From NCBI GenBank assembly GCA_004298675.1, contig SCRI01000002.1, positions 33,396-97,395 on the forward strand: a stretch of 64,000 nt of DNA, read 5' to 3'. The stretch comes from a bacterium. Lineage in GTDB: Bacteria; Vulcanimicrobiota; Vulcanimicrobiia; Vulcanimicrobiales; SCRA01. A program made the translations under genes and the position numbers. The notes beneath the pieces were generated by a model. It was not told the origin of the DNA. It searched no databases and was given only the letters and a program-made list of their open reading frames with translations. Below are positions 1 through 64,000 of this stretch, piece after piece; position 1 is the stretch's first letter; every line of letters starts with the position of its first letter.

Positions 1-261
1 CTCGGCGTTGAGCACGCCGCGAATCTCCTCCGCGGCCGCGCGCAGCTCCGCGACCGCGCGCTCAGCGCGCGGCAGCAGGACCTCGCCCAACGGGGTTAGA
101 CCCAAACGGCGCCCCAGACGATCGAAGAGCGGGCCGCCGTAGCGCTCCTCCAGCGCCGCGATGGACTGGCTGACGGCCCCTTGCGTACGGTCGAGCGACT
201 CGGCGGCACGCGAGAAGCTCCCCACACGCGCCGCCGCGATGAACGCTTCGATGTGGCTCAT
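1..261 (-). CDS. LysR-family transcriptional regulator, N-terminal part
   Basis: Only the first 87 residues lie in the window; the gene runs off the left edge. They form a typical LysR winged helix-turn-helix: it opens MSHIEAFIAAARVGSFSRAA, and the recognition-helix stretch TQGAVSQSIAALEERYG is followed by LFDRLGRRLGLTPLGE. LysR proteins bind DNA as tetramers and usually control a divergent or adjacent gene, but the effector-binding domain is missing here, so no ligand can be suggested. The ATG at 261 matches the usual LysR start. An in-frame GTG at 294 would add 11 residues and has a GGGGAG stretch, but only two bases before the start. Confidence 0.85.
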   Translation of the reverse strand, partial: MSHIEAFIAAARVGSFSRAAESLDRTQGAVSQSIAALEERYGGPLFDRLGRRLGLTPLGEVLLPRAERAVAELRAAAEEIRGVLNAE

Positions 262-418
262 GTTGAGGTTACCGAGCAGATGGTTGTCGTTCACGGCTCC
301 CCGCACGGCGTCAGCACGCCTTCATCGATATTAGCATCGCTATTCTGAAGCCTCGCGAGACACCCCTATCTCTACGGAGTGGCCGGTCTTACGATACGGG
401 TGAGGAGCATAGAACCAC

Positions 419-619
419 ATGTTGATCACCACCGCGATCCTCGCACTCTTGGCCCTGACCATCGTTGGGCACGGCCACCCGGTCGACTCGCGTCTGGACG
501 CCAGCGAATACCCGTTCTTCCGGCGCGGCAGCCGGCCGGAGCTGCGCAACCTAACCTACGACGCTGCCCCCGCCCGCGAAAACGAGCTGCGCGAGCATAG
601 GCTAGCCCGCGCAGCCTAA
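419..619 (+). CDS. small hypothetical membrane or secreted protein
   Basis: This 66-residue ORF lies in the gap between the LysR gene and the NRAMP-like gene. It begins with a hydrophobic stretch (LITTAILALLALTIVG) followed by a charged, Arg/Glu-rich tail, so it is either a single-pass membrane peptide or a signal-peptide protein. About 85 percent of its codons end in G or C, like the real genes around it, and a GAGGAG lies 11 nt before the ATG. No family is recognised. The rest of the 295-667 interval shows nothing else that I can support. Confidence 0.45.
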   Translation: MLITTAILALLALTIVGHGHPVDSRLDASEYPFFRRGSRPELRNLTYDAAPARENELREHRLARAA

Positions 620-667
620 CCCGCGCAGGCCGCAATAGCGCCAAACCGGGCGCGGTAGAATAGCGGC

Positions 668-1927
668 ATGTCGCGGATCGCGCGGTTCTTCCGGGTTCTC
701 GGCCCAGGGCTGATCACCGGCGCGGCCGACGACGACCCCTCCGGTATCTCCACGTATTCAGTCGCCGGCGCCACAACCGGCTACTCCCTGCTCTGGCTGA
801 CCTTGATCTCCACTCCGATGATGGCCGTCGTCCAAGGGATGGCGTCGCGCGTCTCGATGGTGACCGGCGAAGGCCTCGCCGCGCTCATGCGCAAGTCGCT
901 TCCGCTCTCCCTCGCCTATGCGCTGGCGGGCCTCGTGATCGTCGCAAACACGTTCAACGTCGGAGCGGACATCGGCGGCATGGCCGAGGCCGCGCACCTG
1001 GTGCTCCCGCTGCCGAGCGACGCCTGGGTCTTTTTCTTCGGCATCGGACTCATCGCCGCGCAGATCTGGCTTTCGTACGCAACGATCGCGAGCGTGTTCA
1101 AGTGGCTGACGCTGGCCCTGTTCGCCTACGCCGCCACCGCAGCCATCGTGCATGTTCCCTGGAGCACCGCTCTTCGCCACCTCGTGTTGCCTGAACTCCG
1201 CTTCGACGGCCAGTGGCTGGTCACCACGGTCGCCGTGCTCGGGACCACGATCACGCCCTACCTGTTCTTCTGGCAATCTTCGTTGACGATCGAAGAGGAG
1301 AAAGAGGCCGGCAACACGACCATCGCCTCACGCCACGGCACCGATACCAGATCGATCAAGGCGATGCACACCGACGTCAACGCCGGCATGGTGTTCTCGA
1401 ACGCCGTCGCACTGTTCATCATCGTGACGACGGCCGCCACGCTGGGCGCGCACGGAAGGCACGACATCGCCACCGCGCAACAGGCGGCCGAGGCGCTGCG
1501 CCCGCTGGCCGGGCGCTTCGCCGAGTTGCTGTTCACGCTGGGCATGGTGGGCACCGGCATGCTGGCGGTTCCGGTCCTGGCCGGATCCTCCGCCTACGTC
1601 GCCGCGCAGACGTTTAGATTCCGCGAGGGCCTGGACGAGCCGCTGCAGCGCGCGCCGAAGTTCTACGGCATCATCGCGGCGGGGATTCTTATCGGGATCG
1701 CGATGAATCTGCTGCAGATCGACGCCATCAAGGCGCTCTTCTGGTCCGCCGTGCTCAACGGCTTCGCCGCCGTGCCACTCATCGCCATCCTCGTCCGGCT
1801 AGCCTCGAATGCGAAGCTCATGGGCAAGTGGCGCAGCTCGCCGCTGGCCGTCGCGTGGGGTTGGGCCACCGTTGCGCTCATGGGCGGCGCGGCTCTGGGG
1901 ATGGTCTACTCGATGTTCGCTCACTAG
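668..1927 (+). CDS. NRAMP-fold metal ion transporter, atypical binding-site motifs
   Basis: The 419-residue protein is an inner-membrane transporter of the SLC11/NRAMP family with about 11 hydrophobic segments. Family members usually move Mn2+ or Fe2+ with protons through a site made by DPGN on helix 1 and MPH on helix 6. Here helix 1 reads GAADDDPSGISTYS and helix 6 reads TTITPYLFFWQSS, so the helix-6 methionine that selects soft transition metals is replaced by threonine and the histidine by tyrosine. This resembles NRAMP-related subgroups with altered selectivity, including the Mg2+-transporting NRMT type. The substrate is therefore open. Its 3' end overlaps the convergent cydB by 50 bp. 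Confidence 0.85.
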   Translation: MSRIARFFRVLGPGLITGAADDDPSGISTYSVAGATTGYSLLWLTLISTPMMAVVQGMASRVSMVTGEGLAALMRKSLPLSLAYALAGLVIVANTFNVGADIGGMAEAAHLVLPLPSDAWVFFFGIGLIAAQIWLSYATIASVFKWLTLALFAYAATAAIVHVPWSTALRHLVLPELRFDGQWLVTTVAVLGTTITPYLFFWQSSLTIEEEKEAGNTTIASRHGTDTRSIKAMHTDVNAGMVFSNAVALFIIVTTAATLGAHGRHDIATAQQAAEALRPLAGRFAELLFTLGMVGTGMLAVPVLAGSSAYVAAQTFRFREGLDEPLQRAPKFYGIIAAGILIGIAMNLLQIDAIKALFWSAVLNGFAAVPLIAILVRLASNAKLMGKWRSSPLAVAWGWATVALMGGAALGMVYSMFAH

Positions 1928-2906
1928 GCTTCCCCGCCATGCGCCGCGCGGCCATCAACGTGTATGCCACCACGATGATCAAGCCAGCAATCGTCGCCGT
2001 CAGCGCCGTGGCAAGTGCGGTTGCGGAGGGTGACGCGTCGTAGATCGAGAGTCCGCCGTGCCGTGCGGGAAAGCTCGGCAGTAAATAGGGAAATAGCGTT
2101 GCCGCCGCGGCGGCCAGCAGCGTTGTGAGCAGGGCGCACGATGCCGCGAACGCCGTCTGCTCCCGCCCGGCGCGGCCCGCCGTGCGCAGCCAGAAGAACG
2201 TGGCCAGCGAGAGCAGCGGCAGGACGGCGGTCAACGCCGGAGCGCGCGTGAAGAAACCGCGCTCGAGACCCGTCGCGACGGTAACGATCGCGTAGAGCGC
2301 CAGCACGACCCACCACAGCACGCGCAAGAGCGCTCGAGCACGCAGAGCGGGGGGACCCTCGACCCGTAACACGAGGAAGGCGGCTCCGTGCTGTGCCAGC
2401 ACGCCGATCGCGAGCAGCCCCACCAGGAGCGCGTAGGGATTCAACAGATACGCGAAGGTACCGAGAAAGTAACCCTGCGGCGAGAGCGGCAGGCCGCGGA
2501 GGAGGTTGCCTAGCGTGATGCCCAGCAGCAGGATGAGCAGCGTGCTCGACGCCGAGAATGCGAAATCCCAGAAATCGTGCCACACCTGACCGGAAAAGTG
2601 ATTTCGCACCTCCATCGCGATGCCGCGGAACATGAATAGCCAGAGCACGATCGTGAACGGCAGATAGAAGCCGCTGAACGAGACGGCATACGCCGCCGGA
2701 AAGAGTGCGAACAGCGCCCCACCGGCAGCGATGAGCCAGACCTCGTTACCGTTCCAGAAGGGGCCGATGCTGGACATCGCGGCGGCGCGCTGGCTGTCCG
2801 TGCGGGCGACAAGGGGCACGATCGCGGCAACTCCCAGATCGTAGCCGTCGAGCAGGACGTAAGCCGTGATCATCGTCGCAAGCAGAAGAAACGCAACGAC
2901 GCTCAT
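1878..2906 (-). CDS. cydB: cytochrome bd ubiquinol oxidase subunit II
   Basis: CydB is the second membrane subunit of the cytochrome bd quinol:O2 oxidoreductase, which reduces oxygen with high affinity and without proton pumping. The 342-residue sequence has the family start (YVLLDGYDLGVAAIVPLV), the conserved PFWNGNEVWLIAAGGALF segment and eight to nine hydrophobic helices. The proline- and arginine-rich last 20 residues look like an unstructured tail. It is translationally coupled to cydA: its ATG overlaps the cydA stop (ATGA, 2903-2906). No cydX-like small subunit or cydCD exporter is visible nearby. Confidence 0.95.
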   Translation of the reverse strand: MSVVAFLLLATMITAYVLLDGYDLGVAAIVPLVARTDSQRAAAMSSIGPFWNGNEVWLIAAGGALFALFPAAYAVSFSGFYLPFTIVLWLFMFRGIAMEVRNHFSGQVWHDFWDFAFSASSTLLILLLGITLGNLLRGLPLSPQGYFLGTFAYLLNPYALLVGLLAIGVLAQHGAAFLVLRVEGPPALRARALLRVLWWVVLALYAIVTVATGLERGFFTRAPALTAVLPLLSLATFFWLRTAGRAGREQTAFAASCALLTTLLAAAAATLFPYLLPSFPARHGGLSIYDASPSATALATALTATIAGLIIVVAYTLMAARRMAGKPSERTSSRPSPEPRRP

Positions 2907-4228
2907 GCGGGGCCCGTCTCCGCCGTTTCACTGGGACCGGCGGCGATCTCGCGCAGGATCAAGTAGAGAAAAAGTACGCCCAACAGGAAGTACATCCCAA
3001 GAAAACCGATGAGCGTGAAGATCGTTTCTCCTGCGGCGACGTTGGGCGAGGATCCCTGCGCCGTGCGCATGAGTCCGTAAACGATCCACGGCTGGCGCCC
3101 CACCTCGGTGACGATCCACCCCGCCTCGTTCGCGACGTAGGGAAAGGGCATGAGGAGCAGCAGCAGCCAGAGCAACCAACGCGCGGTGAACAGACGTCTT
3201 CGCCAGAGCAGCAAGGTGGCCAGCGCCGCCACCGCAAGGAAGATCGTTCCCAGGCCGACCATCACGTGGTAGGCGTAGTACGTTAGCTCAACGGGTGGCC
3301 AGAGCTCGCGCGCATACGCGGTGAGGCCCTTGACCTCCGCTCTCGTGTTGCCGTAAGCCAAGTAGCTCAAGATGCTGGGCACGAAGATCGGATCGATGAG
3401 CCGTTGCGCTCGCGTATCCGGCATGCCGATGATCGCCAGCGGAGCGCCGTTGACCGACTGGAAAAGGCCCTCCATGGCGGCGAGCTTCACGGGTTGATCC
3501 ACGGTCACGTCGGCGCTGTTACGGTCGCCCGTCGGAAAGATCAAGAGCATCGAGAAGACGAAGGCGGTCAGCGCGCCGGCAGCGGTGAAGCGGCGCCCAA
3601 AGGGCCCCTCGCGCCGGGCCAAGAGATAATACGCGCCGACCCCGGCGACGATGAAACCGCCGGCGGCCATGGCACCGCAGAGGACGTGCAGGTACTGCCA
3701 CCACGCGAAGGGATTGAGCAGAACGGCAGCGATGCTGCGCAGCTCGACACGCCCACCTGGAGCTAGCGCGTAGCCGACGGGATGCTGCATCCAAGCGTCG
3801 GCTGCGACGATGAAGAAGCCGGAGAGCCAAGACCCTAGCCACACCAGCGTCGCGGAGGCGGTGTGAAGCCTGGGCGTGACGTGCTGCTTACCGTAGAGAA
3901 GCACACCCAGGAAGACGGACTCCAGGAAGAACGCGTAGACGCCTTCCATCACCAGCGGCTGACCGACCACGCTGCCCGTCTGGCGTGAGAATTGCGCCCA
4001 GTTCGTTCCGAATTGAAACTCCATGGGAATGCCGGTCACGACGCCGGCTGCGAAGTTAACGGCAAAAATCTTTGTCCAGAAGCTCGCGGCTGCTGCGGCT
4101 CCTGCGTCCACTCCGCGCCGGGCGCGCAACGTGTAGAGCGCGACAAACGGCGCCAGACCCATCGTCCCGATCGGAAAGAGGTAATGGAACATGATCGTAA
4201 AGGCGAACTGTAACCGATCGGCAAGCAT
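2903..4228 (-). CDS. cydA: cytochrome bd ubiquinol oxidase subunit I
   Basis: CydA carries the three hemes (b558, b595, d) and the quinol site of the bd oxidase. At 441 residues it belongs to the short-Q-loop group; long-Q-loop enzymes such as that of E. coli have about 520. The N-terminal His is in TIMFHYLFPIG, the conserved Glu in YAFFLESVFLGVLLYG, the b558 His in WQYLHVLCGAMAAGGF, and the C-terminal signature is TEVGRQPWIVYGLMRT. It is the first gene of a two-gene operon with cydB. The upstream 60 bp include a small GCCGGC repeat but no clear promoter. Confidence 0.96.
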   Translation of the reverse strand: MLADRLQFAFTIMFHYLFPIGTMGLAPFVALYTLRARRGVDAGAAAAASFWTKIFAVNFAAGVVTGIPMEFQFGTNWAQFSRQTGSVVGQPLVMEGVYAFFLESVFLGVLLYGKQHVTPRLHTASATLVWLGSWLSGFFIVAADAWMQHPVGYALAPGGRVELRSIAAVLLNPFAWWQYLHVLCGAMAAGGFIVAGVGAYYLLARREGPFGRRFTAAGALTAFVFSMLLIFPTGDRNSADVTVDQPVKLAAMEGLFQSVNGAPLAIIGMPDTRAQRLIDPIFVPSILSYLAYGNTRAEVKGLTAYARELWPPVELTYYAYHVMVGLGTIFLAVAALATLLLWRRRLFTARWLLWLLLLLMPFPYVANEAGWIVTEVGRQPWIVYGLMRTAQGSSPNVAAGETIFTLIGFLGMYFLLGVLFLYLILREIAAGPSETAETGPA

Positions 4229-4293
4229 GGGATTATCGCCGGCCTATGCGTTAGCCGGCGTTCGCCTGCGTGGGCAACATCGGAAGCCCAGGC

Positions 4294-4575
4294 CTAACGC
4301 TTGCGAGCCGCCTTGCGCGGAACTTTCGCACCGGCCTTGCGCGCCTTGCTCAGGCCGATGGTGATTGCCTGCTTACGGCTTGTGACCGGCTTACTCGAAC
4401 TCCCTGATACCAACTCGCCCTGTTCCATCTCGTGCATCGCGCGCTCCACCGACTGTTGCGCCTGCGGTCCATACGCGCGCGTCTGCTGCTCCGCGGGCGC
4501 CTTGGATCCGGCGTTTGTCTTGCGGCTCTTCTTCGGCGCGGCTCTCTTCGAGGTATGACGCTTCGTTGCAGCCAT
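4294..4575 (-). CDS. small basic DUF6496-like protein
   Basis: This 93-residue protein is very rich in Lys, Arg and Ala. Its N-terminal third is a histone-like basic stretch, and the core reads AMHEMEQGELVSGSS followed by TSRKQAITIGLSKARKAGAK, which is the pattern I associate with DUF6496 proteins. Their function is not known; the composition suggests nucleic-acid binding. I chose the ATG at 4575, which has GGGGG about seven bases upstream, over the in-frame TTG at 4587. It stands alone between cydA and the flavoprotein gene. Confidence 0.75.
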   Translation of the reverse strand: MAATKRHTSKRAAPKKSRKTNAGSKAPAEQQTRAYGPQAQQSVERAMHEMEQGELVSGSSSKPVTSRKQAITIGLSKARKAGAKVPRKAARKR

Positions 4576-4675
4576 GGCAGCCCCCAATCATAATCTTGCG
4601 CTCGCGTCCCTCTACCCGCCCGCGCGCGGCGGCAAACGAACGTCGCGAGCACTCGCGCTCGCCGTTGTCGCCCTC

Positions 4676-6244
4676 CTAGCCTGCGGGGTCCCCCTCGTTG
4701 CCGGCAGCTTCGGCCTGAGCCGCGTCAGCCAAGACCGCCTCCGCCGCAAGCAAGCCGGGCGCGCCGCTGACGCAGCCGCCCGGGTGGGCGCCGGAGCCGC
4801 ACAGATACAGACCTGCGACGGGCGCCCGCGCGGCAAAGCGATCGCCGAAGATTTGGCCCGGCAAGAGTTCCCCGTGAAAGATGTGGCCGTGATAGAGGCC
4901 CAGCAGCTCCTCTAGATCCGGCGGCGCCAACACCTGCCGCGCCTCCACAACGTCAGGGAGATTGGGCGCATAACGCGCGAGTGTCTCCAAGATCACGTCG
5001 GCGGCCTGTTCGCGCCGCGCCGCGTCCCAGCCGCCCGTGCGGCCGTACGGGAACCACTGCGCGAACACCGAGAGCAGATGCTTACCCGGCGGCGCGATGC
5101 TCGCGTCGGTTGGAGATTGCATGAAGCACTCCAGCAGCGGCGCCTGCGAGACCCCGCCGGCAGCGGCATCCTCGTAGCCGCGCTGAAGATACTCGAGCGA
5201 CGGCGCTACGTGTATCGTCGCACGATGGTGGGCTTGCAGTTGCGTGCCGGGGCGCGCGCTAAAATCCGGCGCCTCGCCCAGCGCGAAGTTTACTTTCAGC
5301 GAGACGCCCTCACAGCGCCATGCGCGCACGTGCGCCGCGAACTCCGCCGCGATGCTCCCAGCGGGAAGTAGCTCGAGAAACGTGCGCTGCGGCGTGGCGT
5401 TGGAGAGGACCGTCGCCGCGGCAATCTCCGTCCCGTCGCGCAAGACCACTCCCCGCACGCGTCCACGCTCCACGACGATGCGCTCGACCTCCGCCTGCGT
5501 GCGAATCTCACCACCGGCGCTACGCAGCGAGAGCGCCAAGGCGCGCGTGATACCGCCCATGCCGCCGCGCACGAATCCCCAGGCCCCCTGCACGCCGTGC
5601 GCGCGCCCCGCGTAGTGATGCGCAAGCACGTAGCCCGTGCCGCCCTGCTCCGGGCCGGCAAAGGTACCGATGAGCCCGTCGGTGGCCAGTGTGGCTTGCA
5701 GCACGGGCGCGTGCACGTAACGGCGCACGAGCTCGGCGGCGCTGGCTTCGAGGATGGACCACGCATCGTTCTCGCCCCAGCGCGCCGTCAAAATGTCGCG
5801 TGACGGCGCTGGTTGCGCAAGCGTCTCGTGAACGAATCCGCCCCAGCGCTCGGCAGCGCTCGTAAACTGCCGCAGTCCGTCGACGTCGCGCGGATCGAAG
5901 CGCGAGACCTCCAGCGCATTGGCGGCGTCGTCGGAGCCCAGTAGCAGCGAGCGCCCGTCCTCCAGCGGCGTAAACGATGCCGGTTCCTTGCGGTAGGCTT
6001 CGTAACCAAAGCGGGCCAACTCCAGTTCGCGGACCACGCGCGGATGGAGCAGGCTCACGACGTATGCGGCGGTCGAGACGCGCCAGCCCGGCCACGGCGA
6101 TTCCGTGACACAGGCGCCTCCCACCACCTCGCGCCGCTCCAGCGCCAGCACCCGGAGGCCGGCGCGCGCAAGCAGCGCCGCCGCAACCAGCCCGTTGTGG
6201 CCGCAGCCGACGACGACGACGTCGTACGTAGTACCTGCCTTCAC
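4676..6244 (-). CDS. PYROXD2/phytoene desaturase-like FAD-dependent oxidoreductase
   Basis: The 522-residue flavoprotein opens with a Rossmann FAD-binding motif (YDVVVVGCGHNGLVAAALLA) and ERREVVGGACVTE, and closes with the C-terminal FAD motif GLYLCGSGAHPGGCVSGAPG. This layout is typical of the PYROXD2/CrtI-like amine oxidase superfamily. The carotenoid-specific enzymes share the fold, but no phytoene synthase gene is nearby, so the substrate is unknown. I start it at GTG 6244, which follows a strong GAGGAGG and overlaps the permease stop (GTGA). An open frame extends further upstream, but it lies inside the permease gene. Confidence 0.88.
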   Translation of the reverse strand: MKAGTTYDVVVVGCGHNGLVAAALLARAGLRVLALERREVVGGACVTESPWPGWRVSTAAYVVSLLHPRVVRELELARFGYEAYRKEPASFTPLEDGRSLLLGSDDAANALEVSRFDPRDVDGLRQFTSAAERWGGFVHETLAQPAPSRDILTARWGENDAWSILEASAAELVRRYVHAPVLQATLATDGLIGTFAGPEQGGTGYVLAHHYAGRAHGVQGAWGFVRGGMGGITRALALSLRSAGGEIRTQAEVERIVVERGRVRGVVLRDGTEIAAATVLSNATPQRTFLELLPAGSIAAEFAAHVRAWRCEGVSLKVNFALGEAPDFSARPGTQLQAHHRATIHVAPSLEYLQRGYEDAAAGGVSQAPLLECFMQSPTDASIAPPGKHLLSVFAQWFPYGRTGGWDAARREQAADVILETLARYAPNLPDVVEARQVLAPPDLEELLGLYHGHIFHGELLPGQIFGDRFAARAPVAGLYLCGSGAHPGGCVSGAPGLLAAEAVLADAAQAEAAGNEGDPAG

Positions 6245-7605
6245 GCTGCCTCCTCTGCAACGGCGACGCCGGCGGCTCCGCGCCGCAGCAGCGCGAAGGG
6301 AACGCCGAGTATCAAGCCGCTGGCGGCAATCCAACGCTGCACGCCATCGGCACCCACCACGCCGTAGACGACGATGGCGCCCAGCCACAGCGCACCGAGC
6401 AACGGCAGCGTGACGGTGCGCAGCCGCTGCAAGCCGCGCGCGTGCGGCGCGAACACCGCCGCGCAAGCCAGAGCCGAGAGCACGAAGAGCGCACCCAAGA
6501 AGACGCTCGAAGCATCCACGATCGCGTTCAATGCCACGTTGACCGACGGCGAAAGGCCCGCCAGCCCCGTCGAGATCACCGTCACGATCAGCATGCCCAG
6601 AATCGCGCCGTCAGGCGTCCCCAAGCGCGGATGGACATGCGCGAGACGCCTAGGCAGCACGCCGTCGCGCGCCATGGCGAAGGCGGAGCGCGAGAGGTAG
6701 AGCATGGTCGTGAAGAGCGAGGCCGCACTCGAAACGAGTACCGTCGCGGCCACGACGCGTAGCCACAGCCCGCCTCCCAACTGCTGCGCGACGTACTCCA
6801 TGGCGTCGGCACTGTGCTTGGCGTAACCGTCGACCGTTCCCAAGCGCAGCGCCACGGTCGCGAACAGCGCCAGCGCCACGGCGGTTACCGCCAGTGCCGT
6901 CACGCCGGCGAGGCCGGGCTCGCGGCTTGCACCCAGACGCTCCTCGCTCGATGCGGCGGAGGCCTCCCATCCATCCACCACCCAAATCGAGAGCACCGCC
7001 GCGCCGAGTACGCCTGCGAAACCCGTGTGATGGAAACTGCGCAGTACCGCGTGCGCCGGCGCCACGCTAGGATGGAGCAGGATGGCGACCACCAGCGCAC
7101 CCAGCACGGCAAACTCCGCCGCCAGCATCGCCGCGCTGACCTCCGCCGTTGGACGCGCGCCCGCGTAGAGCAGCGCCGACGCGGCCACGATCCACACCAT
7201 CGCTACCAACCCCACCACGAACGCCGAGGGCGTGCGCTCCGGCGCCAGTAGCGCCAGCGTGTAGGTCGCGGCGGGCCATGCGGTAGCCATGGTGGCGAAG
7301 AAGTTGGCGCACAGCAGCGTCCACGCGCCGTACGATCCCACGCCGCGCCCAAACGCCATGCGGATCCACGCGTATGACGACCCCGCCGACGGATGCGCGC
7401 GCACGAGATGGCCGAAGGCAAACGCCACCAGCGTCATGGGAACGCAGAGCATCAGCAGCGCCAGCGGAGCGTCGTATCCCGCCGCGGCTACCATCAGCCC
7501 CAGCGTTGCGGCCAGACTGTACGCGGGCGCCATCGAAGCGCTGCCGATCACTGCGAGATCGCGCAACGAGAGGACGCGTTTGAGTGCACGATCCGTGACG
7601 GCCAT
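6241..7605 (-). CDS. APC-superfamily amino acid/polyamine permease
   Basis: This is a 454-residue integral membrane protein with about 12 hydrophobic helices. The N-terminus has the APC hallmark SLRDLAVIGSASMAPAYSLA, and HPSAGSSYAWIRMAFG in helix 3 follows the family pattern. APC permeases import amino acids or amines by proton or sodium symport or by exchange. The ATG at 7605 follows AAGGAG at good spacing; an upstream in-frame extension to 7824 runs into the divergent gluQ and is rejected. Its stop overlaps the start of the flavoprotein gene, which suggests that the permease may bring in the flavoprotein substrate, possibly an amine. Confidence 0.9.
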   Translation of the reverse strand: MAVTDRALKRVLSLRDLAVIGSASMAPAYSLAATLGLMVAAAGYDAPLALLMLCVPMTLVAFAFGHLVRAHPSAGSSYAWIRMAFGRGVGSYGAWTLLCANFFATMATAWPAATYTLALLAPERTPSAFVVGLVAMVWIVAASALLYAGARPTAEVSAAMLAAEFAVLGALVVAILLHPSVAPAHAVLRSFHHTGFAGVLGAAVLSIWVVDGWEASAASSEERLGASREPGLAGVTALAVTAVALALFATVALRLGTVDGYAKHSADAMEYVAQQLGGGLWLRVVAATVLVSSAASLFTTMLYLSRSAFAMARDGVLPRRLAHVHPRLGTPDGAILGMLIVTVISTGLAGLSPSVNVALNAIVDASSVFLGALFVLSALACAAVFAPHARGLQRLRTVTLPLLGALWLGAIVVYGVVGADGVQRWIAASGLILGVPFALLRRGAAGVAVAEEAA

Positions 7606-7651
7606 CCTCGCTCCTTGAAGGTGTCGGCCCCGGGCGGGGAAAGAAGCGTTC

Positions 7652-8572
7652 GTGGTCCAGACCGACGCTCCCCGGCGGCGGGGGCGTTTCGCGCCGAGCC
7701 CCACGGGGCCGATGCACCTAGGAAACGCCCGTACCGCGCTGCTGGCATGGCTGGACGCACGCGCCGGCGGCGGCCGCATCGTCTTACGCATCGAGGATCT
7801 CGACCCACAGCGTTCGCACCGCAAGCACGCCGAGCTCGTGCAGCGCGATCTAGCTTGGCTGGGCCTGGACTACGACGAAGGACCTTACTACCAGAGCCGG
7901 CGCACGGCGCGTTACGCGGCGGTGCTGGAGGCGTTGAAGGCACGCGATCTCGTCTATCCCTGCTGGTGTTCGCGTGCCGACGTCCACCGTGCTGCCGGCG
8001 CGCCGCACTTGGGTGAGGAGGCTCGCTATCCCGGCACCTGCGCGCGGCACGCCGCGCCGCCGGCGGGGAGACGGCGCGAACCGGCGTGGCGCCTGCGCAC
8101 GCCGGCACGCGCCTACGCTTGGGACGACCTGGTGCTCGGCGCCAGCAGCGAGCGTGCCGATCTGTACGGAGATTTAGTGGTCCGGCGCGCCGATGGTGCG
8201 TTCGGCTACCAGCTCGCCGTCGCGATCGACGACGCCGAGCTGGGCATCACGCGCGCGATCCGCGGCGGGGATCTCATCACATCGACACCGCGCCAGCTCG
8301 CGCTCTATGACATGCTGAACTATCGCCCGCCGCGCTTTGGCCACGTGCCGCTGCTGTTCGATGCAGCGGGGCGGCGTCTAGCCAAGCGCACGCCGTCGAC
8401 CACGATCTCCGGGCTGCGCGACGCCGGCGAGGACCCACGCGCCGTGGTGGGCATGCTCGCCGCACAACTCGGCTGGGCGGCGCCGGGCCAACGCTTGTGG
8501 CCGCGAGAGCTGCTGCAGGCGGGCTATGGTGTTGAGCGGATCGGCGCACCGCTGGAACGGCGGCATGCGTAG
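7652..8572 (+). CDS. gluQ: glutamyl-Q tRNA(Asp) synthetase
   Basis: GluQ (YadB) activates glutamate without tRNA and transfers it to queuosine at position 34 of tRNA-Asp. The 306-residue length fits this truncated GluRS paralogue, which lacks the anticodon-binding domain. The class I HIGH-type motif is in FAPSPTGPMHLGNARTALLA, RIEDLDPQRS follows, the zinc ligands are in YPCWCSR and YPGTC, and the KMSKS equivalent is RLAKRTPSTTI. GTG 7652 is the start. It is divergent from the APC permease and overlaps the next gene by 8 bp. The usual dksA neighbour is absent. Confidence 0.95.
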   Translation: MVQTDAPRRRGRFAPSPTGPMHLGNARTALLAWLDARAGGGRIVLRIEDLDPQRSHRKHAELVQRDLAWLGLDYDEGPYYQSRRTARYAAVLEALKARDLVYPCWCSRADVHRAAGAPHLGEEARYPGTCARHAAPPAGRRREPAWRLRTPARAYAWDDLVLGASSERADLYGDLVVRRADGAFGYQLAVAIDDAELGITRAIRGGDLITSTPRQLALYDMLNYRPPRFGHVPLLFDAAGRRLAKRTPSTTISGLRDAGEDPRAVVGMLAAQLGWAAPGQRLWPRELLQAGYGVERIGAPLERRHA

Positions 8573-10175
8573 CTACCTGCGCACCGTGATGCTGCTCGCG
8601 CTTGCCGCTGCCACGCTTGCCGGCTGCCAGCGCGTGGGCGACCAGCGCTGGGGCACGCCACATGTTCTGCGCATCGGCATCGTGAGCGACCCCTCTTCGC
8701 TCAACCCGCTCTTCGTCACCTCACAAGCGGGCGTCGACGTCGGACAACTCTACACCGAGACGCTGATCGGGCTCTCGCCGAACAACGAGTTGATTCCGCT
8801 CGCAGCGCAACGCGTGCCCACGCGCGCCAACGGCGGCATCTCGTCCGACGGACGCACGATTACCTACCATCTACGCCGCGACGAGCGCTTTGCCGACGGG
8901 CAGCCGCTGACGTCGGCCGACGTAGCCTTTACCTACCGCGCGATTCTCGATCCACGTAACCCCACCACTGAAGCCGAACCGTACCGGCGCATCGCCTCGC
9001 TCACCACGCCGGACCGGTACACCGTGCGCATCCATCTGCACCAGCCCTGGGCTGCCGCGGTCTCCGAGCTCTTCGCCGCCTCCGACTACGCCTACGGCAT
9101 CCTCCCCGCGCACGCGTTCGGATCCACCGACCTGCGGCATGCCGCCTGGAACGAGCGCCCCTACGGCAGCGGGCCCTTTCGCGTCGCCTCCTGGCAGCAC
9201 GGCGACGAGATCGTGCTCGTGCCCAACCCCTACGCGCGCCGCAAGCCGCACGTACAACGTCTGACGCTGAAGATCGTCCCGGATTCGAACACGCTGTTCA
9301 TGCAGGTGCGCACGCACGCCGTCGACGTAGCCGAGCTCACCGACGCGGATGTACCCCAAGCACGCGCGCTCACCGGCGTGCGCGTCATCGAGACGCCGCA
9401 GAACCACACCGATTTCCTGGAGTTCCAGACGCAGCGTCCGCCTCTGAACGACGTGCTGGTGCGCCGCGCGATCAGCGCGGCCATCGATCGCGGCGCCATC
9501 GCGCGCACCGTTTACCGCGGCCTGTATCCAAGTGCGACCACCGAGATACCGCCGGCGCTGTGGGCTCACGACGCCGCGATCGAAAGCCAACCCTTCGACC
9601 CCGCACGCGCCGCCGCCGGCCTGGAACGCGCCGGGTGGCACCTGCGCGGAGACGAGCGCGTGAAGAACGGCACGGCGCTGACGCTGGACTTCGCCTTCGT
9701 GGGCAGCAACGCCACGGCGCAACGGCTCGCCACGCTCGTGCAGGCGGAGCTACGTGCGGCCGGCGTTGCCGTCACGCTCAAGGCCTATCCTTCGACGCTC
9801 TTCTTCGCCCCCGCCGCCGCAGGCGGCATCGATCGCGGCGGCCGCTTCAACCTTGCCTACGATGATTGGTACGGCGGTGCCGATCCGGAGGCATCCGAGC
9901 TCTACACCTGCGATCAGCGCGCCCCCGCCGGCCCAAACAGCGAGCGCTGGTGCAGCGCAGCCTACGATCGCCTCTTTGCGGAGCAGGCCCGCACGACCGA
10001 CCGCACCGCGCGTAAGCGCGCCTTCGCCGGCATGCAGCGCCTGATCGGCGCCAACGCGGTGGCCGATTTTTTGGTCTATCCCGCGGCCTTTACCGCGCTC
10101 AATCCCGCCGTCAGCGGTTATACTCCGAACATGCTCTACGCCTTCGGCAACAGCCAAGATTGGGACGTGCGCTGA
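8565..10175 (+). CDS. peptide-type ABC transporter substrate-binding lipoprotein (SBP_bac_5)
   Basis: The 536-residue protein begins with a lipoprotein signal peptide ending in TLAGC, so Cys is the likely lipidated residue after cleavage. The mature part has the family-5 pattern: LRIGIVSDPSSLNPLF, then ITYHLRRDERFADGQPLTSADVAFTY in short conserved blocks, and DEIVLVPNPYA. Members bind oligopeptides, dipeptides, nickel or sugars for ABC import. No permease or ATPase gene is adjacent, so it is an orphan that must work with components encoded elsewhere. The start at 8565 overlaps the gluQ stop region; an in-frame start at 8526 would put 13 polar residues before the signal peptide. Confidence 0.92.
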   Translation: MRSYLRTVMLLALAAATLAGCQRVGDQRWGTPHVLRIGIVSDPSSLNPLFVTSQAGVDVGQLYTETLIGLSPNNELIPLAAQRVPTRANGGISSDGRTITYHLRRDERFADGQPLTSADVAFTYRAILDPRNPTTEAEPYRRIASLTTPDRYTVRIHLHQPWAAAVSELFAASDYAYGILPAHAFGSTDLRHAAWNERPYGSGPFRVASWQHGDEIVLVPNPYARRKPHVQRLTLKIVPDSNTLFMQVRTHAVDVAELTDADVPQARALTGVRVIETPQNHTDFLEFQTQRPPLNDVLVRRAISAAIDRGAIARTVYRGLYPSATTEIPPALWAHDAAIESQPFDPARAAAGLERAGWHLRGDERVKNGTALTLDFAFVGSNATAQRLATLVQAELRAAGVAVTLKAYPSTLFFAPAAAGGIDRGGRFNLAYDDWYGGADPEASELYTCDQRAPAGPNSERWCSAAYDRLFAEQARTTDRTARKRAFAGMQRLIGANAVADFLVYPAAFTALNPAVSGYTPNMLYAFGNSQDWDVR

Positions 10176-10216
10176 TCCGGAGAAGTCAACTCTAAGTATA
10201 CAACTGACTGCCAACG

Positions 10217-10864
10217 CTATTCAACGAGGCGCAATGGCGGACTCTCGACTTCGTCACCCCACTGATGCCAGCTCCGCCGATAGTGCCGTGCAAACAATTC
10301 TATTCTTGGCCCCTTGCTGCAACGCTCGATAATGGTCCACATTTCATCCGGCTTCTGCGAATGTCGACGTTTGCGCGTACCGATCAGATTGACTTGCGTC
10401 CGTCCGGGCTGAAGGGTTCGCAGTTTTCCGCGTGTCCCGAAAAGTACCAGCTCCGTAACGTTCCGGAAATAAAATCCAACGCCTCGACCGTCTGGCCCAT
10501 TGTCTTTTCGTACCTTATACCAGACGAGATTCGTCTTATACGTGAAGCCCCATCGTTCCATCACTTCAAGGCCTTCTCTGATTAACGCATTCGGGACCCA
10601 CAGATAGAGATGAGACTCCGGCAACGCTATCTGAGCAACGGGAAGCTCCATAATCTCCTTGAGAGTCATGGTGCTGTAGCGTGAAAGGCGACGATGCTCG
10701 GGCGCCATTTTACCCGTTCGATTCGAAAAACGCCATGGCGGATCGGCATAAACGGTGCCGAATTTATTACCATCAGCAAACTCAAGAAGTGATTCGGCCG
10801 GCGTAAGGCCAGATTCAGCAGGACTTTCGAGGCAAGACCGATCCAGAATACGAGACTCTGACAC
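10217..10864 (-). CDS. MT-A70 family adenine-specific DNA methyltransferase (type II modification)
   Basis: The 215-residue enzyme has the MT-A70 core: the catalytic DPPW motif (VYADPPWRFSN), WVPNALIREGLEVMERWGF and the FYFRNVTELVLFGTRG block. These enzymes transfer a methyl group from SAM to N6 of adenine. The gene is divergent from a BglII-like endonuclease 270 bp away, so it is most likely the protective half of a type II restriction-modification system. Its base composition is clearly more AT-rich than the flanking genes, which points to recent transfer. Recognition sequence is unknown. Confidence 0.88.
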   Translation of the reverse strand: MSESRILDRSCLESPAESGLTPAESLLEFADGNKFGTVYADPPWRFSNRTGKMAPEHRRLSRYSTMTLKEIMELPVAQIALPESHLYLWVPNALIREGLEVMERWGFTYKTNLVWYKVRKDNGPDGRGVGFYFRNVTELVLFGTRGKLRTLQPGRTQVNLIGTRKRRHSQKPDEMWTIIERCSKGPRIELFARHYRRSWHQWGDEVESPPLRLVE

Positions 10865-11133
10865 CTGCTTTACCTCCAGCTCATTACAGCATACTGCTCA
10901 TCGTTTCCATGCCAAGTTACAGCCATTGCAATACGCGGAAAACGTCCGCGCCCCCTCCAGGAATTTGCCACTCTTATTCTAGTAAGGACCCTGTGCCACC
11001 GTCATGGCACACCGACGAAACAGATATTGGAGCCACAGGATGTCAAGGAGTCCTGCGTAATCATACAGATTACGATGATCGCGATCAAAGTCGAAGAAGC
11101 TCTGCCGCAGTCTTCGATTCGGGAGAGGCATGT

Positions 11134-11874
11134 ATGTCCGAGCTACTCCCGGGCTTAGGATCGCTTGGATTCGAGGTCGAGTTTCATAGCCACGCTGAGG
11201 CGATTCTAAGTATCGACTTCCCAGAGGTTCTAGTTGAGCTCGACCAAACGCTAAGCACGATCAAGATTCCGATCGATTCTCTCGTCAGGGGTGGCGGTGG
11301 CGAGCATGAGCTCACTCAGGAGCTCCGCCGGAGGCTAGCTACAAGATTGTGGCATAAACACAACTTCGAAATCAAGAAACTTATCGATGGCATAGAGCGC
11401 GAATCAATTAGCCACGAAGTCGATCACGTCCGTAGTTGCGAAAACGGCAAAGTTGCGCTCGAGATCGAGTGGAATAACAAGGACCCGTTCTTCGACCGTG
11501 ATCTTGAAAACTTTAAGCGTCTTCACGCTGAGGCTGCAATATCGGTTGGTATCATCTTGACTCGCGGAACCAGTCTTCAAAATGGGCTTCGGTCAAAGAT
11601 CCTAGAGTTTGCCCGATCTCGCAAGATTAAGTCCTTCAATGACTTGGTGCCATTTGGAATATCTCCAACGGCGCGGCAAGAAAGTCTTGTTACTTCTCGA
11701 CTTGCTCGAAACGGGGACGTGTTTGCGGAGGCATGGGCCGATGTATTCGTATCCGACAAGTTCGGACAGGCGACGACGCATTGGAGAAAGCTTGAAGAAA
11801 GAGTCCATCGTGGAGTGGGCAATCCATGCCCACTGCTCTTGATCGGCATCCCGCTCGGCGTCGTCACGCCATGA
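11134..11874 (+). CDS. BglII-like type II restriction endonuclease
   Basis: This 246-residue protein resembles BglII/BstYI-family endonucleases. After an N-terminal part with FEVEFHSHAEAILSIDFPEV come WHKHNFEIKKLIDG, a PD-(D/E)xK-type centre (HEVDHVRS, then VALEIEWNNKDPFFDRDLEN) and KRLHAEAAISVGIILTRG. The E-I-E after the upstream Asp fits a metal-binding nuclease site. I chose ATG 11134, preceded by GAGAGG, over an open-frame extension to 10909 that shows no family similarity. The coding sequence is AT-richer than the neighbouring chromosome. Relatives cut GATC-containing hexamers; the true target needs assay. Its stop overlaps the next start (ATGA). Confidence 0.8.
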   Translation: MSELLPGLGSLGFEVEFHSHAEAILSIDFPEVLVELDQTLSTIKIPIDSLVRGGGGEHELTQELRRRLATRLWHKHNFEIKKLIDGIERESISHEVDHVRSCENGKVALEIEWNNKDPFFDRDLENFKRLHAEAAISVGIILTRGTSLQNGLRSKILEFARSRKIKSFNDLVPFGISPTARQESLVTSRLARNGDVFAEAWADVFVSDKFGQATTHWRKLEERVHRGVGNPCPLLLIGIPLGVVTP

Positions 11875-12074
11875 GACCACCCTCTTCGACCTTGAGATTT
11901 CTCGCCGTCGCCAACGGCGCCGCGGCACTGCTCTGCGCGCTCTTCGCCTTCTGGCTTCTCCACTTCGTTTGGAGGGCGTGGACGTTTGCGCTGGTCGAAA
12001 TTCTCTTGGCCTTCCTCTGCTTCCGCGCATGGAAGGCCGCAAAATCTCACTGGGCGCAGCGGACTAAAGAGTAG
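11871..12074 (+). CDS. small two-helix membrane protein
   Basis: A 67-residue hydrophobic protein with two predicted membrane segments (LAVANGAAALLCALFAFWLL and TFALVEILLAFLCFRAW) and a basic C-terminus. No family is recognised. The ATG overlaps the endonuclease stop as ATGA, so it could be co-translated with it, but its base composition is that of the host chromosome, not of the restriction-modification genes. It may be the resident gene next to the insertion point. Confidence 0.55.
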   Translation: MRPPSSTLRFLAVANGAAALLCALFAFWLLHFVWRAWTFALVEILLAFLCFRAWKAAKSHWAQRTKE

Positions 12075-12139
12075 GCGCCTCGCCTGCCGCGCGCGATGTG
12101 CCGCGCACGCCGCCGCTCGAGGAGTTCGAGTGCGATGGT

Positions 12140-13648
12140 CTACGATAGAACGGCGTGGACGAGAGGCGTCGTCGCCGCCACGGCGGCTTCATAGCGCGCG
12201 AACGCGCGCGCATACCGAGCGTGGCGCTGCGCATCCGTGGCGATGCGTTCGGGGTAGTGCACCAGCCGGCGCACGGCGGTGAGATCGCTCAAGACCCCCA
12301 CGGCCACGGCGGCCATCGCTGCGGCACCGAACGCCGAGGCCTCCGGCTGGTCCGGAAGCCAAGCCTCACGGCCGAAAACGTCGGCGACCAGTTCTCGAAA
12401 CAGCGACGCGTGCGTAAGGCCACCGGAGAGCAGCAGCGCGCTGACGCTGCCCGCCCGCTCCTCGACCACGCGCGCGACCGCGAAGAGCGCGAAGACGATC
12501 GACTCCATGGCGGCGCGCAGCAGGTGGCGGCGGTCATGCGCGAGGTCCAAGCCTAAGAAGCCGCCGCGCAACTCCGCGTCCCAATACGGCGCGCGTTCGC
12601 CGGAGAGGAACGGCAAGCAGGTCACGCCGCCCGCGCCCGGCGTGACCGAACCCGCGAGCTCGACGGCGCGTGCGAAGCGCTCCGTTTCTTCGACGTCCGG
12701 CAGCAGCAGATCGAGCAGATGCGTCAGCACACCGCCGGCTGACGACGTGGGCCCGCCCACGACGTAGCGCGTGTCGTCGAGCGCATAGCAGAACGTGCGG
12801 CCGCGCTCATCAAAACAGGGCTGCTCCGTAACGACGCGCGCGGCGGCGCTCGTGCCCAGCGTCACCGCCATCGTCGTGGCGTCCACGGCACCGACACCGA
12901 CATTGGCCAGAGCGCCGTCGCTGGAACAGAGCACCAGCGGCACGTCCCGTACCAGGCTGAGGGTGCCGGCGATCGCGGCACGTATGCCGGTACGGCGTGT
13001 CAAGCCGGAGGCTGGGGTGGAGAGACGCTCGGCGCCCACGCGCGCCAGCTCTAGCGCGCGCACGTCCCAGGCGCGGCGCTGCACGTCGAAGTAGCCGGTA
13101 CCGGAGGCGCTGCCGTGATCGATCAGCCACTCCCCAAACCAGCGGTAGACCAGCAGCTCCTTCACGGAGACGAAGCGCGCCGCACGCGCGAACGTCTGCG
13201 GCTCGTGCTCGGAAAGCCAGCGCAGCTTGCACAGTGGAAGCATCGGATGCATCGGCGCACCGGTGCGCGCATACAGCTCGAGCGCGGTTCCGCCGGCCCG
13301 CCACCGTTCGGCGATCTCGGCACTGCGCCGGTCCATCCAGGTGATGAGCGGTCCCAGCGGCTCGCCGTGTTCGTCCACGCAGAGGACGCCGTGCATGGCA
13401 CTCGAGAGGCCGATGGCCAATACTTCGTGGCCGCGCAGATGCGCGCTGTCGATCACGCGCCGCAACGCGCGCATCGCCGCTTGATAGATCTCGTCGGCAT
13501 CCTGTTCGACATAGCCCGGCTGCGGCACGGAGAGATCGTAGTGTTCGGCGGCATCGGCGACGGCGCGGCCCTCGGGCGTAAAAGCCACCACCTTGGTAGC
13601 GCTCGTCCCAAGGTCGACACCGACGACGACGCCGCTCCCGTTACTCAC
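12140..13648 (-). CDS. FGGY-family carbohydrate kinase, gluconokinase/xylulokinase-like
   Basis: The 502-residue enzyme has the FGGY fold: an N-terminal phosphate loop (VVGVDLGTSATKVVAF), AIGLSSAMHGVLCVDEHG and PLITWMDRRSAEIAERW, and the C-terminal ATP-site glycine motif ALLLSGGLTHASLF. It phosphorylates a sugar or sugar acid with ATP. The ITWMDRRS block and the partner importer of the anion:cation symporter type favour gluconate or a related acid over xylulose, but this is not settled. I start it at GTG 13648, which overlaps the MFS gene stop (GTGA); an upstream open extension lies inside that gene. Confidence 0.87.
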   Translation of the reverse strand: MSNGSGVVVGVDLGTSATKVVAFTPEGRAVADAAEHYDLSVPQPGYVEQDADEIYQAAMRALRRVIDSAHLRGHEVLAIGLSSAMHGVLCVDEHGEPLGPLITWMDRRSAEIAERWRAGGTALELYARTGAPMHPMLPLCKLRWLSEHEPQTFARAARFVSVKELLVYRWFGEWLIDHGSASGTGYFDVQRRAWDVRALELARVGAERLSTPASGLTRRTGIRAAIAGTLSLVRDVPLVLCSSDGALANVGVGAVDATTMAVTLGTSAAARVVTEQPCFDERGRTFCYALDDTRYVVGGPTSSAGGVLTHLLDLLLPDVEETERFARAVELAGSVTPGAGGVTCLPFLSGERAPYWDAELRGGFLGLDLAHDRRHLLRAAMESIVFALFAVARVVEERAGSVSALLLSGGLTHASLFRELVADVFGREAWLPDQPEASAFGAAAMAAVAVGVLSDLTAVRRLVHYPERIATDAQRHARYARAFARYEAAVAATTPLVHAVLS

Positions 13649-14922
13649 GCCGGTTCCGCGATCGGCTCGACCTTGCCCAGCACGAAGAGATAGAAGACGA
13701 TGCCGATGAGCAGCACGATGCCGGCGGTGATGAACGCGTTGGAGAACGAGTTGCTCGCACCGACGATGAAGCCCGTGACCGCGGGAGCGACGAAGCCCAT
13801 CATGTTGTTGACGAAATTCATGATGCCGCCGACGACGCCGACGCTGCCCTTCGGTGCGATGAGGCCGGGGAGTGACCACCCGACCGGCGCCGAGAAGGCC
13901 AGTCCGCCCAGCGCAATTGAGATCCAGACGATGGCGACGTTGGGATCGGTGGTGAAGGCCGCTGGAATCACGGCTAGCCCCAGCAGCATTCCCGCAATCA
14001 GAATCGTCTTGCGGACTTTGGTCTCCTCACCGCCGCGCGCGATCAAATAGTCGACGAGCCAGCCGCCGATGACCAAATCGGTGATCGTGGCTACGAGCCA
14101 CGGAATGGCCGTGTAGGCCGCGGACTTCAAGATATTCATGTGCGCGGTCTTGACGAGATAGCCGGGCAGCCACGTCAGGAAGAGATAGAACGAGTAACCG
14201 TAGGCGGCGAAGCCGATCGTCAGTCCCCACACCTTGACTTTGGTCAGCAGATAGCCCAGCGTCGCGCCTTCGTTCTTGGGCGAGAGCCCCTCGGGCTGCG
14301 CCCCACCCGCGCTGATGTACTGGCGCTCGCTCTCCGACAAGCCGGGATGTTCGCTTGGATTGCGATAGATGACGTAGAAGGCGATGAAGTAGAGCATACT
14401 GAGAATCGCCGTCATGCCGAAGCCCCAGCGCCACCCGAAGCGGAAGACGAAGAACGCCACCAGCGGGACGCCGATGACGTTCGAGAACTTGGCGGCTGCA
14501 TCGAAGAGCGAGGTTGCTAGGCCACGCTCGCGCCGCGGAAACCAGTACGCGGTGGCCTTACCATTGGCGGGGAACGCCGGCGCCTCCGCGACGCCGAGCA
14601 CGGCGCGAGCGGCGATCAGGTGACCCAGACTCGTGGAGAAAGCGATGACCGCGGAGGCGATGCTCCACAAGAAGGCGGCCCAACGATTGATGAGCGTGAC
14701 GCCGAAACGGTCGAGGATCAAGCCGACGGGAATCTGGAGGAGTGAGTAGGTCCAGAAGAAGGCGCCGAAGAGGATGCCGAGCTCCTGCGGCCCGATGTTG
14801 AAGACCTTCTCTAAGGACGGACCGGCCACGGACAGGTTGACGCGGTCGATGTAGTTGATGAGTGTGCCTACGCCGAGCAAAACCCCGATGCTCCAGCGCA
14901 GCTTCGGTATGCTCTGTACCAT
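13645..14922 (-). CDS. MFS transporter, anion:cation symporter family
   Basis: This 425-residue protein has 12 hydrophobic helices and the opening GVGTLINYIDRVNLSVAGPS that marks the ACS branch of the major facilitator superfamily. That branch imports hexuronates, galactonate, glucarate or similar organic anions with protons. The loop 2-3 motif LDRFGVTLINRWAA and the ARAVLGVAEAPAFPANGKAT segment agree. It is the first gene of a two-gene unit with the FGGY kinase, so uptake and phosphorylation of one sugar acid is the likely job. Confidence 0.9.
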   Translation of the reverse strand: MVQSIPKLRWSIGVLLGVGTLINYIDRVNLSVAGPSLEKVFNIGPQELGILFGAFFWTYSLLQIPVGLILDRFGVTLINRWAAFLWSIASAVIAFSTSLGHLIAARAVLGVAEAPAFPANGKATAYWFPRRERGLATSLFDAAAKFSNVIGVPLVAFFVFRFGWRWGFGMTAILSMLYFIAFYVIYRNPSEHPGLSESERQYISAGGAQPEGLSPKNEGATLGYLLTKVKVWGLTIGFAAYGYSFYLFLTWLPGYLVKTAHMNILKSAAYTAIPWLVATITDLVIGGWLVDYLIARGGEETKVRKTILIAGMLLGLAVIPAAFTTDPNVAIVWISIALGGLAFSAPVGWSLPGLIAPKGSVGVVGGIMNFVNNMMGFVAPAVTGFIVGASNSFSNAFITAGIVLLIGIVFYLFVLGKVEPIAEPA

Positions 14923-14931
14923 GTCTCGAGT

Positions 14932-15606
14932 CTACCCACCGAGCCAGCGTAAGGCCTGCTCGGCGTATTCTACCATCGACGAGACACGCAACTCCGTCTT
15001 GGCCGGATCGTAGGGCGTGGCGTTGCAGAGCCGCACCATGGCATGGCCGCCTTCGTACTCGATCAGGTTGATGCAGGCGGGATCCTGCTCCAGCGCTGCG
15101 AACGCGTCGTACTCCGCACGCAGCACGCGCCCTAAGATGGCGCGGTTGGTGGCGCCGTGCGCCACCACCAGCAGCTGCCCCCAACCCGCGTCCGTCAACA
15201 GCTGTTCGTAGGCGTGGTGGACCCGGCGCGTGAAATCGCCAAACGACTCTCCACCAAGAAAGCGCCGCTCGGGTCCGAGTCCCTGGAACGCACCCGCGAT
15301 CTCCCGCTGCAGGTTTTCCGGCGCGATGTCGGCCAGCCGCCCGCCTTCGATCTCGCGCAGGTCGTCATGCGTCTCCACCGCAACGGAGCGTCCCTCCAGC
15401 ACGATGCGCGCGGTCTCCAGCGTGCGCGGCAAGCCGCTGGTCACGCAGCGGTCGAAGTCCACGTTACGTAGCGCGCGCTGTAGCGCCTGCGCCTGCACGC
15501 GTCCACGCTCGTTGAGCGGCACGGAGCGCGGCGGCAGCGCGCGCCCGTGCTCGTCGAAGTAGGAAACTTCGGCGTGGCGCAGCAGCCAGAGGCGTCTAGC
15601 CGGCAT
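14932..15606 (-). CDS. histidine phosphatase family protein (PGAM-like)
   Basis: The 224-residue enzyme has the phosphohistidine core RRLWLLRHAEVSYFDEHG, SGLPRTLETA, a conserved Glu in DLREIEGG and the second catalytic His in LLVVAHGATNRAIL. Family members are phosphoglycerate mutases or broad phosphatases. Its ATG lies inside the last codons of the DUF6285-like gene (11-nt overlap), so it belongs to the acyl-CoA dehydrogenase/kinase operon. A phosphatase there could remove or recycle a phosphorylated acyl intermediate. This is inference from position only; mammalian ACAD10 also carries a phosphatase-like (HAD) domain. Confidence 0.85.
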   Translation of the reverse strand: MPARRLWLLRHAEVSYFDEHGRALPPRSVPLNERGRVQAQALQRALRNVDFDRCVTSGLPRTLETARIVLEGRSVAVETHDDLREIEGGRLADIAPENLQREIAGAFQGLGPERRFLGGESFGDFTRRVHHAYEQLLTDAGWGQLLVVAHGATNRAILGRVLRAEYDAFAALEQDPACINLIEYEGGHAMVRLCNATPYDPAKTELRVSSMVEYAEQALRWLGG

Positions 15607-15973
15607 TGCCGCCCTCGAGAAAACGAGGATTCGCAACCGCCAACTTCGCCTCGACGCTGGCGCGGGCGTAGTCGAGGATGGCGCGGCGCCAGGGACCCCC
15701 GTCGGCGGCACCGCCGCGGATGCGCCGCGCCAACTCCAAGCGCAGCTCCCGCACCTCGCCTTCGGACGTGCGGAGCAACGCGCGCAGGGTCTCACGCTCG
15801 CGTGCTGCGGGTGCCGCGCCGGCGTTCAATTCGCGCACGACGATGCGCAGCGCATTGGCGGCGATCAGCGTGCGAAACTTGCCGCGTTGCTCCTGCTGAG
15901 CGGGCAGCACCTCTTGCTCCAGGAAGTGCCGGACCGCCTCGATCAGCTCGACGGCATCGGGTCGATCCTGCAT
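15596..15973 (-). CDS. DUF6285/LvaB-like small accessory protein
   Basis: A 125-residue helical protein (starts MQDRPDAVELIEAVRHFLEQ, continues GKFRTLIAANALRIVVREL). I associate this pattern with the small DUF6285 proteins that sit beside APH-fold kinases in acyl-CoA dehydrogenase operons. In Pseudomonas putida the comparable small protein LvaB is needed for the kinase LvaA to phosphorylate 4-hydroxyvaleryl-CoA. The ATG at 15973 overlaps the kinase stop (ATGA), and the 3' end overlaps the phosphatase gene. An upstream extension to 16252 lies inside the kinase gene and is rejected. Confidence 0.75.
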   Translation of the reverse strand: MQDRPDAVELIEAVRHFLEQEVLPAQQEQRGKFRTLIAANALRIVVRELNAGAAPAARERETLRALLRTSEGEVRELRLELARRIRGGAADGGPWRRAILDYARASVEAKLAVANPRFLEGGNAG

Positions 15974-16950
15974 CAGGCGCCCTCCGTTTCGGCGAGCAGC
16001 CGCAGCGTCTCCAATTCCATCTCCGCAGCCAACCTTCCGAGCACGGCCAACTCGATGCTCAACTCCTCGCCGCGCAGATGGCGCGAGGCTTGCGTCAGCG
16101 CGCCGATGCCCCACTTCACGTTGCCGAAGATCTCCCAGTAGCGCAGCCGCTCCAACGTCACGGCATGGCCTCCGGCGTTGCGGTAGGCCTCCAGCATACG
16201 TTCGCGCGTGGTGATGCCGCCCGCTGGCAGATCGTCGCGGCCGAAGCGCCAAGCCCGCACGCAGAACCAGCCCAGGTCCTCGTCGGGATCGCCCGCGTGT
16301 GCCAGCTCCCAGTCGAGCACACCGCGCAAGCCCTCGGGGCCTACCATGAAGTTTCCGACGCGGTAGTCGCCGTGGACCACGGCGGCACGCTCCAGCGGCG
16401 GCGCATTCAAACGCAGCCAGCGCAGCCCCAGCTCGAGCGCCGGGTGACCTTCGTTGCAGGCGTCGAGATCTCGCTCCAACGCCGCGATGAGATCCTGCGG
16501 GCCTCTCGCCGTGCCCAGAAAGGCCACGCTGCGCAGCGGAATGTCGTGAATGCGCACCAGAGCCTGCATCGTCTGAGCGGGCAGCAGTAGGCGCGCCTGC
16601 GCGTGCGCCTGGTCGCGCACCAGACGTCTTCCGATGGTCTCGCCCTCCAAGTGCTCCATGAAGAAGGCCTCACGTCCCTCCACGGTCAGCGGTTCGAAGA
16701 GCACCCGCGGAACGGGGACGTTCGCGGTGTGCGCTGCCGTCAGCAGCGCGTACTCCTCGCCGCGCGTCCGCGCCGACGAGCTGAGCGCTCCACCCATGTC
16801 GCGGCGCAGCACGAGGTCACGCTCCTGGCTACCGTCGCGAACGCGCACCAGCCAGGCTTCCTGCGAGGCTCCGCCCGCCAAACGCCGCAGCGCGATCAGG
16901 CGATAGCCGTGCGGCTCGAGGTAGCGTTCCAGCTCCTCGGAGAGGCTCAC
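15973..16950 (-). CDS. APH-fold phosphotransferase, acyl-CoA kinase candidate (LvaA/ACAD11 N-domain-like)
   Basis: The 325-residue protein has the aminoglycoside-phosphotransferase kinase fold: RRLAGGASQEAWLVRV, the catalytic loop VVHGDYRVGNFMV and the metal-binding GVLDWELAHAGDPDEDLGW. In this context it is unlikely to be a drug-resistance enzyme: it is fused by GTGA overlap to an acyl-CoA dehydrogenase gene and followed by a DUF6285-like protein. The same three parts occur as LvaC-LvaA-LvaB in bacteria and as the kinase and dehydrogenase domains of ACAD10/11. The inferred reaction is ATP-dependent phosphorylation of a 4-hydroxyacyl-CoA. Confidence 0.85.
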   Translation of the reverse strand: MSLSEELERYLEPHGYRLIALRRLAGGASQEAWLVRVRDGSQERDLVLRRDMGGALSSSARTRGEEYALLTAAHTANVPVPRVLFEPLTVEGREAFFMEHLEGETIGRRLVRDQAHAQARLLLPAQTMQALVRIHDIPLRSVAFLGTARGPQDLIAALERDLDACNEGHPALELGLRWLRLNAPPLERAAVVHGDYRVGNFMVGPEGLRGVLDWELAHAGDPDEDLGWFCVRAWRFGRDDLPAGGITTRERMLEAYRNAGGHAVTLERLRYWEIFGNVKWGIGALTQASRHLRGEELSIELAVLGRLAAEMELETLRLLAETEGA

Positions 16951-18134
16951 CTACGCGCGGCCTCATGGCGGCGGAAGAGCCGCGCCGCGATGGCCATGCG
17001 GTGAACCTCGGAGGGGCCGTCGTAGATGCGGAACGGACGCGATTCGCGCAGAAACAGGCCCAGCGGGACGTCGTCAGAAACGCCCAGCGAGCCACAGACC
17101 TGCAAGGCGCGATCGACGGCGCGGAAGACGGCCTCGGCCACGAACGTCTTGGCCATCGACGATTCGTGGCGCGCGTGCTCGCCGCGATCGAGCATCCACG
17201 CCGTGTGCCAGATCATCAAGCGCGCCGCATGCAGCTCGATCTCACTGTCGGCAAGCTGAAAAGCCACGCCTTGGTGCTCGCTCAAGTGCTTGCCGAACGC
17301 GGTGCGCTGCGAGGTGCGCTGGATCGCAATCTCCTGTGCGCGTGTGGCGACGCCCAGCCAGCGCATGCAGTGCGTCAGTCGCGCCGGTGCCAGCCGCACC
17401 TGGGCGTAGCGGAAACCCTCGTCCACCTCTCCGAGCACGGCGTCGTCGGTTACTTCGCAGCGTTCGAAGGCCACTTGGCAGTGGCCGCCGGGCGTGACGT
17501 GATCGAGCGTGCCGATGCGCCGGCGCACGCGCATGCCGGGATTGTCCGCGTCGACCAGGAACATCGTCGCGCCGCGCCGCCCGCTGGGATCCTCCGACGT
17601 GCGCGCCATGCAGATTGCGAACGACGCGCCCTCGGCACCGGTGATGAACCACTTCTCACCGTCGATGACCCAACCGCCGGAGGTCTTGCGCGCCCGCGTG
17701 CGCAGCATCGCAGGGTCGCTCCCGGCCCCCGGAGAGGGTTCGGTCATCGCGAAGCACGAGCGCACCTCGCCGGCTGCGAGCGGCCGCAGATAACGCTCGA
17801 TCTGCTCGGCTGAAGCCACCTCGTGCAGCAGGTGCATATTGCCCTCATCCGGCGCGGCGCCGTTGAGCGCAAGCGGACCGAGCAGGCTGCGCCCCGCGGC
17901 CTCGAAGACCACGGCCACCGAACGCCAGTCCAGTCCCAAGCCCCCTACGTCGCGCGGCAGCTGCGGACCGTAGATGTTCTCAGCACGCGCTTTGGCACGC
18001 AAGCTTGCTATGGTTTGCGGATCCGGCGGCTCGCCGCGCAGCCGCGCCTCCAGCGGTATCGCTTCACGGTCCACAAAGGCGCGCACGCGATCGCGCAGGG
18101 CGACGAGGTCACCGGGAAGTTCGAAGTCGATCAC
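16947..18134 (-). CDS. acyl-CoA dehydrogenase family protein, ACAD10/11-LvaC-like
   Basis: The 395-residue flavoprotein has the ACAD layout: helical N-domain, the FAD motif CFAMTEPSPGAGSDPAM, GWVIDGEKWFITGA, and a C-terminal helical domain with RTAFGKHLSEHQGVAFQLAD. The segment that carries the catalytic Glu in straight-chain dehydrogenases reads RIYDGPSEVHRMAIA, with Asp before Gly-Pro as in the ACAD10/11 type. That type acts with a kinase on hydroxyacyl-CoAs rather than in plain beta-oxidation. It is the first gene of the minus-strand cassette; its upstream 84 bp are shared with the divergent tricorn gene. Confidence 0.88.
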   Translation of the reverse strand: MIDFELPGDLVALRDRVRAFVDREAIPLEARLRGEPPDPQTIASLRAKARAENIYGPQLPRDVGGLGLDWRSVAVVFEAAGRSLLGPLALNGAAPDEGNMHLLHEVASAEQIERYLRPLAAGEVRSCFAMTEPSPGAGSDPAMLRTRARKTSGGWVIDGEKWFITGAEGASFAICMARTSEDPSGRRGATMFLVDADNPGMRVRRRIGTLDHVTPGGHCQVAFERCEVTDDAVLGEVDEGFRYAQVRLAPARLTHCMRWLGVATRAQEIAIQRTSQRTAFGKHLSEHQGVAFQLADSEIELHAARLMIWHTAWMLDRGEHARHESSMAKTFVAEAVFRAVDRALQVCGSLGVSDDVPLGLFLRESRPFRIYDGPSEVHRMAIAARLFRRHEAARR

Positions 18135-18218
18135 GAGCCGGACGTTTCCACCTGGCTAGCGCCCGCGCCTCGTCCGGCGGCGCGGGGACCAGCGGCGCGC
18201 TGGCAGAATGCGGCGGGC

Positions 18219-21200
18219 ATGGAGCATCCCGGTTACCTTCGCTACCCCACCATTCACGCCGAGCGCATCGTCTTCGCCTCCGAGGAGGACCTCTGGTCCG
18301 TCGATGCCGGCGGCGGCGTCGCGCGGCGGCTCACCGCCGCGCACGGCGAGTGCAGCTACCCGCGCATCTCGCCCGACGGCACCACGATCGCCTTCGTGGG
18401 GCGCGACGAGGGCTCGCCCGAAGTCTACGTCATGCCGGCGGGGGGCGGACCGGCGCGGCGCCTCACGTATCTGGGTGGGCGCATGTGCATCGTCTCCGGC
18501 TGGCGCCCCGACGGCGGCGCCGTGCTCTTCGCTTCGGATCACGGCACGCCGTTCATCAAGCACTCCGTTGCGTACGCGGTCGCGCCCACGGGGGGACACC
18601 CCGAGCCGCTGCCCTACGGAGCCGCGGTGACGCTGGCGCTCTCGCCGCGCGGCGGCGTGCTGATCGGCCGCAACAACGCCGATCCCGCACCGTGGAAGCG
18701 CTATCGCGGCGGCACCGCCGGCGTGATCTGGATCGATGCCGGCGGCAGCGGCGTCTTTCGCCAGCTGGTGCGCCTCAACGGCAACCTCTCTTCGCCGATG
18801 TGGCTGGGCGGCCGCGCCTACTTCCTCTCCGATCACGAGGGTGTCGGCAACATCTACTCCGTCGAACCAGATGGCGGTGATCTGCGCCGGCACACGGACT
18901 GCGAGGAGTATTACGCGCGCTTCCCCTCCACGGACGGCGAGCGCATCGTCTACTCGTGCGGTGCCGACGTCTACCTGTACGATCCGCGCACCGATCGCAG
19001 CACGCACGTCCAGATCGAGACGCCGTCGACGGCGCCTCAGACCGCGCGCCGCTTCGTCGCGGGAGCGCCGCTCCTGGAAGACTACGCGCCGCACCCCGAA
19101 GGCCACTCGCTGGCGCTGATCGCGCGCGGACAGCCGTACACCATGGCGTTCTGGGAGCAGGGCGTGCTCCACCACGGTCACGGCAGCGCCGTGCGCTATC
19201 GGCTGGCGGAGTGGCTGAACGACGGCGCACGCATCGTGGTTACCAGCGACGAAGGCGGCCGCGAGCGCTTCGAAGTCCACGCCGCCGACGGGATGACGCC
19301 GCCGCGCGTGGTGGAACCGAGCACCGACCTCGGACGCACCGTGGAGCTGGCCGTCTCGCCCGCGCGCGACATGATCGCCGTCGCCAACCATCGTCAAGAA
19401 GTCTACACCGTCGAGCTCGAGAGCGGCGCGGCGCGGCGCCTGGACCACAGCCCTGGCGCGCGCGCGGCGGATCTCGCGTTCTCTCCCGACGGCCGCTGGC
19501 TGGCCTATGTCTGGGCACCACAGCACGATCTCTCGATCATCCGTGTGGCGGAGGTGGCCACCGGCGCGCTGCACGATCTCACGACGCCGCTGCGCAACGA
19601 CGAAGCGCCGGCCTGGGATCCCGAGGGCAAGTATCTCTACTTCCTCTCTACGCGCGAGTTCAATCCCGTCTACGACGCGCTGCAATTCGATCTCGGATTC
19701 CCGCTGGGCATGCGTCCGTTCGCCATCACGCTGCGCGCGCAGACACCCAACCCGTTCGTTCCGCGCCCCCGTCCGGTGGTCCATCGTGACGAGCACGACG
19801 ACCGCCCCGACGACGGCGAGCCGGTACCGGTCGAGATCGATTTCGAAGGCATCGCGGGGCGACTGCTGGCCTTCCCCGTGGACGAAGGACGTTACGAGCA
19901 GATCGCCGCCGTCAAAGGGCGCGCGCTCTTCACGCAGGTGCCGTTGCGCGGCGCACTCGAGAACGGGAGCTGGGCCGATCACGACGTCGACGCCGAGGCC
20001 ACGCTGATGGCTTACGATTTTGAAGAGCAGCGCGCGGCGGCGCTGGCCAAAGAAGTGACCGACTTCCGGGTGGCGGCGGACCATCAAACGGTGATCTACC
20101 GCTCCGCAGAGCGCCTGCGTGCCATCGACGGCACGGAGAAGCTGCCGGAGAACGGCGATCAGGAGGAGCCTGAGGACGAGATCGGCCGCAAGAGCGGCTG
20201 GATCGATCTCGAGCGGCTACAAGTGAACGTCGAGCCGCGCTGCGAGTGGGCGCAGATGTACGACGAGGCCTGGCGCCTGCAGCGCCAGCAGTTCTGGGAC
20301 GAGCGCATGAGCGCCGTCGATTGGGACGTCGTGCGCGCGCGATACGCGCGGCTGTTGCCGCGCATCCGCACGCGCAGCGAGCTCTCCGACCTGATCTGGG
20401 AGATGCAGGGAGAGTTGGGCACATCGCATGCCTACGAAGGCGGCGGCGACGTTCGCAAGCCGCCGCAGTACGCGCTGGGCTTCCTCGGCGCCGATCTGCG
20501 CTACGACGGAGCCAGCGGCGGCTACCGCGTGGAGCACGTCATCCGGGGCGATTCGTGGGCCCGCGACTGGGACTCACCGCTGGCCGAGCCCGGCGTGCAA
20601 GTGCGCGAGGGGGAGACGATCGTCGCCGTGGGCGGCGCCGCACTCTCACGCGAGCATCCGCCGGCGGAGTTTCTCGTCAACCTCGGCGGCGCGGCGGTGG
20701 CGCTGCGCGTGCGCGGCGTAGACGGTTCGGAGCGCCAGGTGGTGGTGCGCACACTCAAAGACGAGCGCCCGCTGCGCTATCGCGCCTGGGTGGAGGCCAA
20801 TCGCGCGCGCGTCCACGCGGCCACGGACGGACGCATCGGCTACCTGCACATCCCGGATATGGGCCCGTGGGGCTTTGCCGAGTTTCACCGCGGTTATCTC
20901 GCCGAAGTCGGCGGACGCGACGGCTTGATCGTGGATGCGCGCTTCAACCGCGGCGGACACGTCTCACCGCTGCTGCTGGAGAAGCTCGCACGCAAGCGCG
21001 TCGGCTACGACGTCTCACGCTGGGGGCCGGCACAGGCCTATCCACCCGAATCGGTCGCCGGCCCCATCGTCGGGTTGACCAACGAGTTCGCGGGCTCCGA
21101 CGGTGACATCTTCAGCCACGTCTTCAAGCTCTACGGACTCGGCCCGCTGGTCGGCAAACGCACCTGGGGCGGAGTCGTCGGCATCTGGCCGCGCCACGCG

Positions 21201-21494
21201 CTGGTGGACGGGACGGTGACCACGCAGCCCGAGTTCTCGTTCTGGTTCAACGACGTCCACTGGAGCGTGGAGAACTACGGTACCGATCCGGACGTCGAGG
21301 TCGAGATCGCGCCGCAGGACTACGCCGCCGGCCGCGACCCGCAATTGGAGAAGGCCGTTGCGTTAGCGCTCGACGCACTGGCGCAGGCCCCCGTCACGCT
21401 GCCGCCGTTCGACGAGCGTCCGCGCTTGGGTCTGCCCAAACTTCCGCCACGGGCTGTACTGCATGCGCCGGTGGGATTTCAAACCACGGAATAA
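18219..21494 (+). CDS. tri: tricorn protease homologue, S41 family
   Basis: The 1091-residue protein follows the tricorn plan: two WD/Kelch-like beta-propellers (about residues 1-640, with repeats such as ISPDGTTIAFVGRDEG and FSPDGRWLAYVW), a helical C1 domain, a PDZ domain (about 740-850) and an S41 core. Candidate catalytic residues are Ser735-His736 (GTSHAYEGG), Ser959-Asp960 (NEFAGSDGDIFS) and Glu1018 (SVENYG). Tricorn degrades peptides released by the proteasome or other proteases. No signal peptide is visible, so it is cytosolic. I chose ATG 18219; the frame stays open to 17823, but only across the divergent acyl-CoA dehydrogenase gene. Confidence 0.92.
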   Translation: MEHPGYLRYPTIHAERIVFASEEDLWSVDAGGGVARRLTAAHGECSYPRISPDGTTIAFVGRDEGSPEVYVMPAGGGPARRLTYLGGRMCIVSGWRPDGGAVLFASDHGTPFIKHSVAYAVAPTGGHPEPLPYGAAVTLALSPRGGVLIGRNNADPAPWKRYRGGTAGVIWIDAGGSGVFRQLVRLNGNLSSPMWLGGRAYFLSDHEGVGNIYSVEPDGGDLRRHTDCEEYYARFPSTDGERIVYSCGADVYLYDPRTDRSTHVQIETPSTAPQTARRFVAGAPLLEDYAPHPEGHSLALIARGQPYTMAFWEQGVLHHGHGSAVRYRLAEWLNDGARIVVTSDEGGRERFEVHAADGMTPPRVVEPSTDLGRTVELAVSPARDMIAVANHRQEVYTVELESGAARRLDHSPGARAADLAFSPDGRWLAYVWAPQHDLSIIRVAEVATGALHDLTTPLRNDEAPAWDPEGKYLYFLSTREFNPVYDALQFDLGFPLGMRPFAITLRAQTPNPFVPRPRPVVHRDEHDDRPDDGEPVPVEIDFEGIAGRLLAFPVDEGRYEQIAAVKGRALFTQVPLRGALENGSWADHDVDAEATLMAYDFEEQRAAALAKEVTDFRVAADHQTVIYRSAERLRAIDGTEKLPENGDQEEPEDEIGRKSGWIDLERLQVNVEPRCEWAQMYDEAWRLQRQQFWDERMSAVDWDVVRARYARLLPRIRTRSELSDLIWEMQGELGTSHAYEGGGDVRKPPQYALGFLGADLRYDGASGGYRVEHVIRGDSWARDWDSPLAEPGVQVREGETIVAVGGAALSREHPPAEFLVNLGGAAVALRVRGVDGSERQVVVRTLKDERPLRYRAWVEANRARVHAATDGRIGYLHIPDMGPWGFAEFHRGYLAEVGGRDGLIVDARFNRGGHVSPLLLEKLARKRVGYDVSRWGPAQAYPPESVAGPIVGLTNEFAGSDGDIFSHVFKLYGLGPLVGKRTWGGVVGIWPRHALVDGTVTTQPEFSFWFNDVHWSVENYGTDPDVEVEIAPQDYAAGRDPQLEKAVALALDALAQAPVTLPPFDERPRLGLPKLPPRAVLHAPVGFQTTE

Positions 21495-21615
21495 AGATTG
21501 CTCTTCGCGAGAGTAACGTGGCAGGAATGGCCTTCGTTGACGGGGTGATACGAGCCTAGCGAGACTGTGCTCGTGGCACGGTTCGGTTTTCCGAATCCTA
21601 CGGAGGGGTCTGAAT

Positions 21616-22887
21616 ATGTCCGGACATCCCATCTCTCGCGAAACATTCATCAAGGGCGCGGCCGTCGGTGCGGCTGCGGTATCCGCGGGCTTTCCCGCCT
21701 TCATTCCCAGCCGCGGCGAAGCGGCCGACGTCATCAAGATCGGTAACACCGAAGAGAACACCGGCGTCTACTCCGCGCTGGCGCGCAACCAAACGCGCGG
21801 TATGGCGATGGTGCTCGAGAAGTGGAACAAGAAGGGCGGCGTCCTCGGGCGTAAGGTCGAGATGGTCATCGAAGACAACGCCAACGATCCTGGCGTGGCC
21901 GTCCAAAAGGCCCGCAAGCTCGTCAACCAAGACAAGGTTGCCGCGCTGATCGGTACGGTCTCGAGCGCGGTAGCGCTCTCCACCAGCGGCGCCGCCAACA
22001 CGCTGAACACGCTGTTCATCGACACGGGCGGCCACGCCGATCCCATCACCGGCAAAAACTGCCACTGGAACACGTTCCAAGTTTGCCACACCACGTGGGC
22101 GCTCAGCCACGCGTCCGGCTACGGCATCGCCAAGAAGTTCGGCAAGAAGTGGTACATGATCACGCCGGACTATGCCTTTGGCCATTCGCTGGCCGAAGGC
22201 TATACCGACGTGATCAAGCACGTCGGCGGCCAGATCCTGGAGAACGATCTGGCGCCACTGGGCACCAGCGACTTCAGCCCGTATCTCACCAAAGTGCTGG
22301 CGGCCAAGCCCGACGTCTTCATCGTCAACGGTCTCAGCGGCGACGACTACGTCAACTGCATGAAACAGGCCAGCTCTTTCGGCCTACTCAAGAGGATCCC
22401 GGCAGCCGGACCCTATGCCGAGCTCGAGACGGTTTGGGCCCTCCCTTCCGTCGCACGCGTTGGCTATTGGGGCACGGAGTGGTACTACAAAGGCGACAAC
22501 GTTCTCGGCTCCGCGAACACCGAGGCCAAAGCCTTCGCAACCGAATACCGCAAGCGTTACAACGAGCCGCCGACGCCGCGCAGCGCCTTCGGCTACGTAA
22601 CGATGGACCGCTTGCTGTGGGCGATCAGCACGACCAAGTCGACCGACGCGACCAAACTGGCGCGTGCACTTGAGGGTAGCGAGTTCCAGTCGATCTGGGG
22701 CAGCAAGGCTGCCTTCCGCAAACAGGATCACGCGCTGATCTGGCCGATGTGGGTCGGCACGCTGCGCCCCAACGGCTCGCCCTCGGACAAGTACGATGTC
22801 TTCGACGTCGAGGACGAGGAGCCGGGGGACAAGATCTTCATCACGCCCGAGGAGGCAACCAAGGCCTGCAACCTCGGCTATCCGTAG
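21616..22887 (+). CDS. branched-chain-type ABC transporter substrate-binding protein, copy 1
   Basis: A 423-residue periplasmic binding protein of the Leu/Ile/Val (HAAT) class. It starts with a Tat-like signal (ISRETFIKGAAVGAAA; the second Arg of the twin motif is Glu) and continues ADVIKIGNTEENTGVYSALA. The core VNQDKVAALIGTVSSAVALS and WYMITPDYAFGHSLAEGY are near copies of those in the second binding protein at 27206-28477. It has its own promoter region of 121 bp with GGAGGGG before the ATG, and lies convergent to the livF-hydrolase end of the transporter operon. It probably feeds the same permease with a different ligand. Confidence 0.9.
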   Translation: MSGHPISRETFIKGAAVGAAAVSAGFPAFIPSRGEAADVIKIGNTEENTGVYSALARNQTRGMAMVLEKWNKKGGVLGRKVEMVIEDNANDPGVAVQKARKLVNQDKVAALIGTVSSAVALSTSGAANTLNTLFIDTGGHADPITGKNCHWNTFQVCHTTWALSHASGYGIAKKFGKKWYMITPDYAFGHSLAEGYTDVIKHVGGQILENDLAPLGTSDFSPYLTKVLAAKPDVFIVNGLSGDDYVNCMKQASSFGLLKRIPAAGPYAELETVWALPSVARVGYWGTEWYYKGDNVLGSANTEAKAFATEYRKRYNEPPTPRSAFGYVTMDRLLWAISTTKSTDATKLARALEGSEFQSIWGSKAAFRKQDHALIWPMWVGTLRPNGSPSDKYDVFDVEDEEPGDKIFITPEEATKACNLGYP

Positions 22888-22908
22888 ACGCGGCTCGCAT
22901 CAAGGCAA

Positions 22909-22937
22909 CGGGAGGAGGGGCGCTGCCCCTCCTCCCG
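22909..22937. terminator. 12-bp perfect hairpin between convergent genes
   Basis: The stem CGGGAGGAGGGG pairs perfectly with CCCCTCCTCCCG around a CGCTG loop. It lies 21 bases after the binding-protein stop and before the convergent dienelactone hydrolase stop. There is no strong T-tract on either side, so it may act as a bidirectional terminator or as a 3'-end stabiliser. Confidence 0.7.
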
Positions 22938-22959
22938 CGCTTTCTGCGCGACCGCGCGT

Positions 22960-23691
22960 TCAGCGCGACAACGTACGCTTGAAGAAGGCCTGCACCAGCG
23001 GCCACACGTTACGTGCGGCGGGAGTCGAAGCGCCGTTCGCGCCGCGCCGGAAGAAGGCGTGGCCCTCCTGCGGGTAGACGCGCAACTCGAACTCTTTGTG
23101 GCTCGTGCTCAGCGCGGCGCGGATCCGCTCCACCGACTCCATGGGGATCGAATGGTCCCTGCCTCCGAAGGCGAGCAGGAGCGGCGCGTGCACGCGCGCC
23201 ACGTCGTCCAGCAGCTCCGGCTCTCCGCCGGGTAGCGGGCGCGCGATCGCGCCCCCGTAGAACGAGCAGGCGGCATCGATCTCCGGCAGTGTCGCCGAGT
23301 AGAACGCCACCGTTCCACCCATGCAGAAGCCCCACGTACCGACGCGGCCGTTGCAGAACGGTTGACCGCGCGCCCAGCCTGCGGCGGCACACAAATCCTC
23401 CGCCAGCGTCGCACGCGTGAGTTTGCGCGCTGCCGCCATGCCCTTGTGCACGCCTTGCTGATCGTACGGAAGATCCAGATCGGGATCGCTCCGATGATAG
23501 TAGTTCGGCGCGATGCCGACGTAACCGATCGAGGCCACCAGATCGGCAACGCGCCGCATCTCCGCATTGACTCCGAAGATCTCCTGAAGCACCAGGATGA
23601 CGGGGCGCGCCTGCGCCCCGCGCGGGCAGGCCAGGTACGCGGGCATCGCGCCTTCTCCGACCCCGATCTGCACGGGGCCGGAATCCGTCAC
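22960..23691 (-). CDS. dienelactone hydrolase family protein
   Basis: The 243-residue alpha/beta hydrolase has a cysteine nucleophile in VGTWGFCMGGTVAFYSA, the Asp in LAFGGRDHSIP and the His in PQEGHAFFRR, the Cys-Asp-His triad of dienelactone hydrolases. The type enzyme opens dienelactone to maleylacetate in chloroaromatic degradation, but many members hydrolyse other esters or lactones. The GTG start at 23691 shares one base with the livF stop (TAGTG), so it is the last gene of the transporter operon and may process an imported compound. Confidence 0.9.
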   Translation of the reverse strand: MTDSGPVQIGVGEGAMPAYLACPRGAQARPVILVLQEIFGVNAEMRRVADLVASIGYVGIAPNYYHRSDPDLDLPYDQQGVHKGMAAARKLTRATLAEDLCAAAGWARGQPFCNGRVGTWGFCMGGTVAFYSATLPEIDAACSFYGGAIARPLPGGEPELLDDVARVHAPLLLAFGGRDHSIPMESVERIRAALSTSHKEFELRVYPQEGHAFFRRGANGASTPAARNVWPLVQAFFKRTLSR

Positions 23692-24410
23692 TACGAGGCC
23701 GCCTCTTGCAGGCCCATCAAGGTGCGGATCATGGCGCGGTCGCGCTCCAACTCCGAGGCCACGCCCGAGTAGACGATGCGCCCTTCGTCCATCACGTAGG
23801 CTCGATCGGCCACCTTGAGCGCCAGCAGCGCGTTCTGCTCGACCAGCAGGATCGAGGTGCCGGCGGCCTTCATCTCCTCCAGGATCTTGTAGACTTCCTC
23901 GACGATCAACGGAGCGAGGCCCTGCGAAGGCTCGTCCACCAGCATCATGGTCGGATTGGCCACGAGCGCTCGCGCGATCGCCAGCATCTCCTGCTCGCCG
24001 CCGGAGAGGCGGCCGGACTTACGCGCGCGCAACTCCTGGAGCTTGGGCAAGCGCTGGAAGACGCGGTCGATGGTCCAGGCCCCCTTACGGCCCGTCTCGG
24101 CAATCTGGAGATTCTCCAGCACCGTCAGCTCCTTGAACATGCGCCGCCCCTCCGGGACGTAGCCCACGCCCAAGCGCGAGACGCGGTAACTGGGCCAGCC
24201 CGAAATATCCCGACCGCTGAACTTCACCGTTCCAGCGCGGGGACGCGTCAGCCCCAAGATGCTGCGCATCGTGGTAGTCTTGCCGGCGCCGTTGAGTCCC
24301 AGCAGCGCTACCAGCTCCCCTTTGCCCACCGTGAGCGAGACGTCGTGGAGGATGTGGCTCTTGCCGTAAAACGTGTTGAGATTGTCGACTGCGAGAAAAG
24401 ACTCAGACAC
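23691..24410 (-). CDS. livF: branched-chain-type ABC transporter ATP-binding protein LivF
   Basis: A 239-residue cytosolic ATPase. Walker A is LLGLNGAGKTTTMRSI, the ABC signature RLSGGEQEMLAIARAL, and Walker B MMLVDEPSQGLAPLI; the GYVPEGRRMFKELTVLENL stretch is typical of LivF. With LivG it drives import through LivHM. The start is GTG 24410, eight bases inside livG and preceded by GAGGTG; an upstream open frame to 24500 lies within livG. Confidence 0.94.
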   Translation of the reverse strand: MSESFLAVDNLNTFYGKSHILHDVSLTVGKGELVALLGLNGAGKTTTMRSILGLTRPRAGTVKFSGRDISGWPSYRVSRLGVGYVPEGRRMFKELTVLENLQIAETGRKGAWTIDRVFQRLPKLQELRARKSGRLSGGEQEMLAIARALVANPTMMLVDEPSQGLAPLIVEEVYKILEEMKAAGTSILLVEQNALLALKVADRAYVMDEGRIVYSGVASELERDRAMIRTLMGLQEAAS

Positions 24411-25173
24411 GGTTGAGCACCTCTTGACCGAGATAGGCTTCGCGGACGGCTTGGCTGTTGGAGATCTCGCTGGGCGTGCCTTGCGCCAACATGGCGCCAC
24501 GGTCGAGCACGGTGATGTGATCGGCCAGCGAGAGCACCACGCGCATGTTGTGCTCCACGAAGAGCACGGTCAGCCCCAAGCGATCGTGAAGATCGCGAAT
24601 GACCCGCATGATGCGCTCGGTTTCGGCCTCGGCCAGCCCTGCCATCGGCTCGTCGAGCAGCACGATCGTGGGATCGACCGAGAGGCTCATCGCGATCTCA
24701 CAAAGGCGCTGGCTGCCGTGCGAGAGCTCGGCCACCGGGCGATCCTTCAAATGCGCGAGATTGACGAAGCCGAGCAGCTCGTCGATCTTGGCGTCGATCT
24801 CCTTCTTACGCGACGCCGACGGCAGCCGCAGCTTGAACGCGATCTTCTGCTGGCTCTGCACGCCGATCAAGAGATTCTCGTAGACGGTGAGCTCGGGGAA
24901 GATGCTGGGCGTCTGAAACGTGCGGCTCATGCCCAACTGCACGCGTTGCCAATTGGGCATGGTGGTGATGTCCCGGCCCTGATACAGCACCTGCCCGCCA
25001 TCGGGATAGTAGAAGCCCGACAGCGCATTGAAGAACGTCGTCTTCCCGGCGCCGTTGGGTCCGATCACCGCGTAGATCGAGCCATGCTCGATCTTGACGG
25101 AGACGTCGTTGACGGCGAGGACACCGCCGAAGTTCTTCGAGACGTTCTTCGCCTCGAGAAGCGTCTGCGCCAT
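24403..25173 (-). CDS. livG: branched-chain-type ABC transporter ATP-binding protein LivG
   Basis: A 256-residue ATPase with Walker A VIGPNGAGKTTFFNAL, signature ELSHGSQRLCEIAMSL and Walker B IVLLDEPMAGLAEAE. The signature motif reads SHGSQ instead of the LSGGQ consensus, which is common in LivG-type subunits. GMSRTFQTPSIFPELTVYEN also fits LivG. It directly abuts livM (stop at 25174, start at 25173). Confidence 0.94.
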   Translation of the reverse strand: MAQTLLEAKNVSKNFGGVLAVNDVSVKIEHGSIYAVIGPNGAGKTTFFNALSGFYYPDGGQVLYQGRDITTMPNWQRVQLGMSRTFQTPSIFPELTVYENLLIGVQSQQKIAFKLRLPSASRKKEIDAKIDELLGFVNLAHLKDRPVAELSHGSQRLCEIAMSLSVDPTIVLLDEPMAGLAEAETERIMRVIRDLHDRLGLTVLFVEHNMRVVLSLADHITVLDRGAMLAQGTPSEISNSQAVREAYLGQEVLNRV

Positions 25174-26256
25174 CTATGACTCCTTCTGTTCGGCAGCGGC
25201 CACCGCCGCGCCGGTGGGGGTACCGGCGGATCCGCCGTGCTCCCAGGTCTTGTGCGCCACCTCTTCCTCGGAGACCGGAGCACCGACGTCACGGCGTGCG
25301 ATCGCATAGAGGAGCGTCCCCAGCAAGCCGCGCGGGAAGGCCAGCACGCAGATCACGAAGAGCGCACCGATGTAGATCTGCCACGTCTGGGTGAGCGTGG
25401 AGACGATGTCCTTACCGATGACGTAGATCAGCGAGCCGACGATTGGACCCCAGATGGTACCGGCGCCGCCGAGAATCATGATCATCACGAAGTCGCCGGA
25501 CTGCTGCCAATCCAGCATCAGCGGTGCGGCGAACATGATCAGCAAACCGTAGAGCGCGCCGGCCAAGCCTGCCATTCCCGCCGAAACCAGCAGCGCGACG
25601 AAGATGAACTTGTTGGAGTCCAGGCCCAGGTAGCGCACGCGCAGCTCGTTCTGCCGGATGGCTTGGAGCGTGCGGCCGAACGGCGAGCGCACGATCAGCC
25701 AAAAGCCGAGCAGCACCGCCGCGAAAACCAGCAGCATCAAGTAGTAGAACGTCGTCTCGTGGAGATCGGTGTGCCAGCCCGGAAACCCGAAGTACGGCCG
25801 CGAGAAGCTCATGCCGTCCTCACCGCCGGTGAACTCGTTGGCCCGATAGGCGATGAAGTAGAACACCTGGCCGAACGCCAGCGTCAGCAGCGCGAAGTAG
25901 ATCCCGCGCCGGCGCAACAGGAACGGGCCCACCAGCAATCCGCCGATGAACGCGATGGCCGTGCCGATGAGGGCGCCTTCGATGAAGTTGACGTTGAGGT
26001 AGTGGATCGAGAGGCCCGCACCATAGGCGCCCAGACCGAAGTAGGCTGCGTTGCCGAAGGACATCAGCCCGGTGTAGCCCAGCAGCAGATTGACGCTCAT
26101 CGCGGCGATGCCGAAGAGCAGCATCTCGCTGAGGATGGAGACATCCAAATGCATCAGCGAGAGCACTGAGTGAGAGCCCATCTTGAGCGGCAGGACCGCT
26201 AGCAGCACGACGGAGATAATCGCTCCGACGTACCCTTGCATCTGTCTGTTTTTCAT
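25174..26256 (-). CDS. livM: branched-chain-type ABC transporter permease LivM
   Basis: A 360-residue inner-membrane permease with eight to nine hydrophobic helices. Family segments include MSVNLLLGYTGLMSFGNAAYFGLGAY in overlapping short blocks, and the cytosolic coupling motif GRTLQAIRQNELRVRYLGLD. A polar, Glu- and Ala-rich tail of about 40 residues follows the last helix. It forms the channel with LivH; the two genes overlap as ATGA. Confidence 0.94.
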   Translation of the reverse strand: MKNRQMQGYVGAIISVVLLAVLPLKMGSHSVLSLMHLDVSILSEMLLFGIAAMSVNLLLGYTGLMSFGNAAYFGLGAYGAGLSIHYLNVNFIEGALIGTAIAFIGGLLVGPFLLRRRGIYFALLTLAFGQVFYFIAYRANEFTGGEDGMSFSRPYFGFPGWHTDLHETTFYYLMLLVFAAVLLGFWLIVRSPFGRTLQAIRQNELRVRYLGLDSNKFIFVALLVSAGMAGLAGALYGLLIMFAAPLMLDWQQSGDFVMIMILGGAGTIWGPIVGSLIYVIGKDIVSTLTQTWQIYIGALFVICVLAFPRGLLGTLLYAIARRDVGAPVSEEEVAHKTWEHGGSAGTPTGAAVAAAEQKES

Positions 26257-27125
26257 CCGAACAGGCCCTCCGTCCCGAAGAGGCCGCGCGGACGGATCAG
26301 CAGTACGACAGCCATCAGGATGTACATGATGATCTCATTGGCGGCCGGCACGAACAGCGTCGTGACGCTGATCGCCAAGCCCACCAGTAGGCCGCCTACG
26401 ATGCTGCCGAAGAGGCTACCCATGCCGCCGATGATCGCCACGACGAACGCCGGCATCAGCAGCGCGTTACCCATGGTCGGCGAGAGGCCCAGCAGACCCG
26501 AAGCGAGCACTCCGGCCAAGCCCGCCAGCGCCATGCCCAACGCGAAGTTGACCATGTAGAGCAGCTGCGTGTTGGTGCCCATGGCCGAGATCATCTCGGT
26601 GTCCTGGATGGCTGCGCGCAGGCGCAAGCCGAAGCGCGTCCGCCACAAGAAGAGCGCGAGCGCCACCATGGCCGCTGCCAGCACCCCCGCGATGAACAGC
26701 CGCAGCGTTGGGAACTGCATGAAGCCCAACGAGATGCCGCCTCCAAGGACGCCCGGGGCCGAGAACGGTACGCCGTTCGGCCCCCAGATCAATCGATAGA
26801 CCTCCTCCGCGATCAGCGAGAGGCCGAAGGTCAACAACAAGCTGAAAATTGGATCGCGCTTGTACAGCGGCACGATCAGCAGACGCTCGACCACCACGCC
26901 TACCACGACGGTCAGCAACGGTGCGAGGAGCAATGCGAACCAAAACGACGTGCCCTTCGACACCAGCGTAAACGCCAAGTAGCCCGCCAACGTAAGGAAG
27001 CTTCCGTGAGCGAGGTTGATCGTGCCCGTCAGATTCATGATCAGTGAGAGGCCGATCGCGACGAAGGCGTAAAACGCGCCGAGGACAAGACCGTTGAAGA
27101 CCGATGGTACGACGTTGGATAGCAT
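26253..27125 (-). CDS. livH: branched-chain-type ABC transporter permease LivH
   Basis: A 290-residue permease with about eight hydrophobic helices. The N-terminal MNLTGTINLAHGSFLTLAGY and the loop FGLRLRAAIQDTEMISAMG are diagnostic for LivH. The C-terminus ends with a run of MAVVLLIRPRGLFG seen in most family members. It is the first permease gene after a hairpin that separates it from its binding-protein gene. Confidence 0.94.
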   Translation of the reverse strand: MLSNVVPSVFNGLVLGAFYAFVAIGLSLIMNLTGTINLAHGSFLTLAGYLAFTLVSKGTSFWFALLLAPLLTVVVGVVVERLLIVPLYKRDPIFSLLLTFGLSLIAEEVYRLIWGPNGVPFSAPGVLGGGISLGFMQFPTLRLFIAGVLAAAMVALALFLWRTRFGLRLRAAIQDTEMISAMGTNTQLLYMVNFALGMALAGLAGVLASGLLGLSPTMGNALLMPAFVVAIIGGMGSLFGSIVGGLLVGLAISVTTLFVPAANEIIMYILMAVVLLIRPRGLFGTEGLFG

Positions 27126-27138
27126 CTCTTTATCCTAT

Positions 27139-27168
27139 GACGGGGAGCCGCCGAAGCGGCACCCCGTC
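27139..27168 (-). terminator. hairpin between binding-protein gene and livH
   Basis: GACGGGG-A-GCCGC, loop CGAA, GCGGC-A-CCCCGTC form a 12-bp stem with one A-A mismatch. It lies in the leader between the substrate-binding protein stop and the livH start, on the same transcript. Such hairpins usually attenuate readthrough or stabilise the upstream mRNA, so that binding protein exceeds permease. No T-tract follows. Confidence 0.6.
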
Positions 27169-27205
27169 GTCGTCGGAAGCGGTGTAACCCGGCCGGATCC
27201 GGAGA

Positions 27206-28477
27206 TCAAGACGGGTACTTGAGGTTACAGACCTGTGCCTGCTCGGCGGTAGTTTTGGAGATCTTGTCCGCCGGCTGGCGATCGATCACGTTGAAGATGT
27301 CGTCCTTATCCGCGGCCGTGCCGTGCGAGCGCACCTCAACGAAGTAGTTCGGCCACATGAGCTGGTGATCGGTACCGCGGTAGTAAGCGCCGCCGTCCCA
27401 GATCGTCTCGAAATGCGCGTTCTCCAATTTACGCGCCACTTTGACGGGATCCGTGGACTTGGTTTCGTTCATCGCCCACAGCATGCGGTCTAAGGTGACG
27501 TAGCCGAAAGCGCTGCGCGCGCTGGGCGGTGTGTTGTGCTTGGCGCGGTACTCCTTGACGAAGTTCGCGGCCGCCGTGTTGTGCTTGCCGAATACCAGAT
27601 CGCTATTATAGTACCACTCCACGCCCCAGTAGCCGACGCGCGACTCCGGCGGGAGGGCGAGGAAGGGCTCGAGCTCAGCCTGCGGGCCCGCCACCGGGAA
27701 CTTCTTGAGCAGCCCAAAGGAGTTGGCTTGCTTCAGGAAGTTGACGAAATCGGCGCCCGCCAGCAACACGATGATGACATCCGGCTTGGCCGGTCCGATC
27801 TTCGTGATGTAGGTGCTGAAGTCGCTGGTACCCAGCGGAGTCAAGTCGTTGGCAACGATCGTTCCGCCGACTTTCTTGATGACGGCCTCGTAGCCCGCGG
27901 CCAGCGAGTGGCCAAAGGCGTAGTCCGGCGTGATCATGTACCACTTCTTGCCGAACTTCTTGGCGATCGACAGGCCCGTTGCCTGAGTCTCCTGCCAGGC
28001 CGTATGGCAGGTGCGGAAGACGTCCCAATGACACTGCGCGCCGGTGACGGGATCGGTGTGTCCGCCGGTGACCATGTAGAGCGCGCCCAGCGAGTTGGCC
28101 GCGCCGCTGGCCGAGAGCGCGATGGCGCTGTTGACGGTCCCGTAGACCGCGGCGACTTTGTCCTGGTTGACGAGCTTGCGGACTTTTTGAACGGCGACGC
28201 CGGGGTCGTTCTGATCGTCCTCGACGACGACCTCGACCTTGCGCCCCATCACGCCGCCCTTCTTGTTCCAGTGCTCCAGCGCCAAGGCGGCGCCGAAGAC
28301 TTCAGGCTGCGAGATGTCCACGTAGACGCCGGAGAGCTCGGCGATCTGCCCGATCTTGAGCACGTCGGCGGCTTCGCCCCGGCTGGGAATGAAGGCGGGG
28401 AAGCCCGCGCTGAGGGCTGCGGCACCAACGGCCGCGCCTTCGAGGAAGCTCTCGCGAGAGATCGACTGGTTACCCAA
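27206..28477 (-). CDS. branched-chain-type ABC transporter substrate-binding protein, copy 2
   Basis: A 423-residue periplasmic binding protein, the same length as the copy at 21616-22887 and strongly similar throughout. The N-terminus (SISRESFLEGAAVGAAALSA, then GFPAFIPSRGEAADVLKIGQ) is a Tat-like or Sec signal. I start it at TTG 28477, which has GGGAGG at good spacing and gives exactly the length of the paralogue; longer open extensions lack signal features. Both copies keep Cys residues in CHW, CHT and a C-terminal CNL motif. It heads the livHMGF operon and follows a CoA-ligase gene by 161 bp. Confidence 0.9.
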   Translation of the reverse strand: MGNQSISRESFLEGAAVGAAALSAGFPAFIPSRGEAADVLKIGQIAELSGVYVDISQPEVFGAALALEHWNKKGGVMGRKVEVVVEDDQNDPGVAVQKVRKLVNQDKVAAVYGTVNSAIALSASGAANSLGALYMVTGGHTDPVTGAQCHWDVFRTCHTAWQETQATGLSIAKKFGKKWYMITPDYAFGHSLAAGYEAVIKKVGGTIVANDLTPLGTSDFSTYITKIGPAKPDVIIVLLAGADFVNFLKQANSFGLLKKFPVAGPQAELEPFLALPPESRVGYWGVEWYYNSDLVFGKHNTAAANFVKEYRAKHNTPPSARSAFGYVTLDRMLWAMNETKSTDPVKVARKLENAHFETIWDGGAYYRGTDHQLMWPNYFVEVRSHGTAADKDDIFNVIDRQPADKISKTTAEQAQVCNLKYPS

Positions 28478-28638
28478 ATGACACCTCCCGGCGCGCGTAT
28501 CGGCGGCTTCACAAAAGTCGCTCGCGCGCGTTGAAAAACAGAAACTTGCGAAATGACTTTCCAATGAGAACCAGGGCGCTGGATTTTTCCTTATCGGCCC
28601 GCGCGACCTGCTCGCGCGGCCCAAAAACTGTCGGGACG

Positions 28639-30138
28639 CTACGACCCCTCGATCATTCGGCGCAGCGTCGGCTTGTCGAGCTTGCCCATCGCGTTGCGCG
28701 GGAGCGACTCGAGAAAGCGAACTTCACGCGGCACCTTGAAGCTGGCGATACGCTCGCGCAGGTGCGTCAGCAGCGCCTCCACGTCGACTCGGACGCCCGG
28801 CAGCGGTGCGACAAAAGCAAGGGGCACTTCTCCTCGCGCCGCTTCGCGCAGCGGAACGACGGCGCTCTCTTTCACACCTGGAAATGCGTCGATCTCCTCC
28901 TCGATCTCGCGCGGGTAGACATTGAAGCCGCCGGAGATGATCATCTCCTTGAGGCGCCCGACGATGGCATAACTGCGCGATTGCGGATCGAGACGCGCCA
29001 GATCCCCGCTGCGGAACCAACGCCGCCCCCCGTCGTCGGTGAGGAAGGCCGCCGCGGTGGCCTGGGGGTTGCGGAAGTAGCCGGAAAAGACGTTTGGCCC
29101 CCAGATGCAGAGCTCGCCCACCTCGCCGTCGGCCAAGCGGGCCCCACTGATTTGATCGACAATACAGGCTTCGACGCCGGGAAACGGCAGGCCGACCGCA
29201 CCGGGGATGCGCGGGCCGCCGTAGCGGTTGGTCAGGCACATCATGGTCTCGGTGGCGCCGTAGCGCTCGAGGATCTCCTGGCCAAAGCGCTCGCGGAACA
29301 GCCCCCACACCTCCGCCGAGAGCGCCGCCGAGCCGCTGACCCAGAGCCGCAGCGCCGGAGGACGGCGCTCTCCGAGCCGTTCCAACAGGCGCACGTACAT
29401 CGTGGGGACGCCGAAGAACATCGTCGCCCGCTCCCGCTCGAGCAGCTCGAGCATCGACTCGGCATCGAAGCGGCGCTCGACGACGATCGTCGAGCCGTTC
29501 ACGAGGGTGGTCCCCAGCGCCACCTGGAGACCGTGTACGTGAAAGAGCGGCAGCGCGATGCAGAGGACGTCGTCGGGGCGCCAGCGCCACGCCGTCCGCA
29601 CCGCCGCGGCGCTCGCGGCCAGGGCCCGGTGCGGGATCATGGCCCCCTTCGCCCGCCCGGTGGTACCCGACGTGAAGATGATCAGCGCGACCGTCTCCGG
29701 GCGGGCGTCGAACTCCCGCCAGGCGGCGGGCACGGGGTACTCCTCGGCCACCCGCTCGATCTCGGCGGCCTCGATCACGCGCTCTCCGAAGCCCGTCTTG
29801 CGGGCCTCGGCGGCGAGGGCACCCGCGCTCACGATCCCCCGCACCTCCGCATCCTCCCAGACGACGACGGCATCGCGATCGCGATAGAGCGGATTGGTCG
29901 GAACCACCACCAAGCCCGCGCGCAAGGCGCCGAGATAGGCGTCGACGAAGGCCAGTTGGTTCTCTAGATAGATCGCCAGACGGTCCCCCGGTGCGTGGCC
30001 TTGGGCGCTCAGCCATGCGGCAACGCGGCGCGAGCGCTCCTCCAGCGCACCGTAGGAGAGGCGGCGGCCGTCCATCACCAAGGCGGTGTGGTCGCGGCGG
30101 TCGCGCACCGAGCCCGCAAAAAGGTCGAGCAGCGTCAT
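28639..30138 (-). CDS. acyl-CoA synthetase, MatB/ACSF3-like (ANL superfamily)
   Basis: The 499-residue adenylate-forming enzyme has the P-loop IIFTSGTTGRAKGAMIPHRA, the A5 motif ILERYGATETMMCLTNRYGG, the A7/A8 region RWFRSGDLARLD and GRLKEMIISGGFNVYPREIE, and the catalytic Lys near the end in PRNAMGKLDKPTL. The A5 region and the short length resemble malonyl-CoA synthetase MatB and human ACSF3, but the substrate could be another short or medium acid. ATG 30138 follows GGAGG. Its position upstream of an uptake operon suggests activation of an imported acid. Confidence 0.88.
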   Translation of the reverse strand: MTLLDLFAGSVRDRRDHTALVMDGRRLSYGALEERSRRVAAWLSAQGHAPGDRLAIYLENQLAFVDAYLGALRAGLVVVPTNPLYRDRDAVVVWEDAEVRGIVSAGALAAEARKTGFGERVIEAAEIERVAEEYPVPAAWREFDARPETVALIIFTSGTTGRAKGAMIPHRALAASAAAVRTAWRWRPDDVLCIALPLFHVHGLQVALGTTLVNGSTIVVERRFDAESMLELLERERATMFFGVPTMYVRLLERLGERRPPALRLWVSGSAALSAEVWGLFRERFGQEILERYGATETMMCLTNRYGGPRIPGAVGLPFPGVEACIVDQISGARLADGEVGELCIWGPNVFSGYFRNPQATAAAFLTDDGGRRWFRSGDLARLDPQSRSYAIVGRLKEMIISGGFNVYPREIEEEIDAFPGVKESAVVPLREAARGEVPLAFVAPLPGVRVDVEALLTHLRERIASFKVPREVRFLESLPRNAMGKLDKPTLRRMIEGS

Positions 30139-30343
30139 GGTCCTCCAGCCCTCCGGAACGGCTGCCCATTCCAGGGCGCGCCGCGGGCACCCTCCAGCCC
30201 GACGAAGGACCACCGCGCCCACGGCGGGAAAGGCGCGCCCCTAGGCGCCCTCGTGGTGCCGGAGAAGTCTCGAGCGGTGCGCCGCGTGCTTTACATGCGC
30301 GTAGCTGTGGATAGGCTTCGGCCGATCTTGGCCGTGAGCCCCC

Positions 30344-33265
30344 GTGGCGCGTAACCGCCGCGCCCCGCGCTACAACATACGAACGAAAGGTAACATAGGC
30401 AAACACGTGCCGACGGAAATCCTCATTTCGAGCGACCCCTGGGAGAACCGAGTCGCCATCGTCGAGGACGGTACTCTCTCCGAAATCTACTTCGAGCGCG
30501 AAGAAAAAATCATCGGCTCCATCTACAAGGGCAAAGTACAGAACGTCTTGCCCGGGATGGGAGCCAGCTTCGTCGACATCGGGCTGGGGCGCAACGCGTT
30601 CCTCTACGTCGACGACATCAATCGTCAGCCGCTGAATATCGGCGACGTCGAGATCACGCAGGGGCGCAGTGGTTGGACCATCAGTGAGAAGGTCAATCGC
30701 GGCGACGACGTCTTGGTGCAGATCGTCAAAGAGCCGCGCGGTCTCAAGGGCGCGCGTGTCTCGACGAACATCTCGCTGCCTGGCCGCTATCTGATCCTCA
30801 TGCCGACGGGCCGCTACTCGGGTGTCTCGCGCAAGATCGAGAGCGCCGAGGAGCGCAACCGCCTCAAAGCCGTCATGAAGCGCATCCGCCCGGAGGGCAT
30901 GGCGACGATCGTGCGCACGGCCGCCGCCGGCGTGAGCGAGGCGGAGCTGATCGCCGATCTCGGCGTGATGATCCGCATGTGGCATGGGATACTCGAATCG
31001 TACAAGCGTCCCAAGGCCCCCGCGCTACTGCACAAGGACATGAACCTCGTCTACAAAGCGGCACGCGATTTTCTCACGCCCGACGTCGACGCCATGTGGA
31101 TCGACGACGCGCAGGAGTTCGAGAAGGTTCGCGACTTCCTGCGGCTGCTGGGGCCGCAGTACCTGGATCGCGTCCAGCATTACGCCGGCAACCTCTTCCA
31201 CGATCGCGGCATCGATGAAGAGATCCAGAAGCTGCTGCGTCCCAAGGTGTGGCTGCCCTCAGGCGGCTACCTCATCATCGACCATACCGAGGCCCTGACC
31301 GTCATCGACGTCAACTCCGGAAAGTTCACCGGAGGCAAGAACCTCGAGGACACGATCGTCAGGACGAACATCGAAGCCGCGGCGGAGATCGCACGCCAAG
31401 TACGCATGCGCGACATCGGCGGCATCATCGTCTGCGATTTCATCGACATGGCGCGCGAGAGCGAGCGCAACAAAGTCATCACCACGCTCGAAGCGGGTCT
31501 GCGCAAGGACCGCACGCGCACGACCATCCAGTCGTTCAGCGCGCTGGGGTTGCTGGAGTTCACCCGCAAGCGCGTCGGCAAGGACCTGGAGCAGCAGCTG
31601 CGCGGATCGTGTCCGACGTGCAACGGTTTGGGGACGGTGATGTCGCCCGAGTCGATGGCCGTCGAGGCACTGCGCTCGATTCGCAGTCTGTGCGCGAACG
31701 AGCCCGCCGGCGACGCGCCCGTCTTCGTCGAGTGCGCACCCAGCGTGGGGGCGCAGATCGTCTTCTGGATGGAGGCCGAGAAGCGCGGCCTGAGCGAGCA
31801 GATCGCGCGGCCGATCGCCGTGCGCGTCGACGCTACCATCCCGCCGGAGAAGTTGCGCATCAACATCGTCGGCCGCCAGCGCGCGGCCGGGCGCAAGGAG
31901 ACGCTGACGACGCTGCCCGTTCCGAAGGTAAGCGTCGGCAGCGAAGTCGAGGTCGAACTCCTGAACCTGCGCCTGCCCAACCCGCAGTCCGCGGTAGCGG
32001 TGGTCGACGGCTTCCTGGTGGAGGTCGAGAACGCCGGCGCCGGCATGGGACAGACCACGACGATCAAGGTCCTGGAGATCGACGAGGACGCGATGTTCGC
32101 CGAGCCGGAGACGCCGATCGTCGCGGCCCTGCCTGGCGAGGGGAAGCGCAAGCGGCGCCGCGGCGGGCGCGGCCGCAAGCGTGCGCTTACCGCGGCCGAG
32201 CAGACCGAAGAGTTGCGTGAATTGGCGGAGGAGGCCTCGAAGGGCAACGGCGCCCGCCCGGCGCTGGGCATCTCTACCGCCAGTGAGGCCGCCGAGGAAG
32301 AAGAGGCCGAAGCCAAGCAAGACGCGGCGGCCGATGCCGATGCTGGCGCTATCGTGATCGGGGATGGCGAGGCCACCGAGGGGCACCGCCGCCGCCGGCG
32401 CCGGCGCCGCCGCCGCCATCGCGACACCGAAGCCGCCGCCGAAGTGGGGATCGTCCCCGCCAGCCTGGAGGCCCAGTTGGAGGAGGCGTCCGAGCCCGCT
32501 CGGGACGCGTCCGCTGAGGGCGAGAGTCCCTCCGAAGCCGACGCTCACCGGCGCCGGCGCCGCCGCCGCCGCCGGCGGGGCGGGCGCGGGGGAGCCGGAG
32601 AGTCCGCGACGCCGCTGGCAGCGGAGCGGGAGATCTTCCGCGTTCACCCGCAGGGAGCCGCGGAGCCTACGGGGCAGCGCGCGCCCTCGACGGCCATCGT
32701 CTCACAGCGCGTCGAGCTCGCCGTCGAGCCGCCTCCGCCGCACTTGGTCGCCGCACAGGAGGAGGCGAAAGTCGCCAAGCCCGCGCGCCGCCGGACGACC
32801 CGCGCGAAGAGCGGGGGCGCCATCGAGACGGCCGCCGTACCGGCGCTGCCCTCAGCCGACGGTGCCCGGGCGGAGGAGCCTCCCAAGCCCAAGCGCCGCA
32901 CGGCGCGCGCGAAGACGGCCGAACCGGTGGAGGCGAATGCCACCGCGCAACTCGACTCGTTCGGCCAGCCCGTGAAGGCCAAGCGCACGCCCAGCCGCGC
33001 CAAACCAGCAGCGAAGGCAACGGCGCCTGCCGCCAAGGCACCTGCGAAGGCCACAGCGGCCAAGGCCGCAGAGGCTAAACCCAAGCCGCGCACGACACGC
33101 GCCAAAGCCGCCGCGGTCGATCCCGCAGAGGTGATCAAGGCTGCCTCCGCCGCGAAGTCCGCAATCAAGGCCAAGGCACGCGCGGCCAAGGACGCGGCCG
33201 CCGAAAAGGATGCCAAGCCCGCGAAGAAACGGACCACGACCCGGCGCACCACGACCAAGACCTAA
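30344..33265 (+). CDS. Rne/Rng family ribonuclease with long basic tail
   Basis: The 973-residue protein has an RNase E/G catalytic half (about residues 1-530): an S1 domain (GSIYKGKVQNVLPGMGASFV), DNase I-like Asp residues near 321 (VIDVNSGKFTGG) and 364 (IVCDFIDMARES), and the zinc-link cysteines in SCPTCNGLG near 422. The second half is low-complexity: Arg-rich blocks near 685 and 745, then Ala/Lys-rich histone-H1-like repeats with T-R-A-K units to the end. It should cut single-stranded RNA and may scaffold a degradosome. GTG 30344 is the listed start; GTG 30407 is an alternative nearer the domain. Confidence 0.92.
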   Translation: MARNRRAPRYNIRTKGNIGKHVPTEILISSDPWENRVAIVEDGTLSEIYFEREEKIIGSIYKGKVQNVLPGMGASFVDIGLGRNAFLYVDDINRQPLNIGDVEITQGRSGWTISEKVNRGDDVLVQIVKEPRGLKGARVSTNISLPGRYLILMPTGRYSGVSRKIESAEERNRLKAVMKRIRPEGMATIVRTAAAGVSEAELIADLGVMIRMWHGILESYKRPKAPALLHKDMNLVYKAARDFLTPDVDAMWIDDAQEFEKVRDFLRLLGPQYLDRVQHYAGNLFHDRGIDEEIQKLLRPKVWLPSGGYLIIDHTEALTVIDVNSGKFTGGKNLEDTIVRTNIEAAAEIARQVRMRDIGGIIVCDFIDMARESERNKVITTLEAGLRKDRTRTTIQSFSALGLLEFTRKRVGKDLEQQLRGSCPTCNGLGTVMSPESMAVEALRSIRSLCANEPAGDAPVFVECAPSVGAQIVFWMEAEKRGLSEQIARPIAVRVDATIPPEKLRINIVGRQRAAGRKETLTTLPVPKVSVGSEVEVELLNLRLPNPQSAVAVVDGFLVEVENAGAGMGQTTTIKVLEIDEDAMFAEPETPIVAALPGEGKRKRRRGGRGRKRALTAAEQTEELRELAEEASKGNGARPALGISTASEAAEEEEAEAKQDAAADADAGAIVIGDGEATEGHRRRRRRRRRRHRDTEAAAEVGIVPASLEAQLEEASEPARDASAEGESPSEADAHRRRRRRRRRRGGRGGAGESATPLAAEREIFRVHPQGAAEPTGQRAPSTAIVSQRVELAVEPPPPHLVAAQEEAKVAKPARRRTTRAKSGGAIETAAVPALPSADGARAEEPPKPKRRTARAKTAEPVEANATAQLDSFGQPVKAKRTPSRAKPAAKATAPAAKAPAKATAAKAAEAKPKPRTTRAKAAAVDPAEVIKAASAAKSAIKAKARAAKDAAAEKDAKPAKKRTTTRRTTTKT

Positions 33266-33288
33266 CGCACGGCGTGCCGGAAAAGCAT

Positions 33289-33316
33289 GAGGGCGGCCCC
33301 TAGCGGGGCCGCCCTC
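33289..33316. terminator. 12-bp perfect bidirectional terminator hairpin
   Basis: GAGGGCGGCCCC pairs perfectly with GGGGCCGCCCTC around a TAGC loop, between the convergent ribonuclease and S41 peptidase genes (stops 24 and 14 bases away). The bases after it on the plus strand (GCGCGTTTGCTC) include only a short T-run. Confidence 0.75.
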
Positions 33317-33329
33317 GCGCGTTTGCTCG

Positions 33330-34709
33330 CTAGCGGGCCGAGGTCTCCTGTCCGCCCTGCGCCAGCCGCTGGTTGAGGTAGCCCAGCGCGCGCTCCAGCT
33401 GTGGGTCGTGCCCCGGCTCGCCGAAGCGCGCGTCGCGCACGTCCTTCGAGACGATGTCCGGCTCGATGCCCTGGTGATCGATGTCCCGTCCGCGCGGCGT
33501 GAAGTAACGCGCTGTCGTGATCTTGATCGCGGAGCCGTCACCCAGCGGGTAGATTGTCTGCACCACGCCCTTCCCGAAGGTACGTGTGCCGATCAAGATG
33601 CCGACGCCGGAATCCTGGATCGCTCCCGAGGTGATCTCCGATGCCGACGCCGTATATCCGTTGACCAGCACGACCAGCGGTCTGGGCGCAATCGCCGTGC
33701 TCTCCGCATCGTAGGTCGTGACATTGGAGGCGCGGCTCTCGACGCTGACGATGGGGCCGTCCGGGATGAATTTCGAGGCGACGTCGATGGCGGCGTTGAG
33801 ATAACCTCCGCCGTTGTTGCGCAGATCCAGCACGAATGCGCGCGCTCCCTGCTTCCCCAACTCATCCAACGCCTGGCTCAGCTCGCGCGCCGTGTCTTGG
33901 CCGAAAACCGTGAGCGCGACGTAGCCGATCTTGCCCGCCAGCATGCGGTCGAAGACGCTGGGCGCGTGGATCTCTTGGCGCGTGAGGGGGAGCGTCCCGA
34001 GCGCCTTGCCGTCCCGCTGCACTGCGAGCTGCAGTTGCGTACCGGTCTTGCCGCGGATCATCTTCGAGTCGGCCTCGACCGGCAACCCTTTGGTGCTCTT
34101 GCCATCCACGGAAAGGATCAGATCCCCAGGCTCCAGGCCCGCTTTGCTGGCCGGCCCACCCGAGATGACTTGGCGCACCAGCAGATACTTGGACTGATCG
34201 TCGACGTCGATCACGACACCGATGCCCGAGAACTTGGTGCCGTCGAGACCCTCGTTGAGCTCGGCATACTCTTTGGGATCGAGAAAGACCGTCCAACGGT
34301 CGTGCAGCGAACTCAGCATACCGCCGATGGCACTGTAGGTCAGGTTCTTCGGCGCAACCCTACCGCCGGATGCCCGCAGCGCCGCCTGCACTTCGGCGTC
34401 AAGCGAGCGGATATTCTGCCCGGGCGCGGCCGCGGCTCTGATCGGCGGAAGCTCCGCGTTCTTCACGCCGGCTTTCACAAGGTAGGCGAGCATCCCGCTA
34501 CGGGCTCCGTCGAGCAGCAACTGCGGGTCGACCTTCTTGTAGAACTCGTTGGTGGCGCGCGCATAGCTTGTCTCCAGCTCTTGCTGCTCGCCGCTAGAGA
34601 GCACCGGCGCGGTCGCGGAAGTGGCCGCAGCAGGAATCAACGGAACCGCCAACAACGCGGCGGCGACCATGAGGGCAGAGGTTATCCGTGAGCATCGCAT
34701 CGTGTTCAT
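33330..34709 (-). CDS. C-terminal processing peptidase (S41), copy 1
   Basis: A 459-residue secreted or membrane-anchored serine protease. It has a signal sequence (TSALMVAAALLAVPLIPAAA), a PDZ domain (about 155-240, GPASKAGLEPGDLILSVDGK) and the S41 core with the Ser-Lys dyad in NGYTASASEITSGAIQ and GTRTFGKGVVQTIYP. CtpA-type enzymes trim envelope proteins and peptidoglycan hydrolases from the C-terminus. ATG 34709 follows AGGAAA; an open extension to 34742 is not needed. It follows a second S41 gene by 54 bp and lies downstream of the EnvC-like gene. Confidence 0.93.
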   Translation of the reverse strand: MNTMRCSRITSALMVAAALLAVPLIPAAATSATAPVLSSGEQQELETSYARATNEFYKKVDPQLLLDGARSGMLAYLVKAGVKNAELPPIRAAAAPGQNIRSLDAEVQAALRASGGRVAPKNLTYSAIGGMLSSLHDRWTVFLDPKEYAELNEGLDGTKFSGIGVVIDVDDQSKYLLVRQVISGGPASKAGLEPGDLILSVDGKSTKGLPVEADSKMIRGKTGTQLQLAVQRDGKALGTLPLTRQEIHAPSVFDRMLAGKIGYVALTVFGQDTARELSQALDELGKQGARAFVLDLRNNGGGYLNAAIDVASKFIPDGPIVSVESRASNVTTYDAESTAIAPRPLVVLVNGYTASASEITSGAIQDSGVGILIGTRTFGKGVVQTIYPLGDGSAIKITTARYFTPRGRDIDHQGIEPDIVSKDVRDARFGEPGHDPQLERALGYLNQRLAQGGQETSAR

Positions 34710-34763
34710 TCTGTGTTTCCTACCCGTGATTTCGGGCATCATTGCAGGCGTGCCCCGTCGCCG

Positions 34764-36179
34764 TCAAGGGCGCCGGTGCTCGAGGATGGCTTTAGCCGCG
34801 GCGAGCTGATGGTCGCTTGGCGTGTCGATGAGCGACGGATCCGCGCTCTGCTCGACGACCACGTCCGGGACGATGCCGCGGTGGTCGATGTCCCTGCCGT
34901 TCGGCGTGAGATAACGCGCCGTCGTGATCTTCAGCGCTGAGAGATCGGGCAACCGATAGATGCTCTGCACCACACCCTTCCCAAACGTCCGGGTTCCCAC
35001 GATGGTTCCAGCGCGATCATCCTGGATGGCTCCGGCCGTGATCTCCGAGGCACTCGCCGTGTATTGGTTGACCAGCACCACCAGCGGTTCGGCCGGATCG
35101 TAACGGCCGGTGGCCTGATGAACGTCGCGGTTGCCCGGACGATCCACGGTCGAAACGATGGTTCCGCTCTTGATCCACAGGCTCGAGATGTCGACGGCGG
35201 CGTCGAGCAGTCCGCCGCCGTTGTTGCGCAGATCGAGCACGAATGCCTTCGCGCCCTTGTGACGGGCATCATCGAAGGCGGCACGCACTTCGTCGTACGA
35301 GGTCGAGCCGAAGTCGGCCAAGCGCACGTAGCCGATACTGCCTTCGACTTTGGCGTGCGCCGAGGGCACGTGGATCTGCTCGCGCACGACGGAGACGGTG
35401 CGCGGCTCCGTCTGCCCCTGCGAACGCACCAGCAGCCGCACGACGGTCCCCGTAGCGCCGCGGATTTGGCGCTCCACGGAATCCAGCGTCTCACCTTTGA
35501 TCGGCTTACCGTCCACGGCGATGATCGCATCGCCGGCCTTGATGCCGGCTCGCGCCGCCGGCGTTCCCTCGATGGGCTGCACGAGCACCACGCCGGTGCG
35601 CGGATCCTGGACGATGTAGACGCCGATACCCCCAAAGTCCCCGCCGTTGAGCGACTCCTCCAGCCGGCGAATCTCCTCCGGCGTGAGATAGGTGGTGTAG
35701 GGGTCCTTCAACCCCGCCAGCATCCCTTTGATCGCCTGCTGCATCAGCACGGTATCGCCGAACCGTTTGCCGTAGCGATTGATCGCATCACGCAGTACGC
35801 CGTCGAGCGCACCGCGATCGCTCTGGAGATCGCCCGTCACCACCGGGTCCGCCAGCTCGGCGCCGGCCACGCCCTGGGCGTGGAGATACGCCAACAGCCC
35901 CGCGCGCTCGCCGGCCAGCAGCACGCCGTCGTTCACCGGCTTGTAATAGACGCTTTGCACCTTCTCGAAGGACGCGTTGAGCAGACGCTGATCGAGCGCC
36001 GGCCCGTGGCTGAAGATGTCCGGAAGATCCAACGACGCAACGCCGTTGGACGAGCCGGCCGCCGCGCGCGCCGCCGCCGCCTCGCGGGCACCGCGCTCGC
36101 GGCCAAGCACGTAGGCGCCCGAGAGCGAGGCGACCAGGACGACGAGCAGCGCCGCGAGTGCGCGGCCGGGAAGCTTCAC
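34764..36179 (-). CDS. C-terminal processing peptidase (S41), copy 2
   Basis: A 471-residue paralogue of the preceding S41 peptidase. An N-terminal membrane anchor (ALAALLVVLVASLSGAYVLG) is followed by a PDZ domain (TPAARAGIKAGDAIIAVDGK) and the S41 core with Ser in NQYTASASEITAGAIQ and Lys in GTRTFGKGVVQSIYR. The two copies diverge most in the N-terminal 150 residues, which may set adaptor or substrate choice. It sits 84 bp downstream of the EnvC-like gene, so it may process that hydrolase or its partners. Confidence 0.93.
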   Translation of the reverse strand: MKLPGRALAALLVVLVASLSGAYVLGRERGAREAAAARAAAGSSNGVASLDLPDIFSHGPALDQRLLNASFEKVQSVYYKPVNDGVLLAGERAGLLAYLHAQGVAGAELADPVVTGDLQSDRGALDGVLRDAINRYGKRFGDTVLMQQAIKGMLAGLKDPYTTYLTPEEIRRLEESLNGGDFGGIGVYIVQDPRTGVVLVQPIEGTPAARAGIKAGDAIIAVDGKPIKGETLDSVERQIRGATGTVVRLLVRSQGQTEPRTVSVVREQIHVPSAHAKVEGSIGYVRLADFGSTSYDEVRAAFDDARHKGAKAFVLDLRNNGGGLLDAAVDISSLWIKSGTIVSTVDRPGNRDVHQATGRYDPAEPLVVLVNQYTASASEITAGAIQDDRAGTIVGTRTFGKGVVQSIYRLPDLSALKITTARYLTPNGRDIDHRGIVPDVVVEQSADPSLIDTPSDHQLAAAKAILEHRRP

Positions 36180-36263
36180 GTGCGGAGCATCTCCTTAAAG
36201 GGGCGGCCTGCTTCTCGTCCGCGCGCGCCGCTCCCTGTCATGCAGGTTCTCGCTACGTACGCG

Positions 36264-37472
36264 CTAGTGCAGGAGCGCCGTTGGATCCGTCGGTTTGCCG
36301 TTGACGCGCACTTCGAAGTGCAGATGGGGGCCGGTAGCCATGCCGGTCGATCCGACGGCGGCGATCGCCTGCCCGCGCTGCACCTCTTGACCGACGGTTA
36401 CGAAGATCTGCGAACAGTGCCCGTAGAGCGTAGCAATCGACGAGCCGTGATCGATGATGACGGCGTTACCGTATCCGCCGTACCAGCCCGCATAGATCAC
36501 GTGCCCCCCGGCGGCGGCCGCGATCGTCGCCCCCGTCGGGGCCGCGATGTCGATGCCGGGGTGGAAGTCCATGCGCCCGCCGCCGAAGGGATTGTTACGC
36601 AAACCAAAGGGCGAGGTAATCGGACCGGAGAGCGGCCAGGAGAGCGAGATGGGGGCTCCCGCGGGCGATTCGCCGCCCGCAATGGCCCGGGCGCGCCGCT
36701 CGCGCTCCAGCCGCTCGGCCTCCTCGCGCTGACGCTCCACGATCAGCCGTTCCAGGGCGGCCTCTTCCTGCGCGGAAAGCCCCTCGAGATCGGCGACCTG
36801 TCCGGCGACGTGATTGCGCTGATTCTGCGCCAACGCCACCAACTGAGCCCGCTCATCGGCCAACGCGCCGAGTTGACGCTGCGCCTGCTCCTGCTGAGCG
36901 CGCGCGTCGGCCAACTGCGATGCGGTTTGTTCGAGGTCGTGGCGCAGGCTCGCCACGCGCGCCTCGGCGGCCTGGCGATCGCGCACGGTCTGCTGGTTGG
37001 CGCGCACGATGAGCCGCAGATTTTCCCAGCGCTCCACGAAGTCGGAGAAAGAGGTCGCGCCGAGCAGCACGTCGAGGTAGCCGAGATCGCCGTTCTCGTA
37101 CATCGACGCCAGGCGCCGGGCCAACGCTTGCCGGTGCAGGTTCAAGGACGACTCGGCGGCGTCCAGCTGCCGCTGATTCCACGCTAGGCGCGCCTCGACG
37201 CCGCGCGTCTTGCCCTCCAAGTTACGCAAGCGCACGCGCGTCGTGTCGATGGCACCGCGCGTTTGACTCAACTGCGACTGCAGATCCCGGACTTTGACTT
37301 GCGCCTGCTGCAGCTCGCCGCGCTTGTCGTGCAAGCGCTGCTGCACGTCGCGCATGTGGCGTTGCTGCTCTCGGATCCGCTGCTCGATGGAGCTTGCATG
37401 ACGCGTGGCCGCGCCGGCAGTCAGCGGCGCCAGTAAAGCTACGGCGAGGGCGGCCGCGAATACGCGCCTCAC
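36264..37472 (-). CDS. EnvC/NlpD-like M23 peptidase with coiled coil
   Basis: The 402-residue protein has a signal peptide (AAALAVALLAPLTAGAA), a long coiled coil (about 30-250) with a regulatory loop (ENGDLGYLDVLLGATSFSDF), and a C-terminal LytM/M23 domain. The zinc ligands are all present (MDFHPGIDIAAP and GPHLHFEVRVNG), whereas E. coli EnvC is a degenerate activator; this one may cut peptidoglycan itself. EnvC-like coiled coils are gated by FtsEX. It overlaps the response-regulator gene (ATGA) in the ftsEX operon. Confidence 0.92.
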   Translation of the reverse strand: MRRVFAAALAVALLAPLTAGAATRHASSIEQRIREQQRHMRDVQQRLHDKRGELQQAQVKVRDLQSQLSQTRGAIDTTRVRLRNLEGKTRGVEARLAWNQRQLDAAESSLNLHRQALARRLASMYENGDLGYLDVLLGATSFSDFVERWENLRLIVRANQQTVRDRQAAEARVASLRHDLEQTASQLADARAQQEQAQRQLGALADERAQLVALAQNQRNHVAGQVADLEGLSAQEEAALERLIVERQREEAERLERERRARAIAGGESPAGAPISLSWPLSGPITSPFGLRNNPFGGGRMDFHPGIDIAAPTGATIAAAAGGHVIYAGWYGGYGNAVIIDHGSSIATLYGHCSQIFVTVGQEVQRGQAIAAVGSTGMATGPHLHFEVRVNGKPTDPTALLH

Positions 37473-38428
37473 TGCCGGCGCTTATCCCGCACGTACGTGG
37501 ATCCGGGCATGGACTTGGCATGCCGCTTCAACTCCGCCGCCATCTCGCCCACCAGATGGTGCGAGGTGATCGGGCGGTGCTCGTTGGAGACGACGGCGAT
37601 CGAGAGCGACATGACTGGATAACGATTGAGGGTCCCGCGGCGATCACGCGTCTCGATGTAGCCTTGACGCAGATCGCGTTCGTTGTACAGCGCTCGAATG
37701 CGCGCGTCAAACGAACGGATCACGGCGTTGCAGATGTCGTCGACGAATTGAGGCTGGGTCGCCACGATGAAATCGTCGCCGCCGATGTGCCCCACGAAGT
37801 CGCCTTCACCGCCGTGCTCGCGCACCGCTTCGACCACGACCGCTGCTACGAGCTTGATCGCCTCGTCGCCGTGCATGAAGCCGTAAACGTCGTTGAACGC
37901 CTTGAAGTTGTCGAGATCCAGGTAGAGGATGGCCCACTTCTCGTTGGAGGCCACGCGGCGTTTGATAGCCTCCTCGATGGCGAGATTCCCCGGTAGCCGC
38001 GTGAGCGGCTGGAGCGCGGAGTCCACGGCCACGCGCCGCAACTTCGCTTTGACGCGCGCCAGCAGCTCGGCCGGCCCAAACGGCTTGGTGATGTAGTCGT
38101 CCGCGCCGGCATCGAGGCCGAGGACTTTGTCTTCGCTCTCGCCCTTGGCGGTCAGCATGATGACCGGTACGTGCGTGCCCACCGGATGGCTGCGCACGCG
38201 GCGGCAGACTTCGTAGCCGTCCATCACCGGCATCATCACGTCCAGGAGAATCAGATCCGGCACCTGCACGTCGAGCAAATCGAGCGCGGCTAGACCGCTG
38301 GAGGCTGTGAGCACACGATATCCCGCCAACTCCAAGTTGGCCGCGATGATTTTGCGGATGTTCTTGTCGTCGTCGACGACGAGTATCGTCTTACCCGTGC
38401 CCTCACGCTCGACGCTGCTCTCGGTCAT
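37469..38428 (-). CDS. response regulator with GGDEF-type output (GGDDF)
   Basis: The 319-residue protein joins a receiver domain (about 12-130; LVVDDDKNIRKIIAAN, phospho-acceptor Asp in LILLDVMMPVMDG, Lys in DDYITKPFG) to a GGDEF-like domain (about 140-310). The GGDEF domain keeps YLDLDNFKAFNDVYGF but the active-site loop is GHIGGDDFIVA, with Asp for the catalytic-loop Glu, and no RxxD inhibition site is seen five residues upstream. It may be a weak or inactive diguanylate cyclase that binds nucleotide. It overlaps both the kinase gene and the EnvC-like gene by 4 bp. Confidence 0.9.
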   Translation of the reverse strand: MTESSVEREGTGKTILVVDDDKNIRKIIAANLELAGYRVLTASSGLAALDLLDVQVPDLILLDVMMPVMDGYEVCRRVRSHPVGTHVPVIMLTAKGESEDKVLGLDAGADDYITKPFGPAELLARVKAKLRRVAVDSALQPLTRLPGNLAIEEAIKRRVASNEKWAILYLDLDNFKAFNDVYGFMHGDEAIKLVAAVVVEAVREHGGEGDFVGHIGGDDFIVATQPQFVDDICNAVIRSFDARIRALYNERDLRQGYIETRDRRGTLNRYPVMSLSIAVVSNEHRPITSHHLVGEMAAELKRHAKSMPGSTYVRDKRRQ

Positions 38429-39435
38429 GTGCTCCGTTCCGGTAGATAGATGCTGAACGTCGTGCCGCGGCCGGTCTCTGATACGACGCTGATCGTACCG
38501 CCGTGGGCACGCACGATCGACTGCACGATATACAAGCCTAGTCCGCTGCCGCCGGCACTGGCGGTGAGATGGCTGTCGGCCCGATAGAACTTGTCGAAGA
38601 TATAGTCGAGATCGCTCTCGGGGATGCCGACTCCCGAATCGCGGACGAGTACGCGCACGCCCTCAGGGAGCCGTTCTGCCCAGACCCGGATCTCCCCGCC
38701 GCGCGGCGAGTATTTCACGGCATTCTCGAGCAAGTTCGAAAAGACTTCATGCAAGCGGTCCGGATCGCCGGAGACGCTGATACCCGCGACGTCGAGCACG
38801 ACGGGGTGACGCTCCACGTCGCGCGCGAGGTTAGCCAGCACGCGCTCCAAGAGACCTTCCAGTGGGACGCTCTTGCGCCGCCTGAGCATGAAGCCGCTGT
38901 CCACACGTGTCACCACCAGCAGATCGTCTACCAGACGCGCCAGACGATCGGCCTCGGCCTCGACGATCTGCAGGAACTCGCCGCGGATGCTCTCGTCGAG
39001 TTGCGGGTTGGTGCGCAGCGTCGCGGTGTAGGCTTTGATCGAGGTGAGCGGCGTGCGCAACTCGTGTGAGATCGTGCCGACGAACTCGGCTTTGAGCTGA
39101 TCGATCTCGCGCACGCGCTGTTCGCTTTGAAAAACCCAGAGCCAGCCTGCGGCACTGCCGTCCAGCGTGATGGGGCGCACTCTACCCACCAGCAAGCGCT
39201 GCGCGTCGCGCCCCGGGACCGCCACCTGGATCGAGGCGCCTGCCGCGCGTTCCAACTCGAACGCCTCCAGCGCACCGGGAGCGACCTGCGCGAGCGGCCG
39301 GCCCATGGCCTCCGCTGCCGGGATCCCGCTGATACCCTCCGCGGCACGGCTCCACCCGGCGACCGTCCCCTGGGCGTCCACGATGCAAACGCCTTCATCG
39401 AGCAGGTCGAGCAGGGAGGCTACAACCTCAGACAC
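38425..39435 (-). CDS. soluble PAS-domain sensor histidine kinase
   Basis: The 336-residue kinase has an N-terminal PAS domain (about 5-105; GVCIVDAQGTVAGWSRAAEG), a HisKA domain with the phospho-acceptor His in FVGTISHELRTPLTSIKAYT, and an HATPase domain (N box NLLENAVKYSPRG, G1 DSGVGIPESDLD, G2 GGSGLGLYIVQSI). No membrane segment is visible, so it senses a cytosolic signal or a protein partner. It is coupled to ftsX upstream (8-bp overlap) and to its response regulator downstream (ATGA), which points to control by or of cell-division status. Confidence 0.92.
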   Translation of the reverse strand: MSEVVASLLDLLDEGVCIVDAQGTVAGWSRAAEGISGIPAAEAMGRPLAQVAPGALEAFELERAAGASIQVAVPGRDAQRLLVGRVRPITLDGSAAGWLWVFQSEQRVREIDQLKAEFVGTISHELRTPLTSIKAYTATLRTNPQLDESIRGEFLQIVEAEADRLARLVDDLLVVTRVDSGFMLRRRKSVPLEGLLERVLANLARDVERHPVVLDVAGISVSGDPDRLHEVFSNLLENAVKYSPRGGEIRVWAERLPEGVRVLVRDSGVGIPESDLDYIFDKFYRADSHLTASAGGSGLGLYIVQSIVRAHGGTISVVSETGRGTTFSIYLPERST

Positions 39436-40309
39436 GCAGGTACCGGCCGACGCTGATCCACGACGCGATCGCCCCCACTAGCGCCCCCGCACCCAGCAAC
39501 TGCAGCGCCAGCGGAATCAAATCGGGAGCCTGGGTGGGGAACGGAATGAACGTGATCAGCTGCGCCAGCGCGGGCAGCAACTCGTGCTGTGCCGTCAGTA
39601 ACAGCGTCACCGCGACGGCGGCGCCGAGCGATCCCGCCACCACGCCCTCGGCGATAAACGGCAGACGGATGTAGTTGTTGGTGGCACCCACCAGCTGCAT
39701 GATCGCGATCTCGCGCCGGCGCGAGTAGACCGTCAGCCGGATCGTGTTGGAGATGATCTGGAACGCCGCCAGCACGAGCAGCACGATCACCGCTAGCCCG
39801 ACGCGTTGGGCAGCGCCGAGCACGTTCATGACCCGCTGCACGGTTTTGGCCGCGTACTGCACGTCGGCCACGCCCGGCAGCGCCTTGACCGCGTCGGCGA
39901 TCGCCGGAACGTCGGCAACGTGGCGCGCGCGAATGCGCAGGACGTCGGGGAGCGGGTTGGTCGTCAGCAGCGAGGTGTCAACCTCGCCGCGCAGCTTGTC
40001 GCGCAGATCCTTGAGCCCCTGCGCCTTGGAGACGTAGGCAACGTGGGCGACGCCCGGCAGCGCGCCGGTGCGCGCGATGAGCCCGGAGTCGGCTTTGAGG
40101 TCGCGCTTGTCGCTCAGGAAGGCACTCACCTCGATCTGTTGGAGTGCCTGATCGCTCACCGCCGCGGCGGTCCGCTGCACGAACAGGAAGGTGCCGAGCA
40201 TAGCAATCGCCACGGCCACCGAACCGATCGCGGTCAGCTGCATCGCCGCGTTGCGCGTGAGGTTCGCGAAAACCTCACCCAGAAAGAACTTGACCTTGCC
40301 CCAATCCAA
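39428..40309 (-). CDS. ftsX: cell division ABC transporter permease FtsX
   Basis: About 293 residues with four membrane segments: one near the N-terminus (AIGSVAVAIAMLGTFLFVQR), a periplasmic domain of about 130 residues, and three near the C-terminus, with the conserved SRRREIAIMQLVGATNNYIR loop. FtsX transmits FtsE ATPase state to periplasmic EnvC-like proteins. The start is uncertain: TTG 40309 gives a normal length but overlaps ftsE by 35 bp and has no clear ribosome binding site; no better start exists before the first helix. Confidence 0.9.
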   Translation of the reverse strand: MDWGKVKFFLGEVFANLTRNAAMQLTAIGSVAVAIAMLGTFLFVQRTAAAVSDQALQQIEVSAFLSDKRDLKADSGLIARTGALPGVAHVAYVSKAQGLKDLRDKLRGEVDTSLLTTNPLPDVLRIRARHVADVPAIADAVKALPGVADVQYAAKTVQRVMNVLGAAQRVGLAVIVLLVLAAFQIISNTIRLTVYSRRREIAIMQLVGATNNYIRLPFIAEGVVAGSLGAAVAVTLLLTAQHELLPALAQLITFIPFPTQAPDLIPLALQLLGAGALVGAIASWISVGRYLRV

Positions 40310-40985
40310 GGAAGTAGAACCCCCGCTCCTCGTCGCCGACGATGCGCCCGTTCTCCAGACGCACCACGCGCTTGCGCATGCGGTCGACAACCGCTTGATT
40401 ATGTGTGGCCACGACCACCGTCGTGCCCTTGGTGTTGATCCGCTGCAGCAACTCCATGATCTCGGTCGTGTTGCTGGGATCGAGATTGCCCGTGGGCTCG
40501 TCGCAAAGGAGAATCTTGGGATTGTTCACCAAGGCGCGCGCGATCGCCGCGCGCTGCTGCTCGCCGCCCGACAGTTCGCTCGGGAACATGCGGCTCTTTT
40601 GAGCCAGTCCCACCAGATCCAGACAACGCGGCACCTGACGCATCACGTCCTTGGTGCGCGCGCCGGTGACCTGGAGCGCGAAGGCGACGTTCTCCCAAAT
40701 CGTCTTGCCGCCGAGCAGCTTGAAATCTTGGAAGACCACGCCCACGTTACGACGCAGCCGGGGGATGGCCCCGGCTCGCATGCGATGAACCGCGATGCCG
40801 TCGACGTAGACGTCGCCGGTAGTGGGAACTTGCTCCCGGTAGAGGAGACGGAGAAGGCTCGACTTGCCCGTACCCGAGTGTCCCACGAGGAAGACGAACT
40901 CGCCCTTCTCGATCTTGAGGTCGACGGCGTCGAGGGCGCGGACGCCGTTAGGGTACAGTAAGGATACGTTGCGTAGTTCGATCAA
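40275..40985 (-). CDS. ftsE: cell division ABC transporter ATP-binding protein FtsE
   Basis: A 236-residue ATPase with Walker A FLVGHSGTGKSSLLRLLYRE, ABC signature ELSGGEQQRAAIARAL and Walker B ILLCDEPTGNLDPSNTTEIM. The VFQDFKLLGGKTIWENVAFA segment is diagnostic for FtsE. It heads the overlapping operon ftsE-ftsX-kinase-regulator-envC. The promoter must lie in the 140 bp shared with the divergent acyl-CoA dehydrogenase gene. Confidence 0.96.
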   Translation of the reverse strand: MIELRNVSLLYPNGVRALDAVDLKIEKGEFVFLVGHSGTGKSSLLRLLYREQVPTTGDVYVDGIAVHRMRAGAIPRLRRNVGVVFQDFKLLGGKTIWENVAFALQVTGARTKDVMRQVPRCLDLVGLAQKSRMFPSELSGGEQQRAAIARALVNNPKILLCDEPTGNLDPSNTTEIMELLQRINTKGTTVVVATHNQAVVDRMRKRVVRLENGRIVGDEERGFYFLGLGQGQVLSG

Positions 40986-41125
40986 CGCGGCCTCCTCCGG
41001 GCTCGCCGATAGGCGCCCCGGATAGCAGTCGTTGGATGTCTCGGTTATCGGGCGTGCGCGAGGAACCCTTCACCTGGTCCCGTAAAGAGAGCGCCGCTCG
41101 TTCCCTTTCCCGCAAGAGAGATGAC

Positions 41126-42298
41126 ATGCAGGCAACCATGAACGCCGGTCTCAACTTCGACATCACCGCAGAACAGGAGGCGATCCAGCGGCTCTGCCGC
41201 GAGCTGGCCGACGACCTCATCGCGCCCGCGGCGGAGGAGCTGGACGCCAAGTCCGAGTTCCCCTACGACATCGTCGCGAAGCTGGCGGAGTTGGGCTTGC
41301 TGGGCATTCCTTGGCCCGAGAAGTACGGTGGAATCGGCGCCGATACCGTCTCCTACGCACTGGCGGTCATGGAGATCGCACGCGGCGACGCGTCGGTCGG
41401 CATCACGCTGGCGGCCCACACCTCCCTCGGCTCCGCGCCCTTCTACTACTTCGGCAGCGAGGAGCAGAAGCAGCGCTACCTGGTCCCGCTGGCGCAGGGC
41501 ACGACGCTCTGGGGCTTCGGGCTGACGGAGCCCGGCGCCGGCTCGGATGCCGGCAACGTGCAGACGCGCGCCACGCTCGCGGGCGACCACTGGGTGATCA
41601 ACGGCGCCAAGGCCTTCATCACCAACTCCGGCACGCGCATCACCGGCGGCACGACCATCACCGCCTGGACTGGAATGCGGCCCGACGGGCGCAAGGAGAT
41701 CACCAACCTCATCGTGCCGCAGAACACGCCCGGCTTCTCCGCCAGCAAGAAGTATCGCAAGATGGGCTGGCGAGCCTCGGACACGCGCGAGCTCTCGTTC
41801 GTCGACGCCCAAATCCCCGCGGAGAACGTGCTAGGGGGCCGCGGTCGCGGCTTCAAGCAGTTCCTCGATATCCTCGACGGCGGGCGAATCTCGGTCGCCG
41901 CCGTCTCTCTGGGTTTGGCCAGTGCGGCTTTCGAGGCCGCTCTGAAGTACGCCAAGGAGCGCCAGGCCTTCGGCTCCGCCATCGGCAAGTTTCAGGCCAT
42001 CCAGTTCAAGCTGGCCGACATGAAGATGGAGATCGAGCACGCCAAGCTGATGATGCTCAAGGCCGCCTGGGAGAAGGACGCGGGACGCGACTACGTCATG
42101 AGCGCCTCGCTGGCCAAGCTCTACGCGGGTGAGGTTTCGCGGCGCGTCTGCAACGAGGCCGTACAGATCCACGGCGGGTACGGCTTCATGGACGAGTATC
42201 CGGTCTCGCGGTACTACCGCGACCAGAAGGTCAACGAGATCGGTGAGGGCAGCAACGAGATCCAGCGCTTGATCATTGCCCGCCTGCTGGGCCTGTAG
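41126..42298 (+). CDS. acyl-CoA dehydrogenase
   Basis: The 390-residue flavoenzyme is a classical short/medium-chain ACAD. FAD-binding and substrate motifs are GFGLTEPGAGSDAGNVQTRA and WVINGAKAFITNSG; the C-domain has RQAFGSAIGKFQAIQFKLAD, and the catalytic Glu is in EIGEGSNEIQRLIIAR near residue 370. It catalyses the first step of beta-oxidation or of branched-chain acyl-CoA breakdown, passing electrons to ETF. ATG 41126 is preceded by GAGAG; an open frame to 41036 is unlikely. It stands alone, divergent from ftsE. Confidence 0.94.
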   Translation: MQATMNAGLNFDITAEQEAIQRLCRELADDLIAPAAEELDAKSEFPYDIVAKLAELGLLGIPWPEKYGGIGADTVSYALAVMEIARGDASVGITLAAHTSLGSAPFYYFGSEEQKQRYLVPLAQGTTLWGFGLTEPGAGSDAGNVQTRATLAGDHWVINGAKAFITNSGTRITGGTTITAWTGMRPDGRKEITNLIVPQNTPGFSASKKYRKMGWRASDTRELSFVDAQIPAENVLGGRGRGFKQFLDILDGGRISVAAVSLGLASAAFEAALKYAKERQAFGSAIGKFQAIQFKLADMKMEIEHAKLMMLKAAWEKDAGRDYVMSASLAKLYAGEVSRRVCNEAVQIHGGYGFMDEYPVSRYYRDQKVNEIGEGSNEIQRLIIARLLGL

Positions 42299-42301
42299 CG
42301 C

Positions 42302-42886
42302 TTAGGCGCGTGCGTGGAGGCAGGCGCCGGCAACCAGCTCGCCCGCGGTTGCCGGCAGCCCCTTGAACCCGCGCATGCCGTCGTCGAGGAATCGCAGCCC
42401 CGCCTTCAGATCGGCGGCCGGCGGCTGGCTCGTCCGCAGGCAGAAGCGCGTGAAGGGCGCGCACGGATGCATCACGGCCAGGCCGGTCACGCCCAGCCGT
42501 TCACCGTTCGCCAGCTCGAAGAGCAGTTCGCCGCCGAGATCCGCGAGCGTGGTGCGTCCAGCACGCTCCACGACCACGCTCTCGCCGGCGATCCCCAGCG
42601 TCACGTGCGGGCCGAAGCGCTCCTGCATCGCGCGGTAATGGCCGGTGAAACCGATCGAGAGATGGTTGGTGCCGTTGGAGCGCGAGTGGGGGTGGGTGGC
42701 GTGGTGAACGTCCACCACGAAGGCGTCACCGACGGGTGCCAGCACACCCGCGGGCGCGACATGAAGGCGCTCGACGCGGCGAATCAACTCGTCGCGATAG
42801 CGCGAGTCTGAATTCTCTTTGATGCGGTTGAGCTCGATTTGGAGGCGGACGACAACCCCGAGTTCACGCCATCTCGGCGCCGTCAC
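42302..42886 (-). CDS. MOSC-like domain protein
   Basis: This 194-residue protein resembles the MOSC fold of molybdenum-cofactor sulfurase C-termini: HLSIGFTGHYRAMQERFGPH, GIAGESVVVE, then TLADLGGELLFELANGERL and GLAVMHPCAPFTRFCLR. The conserved Cys of MOSC proteins may be the one in HPCAPF. An N-terminal segment holds several His residues (VDVHHATHPHSRSNG). Function is not established. GTG 42886 follows a good AGGAGG. It is convergent with the acyl-CoA dehydrogenase, three bases apart, and just downstream of tRNA-Leu. Confidence 0.6.
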   Translation of the reverse strand: MTAPRWRELGVVVRLQIELNRIKENSDSRYRDELIRRVERLHVAPAGVLAPVGDAFVVDVHHATHPHSRSNGTNHLSIGFTGHYRAMQERFGPHVTLGIAGESVVVERAGRTTLADLGGELLFELANGERLGVTGLAVMHPCAPFTRFCLRTSQPPAADLKAGLRFLDDGMRGFKGLPATAGELVAGACLHARA

Positions 42887-42916
42887 GCTCTTCCTCCTGG
42901 CTCAAAAAGCCGATGC

Positions 42917-43003
42917 TGGTGCCGAGAAAGGGACTCGAACCCCCACGAGCTTGCGCCCACTAGTACCTGAAACTAGCGCGTCTACCAATTCCGCCATCTC
43001 GGC
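42917..43003 (-). tRNA. tRNA-Leu, anticodon CAG
   Basis: Read on the minus strand the gene begins GCCGAGATGGCGGAATTGG and ends TCTCGGC-A-CCA. The acceptor stem GCCGAGA/TCTCGGC pairs fully, the anticodon arm is CTAGT-TTCAGGT-ACTAG with CAG in the loop, a long variable arm (class II) follows, and the T arm contains GGTTCGAGTCC. The CCA end is encoded. It decodes CTG, the leading Leu codon of this high-GC genome. Confidence 0.97.
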
Positions 43004-43079
43004 ACGGCCAAAGTACGATACCACACCCCCGCGCGAGCCGCAAGGGTGACCCCGCCAAAGACCGAAAGGCGAGGGCGCG

Positions 43080-44003
43080 ATGAAGTTCAGCCAACTGCGG
43101 ACGTTCTTGGAGACGGTTCGCCGCGGCGGCTTCGCCGAGGCCGCCCGCTCGATGGGGGTCTCGCAACCAGCCGTCACCCGACAGATTCAACGCCTGGAAC
43201 ACGAGCTCGGTATGCGGCTGTTGCGCCGCGCGGAGGGTCCGGTGAGGCCCACCCCCGCAGGCGATCAGGTCCAACGTTTCGCCGAGCACGTCCTGGCCGA
43301 GCACGAAGCCCTCATCGAGCGCTTACGCCCCTTTCACGAAGGCGTCGACGGCACGTTGCGCATCGGCGCCAGCACCACGCCCGCCGAGTTTCTGGTACCG
43401 CGCTTGCTGGTGCTCTTCGCGCAACGCTACCCGAACGTCACGAGCGTGCTCGACGTCTCGGACTCGCGGCGCGTCGTCGAGGCGTTGACGGAGGCGCGCG
43501 TCGACGTGGGTTTCACCGGCGTCGCCCCAACGCGCCCGCACCTCGCAGTGGCGCGGGTGGCCGCCGACGAGATCATCCTCATCGCGCCGGCATCGCATCC
43601 GTTAGCCAAACGCCGCCGCATCCGGATCGAGGACCTGGAGGGCGAGACACTCATCGCGCGCATCTCCGGCTCGGGGACGATGGAGAGCGTGAGACGTGCG
43701 CTGCAGGACGCGGGCCTCGAGCTGCCGGCGATGCACGTCGCGATGCAATTGGGGACCTCCCATGCCGTGCTCCAGGCGGTTCGCGCTGGTCTAGGGCTGG
43801 GATTCGTCAGCGCGCAGGCGCTCGACGGTGAGGCCCACGAGCGCAACGGCGTGCGGGCGCTCACCATCGCCGGCGTCTCAATGGCACGCGACCTCTACGT
43901 GGTCTATCGCAACGACCGTCTGGACGTTCCCGTGGTGCGCGCGTTCGTCGACCTCACCAAACGCTGGGCCGAGAATACGGCAGTTGCTAAACCCGATGCA
44001 TGA
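43080..44003 (+). CDS. LysR-family transcriptional regulator
   Basis: The 307-residue regulator has a LysR winged helix (residues 1-60; FLETVRRGGFAEAARSMGVS, then QPAVTRQIQRLEHELGMRLL) and a two-lobe periplasmic-binding-like effector domain (about 90-295; GTLRIGASTTPAEFLVPRLL). The effector domain resembles CysL/CbbR-type members, which sense small metabolites, but no ligand can be named. Its stop overlaps the start of a small membrane protein, and the next genes (thioesterase, SPATA20-like) may form one unit with it. Confidence 0.92.
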   Translation: MKFSQLRTFLETVRRGGFAEAARSMGVSQPAVTRQIQRLEHELGMRLLRRAEGPVRPTPAGDQVQRFAEHVLAEHEALIERLRPFHEGVDGTLRIGASTTPAEFLVPRLLVLFAQRYPNVTSVLDVSDSRRVVEALTEARVDVGFTGVAPTRPHLAVARVAADEIILIAPASHPLAKRRRIRIEDLEGETLIARISGSGTMESVRRALQDAGLELPAMHVAMQLGTSHAVLQAVRAGLGLGFVSAQALDGEAHERNGVRALTIAGVSMARDLYVVYRNDRLDVPVVRAFVDLTKRWAENTAVAKPDA

Positions 44004-44280
44004 TCCCATGGCCTGGGTGGGCTTCGTGCTCTGCCTCTGCGGCGGTCTAGGCGCGATCGTCAAAGGCCGCCGCGGTGCCTTGACGTGGTGGGAGCGCGAA
44101 GTCTACCACATGACCGCACGCTCGAACGTGCGCTTCGGCATCTTCTACTTGGCACTGGCGGGGCTCTTTGCGCTCGCGTTGGCCGGCCTGCCGCTGCCGG
44201 CCGTGCCGCTGCTGGCGGCGGCGGTGGTGGCGGGCATTCTCTACGTCAGCTCCTTCGCGCGCGGCGCGGGAGACGAGTAG
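43996..44280 (+). CDS. small membrane protein of unknown function
   Basis: A 94-residue hydrophobic protein (or 90 residues from the in-frame ATG at 44008). Three apolar stretches are seen: WVGFVLCLCGGLGAIV, RFGIFYLALAGLFALALAGL and VPLLAAAVVAGILYVSSF, separated by a basic loop. No family is recognised. It overlaps the LysR stop by 8 bp and is followed 23 bp later by the thioesterase gene. Confidence 0.65.
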   Translation: MHDPMAWVGFVLCLCGGLGAIVKGRRGALTWWEREVYHMTARSNVRFGIFYLALAGLFALALAGLPLPAVPLLAAAVVAGILYVSSFARGAGDE

Positions 44281-44303
44281 CGCAGCGGCGCAGTAGGTAC
44301 CAT

Positions 44304-44804
44304 ATGGGCGAGCATACGAAGCGCCACACGATCGAGTGGCACGACCCGCTGGCAACCGCTGCCGCCGTCAAGGAGATGAGCGGGCTGGAGGCGCTGCGTG
44401 CGATGCAGCGCGGCGAGATTCCGCTGCCGCCGATGACGCTGGTGATGAACATGCGCCTGGTTCTGGTCGAAGAGGGGCACGTGGTCTTTAGCGGCGAGCC
44501 GGGTGAATATCACTACAATCCCATCGGGTCGGTGCATGGCGGTTATGCCAGCACCATCTTCGACTCGGCGCTGGGCTGCGCCGTACACTCCACGCTGCCG
44601 GCGGGGGACGGCTACACCACGCTCGACCTGCACGTGCGCTTCATTCGCGCGATCACCCACGAGACCGGACGCGTTCGCTGCGAGGCGCGCGTGGTCAACG
44701 CCGGCAGCCGCATCGCCGTTGCCGAAGCGACGCTCTACGACGCGGGAGGCAAGGTGCTCGGCCACGGAACCACCTCGTGCTTCATCTTCAGGGGCCGGGG
44801 ATGA
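44304..44804 (+). CDS. PaaI-type hotdog-fold thioesterase
   Basis: The 166-residue protein has the PaaI/4HBT hotdog core: NPIGSVHGGYASTIFDSALG with the active-site HGG, followed by YTTLDLHVRFIRAITHETG and RVVNAGSRIAVAEATLYDAG. These enzymes hydrolyse acyl-CoA thioesters, PaaI acting on phenylacetyl-CoA derivatives. The substrate cannot be predicted. ATG 44304 follows AGTAGG. Its stop overlaps the next start (ATGA). Confidence 0.9.
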   Translation: MGEHTKRHTIEWHDPLATAAAVKEMSGLEALRAMQRGEIPLPPMTLVMNMRLVLVEEGHVVFSGEPGEYHYNPIGSVHGGYASTIFDSALGCAVHSTLPAGDGYTTLDLHVRFIRAITHETGRVRCEARVVNAGSRIAVAEATLYDAGGKVLGHGTTSCFIFRGRG

Positions 44805-46618
44805 GCCAGGCGTTCCACTTCTCTCCACGTCCCAACCGTGCCCACGAAATCCACTGGAACGCGTGGGGTCCGGAGGCGTTCGCGCGCGCGCAGGCGGAAG
44901 ATAAGCCGATCCTGCTCGCGCTCTCGGCCGTGTGGTGCCATTGGTGCCACGTGATGGACGAGACCACGTACTCCACGGCGGCCGTGATCGGCGCGATCAA
45001 CGACAACTTCGTGCCGGTGCGCGTGGACAACGATCACCGCCCCGACGTCAACGCGCGCTACAACATGGGCGGCTGGCCCACGACGGCCTTCCTGATGCCG
45101 GGAGGCGAGACCATCACCGGCACCACGTACGTGCCGCCGGAGCAGATGGAGCCGCTGCTGGCGCGCGTGCTGGCCTTCTATCACGAGCGCAAAGGCGAGA
45201 TCCGCGAGCGTTTGGCCGCCGAGCCTGCCGTAGCACTGGCCGGCGCCCCCGCGGGCGCCGCCCTCGGCGCCGCTATCGTCGAGCGGGTCATGGATGCCGT
45301 GACCGAGCTCTACGATCCCGCCTACGGTGGTTTCGGCACGGCGCCGAAGTTCCCGATGACCGACGCGCTAGAGCTGCTGCTGACGCAGTGGCAGCGCACG
45401 CGCGAGCCGCGGCTGCGCACCATGCTCGAGAAATCGCTGTACGGCATGGCCGACCACGGCTTGTACGATCACGTGGAGGGCGGCTGGTTTCGTTACTCGA
45501 CCGATCGCGAGTGGCGGGTTCCGCACTTCGAGAAGATGAGCGAGGACCACGCGGGGCTGTTGCGCGTCAACGCGCGTTACGCGCGCGCGACAGCGGACGT
45601 CCATCTGCGCGAACGTGTGGCAAGCGCCACGAGCTGGCTGATGTCGACGCTCTACGACGAGTCGAGCGGCCTCTTCGGCGGGAGCCAGGACGCCGACGAA
45701 CACTACTATGCCCTATCGCTCGAGGAGCGGCGCGCCACCGCGGCGCCCTACGTCGACCGCACCGCCTATACCAACTGGACGGCGGCGCTGGCAGGCGCAC
45801 TTTTCGAAGTCGCGCCGCTACTGGAGGACGCGACGCTGACGCGTCGCGCGCTGCGCGCGCTCGACGTGTTGTGGGAACGCATGTGCGACGGGCACGGGCT
45901 GCTGTACCACGTGCTGGAGTCCGGAGGCAGGCCGCAGACCCGGGGGCTGCTCACGGATCAGACGGCGCTGCTGCGCGCGCTGCTCGATGCCCATGCGGCG
46001 ACGGGTGAGGCGCGCATGCTGGCGCGTGCCGAGCAGTTGGCGGACGAGATCGTCGCCGTGCTTGCCGCGAAGCAGGGCGGCTTCTACGACCGCGTTCCCG
46101 AGGATGGAGCCTTGGGCTTCCTGGCCGTACCGGACCGCCCGCTGGCGGAGAACGCCGCGCTGGCCGACTCGCTGCTGCGCCTGAGTGCGCTGACCGACCG
46201 CCCGGACCTACGGGAACGCGGCCTGGAAACGCTGCTGCTCTTCGCGCATGGATACGAGAAGATCGGCGCCTTTGCCGCGCCGTACGCGCTCGCCGTCATG
46301 CGGGCGCTGACGCCGCCCGCGACCGTCACCATCATCACCGGCCCGGACGCCGCCGCCGCCACGAGCCTGCGCGCCGCCGCCGCCACGAGCCTGCGCGCCG
46401 CCGCCACCACCGTGCGCCTGAGCGACCCCTTGCTGGACGTACGCACCCTCGACGCTTCCGCCCAGCGCGAGCGTGTGGAGCGCAGCGGCTACCGTGCCGA
46501 AGGTCCAGCCGTGGCCTACGTCTGCGTCGGCGCCACCTGCGCCGCGCCCGCCCACACCGCCCACGCCCTCACGGCCGCGTACGCTATGCTTACCGGAGCC
46601 TCCGCGCCGATACCGTAG
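44801..46618 (+). CDS. thioredoxin-domain DUF255 protein, YyaL/SPATA20 family
   Basis: The 605-residue protein has an N-terminal thioredoxin-like domain (residues 1-165) with the family motif SAVWCHWCHVMDETTY and NMGGWPTTAFLMPGG, followed by an (alpha/alpha)6 barrel related to N-acylglucosamine epimerases (GGFGTAPKFPMTDALELLL, HFEKMSEDHAGLLR). Function is unproven; a redox or sugar-related role is usually assumed. It is somewhat shorter than typical members (about 680). Near residue 520 the block A-A-A-T-S-L-R-A is duplicated in tandem. Confidence 0.92.
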   Translation: MSQAFHFSPRPNRAHEIHWNAWGPEAFARAQAEDKPILLALSAVWCHWCHVMDETTYSTAAVIGAINDNFVPVRVDNDHRPDVNARYNMGGWPTTAFLMPGGETITGTTYVPPEQMEPLLARVLAFYHERKGEIRERLAAEPAVALAGAPAGAALGAAIVERVMDAVTELYDPAYGGFGTAPKFPMTDALELLLTQWQRTREPRLRTMLEKSLYGMADHGLYDHVEGGWFRYSTDREWRVPHFEKMSEDHAGLLRVNARYARATADVHLRERVASATSWLMSTLYDESSGLFGGSQDADEHYYALSLEERRATAAPYVDRTAYTNWTAALAGALFEVAPLLEDATLTRRALRALDVLWERMCDGHGLLYHVLESGGRPQTRGLLTDQTALLRALLDAHAATGEARMLARAEQLADEIVAVLAAKQGGFYDRVPEDGALGFLAVPDRPLAENAALADSLLRLSALTDRPDLRERGLETLLLFAHGYEKIGAFAAPYALAVMRALTPPATVTIITGPDAAAATSLRAAAATSLRAAATTVRLSDPLLDVRTLDASAQRERVERSGYRAEGPAVAYVCVGATCAAPAHTAHALTAAYAMLTGASAPIP

Positions 46619-46626
46619 ACATCACC

Positions 46627-49600
46627 ATGCGCTCCCCGACACCTGTGGCGCGCCGGGTTGCCATCGCCCTCTTCCACGGACGGATCGCGCTCGACGGTCT
46701 AGAGTTCGGCGCGACCCAACGCGAGGCCGCCGTGCTCTTCGCTTTGGCCGCCGCGCCGCGGCGGGCGCTGGATGCACGCCGCCTCGCCGGGACGATCTGG
46801 CCCGACCTCGACGGCGATCAAGGGCGGCGTGCGCTCAAGGTCGTGGTTTCGCGGCTGCGCAAGCGGCTCCCCGAGCAGACGCTGGTGTCACCCGCACCCG
46901 GCCGCTACGGACTAGCCCCCCACGTCGGCATCGATCTCGAGGAACTCACCGTAGCGCTCGCTGCCTGCGAGCAAGGCGAGGACGCCGCGCTGCTGGAACC
47001 GTTCGCGCCGCTGCTGCTGGCGTCACGGCCGCCGCGCCTGCGCGACGCAGAATGGTTCGCGCCGATCGAAACGCTCGTGATCGAGGCGGCGAACCGGCTG
47101 GGGCACCAACTCGCACGCAGTGCGCTCGCGCGCGGCGACGGACACGCACTGCGGCAGTTAGGCCGAGCCAAACTCGATGCCGATCCAACCGACGAGGAAG
47201 GCTGCACGCTGTTGGTGCGCGGCTACCTCCTCGAAGGCTACCGTGAGGCCGCACTCCGGGCCTACGACCGTTTTGCGGAGCGGCTGCGCGGCGAGCTGGG
47301 CTGCGAACCCTCGCTGACATTCGAGGGCATGGCGGCTGCCGCAGGCGCAATCGCCGCCACGACGCGCGGCCTCGCGCGCGGCACGCTGCTGCGCGATCTG
47401 ATCTCCCGCAAAGCGCGTGTCTACCGTTTCGTCGCCGGCCCCGGCTTCGGCAAGACTACGTTGGCCTGGGAGATCGCGCGCAGCCTCGGGCCCCCCTCGC
47501 TGTGCGATCTGCTCGACGTCAAAGGAGCCGTCGACGTCTGGCGGCGACTCATCACGGCACTTGCCGGTCTCGACTCGACGCATGGAGCGCGCTTGATCCA
47601 GGAAAGCATCACGTTTGCCTTCGCCGATACCGATCAGCGTCGCGGGTATATCCGCAAGATCGCGCAGCGCGCGACCCTCCAGGGCACGCTGCTGGTGGAC
47701 AACATCGACGATGCGCTCGGCGATGCGGCGGGCGCGGCGCTGCTGCAGGCGCTGCTCGGCGGCCGCCCTTCCTGTACGGTAATCCTCTGCGGCCGGCGCG
47801 AGTTGCCGCTCGCAGTGACGGCGGCGTGCGCCGAGGGCGACGCCCTGGCGATCGGTGAGGACGATCTGCGCTTCGAGGCCGCCGACGTGCGTGCGCTGGC
47901 CGGCGAGCACCTCTCGCGCGCCGCGGTGGAACGCGTGCTGCAATGGAGCGGCGGCTGGCCGATGGCAGCCGCCCGTGCCTGCGCGGACCTATGCGCCGGA
48001 CGCAACCTCCCCGCTGCCGCATCGTCGCGAGAGTGGCTGCGCGCGCTCGTGGACGAGACCACCCAGCGGCTCGCCCCCGTCTGGCGCAACGCGCTGTTCG
48101 GCCTGGCGGCGATCTCCGACGCACGTCGCGACGAGTTGCTGGAATCATCGGCAGAGTCCGCTGCGCCCCCGCTCGACGATCTGCGTTCCTCCATCCCGTA
48201 CGTGCGCCGCCGCCCCGATGGCACGTATGCGCTCCACCCGCTCGTGCGCGAGGAGGTGCTTGCGCGCTACCCGCGTGAGTGTCACGCTGCCCGAGAACAG
48301 ATTGTAGCGCAGGCGCGCGCGCGCGGCGATCACCTGCGCTGCGCGGAGCTAGCACTGCGATGCGGTGATCTCCCCGGCGCGGCCGGGGCGCTGGAACTAC
48401 TCGACCAAGATTTCTACGAGCTGCCGCCGCCGCGCTACGTCGCCGTTCTCGAGCGGCTCGACCGCGATCTGCTCTTGCACCGGCCGGCTCTCTGGATGAT
48501 CTGCGAAACCTGTCTACAGAGCGACTTCCTGCCTGTATGGGAGGAGCTGGAGGACGCGCTGCAAGCGAAGATCGACGCATTGCCGCTACGCCAGCAGCTG
48601 GCGTGCACGGCGCTCATGTGCTTCCGGGAGGCGGAGTATCAAGGCGAGTGGGAGCGCGCGCTCGCCCGCTACGAGCGCATCGAACGTACGCTCCCCGTGC
48701 AGGCGGCGCACCCGCGGGACCGGCTCTTCCCCGCGTTGCTGCGCGCGTCGGTTGCCTCCAACTGCGGCTGGGAGTTTGACGAACAGGCCTTTTGGGAGGA
48801 GTACGGCACCGAGCTGGGCGCTTCGAGCATCCTCCACGGCGAGCACCTGTACTTGGAGCATACGCGCTGGTACTTTCGCGGCAACCGGGAGCGCGTCCTG
48901 ACGACGCTAGACCGCTACGCTCAAAGGCTGCGCGCGACGAATTACCCGCTCAACACGCGTATCGCGCTCTACCGCAGCTTCGCCCACCGTTGGGAGCTGG
49001 GTGATCCGGCACCGTTTGAGCGGCAGCGGCACGAGCTCATTGCGCTGCTGCGGGAGCCCACGACTCCGGAGGACTTGCTCACGCATCTGTCGTGGGAGAT
49101 GCTGGATGCCACGCAAGGGGTCTACCCGCGCCGCGGCGGACCCGTCGTCGCGACAGGCTGCATCATCAGCCTCATGCTGGCTGCGTGCAGCGACGACTAC
49201 GATTTGACGCAGCAGGCGATCGCGCGTCTGACGGAGATGAGCGCGAGTACGTCGCTGCGGATGCTGGCGGTCAAGTTGCGCGCCGCGCTCTACTCCTTCG
49301 ATCCAGCCTACGAGCACCTGCTCGACACCGCGTTTGCGAATTTCGACGGTTCGGCCTGTCCGAAATTGCGCGCGGCCTTTAGCGCATTGCGCGCCGGGAA
49401 GAGCGCCGGTATTCTGGAGCCGCTGGCCGCGCGCTTCCGTGCCGCGAGTGAGCGGATGCGCGAGGCGCTCTTCGTCGACGTGACGCTTGGACGCGTGCGC
49501 CGCGGCGGCGTCCCCGTCAAGTTTTCGGATCGAGAGCTGGAGCTGGTGATGCTGCTGGCAGCCGCGGGCCGGCCGCTGCCAGCCATCCAGGTCGCGGAGC

Positions 49601-49941
49601 TGCTCTGGCCGGAAGCGGATGACGCAGCCGCACGCAACGCGCTCAAAGTCTGCGTGAGCCGCCTACGGTCTCGAACCAACTGCAGGGACGCCGTAGTCGT
49701 CGCGGGCGGCGACCTCGCGCTTTCGAACGTACGCGTGCAGACGGACGTGGCGCGGGCGGAGCGGCTGCTGCGGCTGGCCGCGGAGGGCTCGGCGGCGGCG
49801 GCGAGCAGCGCGCGCGAGCTGCTCGAGCGGCCGCTACCGCCGCGTTACGAGCGCTGGCGGTGTGCGGGCGTGATCGCGGCGCGCTTGGAGGCGCTGCGCG
49901 AACGCGCGGGCGACGCTCCCAGCGTGGCGGCGCCGGACTGA
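46627..49941 (+). CDS. STAND-type regulator with winged helix at both ends (SARP/BTAD-NTPase)
   Basis: The 1104-residue protein begins with an OmpR-like winged helix (about 15-95; DGDQGRRALKVVVSRLRKRL) and a BTAD-like helical domain (to about 245), as in SARP/AfsR regulators. Next is an NTPase with Walker A AGPGFGKTTLAWE (about 270) and Walker B LLVDNIDDALGD (about 355), then a helical repeat region. The end (about 955-1050) carries a second winged helix (AELLWPEADDAAARNALKVC, then VSRLRSRTNC) with a short BTAD start. Two DNA-binding domains in one STAND chain is unusual. It is 9 bp downstream of the SPATA20-like gene and 40 bp upstream of a small regulator. Confidence 0.85.
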   Translation: MRSPTPVARRVAIALFHGRIALDGLEFGATQREAAVLFALAAAPRRALDARRLAGTIWPDLDGDQGRRALKVVVSRLRKRLPEQTLVSPAPGRYGLAPHVGIDLEELTVALAACEQGEDAALLEPFAPLLLASRPPRLRDAEWFAPIETLVIEAANRLGHQLARSALARGDGHALRQLGRAKLDADPTDEEGCTLLVRGYLLEGYREAALRAYDRFAERLRGELGCEPSLTFEGMAAAAGAIAATTRGLARGTLLRDLISRKARVYRFVAGPGFGKTTLAWEIARSLGPPSLCDLLDVKGAVDVWRRLITALAGLDSTHGARLIQESITFAFADTDQRRGYIRKIAQRATLQGTLLVDNIDDALGDAAGAALLQALLGGRPSCTVILCGRRELPLAVTAACAEGDALAIGEDDLRFEAADVRALAGEHLSRAAVERVLQWSGGWPMAAARACADLCAGRNLPAAASSREWLRALVDETTQRLAPVWRNALFGLAAISDARRDELLESSAESAAPPLDDLRSSIPYVRRRPDGTYALHPLVREEVLARYPRECHAAREQIVAQARARGDHLRCAELALRCGDLPGAAGALELLDQDFYELPPPRYVAVLERLDRDLLLHRPALWMICETCLQSDFLPVWEELEDALQAKIDALPLRQQLACTALMCFREAEYQGEWERALARYERIERTLPVQAAHPRDRLFPALLRASVASNCGWEFDEQAFWEEYGTELGASSILHGEHLYLEHTRWYFRGNRERVLTTLDRYAQRLRATNYPLNTRIALYRSFAHRWELGDPAPFERQRHELIALLREPTTPEDLLTHLSWEMLDATQGVYPRRGGPVVATGCIISLMLAACSDDYDLTQQAIARLTEMSASTSLRMLAVKLRAALYSFDPAYEHLLDTAFANFDGSACPKLRAAFSALRAGKSAGILEPLAARFRAASERMREALFVDVTLGRVRRGGVPVKFSDRELELVMLLAAAGRPLPAIQVAELLWPEADDAAARNALKVCVSRLRSRTNCRDAVVVAGGDLALSNVRVQTDVARAERLLRLAAEGSAAAASSARELLERPLPPRYERWRCAGVIAARLEALRERAGDAPSVAAPD

Positions 49942-49942
49942 C

Positions 49943-49975
49943 GTAACCTCGGCGTAACCAGCCACCCGCGATAAT
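49943..49975 (+). promoter_or_regulatory. SARP-type operator and -10 element, copy 1
   Basis: GTAACCTCGGCGTAACC at 49943-49959 holds two GTAACC direct repeats with an 11-bp period. Ten bases later comes GATAAT (49970-49975), a good -10 hexamer. Transcription would start at about 49982, which is the ATG of the small regulator, so the transcript would be leaderless. SARP activators bind direct repeats one helical turn apart that end about 8-10 bases before the -10 element. Confidence 0.7.
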
Positions 49976-49981
49976 CGCTCG

Positions 49982-50461
49982 ATGACGGCGCGGGTGGAGA
50001 TCTCACTGGTGCGGTGCGAGGTACGCGTTTCCGGCCAGCGTGCCCCGCTAGCGGGGCAGACGCTGGCACTGGCGCTCTTTCTCGCCGCGGAGCGATGCCC
50101 CGTCTCCAGCGAGCGGCTCGGCACCGTGCTCTTCGGGTCGACCGAACAGCCGCGTCGCGCAGCCAAGGTCTACATCCACCGGCTACGCGCCTGCATTGGA
50201 CGAGACGCCGTCATCCGGCGCGCCGGCGGATACGCGTACAGCGAGTACGTCAACATCGACGTGGCCGCCATCGAGTCATTCGTCGCACGAACCGTGGACG
50301 CGCCGCACACGCGCGCTTCGCGCGCGCAGGCACGGCTTCTGCTCGCGCAACTCGGCGCGGGGCGGCCGGACGCCGTGCTGGCCTGGGGCTGGTTCAAGCC
50401 CGTGGAGCGGCGTCTGCGGCGCTTGGCACTGGACCTGCGCGCGCTTGTAACCTCGGCGTAA
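49982..50461 (+). CDS. stand-alone SARP-like winged-helix regulator with short BTAD
   Basis: The 159-residue protein has an OmpR-like winged helix (about 1-90; ERLGTVLFGSTEQPRRAAKV, YIHRLRACIGRDAVIRRAGG) and only the first part of a BTAD domain (about 92-159; DVAAIESFVA, LAWGWFKPVERRLRRLALDL). Canonical SARPs are about 250-280 residues, so this is a minimal form. It likely binds the GTAACC repeats found before its own start and before the next gene, giving autoregulation plus activation of the lipoprotein operon. No ribosome binding site is seen, in keeping with a leaderless mRNA. Confidence 0.8.
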   Translation: MTARVEISLVRCEVRVSGQRAPLAGQTLALALFLAAERCPVSSERLGTVLFGSTEQPRRAAKVYIHRLRACIGRDAVIRRAGGYAYSEYVNIDVAAIESFVARTVDAPHTRASRAQARLLLAQLGAGRPDAVLAWGWFKPVERRLRRLALDLRALVTSA

Positions 50462-50479
50462 CCCAGGCCCCGCTATCAT
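50447..50479 (+). promoter_or_regulatory. SARP-type operator and -10 element, copy 2
   Basis: The same 17 bases GTAACCTCGGCGTAACC recur at 50447-50463, here inside the last codons of the small regulator gene. Again exactly ten bases separate them from a -10-like hexamer, TATCAT (50474-50479). The start point would be near 50486, leaving a short leader with AAGGAGGT before the lipoprotein ATG at 50502. Confidence 0.7.
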
Positions 50480-50501
50480 GCTCTCCCAAGGAGGTAACAC
50501 G

Positions 50502-51686
50502 ATGTTCGCTGCCCGACGTTATGCCACGGTTCTACCGTTACTCTCGATCGGCGCGTTCGCCGCACTTACCGCCTGCGGCGGCGGAGGGGGAGGAGGGGGA
50601 CCGACCCTTCCGCCGGGCACCGCCCCGGGTGTGACGCCGAGCGCCGCCCCCAGCAGCTCGCCAAGCTCCGCTCCGAGCAGCGCGCCCGCGACGCCCGTGC
50701 CTTCAGGCGAGAAGCTCGTCATCGCCGGGAAGTCCGCAAACCTGTCAACGGGGCAGATGGTAGGCCAGTTGACGGTCTTCCCCGTGGGAGCGGCACAACC
50801 GCAGGCAACGTATCCGCCTGCCGGTCAGAAGAACGCGGCTTTTGCGCCGGTTGCCGTAGCCGTCGACACCAACGGGAACGCGTTCGCGCTCGACACGCAA
50901 TCCGACGCCGCGCTCGAGTTCGCCCCGCCCTATACGGGGGTGCCGCTCGTGGTAGCAGGCAGTGGCAGCACCACGCCAGTCTCGCTGGCTATCAGTTCGC
51001 AAAACGTGCTCTTCGTGTCGATCCAGGCACTCTTCGCCTCTTCCGGCGTGAGCCAAGCGGTCCGGATGTACGCCTCCCCATACATGACCGAGGTCGATCT
51101 TCCAATACCGTCCGGAACCCACTTCGCGCCCACGTGCTTGGCTCTCGACGGACAGGGCGATCTCTTCGCGACGAACGCGGAGCAGTTCAGCGGCGATCCC
51201 GGTACCCTCGAATACACGCCACCGTACACCGGTACCCCCACGGCCTTTGCCTTCGGCGGAGCCGGGAGCGTAGGCTCCTTCCAGGGCGCGAACTGCGCCG
51301 TCGACACCGCCTCCGGCGAGCTCTTCATCGGCTACAGCTCGACCATCGCCGCCTATGCGCCACCGTACACGGGCGCCGCGACGGTTATCTCAGAGGGCGC
51401 GTTGAATAGCGGGATGATGGCGGTCTCGAGCGTGAACCACGACCTGTTCGTCGCCAACGGTGCGACGGTCGACGTCTACGCGCCGCCGTACACGAGTAAG
51501 GTGGCGACGGTCTCTAGCGGCGTGAGTCAGCCGGACTTGGTCACCGTTGATGCCACCGGCAATCTCTTCGTCGCCAGCACGTACAATGGTACCGTGACAG
51601 AATACGCTCCTCCGTACACGGGCGCGCCGGCTTGGACGGCCAGCGGATTCGAAACCGTTGGCACGGCTCTCACCGTGGTGCCATAA
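50502..51686 (+). CDS. lipoprotein with six-fold Y-A-P-P-Y-T-G propeller repeats
   Basis: The 394-residue protein has a lipoprotein signal (FAALTAC, then a run of eight Gly), a Pro/Ser/Ala-rich linker (to about 70) and a beta-propeller-like body. The body has six spaced repeats ending in FAPPYTG, YASPYMT, YTPPYTG, YAPPYTG, YAPPYTS and YAPPYTG, each preceded by an NHL/SMP-30-like strand such as VAVDTNGNAFALDTQ. The role is unknown; surface binding or cell-wall contact is plausible. ATG 50502 has a near-perfect AAGGAGGT. It is controlled by the copy-2 operator and is followed 13 bp later by the PDZ gene. Confidence 0.8.
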   Translation: MFAARRYATVLPLLSIGAFAALTACGGGGGGGGPTLPPGTAPGVTPSAAPSSSPSSAPSSAPATPVPSGEKLVIAGKSANLSTGQMVGQLTVFPVGAAQPQATYPPAGQKNAAFAPVAVAVDTNGNAFALDTQSDAALEFAPPYTGVPLVVAGSGSTTPVSLAISSQNVLFVSIQALFASSGVSQAVRMYASPYMTEVDLPIPSGTHFAPTCLALDGQGDLFATNAEQFSGDPGTLEYTPPYTGTPTAFAFGGAGSVGSFQGANCAVDTASGELFIGYSSTIAAYAPPYTGAATVISEGALNSGMMAVSSVNHDLFVANGATVDVYAPPYTSKVATVSSGVSQPDLVTVDATGNLFVASTYNGTVTEYAPPYTGAPAWTASGFETVGTALTVVP

Positions 51687-51699
51687 AGGAGATCGACCG

Positions 51700-52701
51700 A
51701 TGCTCCGCAGATTGCTCGTTGCCGCCATCTCCACCGCCATCGCGCTCGGCGCGAGCGCGCTGCCGGCCGGCGCGCAATATGGCCCCGCTACGGCGGCCGG
51801 GGTCAACGCCGATCAGGCCGCGGCACAGCGCCGTGTCATGATGGACGCGCTGCAAGGCGGGGGCAACCACGGTGGCTGCACCCCGCTCCCCTCCGGCTGG
51901 TCGAGCCTCTCGGCTCGCGTCAACTTCCCCGACGCCTACGGCGGGTACGGCGGGTGGGTGAACATGGCGGAACTGCTGCCGACGAGTCAGGACCTGGCAG
52001 GGTTTCTGAAGAGCCATTCGGGTGGGCCTTTCAATCGCACCGCCGGCGGGACCAGCAGCGCCGTCCACACCGAGCTGTGCGCGCCGGCCGGCTTCAGCTA
52101 CTGGCTGATCGTCGACTCCGGCACGGCGAAAGTCGCGGTAGGACGCGTCACGCTCTCGCAGCCGGGCCACGCGTATCACGTGACGCTCACCGCTCCGCCG
52201 CTGGGCAGCACGCCCAGCTCCTCGACGCCCACCGATTCCGGTGCCACCTCGCCCAATACCGCAACCGGCGCGAGCGCCAATACGCCTCAATCGCCCGTTG
52301 CGACTCTGAGCGCGGAGCTGCACCGGCGGGTGGTGCAGGCGCCACTGTTGGGGATGGCCGGGATCAACATGAACGACACGGTGTGGAGGCTGCTGGGCGT
52401 GACCGAATCGGAGCCGCCGTGCGTCTTCATCACCAGCATCGACCGCGGCGGTTTGGTACAGCGCTTGGGTCTGCAGCGCTTCGACTGCATCTTCAAGCTC
52501 AACGGACAGAGCGTGGCGTCCATCCGCGACTTAGCCGGGTCGCTCGCCACGACGGCATCCGGCTCGCCGCCGGCTTTCCAAGTCCTTCGCAACAAGACGC
52601 TGATCACGGTGACGGCACCCGCGTCGAACCAAGAGGGCTGGATCCCGCCGGTGGTCGGCCCGGGCTACGTTCCCCCCGGGGCCTCCACGCCGGCACCGTA
52701 G
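51700..52701 (+). CDS. secreted PDZ-domain protein
   Basis: The 333-residue protein has a signal peptide (LLVAAISTAIALGASALPAG, cut after AGA), an N-terminal region of about 130 residues without a recognised fold, a Ser/Thr/Pro-rich linker (about 170-205), and a PDZ-like domain (about 215-310; VFITSIDRGGLVQRLGLQRF, DCIFKLNGQSVASIRDLAG). No protease domain is attached. AAAGGAG precedes the ATG, and the short gap to the lipoprotein gene suggests one transcript. It may bind peptide ends or anchor a partner. Its 3' end overlaps convergent metE by 37 bp. Confidence 0.8.
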   Translation: MLRRLLVAAISTAIALGASALPAGAQYGPATAAGVNADQAAAQRRVMMDALQGGGNHGGCTPLPSGWSSLSARVNFPDAYGGYGGWVNMAELLPTSQDLAGFLKSHSGGPFNRTAGGTSSAVHTELCAPAGFSYWLIVDSGTAKVAVGRVTLSQPGHAYHVTLTAPPLGSTPSSSTPTDSGATSPNTATGASANTPQSPVATLSAELHRRVVQAPLLGMAGINMNDTVWRLLGVTESEPPCVFITSIDRGGLVQRLGLQRFDCIFKLNGQSVASIRDLAGSLATTASGSPPAFQVLRNKTLITVTAPASNQEGWIPPVVGPGYVPPGASTPAP

Positions 52702-54968
52702 ACCGCGCGCTCTTTACGCGCGGCCACCACCATCGCGCGCAACGCCGCTTCGGTCTCCGGCCAGTCGCGCGTCTTTAGCCCGCAATCCGGATTCACCCAG
52801 ACGCGCCCCACCGGTATCTGCGCCACCATTCTCTCGATCAGGGCGGCAATCTCCGCCTCGCCTGGGACGCGCGGCGAGTTGATGTCGTACACTCCGGGAC
52901 CAACCTGATTCGGATACTTCACCTCGGCGAGATCCTGGAGCAACGCAAAGCTCGAGCGCGAGGCTTCCATCGAGATGACGTCGGCATCGAGCGCGACGAT
53001 CGCGTCCATGATATCGTTGAAATCGCCATAACACATGTGCGTATGGATCTGCGTTCCATCATCCACGCCGGATGATGCGAGCCGGAACGCGTCGACCGCC
53101 CAGCGCAGATATGCGGGCCGATCCGACGCACGCAACGGCAGCCCCTCGCGCAGCGCCGGCTCGTCGATCTGGATGACACCGATCCCCGCGGCCTCTAGGT
53201 CCGCCACCTCGTCACGAATGGCGAGCGCGATCTGAGCGGCGGTGGCCGCACGGCTCTGGTCGTCACGAACGAAGGACCACTGCAGGATAGTCACCGGCCC
53301 CGTCAGCATCCCTTTGACCGGTTTGCCGGTTAGCGCTTGCGCGAACGTCGACCACTCGACTGTCATCGGCCGGCGGCGCACCACGTCGCCGAAGATGATC
53401 GGCGGCTTGACGCAACGCGAGCCGTAACTCTGCACCCAACCGAACATGGTGTGTGCGAAGCCGTCGAGCCGTTCGCCGAAATACTCGACCATGTCGGTCC
53501 GTTCAAACTCACCGTGCACGAGCACGTCGAGGCCGATCTCCTCCTGGAGCCGTATCGTGCGCTCGGTCTCGGTGCGCAAGAAACGATCGTACGCCGCGCG
53601 ATCGATACGTTGCGCGCGAAAGTCCGCCCTGGCCTTGCGTACCTCGCGCCCCTGTGGAAACGAACCGATCGTGGTCGTGGGCAGCAACGGCAGGCCCAAG
53701 CGCCGGCGCTGGATCTCGCTGCGCACCGGGAAGGCATGCCGCCGTGCAAGTGCATTCGCGTTAATCCCAGCCATCCGGCTTGCGACCTTGGGATCGTGAA
53801 CGCGGCTGGAACTCGCGCGCGATTGCAGTGCCTGCGCGCTCCCCGCGAGCTCCCCGGCGATGCTCGCGCGCCCGCGATTGATGCCGTCCGTCAGGACACG
53901 AATCTCGTGCAGCTTCTCTTTCCCAAATGCCAGCCACGAACGCAGCTCTCCGTCCAACCCCGTCTCGCCGTCGAGATCGTGGGGGACGTGCAGGAGCGAA
54001 CAGGAAGGTGCAACGATGAGACGATCGCCGCCAAGGCGCGCGGCGACGCCTTCGAGCTTCGTGAGAGCCTTCGTAAGATCGGTGCGCCAAACGTTGCGTC
54101 CGTCGACGATACCCAGTGAGAGCGTCACGCCCGCGCCCAACCCGCCGAGGATCTCCTTCAGCGGCTGTGGCCCGCGCGTGAGGTCGAGATGGAGCACGTC
54201 GATCGGCAATGCCAGGACCGTTGCGAGCTGGCGCGCGGGCAGCGGGCCGAAATAGGTCGCAAGCGTGACCCTCAACTGCGGCGCGGCAGCGGCGAGATCG
54301 CGATAGACACGTCCGTATGCCGCGAGTATCTCGTCGTCGAGATCGAGCACTAGGGCTGGTTCGTCGAGCTGGACCCGCGTGAGCCCGTGTACCGCCAAGC
54401 GGCGCAGCAGTTCCGCATATCCCGCTCCCACGCCGTCCAGCGTCGCAAGCCGATTCGCTCCAGCAGCATGCGCTGTGAGCAGCACGAACGTCAGCGGACC
54501 AACGAGCACCGGCTGCGCGTCGATCCCCAGCGCGCGCGCTTCGTCAACCTCTGCCAGCAGCTTCGACGCGTCCGGGCGGGAGGCGAACGGGGTGGACAGC
54601 TCCGGAACGATGTAGTGGTAGTTCGTATCGAACCACTTCGTCATCTCGAGCGCGGTCAAGTTCCGGTGCGTGTCACCGCGCGCCATCGCGAAATACGTCG
54701 CGAGCGCATCAGCGGCACGATAGCGCTCGGGCACGGCACCTAACGCGATCGCCGCGTCGAGCATGTGGTCGTACAACGAGAAGTCATTGGCCGGGATGCG
54801 GTCGATGCCGGCAGCCTGCTGCGCAAGCCAGCCCTCATGCCGCACGTCGCGGGCGGCAGCCAGTAAGGTCTGGGCGTCGCTTTTTCCGGACCAGTAATCC
54901 TCCAGCGCGCGTTTGAGCTCACGGCGGCGGCCGATGCGCGGGTACCCCAAATTCGCTGCGATTGCCAT
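52665..54968 (-). CDS. metE: cobalamin-independent methionine synthase
   Basis: MetE transfers the methyl group of 5-methyltetrahydropteroyl-triglutamate to homocysteine. At 767 residues it is a normal double-barrel enzyme. The N-terminus reads ANLGYPRIGRRRELKRALED; the zinc ligands are in QIHTHMCYGDFND (His, Cys), VISMEASRS (Glu) and VWVNPDCGLKTR (Cys). ATG 54968 follows AGGAG. The 103-bp leader has a small GCCGG-TGTG-CCGGC hairpin just before the ribosome binding site, but I recognise no cobalamin or SAM riboswitch. Confidence 0.96.
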   Translation of the reverse strand: MAIAANLGYPRIGRRRELKRALEDYWSGKSDAQTLLAAARDVRHEGWLAQQAAGIDRIPANDFSLYDHMLDAAIALGAVPERYRAADALATYFAMARGDTHRNLTALEMTKWFDTNYHYIVPELSTPFASRPDASKLLAEVDEARALGIDAQPVLVGPLTFVLLTAHAAGANRLATLDGVGAGYAELLRRLAVHGLTRVQLDEPALVLDLDDEILAAYGRVYRDLAAAAPQLRVTLATYFGPLPARQLATVLALPIDVLHLDLTRGPQPLKEILGGLGAGVTLSLGIVDGRNVWRTDLTKALTKLEGVAARLGGDRLIVAPSCSLLHVPHDLDGETGLDGELRSWLAFGKEKLHEIRVLTDGINRGRASIAGELAGSAQALQSRASSSRVHDPKVASRMAGINANALARRHAFPVRSEIQRRRLGLPLLPTTTIGSFPQGREVRKARADFRAQRIDRAAYDRFLRTETERTIRLQEEIGLDVLVHGEFERTDMVEYFGERLDGFAHTMFGWVQSYGSRCVKPPIIFGDVVRRRPMTVEWSTFAQALTGKPVKGMLTGPVTILQWSFVRDDQSRAATAAQIALAIRDEVADLEAAGIGVIQIDEPALREGLPLRASDRPAYLRWAVDAFRLASSGVDDGTQIHTHMCYGDFNDIMDAIVALDADVISMEASRSSFALLQDLAEVKYPNQVGPGVYDINSPRVPGEAEIAALIERMVAQIPVGRVWVNPDCGLKTRDWPETEAALRAMVVAARKERAVYGAGVEAPGGT

Positions 54969-55071
54969 AACCCTACATCTCCTCGCCGGCACACCGGCCG
55001 CCTAAGCACGGCCACGCCGGGGCGAGTTCCGCTTCCTGGAGGACGATCGATTCGCCTGTTGCTGCTGCTGC

Positions 55072-55746
55072 CTAGACGGTGACGACGGTGAGCTCCGCGC
55101 CGTCCCAATCGAAGTACACGACCCCGGCCGGCCTTGGATTCCCGATGCATTTCGGACGAAAAATTCCCGCACACTCGAAACCAGGACGCCGTACGCTCTC
55201 GTATACGAGACCATGCGAGCCTTCCGCGCGGAGCAATCCCCCGTGCCGCTGCGCAGCGTCATAACTATCGAGGTCATAGATTTCCGGCGGCGGCGCAGGA
55301 GTGGCCGATCGTCGCTCGTCGTGTAGTACGCAGTCTACCTCCACAGAGTATGCGTATCCCTCGGTCCGGAGAACGATCTGACCTTCGTGGGACTCCCTCA
55401 AGCGTTGAGTGAGATGGTAGGCCCGCTCTTCGCCTGCGGTCCTAAGTTCGTCGCCCGCATAGAAGACGCCGAACGAACCGTCCGAAAATCGACTAACCGT
55501 GGGCAGGACGAACGGCGTCATAATGAGCGCGGCGCCCGGACCGAAGATCCGCTCCTCAGGCGGAATGTTCGCGATCCCTTTTCGCGCAAGACGCGCTACA
55601 GGATTCGTGATCGCCTCAATCTCGAGAAGTTCTTCGAGATCCTCGGACCGTGCGACTAGATTCGAGAGCGCGGCGATCGGTGCGCTCGGTGACGTGACGA
55701 TGCGATACGCGTTAGGCCACGAGAGCTGCGTGGTCGGAGCGATCAC
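55072..55746 (-). CDS. RES-domain toxin
   Basis: A 224-residue RES-family protein. The name-giving residues are visible: Arg in TVSRFSDGSFGVFYAG, Glu in GEERAYHLTQRL and Ser in HGLVYESVRRPGFE, followed by FRPKCIGNPRPAG. RES toxins such as MbcT degrade NAD+ and stop growth unless bound by an Xre/DUF2384 antitoxin. The antitoxin gene ends 7 bp upstream, so the two are one operon. The GTG start at 55746 was chosen by position; the region is less GC-rich than the flanking core genes. Confidence 0.88.
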   Translation of the reverse strand: MIAPTTQLSWPNAYRIVTSPSAPIAALSNLVARSEDLEELLEIEAITNPVARLARKGIANIPPEERIFGPGAALIMTPFVLPTVSRFSDGSFGVFYAGDELRTAGEERAYHLTQRLRESHEGQIVLRTEGYAYSVEVDCVLHDERRSATPAPPPEIYDLDSYDAAQRHGGLLRAEGSHGLVYESVRRPGFECAGIFRPKCIGNPRPAGVVYFDWDGAELTVVTV

Positions 55747-55753
55747 TCAGACA

Positions 55754-56131
55754 TTACCACCCGACATGCGCGAAGCGATCGACATATCCGCGCACCGCAG
55801 CGAGGTCACCGACGTTACCCTGAAGCATCCGCTCGAGGGGAGTCTGCCCTCCGAAGGCGTCGTTGGACCTACGCAGCCATTCATCGGCCCTTACGTTGTC
55901 ACCGTAGACAGCCGCTAGCCCGCCGAGGATACCGAGCAAATAGGATATACGCTCGAGCTTGTCCCGGTCCGGGCGCGCGCTTTCGGGCCGTTCAGCCCAA
56001 TGGTAGAGCGTACGGCGCGGAGTTGCCAGGAGAACTTCCTGGTCTTCGATACGGAGCTTCCAACGCTCCGCGAGCCCCCAGAAGGCCTCCAGTGCAACCT
56101 GCGCCCTGCGATTCTGTTCGGCAACCGGCAT
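55754..56131 (-). CDS. Xre/MbcA/ParS antitoxin of the RES module
   Basis: The 125-residue protein has an N-terminal Xre-like DNA-binding region (DQEVLLATPRRTLYHWAERP) and a C-terminal DUF2384 toxin-binding domain (WLRRSNDAFGGQTPLERMLQ). It should neutralise the RES toxin and repress its own promoter, which lies immediately upstream. The ATG at 56131 coincides with the expected transcription start, so translation is probably leaderless. Confidence 0.88.
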   Translation of the reverse strand: MPVAEQNRRAQVALEAFWGLAERWKLRIEDQEVLLATPRRTLYHWAERPESARPDRDKLERISYLLGILGGLAAVYGDNVRADEWLRRSNDAFGGQTPLERMLQGNVGDLAAVRGYVDRFAHVGW

Positions 56132-56137
56132 AGTGCC

Positions 56138-56166
56138 ATATTACACCGCTTTGTGCCATCTGGCAA
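56138..56166 (-). promoter_or_regulatory. promoter and palindromic operator of the toxin-antitoxin operon
   Basis: On the minus strand TTGCCA (56161-56166) and TAATAT (56138-56143) are separated by 17 bp, a near-ideal sigma-70 promoter. The palindrome TGCCA-GA-TGGCA (56154-56165) overlaps the -35 box, and a second ATGGCA half-site lies 20 bp downstream over the start region. This fits autorepression by the antitoxin. Confidence 0.7.
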
Positions 56167-56206
56167 GGTACGACCCCACCGATAGCCACGGCTCGTAAAT
56201 GACCCG

Positions 56207-56674
56207 CTACCCTACCCCGTCGGGATGGGCCGGTGAATCTGCAGTGGATTTCGGTATTGTAGCGCCACCGATAAGCCCGCCTACGACGCCAAGCAGCGCA
56301 CCCCAGAACGGAGCAGAGAAGGTCTGGAACAGGTCACCGAACGCACCGAAACCATTCGTGATCGCCGCCCCAGCGGCCAAACCATTCTGCGATGCAAGAC
56401 TCGCGGCCATCGATCCCGCGATCACATGCCACAAGAGATTCGCTAGCACGCCGCCAAAGTTAACTGCCGCACCAAGTAGCGCACCCATCCCCACTGCGTA
56501 GCCTACCGGGCTAGAAATTTGCTGCATCTTCTGGCCGACAAGTTGCGGGTACTTCCACGCCGCCACAATAATGATCGCCCAGCACAGAAGCGAGTCAACA
56601 AAGAGTAGTGGCAAACGGCTCGCGACAAAGAACGCGGCGAGCGCAATCAACAACACTCGAAAAAACGAATTCAC
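56207..56674 (-). CDS. hypothetical integral membrane protein
   Basis: A 155-residue hydrophobic protein with about four apolar stretches: FFRVLLIALAAFFVASRLPL, LLCWAIIIVAAW, YAVGMGALLGAAVNFGGVLA and FWGALLGVVGGLIGGATI. The glycine-rich helices resemble those of small channel or holin-like proteins, but no family is recognised. It lies in the low-GC island with no clear operon partner, 89 bp downstream of the next minus-strand gene. Confidence 0.7.
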   Translation of the reverse strand: MNSFFRVLLIALAAFFVASRLPLLFVDSLLCWAIIIVAAWKYPQLVGQKMQQISSPVGYAVGMGALLGAAVNFGGVLANLLWHVIAGSMAASLASQNGLAAGAAITNGFGAFGDLFQTFSAPFWGALLGVVGGLIGGATIPKSTADSPAHPDGVG

Positions 56675-56763
56675 GGCAGTTCTCTCTTTCTGATAGCGGC
56701 TGAATACATGCGCCTCTTACAACGAAGTCCAGACTGTGTGATGGCAATATCCTGGAACACACG

Positions 56764-58014
56764 TTATGGTTGCCAGGTAACGCTTAGAACATTAATGTGG
56801 CCGGTGGCATCCTCATCTGAAACAGGTACGGCAAACGTGACAACGTACGTTGCCTCAGCTTTTGGAGTGAGCGAGATCGTCCCGAGACCGCCAAGATCTT
56901 CCGCAGGTGCCACCGTCGGCTTCTTTGGAGCCCCATAGACCGGTGTTCCAGTAAAGTCCGTTTGCCAATAGGATGGAGCCTGGCCGGGCATACCGGCGAC
57001 CGTTGTCGAGCCGCCATTTGGTAGCGCCACATGGACGACGACATGTGCCGCGTCCAGTTGAACGCTCCCGTGCGACGTAAACTGCAATCGTTCGTGTTGA
57101 TACAAATATGCTGGGCTCCCTACAACCGACCCAGGTGTTAGCCAGCTCCCGATCCGCTTGACGTCAAGAACAGCGCCGCTTGACGGCGCAGCCTGGTAGG
57201 AGCTTTGTGCACTCTCTGCCGATCCAAGGGCGCCCTGAGTAGCTTTACGTTGGCTTTCCTTCCAAGTGGCTAAAGGGCGACCATAAAGTGATGCTCCCGG
57301 GTAGGCTTCGTAGGCGATCAACTCTGCCTGCACGACAAGAAGCCCACGATACGGGTTGACGGAAGCATTAAAACCACAAATGCAGTATGCGGTGGGATTA
57401 TACGCGACACCCAACAGCCGAACCGTCATTCGATACGTTGCCTGTGGCTGGCCGCCCATTAGGCGAAGTACCCGCTCAGCGATCGCCCTTGGGATCTTTA
57501 CGTCCGAAATATCACCGGAATTCACGATTTCAAGAACCAGCGCGGGAAGCACTCCACCACCAGCGACTGCTGAGTTGTCATCAACTGCATAACGGCAACT
57601 CTGTCGGAAGAGATAGCTATCTCCCGTCAACAAAGCGGTTTCCGGACCGACCTCTGGCCTAGGAAAGAATTGTTGGTCGTAGTCGTACGATCCGAGCTTG
57701 AGTCGTGGCGCGATGACAGCCGTCGGGGACGGGTGGCGGTGCGCGAGTTGTACTAACTCATTTCGCCAGCGAGGGAGCTGTGAGTGAATCGTGATCTGGT
57801 CGAATTGGCGGCCTCCAGAGCAACCGAAGATGAGCCCGTAGTTGAACACAAAGCCTTGGTCTTCAATCAGGTCCGGCTGTGACTGAAGCAACATGACCAG
57901 ACCCGTCGAATAGATCGTCGAGAGAGGCGTAGTCGGCTCCGCGGCTCGAGATACAACTCCAGTAAGCAGTACACCGAGCAGAATGGCGACAATTCGTTTA
58001 GCTAGATACTGCAT
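56764..58014 (-). CDS. hypothetical secreted protein
   Basis: The 416-residue protein has a signal peptide (KRIVAILLGVLLTGVVSRAA). The mature part has several Cys residues (IFGCSGGRQF, FRQSCRYAVD, TAYCICGFNA) that could form disulfides, and a beta-rich C-terminal third (TSHGSVQLDAAHVVVHVALP, ATYVVTFAVPVSD). No family is recognised. The coding sequence is clearly lower in GC than the host genes on both sides, which suggests that it came with the island. Confidence 0.75.
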   Translation of the reverse strand: MQYLAKRIVAILLGVLLTGVVSRAAEPTTPLSTIYSTGLVMLLQSQPDLIEDQGFVFNYGLIFGCSGGRQFDQITIHSQLPRWRNELVQLAHRHPSPTAVIAPRLKLGSYDYDQQFFPRPEVGPETALLTGDSYLFRQSCRYAVDDNSAVAGGGVLPALVLEIVNSGDISDVKIPRAIAERVLRLMGGQPQATYRMTVRLLGVAYNPTAYCICGFNASVNPYRGLLVVQAELIAYEAYPGASLYGRPLATWKESQRKATQGALGSAESAQSSYQAAPSSGAVLDVKRIGSWLTPGSVVGSPAYLYQHERLQFTSHGSVQLDAAHVVVHVALPNGGSTTVAGMPGQAPSYWQTDFTGTPVYGAPKKPTVAPAEDLGGLGTISLTPKAEATYVVTFAVPVSDEDATGHINVLSVTWQP

Positions 58015-58433
58015 AACCCCCCGAGCACGCCTGGACCTCGCTGCAACGCAAAAGACGCAAGCACTCTAGGCGCTCGCGCTGTTTCGATCGACACATGGGT
58101 CAGACGATCCCAAAGCCCCGGCTCTTGGTCTCTCATCGCGATCAAGCGTAGGCTCGGTTGCCGCCAGAAGTCAATATCTAACTTCGGATTTGGCGATGTT
58201 CTTTACATAAGCGTTCGGACTGCGACTTGAGTCTCAAACGTTGCGCATTATTAAGATTGACTCATCCGGGGTCGCCAAGGGCTGGCGCGGCCGTCGCGCA
58301 GCGCTAATCACGCCAGATTAGCGGCGTACTACGATTGCTAACCATCGTTGCCTGAGCGCGCGATGGCTATCGGCAGCCGGCTTCATCACTAAGGCCAAGA
58401 CGCCCCGGGAAGCGGTGGTGACTCCAGTGGCCG
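58015..58433. other. 419-bp non-coding stretch in the island
   Basis: No ORF with coding character is seen. The only structure I find is an 8-bp perfect inverted repeat, CGCTAATC/GATTAGCG, at 58302-58323 with an ACGCCA loop; it could end the brnA transcript. The AT-rich stretch around 58180-58262 is where a promoter for the secreted-protein gene would be expected. Confidence 0.5.
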
Positions 58434-58739
58434 CTAGCGCTTGCGCGTCTTGGCAGGCACTACCGAGGTCCCCACAAGAGCACTGATCTCGGCGCGTACG
58501 GCCTCACGCACCACCGCACCTAGTGGATCGCCGAAGACTTCGTTGCGCAGTGCGCGATTGATGCGCGTCTGGTAGCCTTCTCCGGCGGCGTCCGCCTGTT
58601 CGCGAAACTTCGCGACCACGTCTTCGTCAAGCCAAATCGTCACTCGAACCTTTCCCTTGTGGGGGAGGGCGGCTCCACGCCTCGACTCGTTGAAATCGAA
58701 CGGCCTCTCCTTGTTCGCTTTCTGCAAGACTCTAGTCAT
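58434..58739 (-). CDS. brnA: BrnA-family antitoxin
   Basis: The 101-residue protein has the BrnA ribbon-helix-helix core: KVRVTIWLDEDVVAKFREQA followed by GEGYQTRINRALRNEVFGD. BrnA binds the RelE-fold RNase toxin BrnT and represses the brnTA operon. Its ATG overlaps the stop of a short BrnT-like remnant by 8 bp, as in intact brnTA operons. Since the toxin is truncated, BrnA here is probably an orphan; the C-terminal basic tail (VVPAKTRKR) is not unusual. Confidence 0.88.
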   Translation of the reverse strand: MTRVLQKANKERPFDFNESRRGAALPHKGKVRVTIWLDEDVVAKFREQADAAGEGYQTRINRALRNEVFGDPLGAVVREAVRAEISALVGTSVVPAKTRKR

Positions 58740-58842
58740 TTTCGTACGATCTTCTCTCGCTTGGTTCGGCTTTGCGAGCCGAGATGATGCGGATCGACTC
58801 TACGGCTCCATCGTTTTCGTAAGTGCACGTAATTCGAGTCAT
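58732..58842 (-). pseudogene. brnT: truncated BrnT toxin, C-terminal 36 residues only
   Basis: The 36-codon frame ends GAVESIRIISARKAEPSERR followed by SYEND and a stop overlapping brnA. This is the BrnT C-terminus (normal form about 90 residues, ending in an R-I-I-S-A-R-K-A block). An in-frame TGA lies four codons before its ATG at 58842, and the host membrane-protein gene ends 10 bp further on, so the catalytic N-terminal two thirds are gone. A GAGGGGG before the ATG could still allow translation of the stub. Confidence 0.75.
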
Positions 58843-58851
58843 GCAACCCCC

Positions 58852-60018
58852 TCAACTCCCAACTCGAACGAGCGCGCTCCAGTACCAGACGCCGTACAGC
58901 CCCGCCGCGCACGACCACACGATCAGCACGCGCGCCCACAGCGGCAGGCCCTTACGCGCCGCCAGCGCCATCAGGGCGAAGAGAAACGGCTCGAAGTCGA
59001 GTGCGTGGCGCATGCCGTACTGCGCGAAGCCGTTGACGTAGTAGAGCAGCGAGGGCCCTGCCGTCACGATCGTTGCAGCCCACAGCCAGAGCACCTCGGC
59101 GCGCGGACGGCGTGCCCAGAGCGCATAGATGAGCGCCGGGCTGGTCCACGTCAGCGCCACGCCGGAGACGCTGGGGACGATCCATGGCGCCTGCGGCATG
59201 AACGACGGCGCCTGCACGAAGAACGACCAGAGCTCGTACCCGAGATAGTGCAGCGCGAACGGCGAGCCGTACGGCGCTCCTGCCTGATCCTGGTGAAACC
59301 ACGTCGTGTAGCCGATGTCGGCGAACGTTCCCCAGCGCGCCTGGTTGTACCACAACCAGAACATCGCGAACGGCGCCAGCGCCGCGACGAAACCGAGGGC
59401 AGCGCGAGCGAAACCGTGCCCGCGTGCGTGATCGCGCGGGCGCAGCAGCGCCACGGCGTACAGCGGCAGCGCCAGAACCAGCGAGAAGCGCGAGAGCGCG
59501 GCGCAGGCTCCCAGCGCCCCCACCAGCCAGCCGCGCCGTGCGCCGGCCAGCTCCACGAGTGCCAACGTCGTGAAGCAGACAGCGGCAACGTGGGCGATCA
59601 TCCAAACGTCGCCCAGCATCGCGCACCACCAGAGGTCGGTGCCAACGGCGTAGAACGCCAACAGCCACCAGCGCGCCGCGCGGGGCACCTGCAAACGCTG
59701 TAGCAACGCAGCGGCCGCGCCCAGCGCCACCGCTCCCAGCCCAATCGAAAGCAGTGTCTGATTGACCGCCGTACCGAAGAGCACAACGAACGGCAGCAGC
59801 AGCAGCGCCGGCAGCGGCGCCTCGATCACGTAGTACGCGCCTTGGTAACGCAGCGCGTCGATCCACGGACCCGGCCAGTCGATCCACACACGTCCGTGGG
59901 CTAGCGCGTCGGCCAGCAGCACAAAGTTGTCGTAGGGCGTATGGCGCCCGTGCGCCGTCAACAGCAGCAGCACGAAGGCCGCGGCGCCAACGAGCCAGGG
60001 CTCACGCCGCTCGCTCAT
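58852..60018 (-). CDS. polytopic membrane protein, GT-C glycosyltransferase-like
   Basis: A 388-residue protein with about ten hydrophobic helices. An early loop reads TAHGRHTPYDNFVLLADALA, and a region of aromatic residues follows the middle helices (FADIGYTTWFHQDQAG), as in GT-C enzymes that use lipid-linked sugars. No D-x-E catalytic motif is certain. ATG 60018 overlaps the stop of the DUF2723 gene (ATGA), so the two are one operon, probably for envelope or protein glycosylation. Its 3' end borders the low-GC island. Confidence 0.75.
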   Translation of the reverse strand: MSERREPWLVGAAAFVLLLLTAHGRHTPYDNFVLLADALAHGRVWIDWPGPWIDALRYQGAYYVIEAPLPALLLLPFVVLFGTAVNQTLLSIGLGAVALGAAAALLQRLQVPRAARWWLLAFYAVGTDLWWCAMLGDVWMIAHVAAVCFTTLALVELAGARRGWLVGALGACAALSRFSLVLALPLYAVALLRPRDHARGHGFARAALGFVAALAPFAMFWLWYNQARWGTFADIGYTTWFHQDQAGAPYGSPFALHYLGYELWSFFVQAPSFMPQAPWIVPSVSGVALTWTSPALIYALWARRPRAEVLWLWAATIVTAGPSLLYYVNGFAQYGMRHALDFEPFLFALMALAARKGLPLWARVLIVWSCAAGLYGVWYWSALVRVGS

Positions 60019-61493
60019 CGTTCCACCTGGTAGACACCGATGGGCGCAAATGGCCCGTTGGCGCGCCGCGCGCGCAGCCCTTTCAACTTGGGCACGCGGT
60101 CGAAGGCTAGATAGACCGGACGCATGCGCATCCATGCGGGATAGCGTGCAGCGATGTCGTCCGGCCAGGCGGAGACGATGATGCGGCGGCCCAACGAACG
60201 CTCGACATACGCGGCGTAGCCCAGCGCCGTCGCGTCCATCCACGGCGCCACCACCACCGCGTCACCCGGCGTGGAAGCGCGCACGGTGTCGATCACGCTC
60301 TGCGCGCCGTGGTCGTTGCGCTGCTGCGAAATCGAGCCGTTGGCGTGCAGCGCGTGCCACCCGGCCAACGCCGCGAACAGCAGCACCAGCCACGCCGAGA
60401 CCCGCTCGGCCATGCCGCCGCGCGTGAACCACGTGGCGGGGAGAAAGCACGCCAGCGCCACGCCGGTCATCCAAAACGAGAGCAGAAAGTAGCGCGCCAC
60501 GTCGCCCTCGACGTCGCGAAAGGCCACCGCGAACGGCACGGCGGCAAAGGCCGCCACACCCACGCCCACCGCCGCGCGCCAATCACGCACGGCCAGTACG
60601 ACCAGACCGATGGTCGCAAGCACCATACCGTCGCGGCCAAACTCCGTCAGCGCCGCCTGGAGCCAGTAGACTGCGGCGGCGGGATAGGCACTCAGGCGCA
60701 ACGCCGCGCCGAACGTAGAGCCGGCCCCGAACTGACTGCCGCTGACCTCCGCGAGCAAGCCATGCCAAGTCGAGGGATGATTGTAATCCCACAGAAACCC
60801 GCCGTCGACCCCCGGCAGCACGTGCGCGGGATCGAGGCCGGCCGCCGTTACCAGCGCGGAGCGAATGGGGAGGTAGGCGTAGAGTGCCAGCGCGGCACCC
60901 ACGATAGCCGCGCAGCCGGTCAGCACCCGCGCCGAAGGCAGGCGCTCGCGCGCGACCACGAGCAACACGAGGCCGGGGATCGACCACAGCGCGATGGGGT
61001 GGTTGGCCAGCCCCAAGCCGAGCCAGAGCGCGCACCAGCGCAGCATGCGCGGATCACCCTCCAGCCGATACTCCAGCGCGCACGCAATCGCCAGCGCCCC
61101 CAAGAACAGCGCGAAATCGTGCACGTCGGCGCGGATGGCACGCGTCCACACCACCTCGCCGAAGGCAAACCACCACGCCGCCAGCAGCGCGAGCGGAGGG
61201 AAGGCCCCCAAGCGCACCGCCACGCGCCACAGCATCCATGCGCCGCCCGCCACGGCCAGCGCGCACATGGCGTTGATGCGCCATGCCACGCTCCCAAGCG
61301 GCAGCGCATGGGAAAAGGCCCAACCAACCAGCGTGAAGAGCGGGAAGCCCGTGGGATGGGCGATGCCGAGGATATACGGTACCGTCTGTAGCTCCCCCGT
61401 ATCCCAGAACGCGGGATATCCCCCGGCCGAGGCAAGGTACAGCATCAGCGGTACGAGAAACGCAAGGGCTCCCAACAGCCGAAGCACGAGCAT
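60015..61493 (-). CDS. DUF2723 membrane protein, O-mannosyltransferase-like GT-C
   Basis: The 492-residue protein has the DUF2723 signature in the first periplasmic loop (YPAFWDTGELQTVPYILGIA, HPTGFPLFTLVGWAF), with the Asp and Glu typical of GT-C enzymes, about eleven helices, and a C-terminal soluble region of about 110 residues. Related proteins are predicted to transfer sugars from polyprenyl phosphate to proteins or lipids. The start codon shares bases with that of divergent serA (CATG), leaving no intergenic DNA. Confidence 0.85.
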   Translation of the reverse strand: MLVLRLLGALAFLVPLMLYLASAGGYPAFWDTGELQTVPYILGIAHPTGFPLFTLVGWAFSHALPLGSVAWRINAMCALAVAGGAWMLWRVAVRLGAFPPLALLAAWWFAFGEVVWTRAIRADVHDFALFLGALAIACALEYRLEGDPRMLRWCALWLGLGLANHPIALWSIPGLVLLVVARERLPSARVLTGCAAIVGAALALYAYLPIRSALVTAAGLDPAHVLPGVDGGFLWDYNHPSTWHGLLAEVSGSQFGAGSTFGAALRLSAYPAAAVYWLQAALTEFGRDGMVLATIGLVVLAVRDWRAAVGVGVAAFAAVPFAVAFRDVEGDVARYFLLSFWMTGVALACFLPATWFTRGGMAERVSAWLVLLFAALAGWHALHANGSISQQRNDHGAQSVIDTVRASTPGDAVVVAPWMDATALGYAAYVERSLGRRIIVSAWPDDIAARYPAWMRMRPVYLAFDRVPKLKGLRARRANGPFAPIGVYQVER

Positions 61494-63102
61494 GCAAGTA
61501 CGTCAACGCCCACAACAGCCCTTCGTCCCCCGCGTCATCGTCGCCGAGTCGTTCGTCCATGACGGTATGGACGTGCTCCGCGGAGGAGGCGTCGAGATCG
61601 TGGACGCCGTCGGCCATCCACGCGCCGATCTGCTAAACCTGCTCGAATCGGCCGATGCCCTGATCGTGCGCAGCGAGACGCGCGTCGACGAGGAGCTGCT
61701 GGCGGCGGGCCCGCGTCTGGCCGTGGTCGGCCGAGCCGGTGTCGGCGTCGACGCCATCGACCTCGCCGCCGCCACGCGCCGCGGCATCGTGGTGCTCAAC
61801 ACGCCGGGCGGCAATACGCTGGCGGCGACGGAACAGACCTTCGCCCTGATGCTGAATCTCTTGCGCCACACCACCACGGCGCACCAGCGTCTGCAGCGCG
61901 GCGAATGGAGCCGCCGGGACCTGGTGGGCACGGAGCTGGCCGGGAAGACGCTGGGCATCGTCGGCATCGGCCGCGTGGGCGGTAACGTGGCGGCGCGCGC
62001 GCGCGTCTTCGGCATGCGGGTCCTGGCCTACGATCCCTTCGTGAGTCAGGCCCGCGCCGAGGCCTTGGGCGCAAAACTGGTCGACCTGGAGACGCTGCTG
62101 CGCAACGCCGACATCGTGACGCTCCACGCCCCGCGCACCGCGCAAACGCAGGACATGATCGGCGCGCGCGAACTCGGCCTGATGCGGCAAGGCACGCGCT
62201 TGATCAACTGCGCGCGCGGAGGATTAGTGGTGGAGGAGGCGCTGCTGGACGCGCTCGACTCCGGACACCTCGCCGGCGCCGCCATCGACGTGGTACGCGA
62301 GGAGCCGCCGCCGCCGGGCGGCACGGCGCGCAGACTGCACGGACACCCGAAGATCGTGGCCACGCCGCACCTGGGCGGTTCCACGCACGAGGCCCTGGCG
62401 CGCATCGCCACGGAACTGGCGAAGGACATCCTAGCGGTGCTCGACGGGCGCCCGCCGATGGCCGCCGTCAACGCCCCCGCCGTCCCCGACGACGACGTGC
62501 GCCCGTTCGTGGACCTGGCCTCGATTCTCGGCGGCCTCTATCCGCAGCTGCTCGAGCGCACCACGCTGCCGTCGTTTTCGCTGACGCTGGAGGGCGAGAT
62601 CGCGCGCTACGACGCGGAGCCGTTCGTGGTGGCGTTTCTCGTGGGTCTGCTGCAGCACGTCACGGATCGCCGCGTCACCACCGTGAACGCGCGCGGCATC
62701 GCCGCCGAGCTGGGCATCGCCGTCGAAGTGCTTGCCGCCAAGTGCGAGCGCGGGTTCGCGTCGGGTCTCTCGTTGCGCGGCGGCGAGCTCGCCTTGGCGG
62801 GCACGGTCGTGCACGGCGAGCAGCCGCGCCTAGTGGAGATCTCCGGCTACGAAGTCGACGTCGAGCCGCGTGGCGCGCTCTTGACCACGCGTCACCACGA
62901 CGTACCCGGCATCGTCGGCAAAGTCGGCACGGTCCTGGGCGAAGCCGGCATCAACATCTCGCACATGCAAGTAGCCCGCGATGGCGACGGAAACGCCATC
63001 ATGATCATGGGCGTGGCCGCGGCGCCGGAACCGCCCGTGCTGGAGCGTCTGCGGGCGCTGCCGGGATTGAACGTGGTGCGCTGCCTCGTCGTCGACCGAT
63101 GA
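61492..63102 (+). CDS. serA: D-3-phosphoglycerate dehydrogenase
   Basis: SerA oxidises 3-phosphoglycerate to 3-phosphohydroxypyruvate, the first step of serine synthesis. The 536-residue length fits the long form. It has an NAD-binding motif (LGIVGIGRVGGNVAARARVF), Arg and Glu of the active site (LINCARGGLVVEEALLDAL, AIDVVREEPP), His in ATPHLGGSTHEALARI, an intervening domain (about 320-450) and a C-terminal ACT domain (HHDVPGIVGKVGTVLGEAGI) for serine feedback. The frame is open far upstream, but that is inside the divergent gene. Its stop overlaps the phosphatase start (ATGA). Confidence 0.95.
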   Translation: MQVRQRPQQPFVPRVIVAESFVHDGMDVLRGGGVEIVDAVGHPRADLLNLLESADALIVRSETRVDEELLAAGPRLAVVGRAGVGVDAIDLAAATRRGIVVLNTPGGNTLAATEQTFALMLNLLRHTTTAHQRLQRGEWSRRDLVGTELAGKTLGIVGIGRVGGNVAARARVFGMRVLAYDPFVSQARAEALGAKLVDLETLLRNADIVTLHAPRTAQTQDMIGARELGLMRQGTRLINCARGGLVVEEALLDALDSGHLAGAAIDVVREEPPPPGGTARRLHGHPKIVATPHLGGSTHEALARIATELAKDILAVLDGRPPMAAVNAPAVPDDDVRPFVDLASILGGLYPQLLERTTLPSFSLTLEGEIARYDAEPFVVAFLVGLLQHVTDRRVTTVNARGIAAELGIAVEVLAAKCERGFASGLSLRGGELALAGTVVHGEQPRLVEISGYEVDVEPRGALLTTRHHDVPGIVGKVGTVLGEAGINISHMQVARDGDGNAIMIMGVAAAPEPPVLERLRALPGLNVVRCLVVDR

Positions 63103-63740
63103 AGCCGGGGACGCGGCTGTGGCTGGTTCGCCACGGCGAGACCACCTGGAACATCGAGGGACGCTACCAAGGGCGTAAAGACTCCATGCTCTCGGGGCGT
63201 GGAATGGCGCAGGCCCACGCCCTGGCGGAGCGCCTCGCACACGAGCCCCCCGCCGCCATCGTCGCCAGCCCGCTCCTGCGCACACGCTCCACGGCGGACG
63301 TGGTGGCGCAACGCGTTGACCTGCACACCGAGGTCGATCAGCGCCTGATCGAGATCTCTCACGGCGTCTGGGAGGGCTGCACGCGCGCCGAAGTGGAGGA
63401 GCGCTGGCCGGAGATGCTGGCGCAGTGGCGGCGCGCCCCGCACGACGTGCGCTTTCCCGAGGGCGAGACGCTGCATGACGTGCTGGAACGCTGGTGTGAT
63501 TTCCTCGCCCATCCGCCGGCTAGCGCCTCGCCGCTGCTGGTGGTGACGCACGACGTCATCGTGCGGCTTGCGCTCCTAGCCGTGGAGGGCAAAGGGCCGG
63601 AAGCCTACCACGAGGTGGTGGCGGAGAACGCCGCCATCAGCGAGATCACCGTGCACGACGGGCGCCTCACCGTCACGCGCGTCAACGACGCAGCACATCT
63701 GGACGGCCTGCGCGCGGACGTGGCTTCGCAGGCGTCGTAA
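63099..63740 (+). CDS. histidine phosphatase family protein, candidate phosphoserine phosphatase
   Basis: The 213-residue enzyme has the phosphohistidine motif [33 protein letters not shown], Glu in [12 protein letters not shown] and the second His in [15 protein letters not shown]. Members include cofactor-dependent phosphoglycerate mutase, CobC and the PspA-type phosphoserine phosphatase of Hydrogenobacter. The 213-residue length and coupling to serA favour the last, since no HAD-type SerB is seen here. This is inference from context. Confidence 0.85.
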
Positions 63741-63763
63741 CGGCCCTCCAGAACCCTGTGCGC

Positions 63764-64000
63764 ATGTGCGCGCGCAGGCTCCTCACCGCTGCCGTGGCGG
63801 TGGCCATGCTCGGAGTGCCAGCATTCGGCGCGCCGGCCGCGGCCGGCGGCGTGCCCGCGCTCAGCGGACCGCAGATCGGCCAGCCCGCTCCGGATTTCAC
63901 GCTGACCACACTCGACGGCAAGCGCGTTCAGCTGGCGGATTTTCGCGGCAAGACGCTGGTCCTCAACGTCTGGGCCACCTGGTGCCCACCCTGCCGCCTC
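63764..64000 (+). CDS. TlpA/ResA-like thioredoxin, N-terminal part
   Basis: The 79 residues in the window start with a signal sequence ([20 protein letters not shown]), then [20 protein letters not shown], and end at the redox motif [13 protein letters not shown]. The gene runs off the right edge. TlpA/ResA proteins reduce disulfides in the periplasm, often for cytochrome maturation. ATG 63764 is chosen; GTG 63758 is in frame two codons upstream. Confidence 0.88.

Follow-up and report, generated by a model that had tools for sequence, protein, structure and literature searches.

Comparison with described SARP systems

SARP-type switches are known from antibiotic control in Streptomyces. In the complex of AfsR, the large NOD-TPR SARP of Streptomyces coelicolor, a pair of SARP protomers lies on adjoining 11-bp repeats, which replace the -35 element; R92 contacts a T of each repeat, one such T being 15 bp before the usual start of the -10, and BTA helices 3-7 make the contact with sigma region 4, with the alphaCTD also placed on the BTA domains (PMC10936776). 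PimR, a SARP-LAL of Streptomyces natalensis, activates a further regulator, of the PAS-LuxR type, via CGGCAAG heptamers (PMC5930380). A similar arrangement of sites is found in PhoB/SphR boxes, which are 11-bp direct repeats about 10 bp before the -10 element and have a TAACC core in cyanobacteria (PMC1906773).

The locus described here lies in the window, meaning the whole analyzed stretch of 64,000 nucleotides, of a 3.03-Mb genome (G000). It comprises a large regulator (LAL1104), a short SARP-like regulator (SARP159), a two-gene target operon, and two putative operators with their -10 elements, as follows.

46627-49941, + strand: LAL1104, large regulator with an N-terminal SARP domain (wHTH + BTAD, residues ~10-236), a STAND-like ATPase region (weak AAA match) and a C-terminal second wHTH (~950-1050), assigned with Pfam
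49943-49959, + strand: putative operator 1, GTAACC-TCGGC-GTAACC, pattern kept in relatives
49970-49975, + strand: -10 element GATAAT, 10 nt past operator 1
49982-50461, + strand: SARP159, short SARP-like regulator with a wHTH and the first three BTA-like helices, assigned from an AlphaFold2 model and from fold and profile matches
50447-50463, + strand: putative operator 2, 17-mer identical to operator 1, overlapping the SARP159 stop codon (same overlap in G031)
50474-50479, + strand: -10 element TATCAT, 10 nt past operator 2
50502-51686, + strand: beta-propeller-like repeat lipoprotein, weakly similar to SGL/NHL, heading the target operon
51700-52701, + strand: exported PDZ-domain protein, second gene of the target operon

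The combination of wHTH and BTAD is shared with AfsR, as the STAND-like ATPase of LAL1104 may be, and the sites resemble the afs box in having two 11-bp direct repeats in place of the -35 element, a conserved arginine in the protein and a matching distance to the -10 element (PMC10936776). The T of the second half-site lies 15 bp before the -10, equivalent to T-27 in afsS if the afsS -10 starts at -12, and the predicted operator geometry is a close match to that in the AfsR-DNA structure. In contrast to AfsR, the half-site is GTAACC, LAL1104 has a second wHTH at its C-terminus, the operators stand on neighboring genes for exported proteins and a truncated short SARP, and the circuit is not an actinomycete antibiotic circuit. 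PimR offers a parallel as a SARP-LAL with an operator 5' of a second regulator gene in a hierarchical circuit, but the second regulator at the present locus belongs to the short SARPs, and the structural operon has an identical operator. Small SARPs of the ActII-ORF4 and RedD type share with SARP159 an OmpR-type wHTH followed by BTA helices, whereas SARP159 ends after about three of these. Pho boxes have the repeat period, 10-bp distance and TAACC core of the window sites, although the latter are linked to LAL/SARP genes and the candidate regulators at the locus give no receiver domain match.

Probable operator sites in the window

A first-pass annotation of this DNA had reported identical 17-mers at 49943 and 50447, each exactly 10 nt before a -10 hexamer, and both were found as described, 504 bp apart. 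The two copies of the 33-nt block running from operator through -10 are 79% identical, with similarity stopping at the -10. Operator 1 starts one base past the stop of the 1104-aa gene, and the TAA ending the 159-aa gene (..VTSA*) falls inside the second GTAACC of operator 2. The ATG of the 159-aa gene is only 6 nt past its -10, a spacing from which the SARP159 transcript is probably leaderless; the lipoprotein gene has the ribosome site AAGGAGG. No sigma-70 promoter with a TTGACA-type -35 was found in the region.

The 17-mer pair is not a chance occurrence, because its exact copies are unique in the genome (two sites in 3.03 Mb, both in the window), the operator plus -10 pattern has no other match in all of G000 at up to two mismatches, and shuffled sequence does not reproduce it. 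Within the window, nothing beyond the two operators lies within one mismatch of the 17-mer, and nine matches occur at up to two mismatches against 1.1 expected. In sixty Markov shuffles of the window, 17-mer pairs no more than 1 kb apart came up at a rate of 0.07 per shuffle, and the inner 11-bp repeat was absent from every such pair. Four further genome sites with one mismatch were rejected, three overlapping open frames and one being intergenic, all without a -10 at N10 spacing.

SARP operators are direct repeats with an 11- or 22-bp period, the 3' repeat lying about 8 bp from the -10. The present sites have the 11-bp period, and their hexamer ends 10 nt short of the -10, a distance of 9-10 nt in relatives. 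In all likelihood they are real SARP-type operators, and together they very probably constitute a self-contained SARP-type on-switch for secreted and envelope proteins.

A large and a short regulator

LAL1104, the 1104-aa SARP-STAND-wHTH protein encoded directly upstream of operator 1, had been overlooked in the first-pass annotation. Pfam finds Trans_reg_C in two stretches (47 bits, cut-off 26.2) and BTAD (33.4 bits, cut-off 22.1), so that wHTH and BTAD occur in one protein as in large SARPs and SARP-LALs. The AAA_22 match is weak (16.6 bits against a cut-off of 27) and stands at the expected place; LAL1104 aligns to relatives carrying equally weak AAA/STAND matches. Its C-terminal domain is an OmpR-type wHTH rather than the LuxR-type HTH of a classical LAL. 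The region upstream of its own gene contains no operator.

SARP159 is weakly recognized by Pfam, below the cut-off on Pfam alone. Its AlphaFold2 model (pLDDT 93.5) has an N-terminal OmpR-type wHTH, and its best fold matches among solved structures are AfsR and EmbR (TMq 0.74 for 8hvr); a profile of SARP159 and its relatives likewise has AfsR as best PDB match. The wHTH is followed by three longer helices (93-105, 111-125, and 136-157), about three of the seven of a complete BTA domain, and a BTAD search of the protein gave no match. As modeled, SARP159 is for this reason SARP-like and not a full SARP. R67, the equivalent of AfsR R92, is the only invariant column of the SARP159 family. The three wHTH domains at the locus all have V at the position of AfsR T88 and R at that of R92, and by these contact residues each of the three is a candidate binder. 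No close SARP159 orthologues turned up in the genus or among 84,980 named species. An origin of SARP159 by duplication of the LAL1104 C-terminal wHTH was considered and is unsupported by the tree, in which the SARP159 branch is long.

Operators beside LAL1104 relatives

The pattern GTAACY-N5-GTAACC-N10-NANNAT was scanned in 103 genomes of the order and then in 149 of the phylum, with the reversed pattern as control; all genomes compared are drafts, mostly or all metagenome bins. Nine matches were obtained in the 149 genomes, against one for the control. All nine are in G000 and four genomes of a sister family (G053-G056), none of them more than ~6 kb from LAL1104 or a relative of it, and these five are exactly the scanned genomes with a full-length LAL1104 relative. 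The genus itself comprises four genomes; LAL1104 of G003 is 70% identical, the contig ending inside the gene. Searching named genomes for LAL1104 relatives returned only five, G003 and G053-G056, all metagenome bins. One exact match in a sister genome, G001, lies inside an acyl-CoA ligase gene and was set aside as chance.

In the sister family LAL1104 is represented by a pair of adjacent genes; the product of one ends in the SARP domain, and that of the other has the ATPase and second winged helix. Comparison of the fused gene with two adjacent STAND genes (46627-49941 versus L133:397-5300) points to either fusion or fission of the genes. A single clade, with support of 100/99, unites the SARP domains of LAL1104, G003 and the four sister genomes. 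The thirteen operators collected vary neither in TAAC of the first half-site nor in G.AACC of the second.

The putative operator targets in the sister genomes are a cytochrome-like lipoprotein together with a membrane protein, a lipoprotein of the plastocyanin-like cupredoxin type, a secreted protein of ~190 residues and, in G056, a FecR-domain protein along with a lipoprotein. The earlier proposals of SARP-type operators and of an envelope operon as target are both supported, the geometry being conserved in relatives and the targets being exported or envelope proteins. The first-pass annotation had named, as an observation that would refute it, relatives lacking the 17-mer in front of these genes, and for the PDZ gene this was the case. 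Its ~50% identical relatives come from at least four further genera, where their gene neighborhoods are unrelated, and their loci contain neither SARP nor operator.

Short SARPs in more distant genomes

Twenty other LAL loci were tested for local repeat operators, and only that of G031 was positive, the other 19 and the shuffles giving none. TTAACC-N5-GTAACC-N9-TAGAAT is present just 5' of a gene for a 211-residue SARP, whose start is 6-7 nt past the -10. A second operator, TTAACC-N5-GTAACC-N9-TATTCT, overlaps the stop codon of this gene, with the register seen in the window, and is followed by a gene for a Vgb-type beta-propeller lipoprotein, the LAL gene being divergent. The layout of the window, namely operator, short SARP, operator over the stop, and lipoprotein, thus recurs in a more distant genome. 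The two short SARPs are reciprocal best matches within the compared set, and in a first tree they group together (90/83), both on long branches. G043 has GTAACC-CCACT-GTAACC 5' of a gene for a 191-residue SARP, with the start 6 nt past a weak -10.

Since GTAACC-type operators occur in G031 and G043, neither of which has a SARP domain of the LAL1104 type, the apparent link between LAL1104 and the operator is not universal. Judging from start positions, short SARPs may generally be leaderless.

A short SARP gene in G058 (L085:3150-3614), with its start 6 nt past a TATCCT -10, has no GTAACC repeats.

Proposed circuit and alternatives

We lean towards LAL1104 as the main activator and see the short SARP as one of its targets, probably acting in feedback at these very sites. 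The two GTAACC half-sites, one helical turn apart and occupying the -35 place, would each take up one winged-helix protomer, and the bound protomers would help RNA polymerase to use a promoter that has a -10 but no good -35. The STAND-like ATPase of LAL1104 would gate its complete N-terminal SARP domain in response to a signal, active LAL1104 then switching on the presumed leaderless SARP159 gene and the lipoprotein-PDZ operon. SARP159 also has the DNA-contacting arginine and probably binds the same sites, which would close a feedback loop, and its autoregulation is likely in view of the operator in front of its gene and the matching layout in distant G031. LAL1104 appears the better candidate for activator because it has a BTAD, whereas the later BTA helices are absent in SARP159; on the model, the latter can probably bind the operators but may activate weakly or compete. 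The sequence analysis directly shows the operators with their conservation, geometry and linkage to genes, together with a predicted fold for SARP159; from these we infer the identity of the binder, activation as opposed to repression, the transcript starts, the signal, and the feedback with its sign. A more specific and doubtful version has SARP159 as a natural truncated SARP within a full-length SARP-LAL regulon, competing at the same operator and limiting or shutting off the response. If true, SARP159 would be a built-in feedback brake acting on envelope genes outside the actinomycetes.

The first-pass annotation had made the short regulator the driver. Its membership in the circuit stands, with an operator in front of its gene, but it cannot be assumed to drive it because operators in the sister family occur without a close SARP159 relative and always beside LAL1104 relatives. 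A circuit in which SARP159 alone activates itself and the lipoprotein-PDZ operon via both operators, LAL1104 being unrelated, is rather unlikely. It would account for operators at a conserved distance 5' of short SARP genes in G000, G031 and G043, for the second operator over the stop codon with a lipoprotein behind it in two of these three (G000 and G031), and for the reciprocal best match with the G031 protein in the compared set, and the predicted AfsR-like fold of SARP159 would suit such a role. Against this, eight such operators in sister-family genomes have no short SARP nearby, a search around them having found no close relative, and SARP159 lacks the later BTA helices that touch sigma region 4 and alphaCTD in AfsR.

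The sites could in principle be Pho boxes serving a response regulator of the PhoB/SphR type, the cyanobacterial box being CTTAACCT with an 11-bp period. Period, 10-bp distance (Escherichia coli) and TAACC core do match PhoB/SphR boxes (PMC1906773), as does TTAACC-N5-GTAACC in G031. A Pho regulon, however, is expected to be scattered and to include phosphate-transport operons, whereas the exact pattern is found solely beside LAL genes and nowhere else in the phylum at exact match, and G000 has no further box at up to two mismatches beyond the two sites; we regard this reading as very improbable. Least credible of all is a relic of a local promoter-segment duplication without regulatory meaning. 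Identical 17-mers 504 bp apart do adjoin two related wHTH-coding gene ends, but their flanking sequences show no relationship, SARP159 and the LAL1104 C-terminal wHTH do not group, and the pattern persists between families while its spacers diverge. Such a relic would be refuted if the operator came up again in further families amid unrelated flanks, and it did.

GTAACY-N5-GTAACC-N10-[-10] would be a precise DNA code for SARP-type activation in a group of uncultured bacteria, far from antibiotic clusters, and the locus brings sensor-regulator, short SARP and exported proteins together in a compact local regulon. Truncation of a SARP, it suggests, may be a way to build feedback, and the code would allow the targets of large STAND regulators to be found from sequence alone.

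Related repeats in other genera

A GTAACCTCGCCGTAACC site beside a LAL gene in G097 was rejected, being upstream of a hairpin and without a -10. TAACC-N5-GTAACC-N9-TANCGT or -TACGGT occurs at ~position 1500 of each of five loci from other genera (L163-L167, of G047, G093, G097, G098, and G100), preceding genes of mostly exported proteins, with no control matches in 103 genomes and no LAL in the 3 kb examined. The -10-like hexamer of these sites always ends in GT, and perhaps another regulator of the same kind is involved. The operator-linked lipoproteins of G056 and G031 (L131:17828-18998 and L141:1975-4017) are 36% identical in their N-terminal region and share a YVSP motif; the G093 lipoprotein (L164) looks like them, suggesting a recurring target type.
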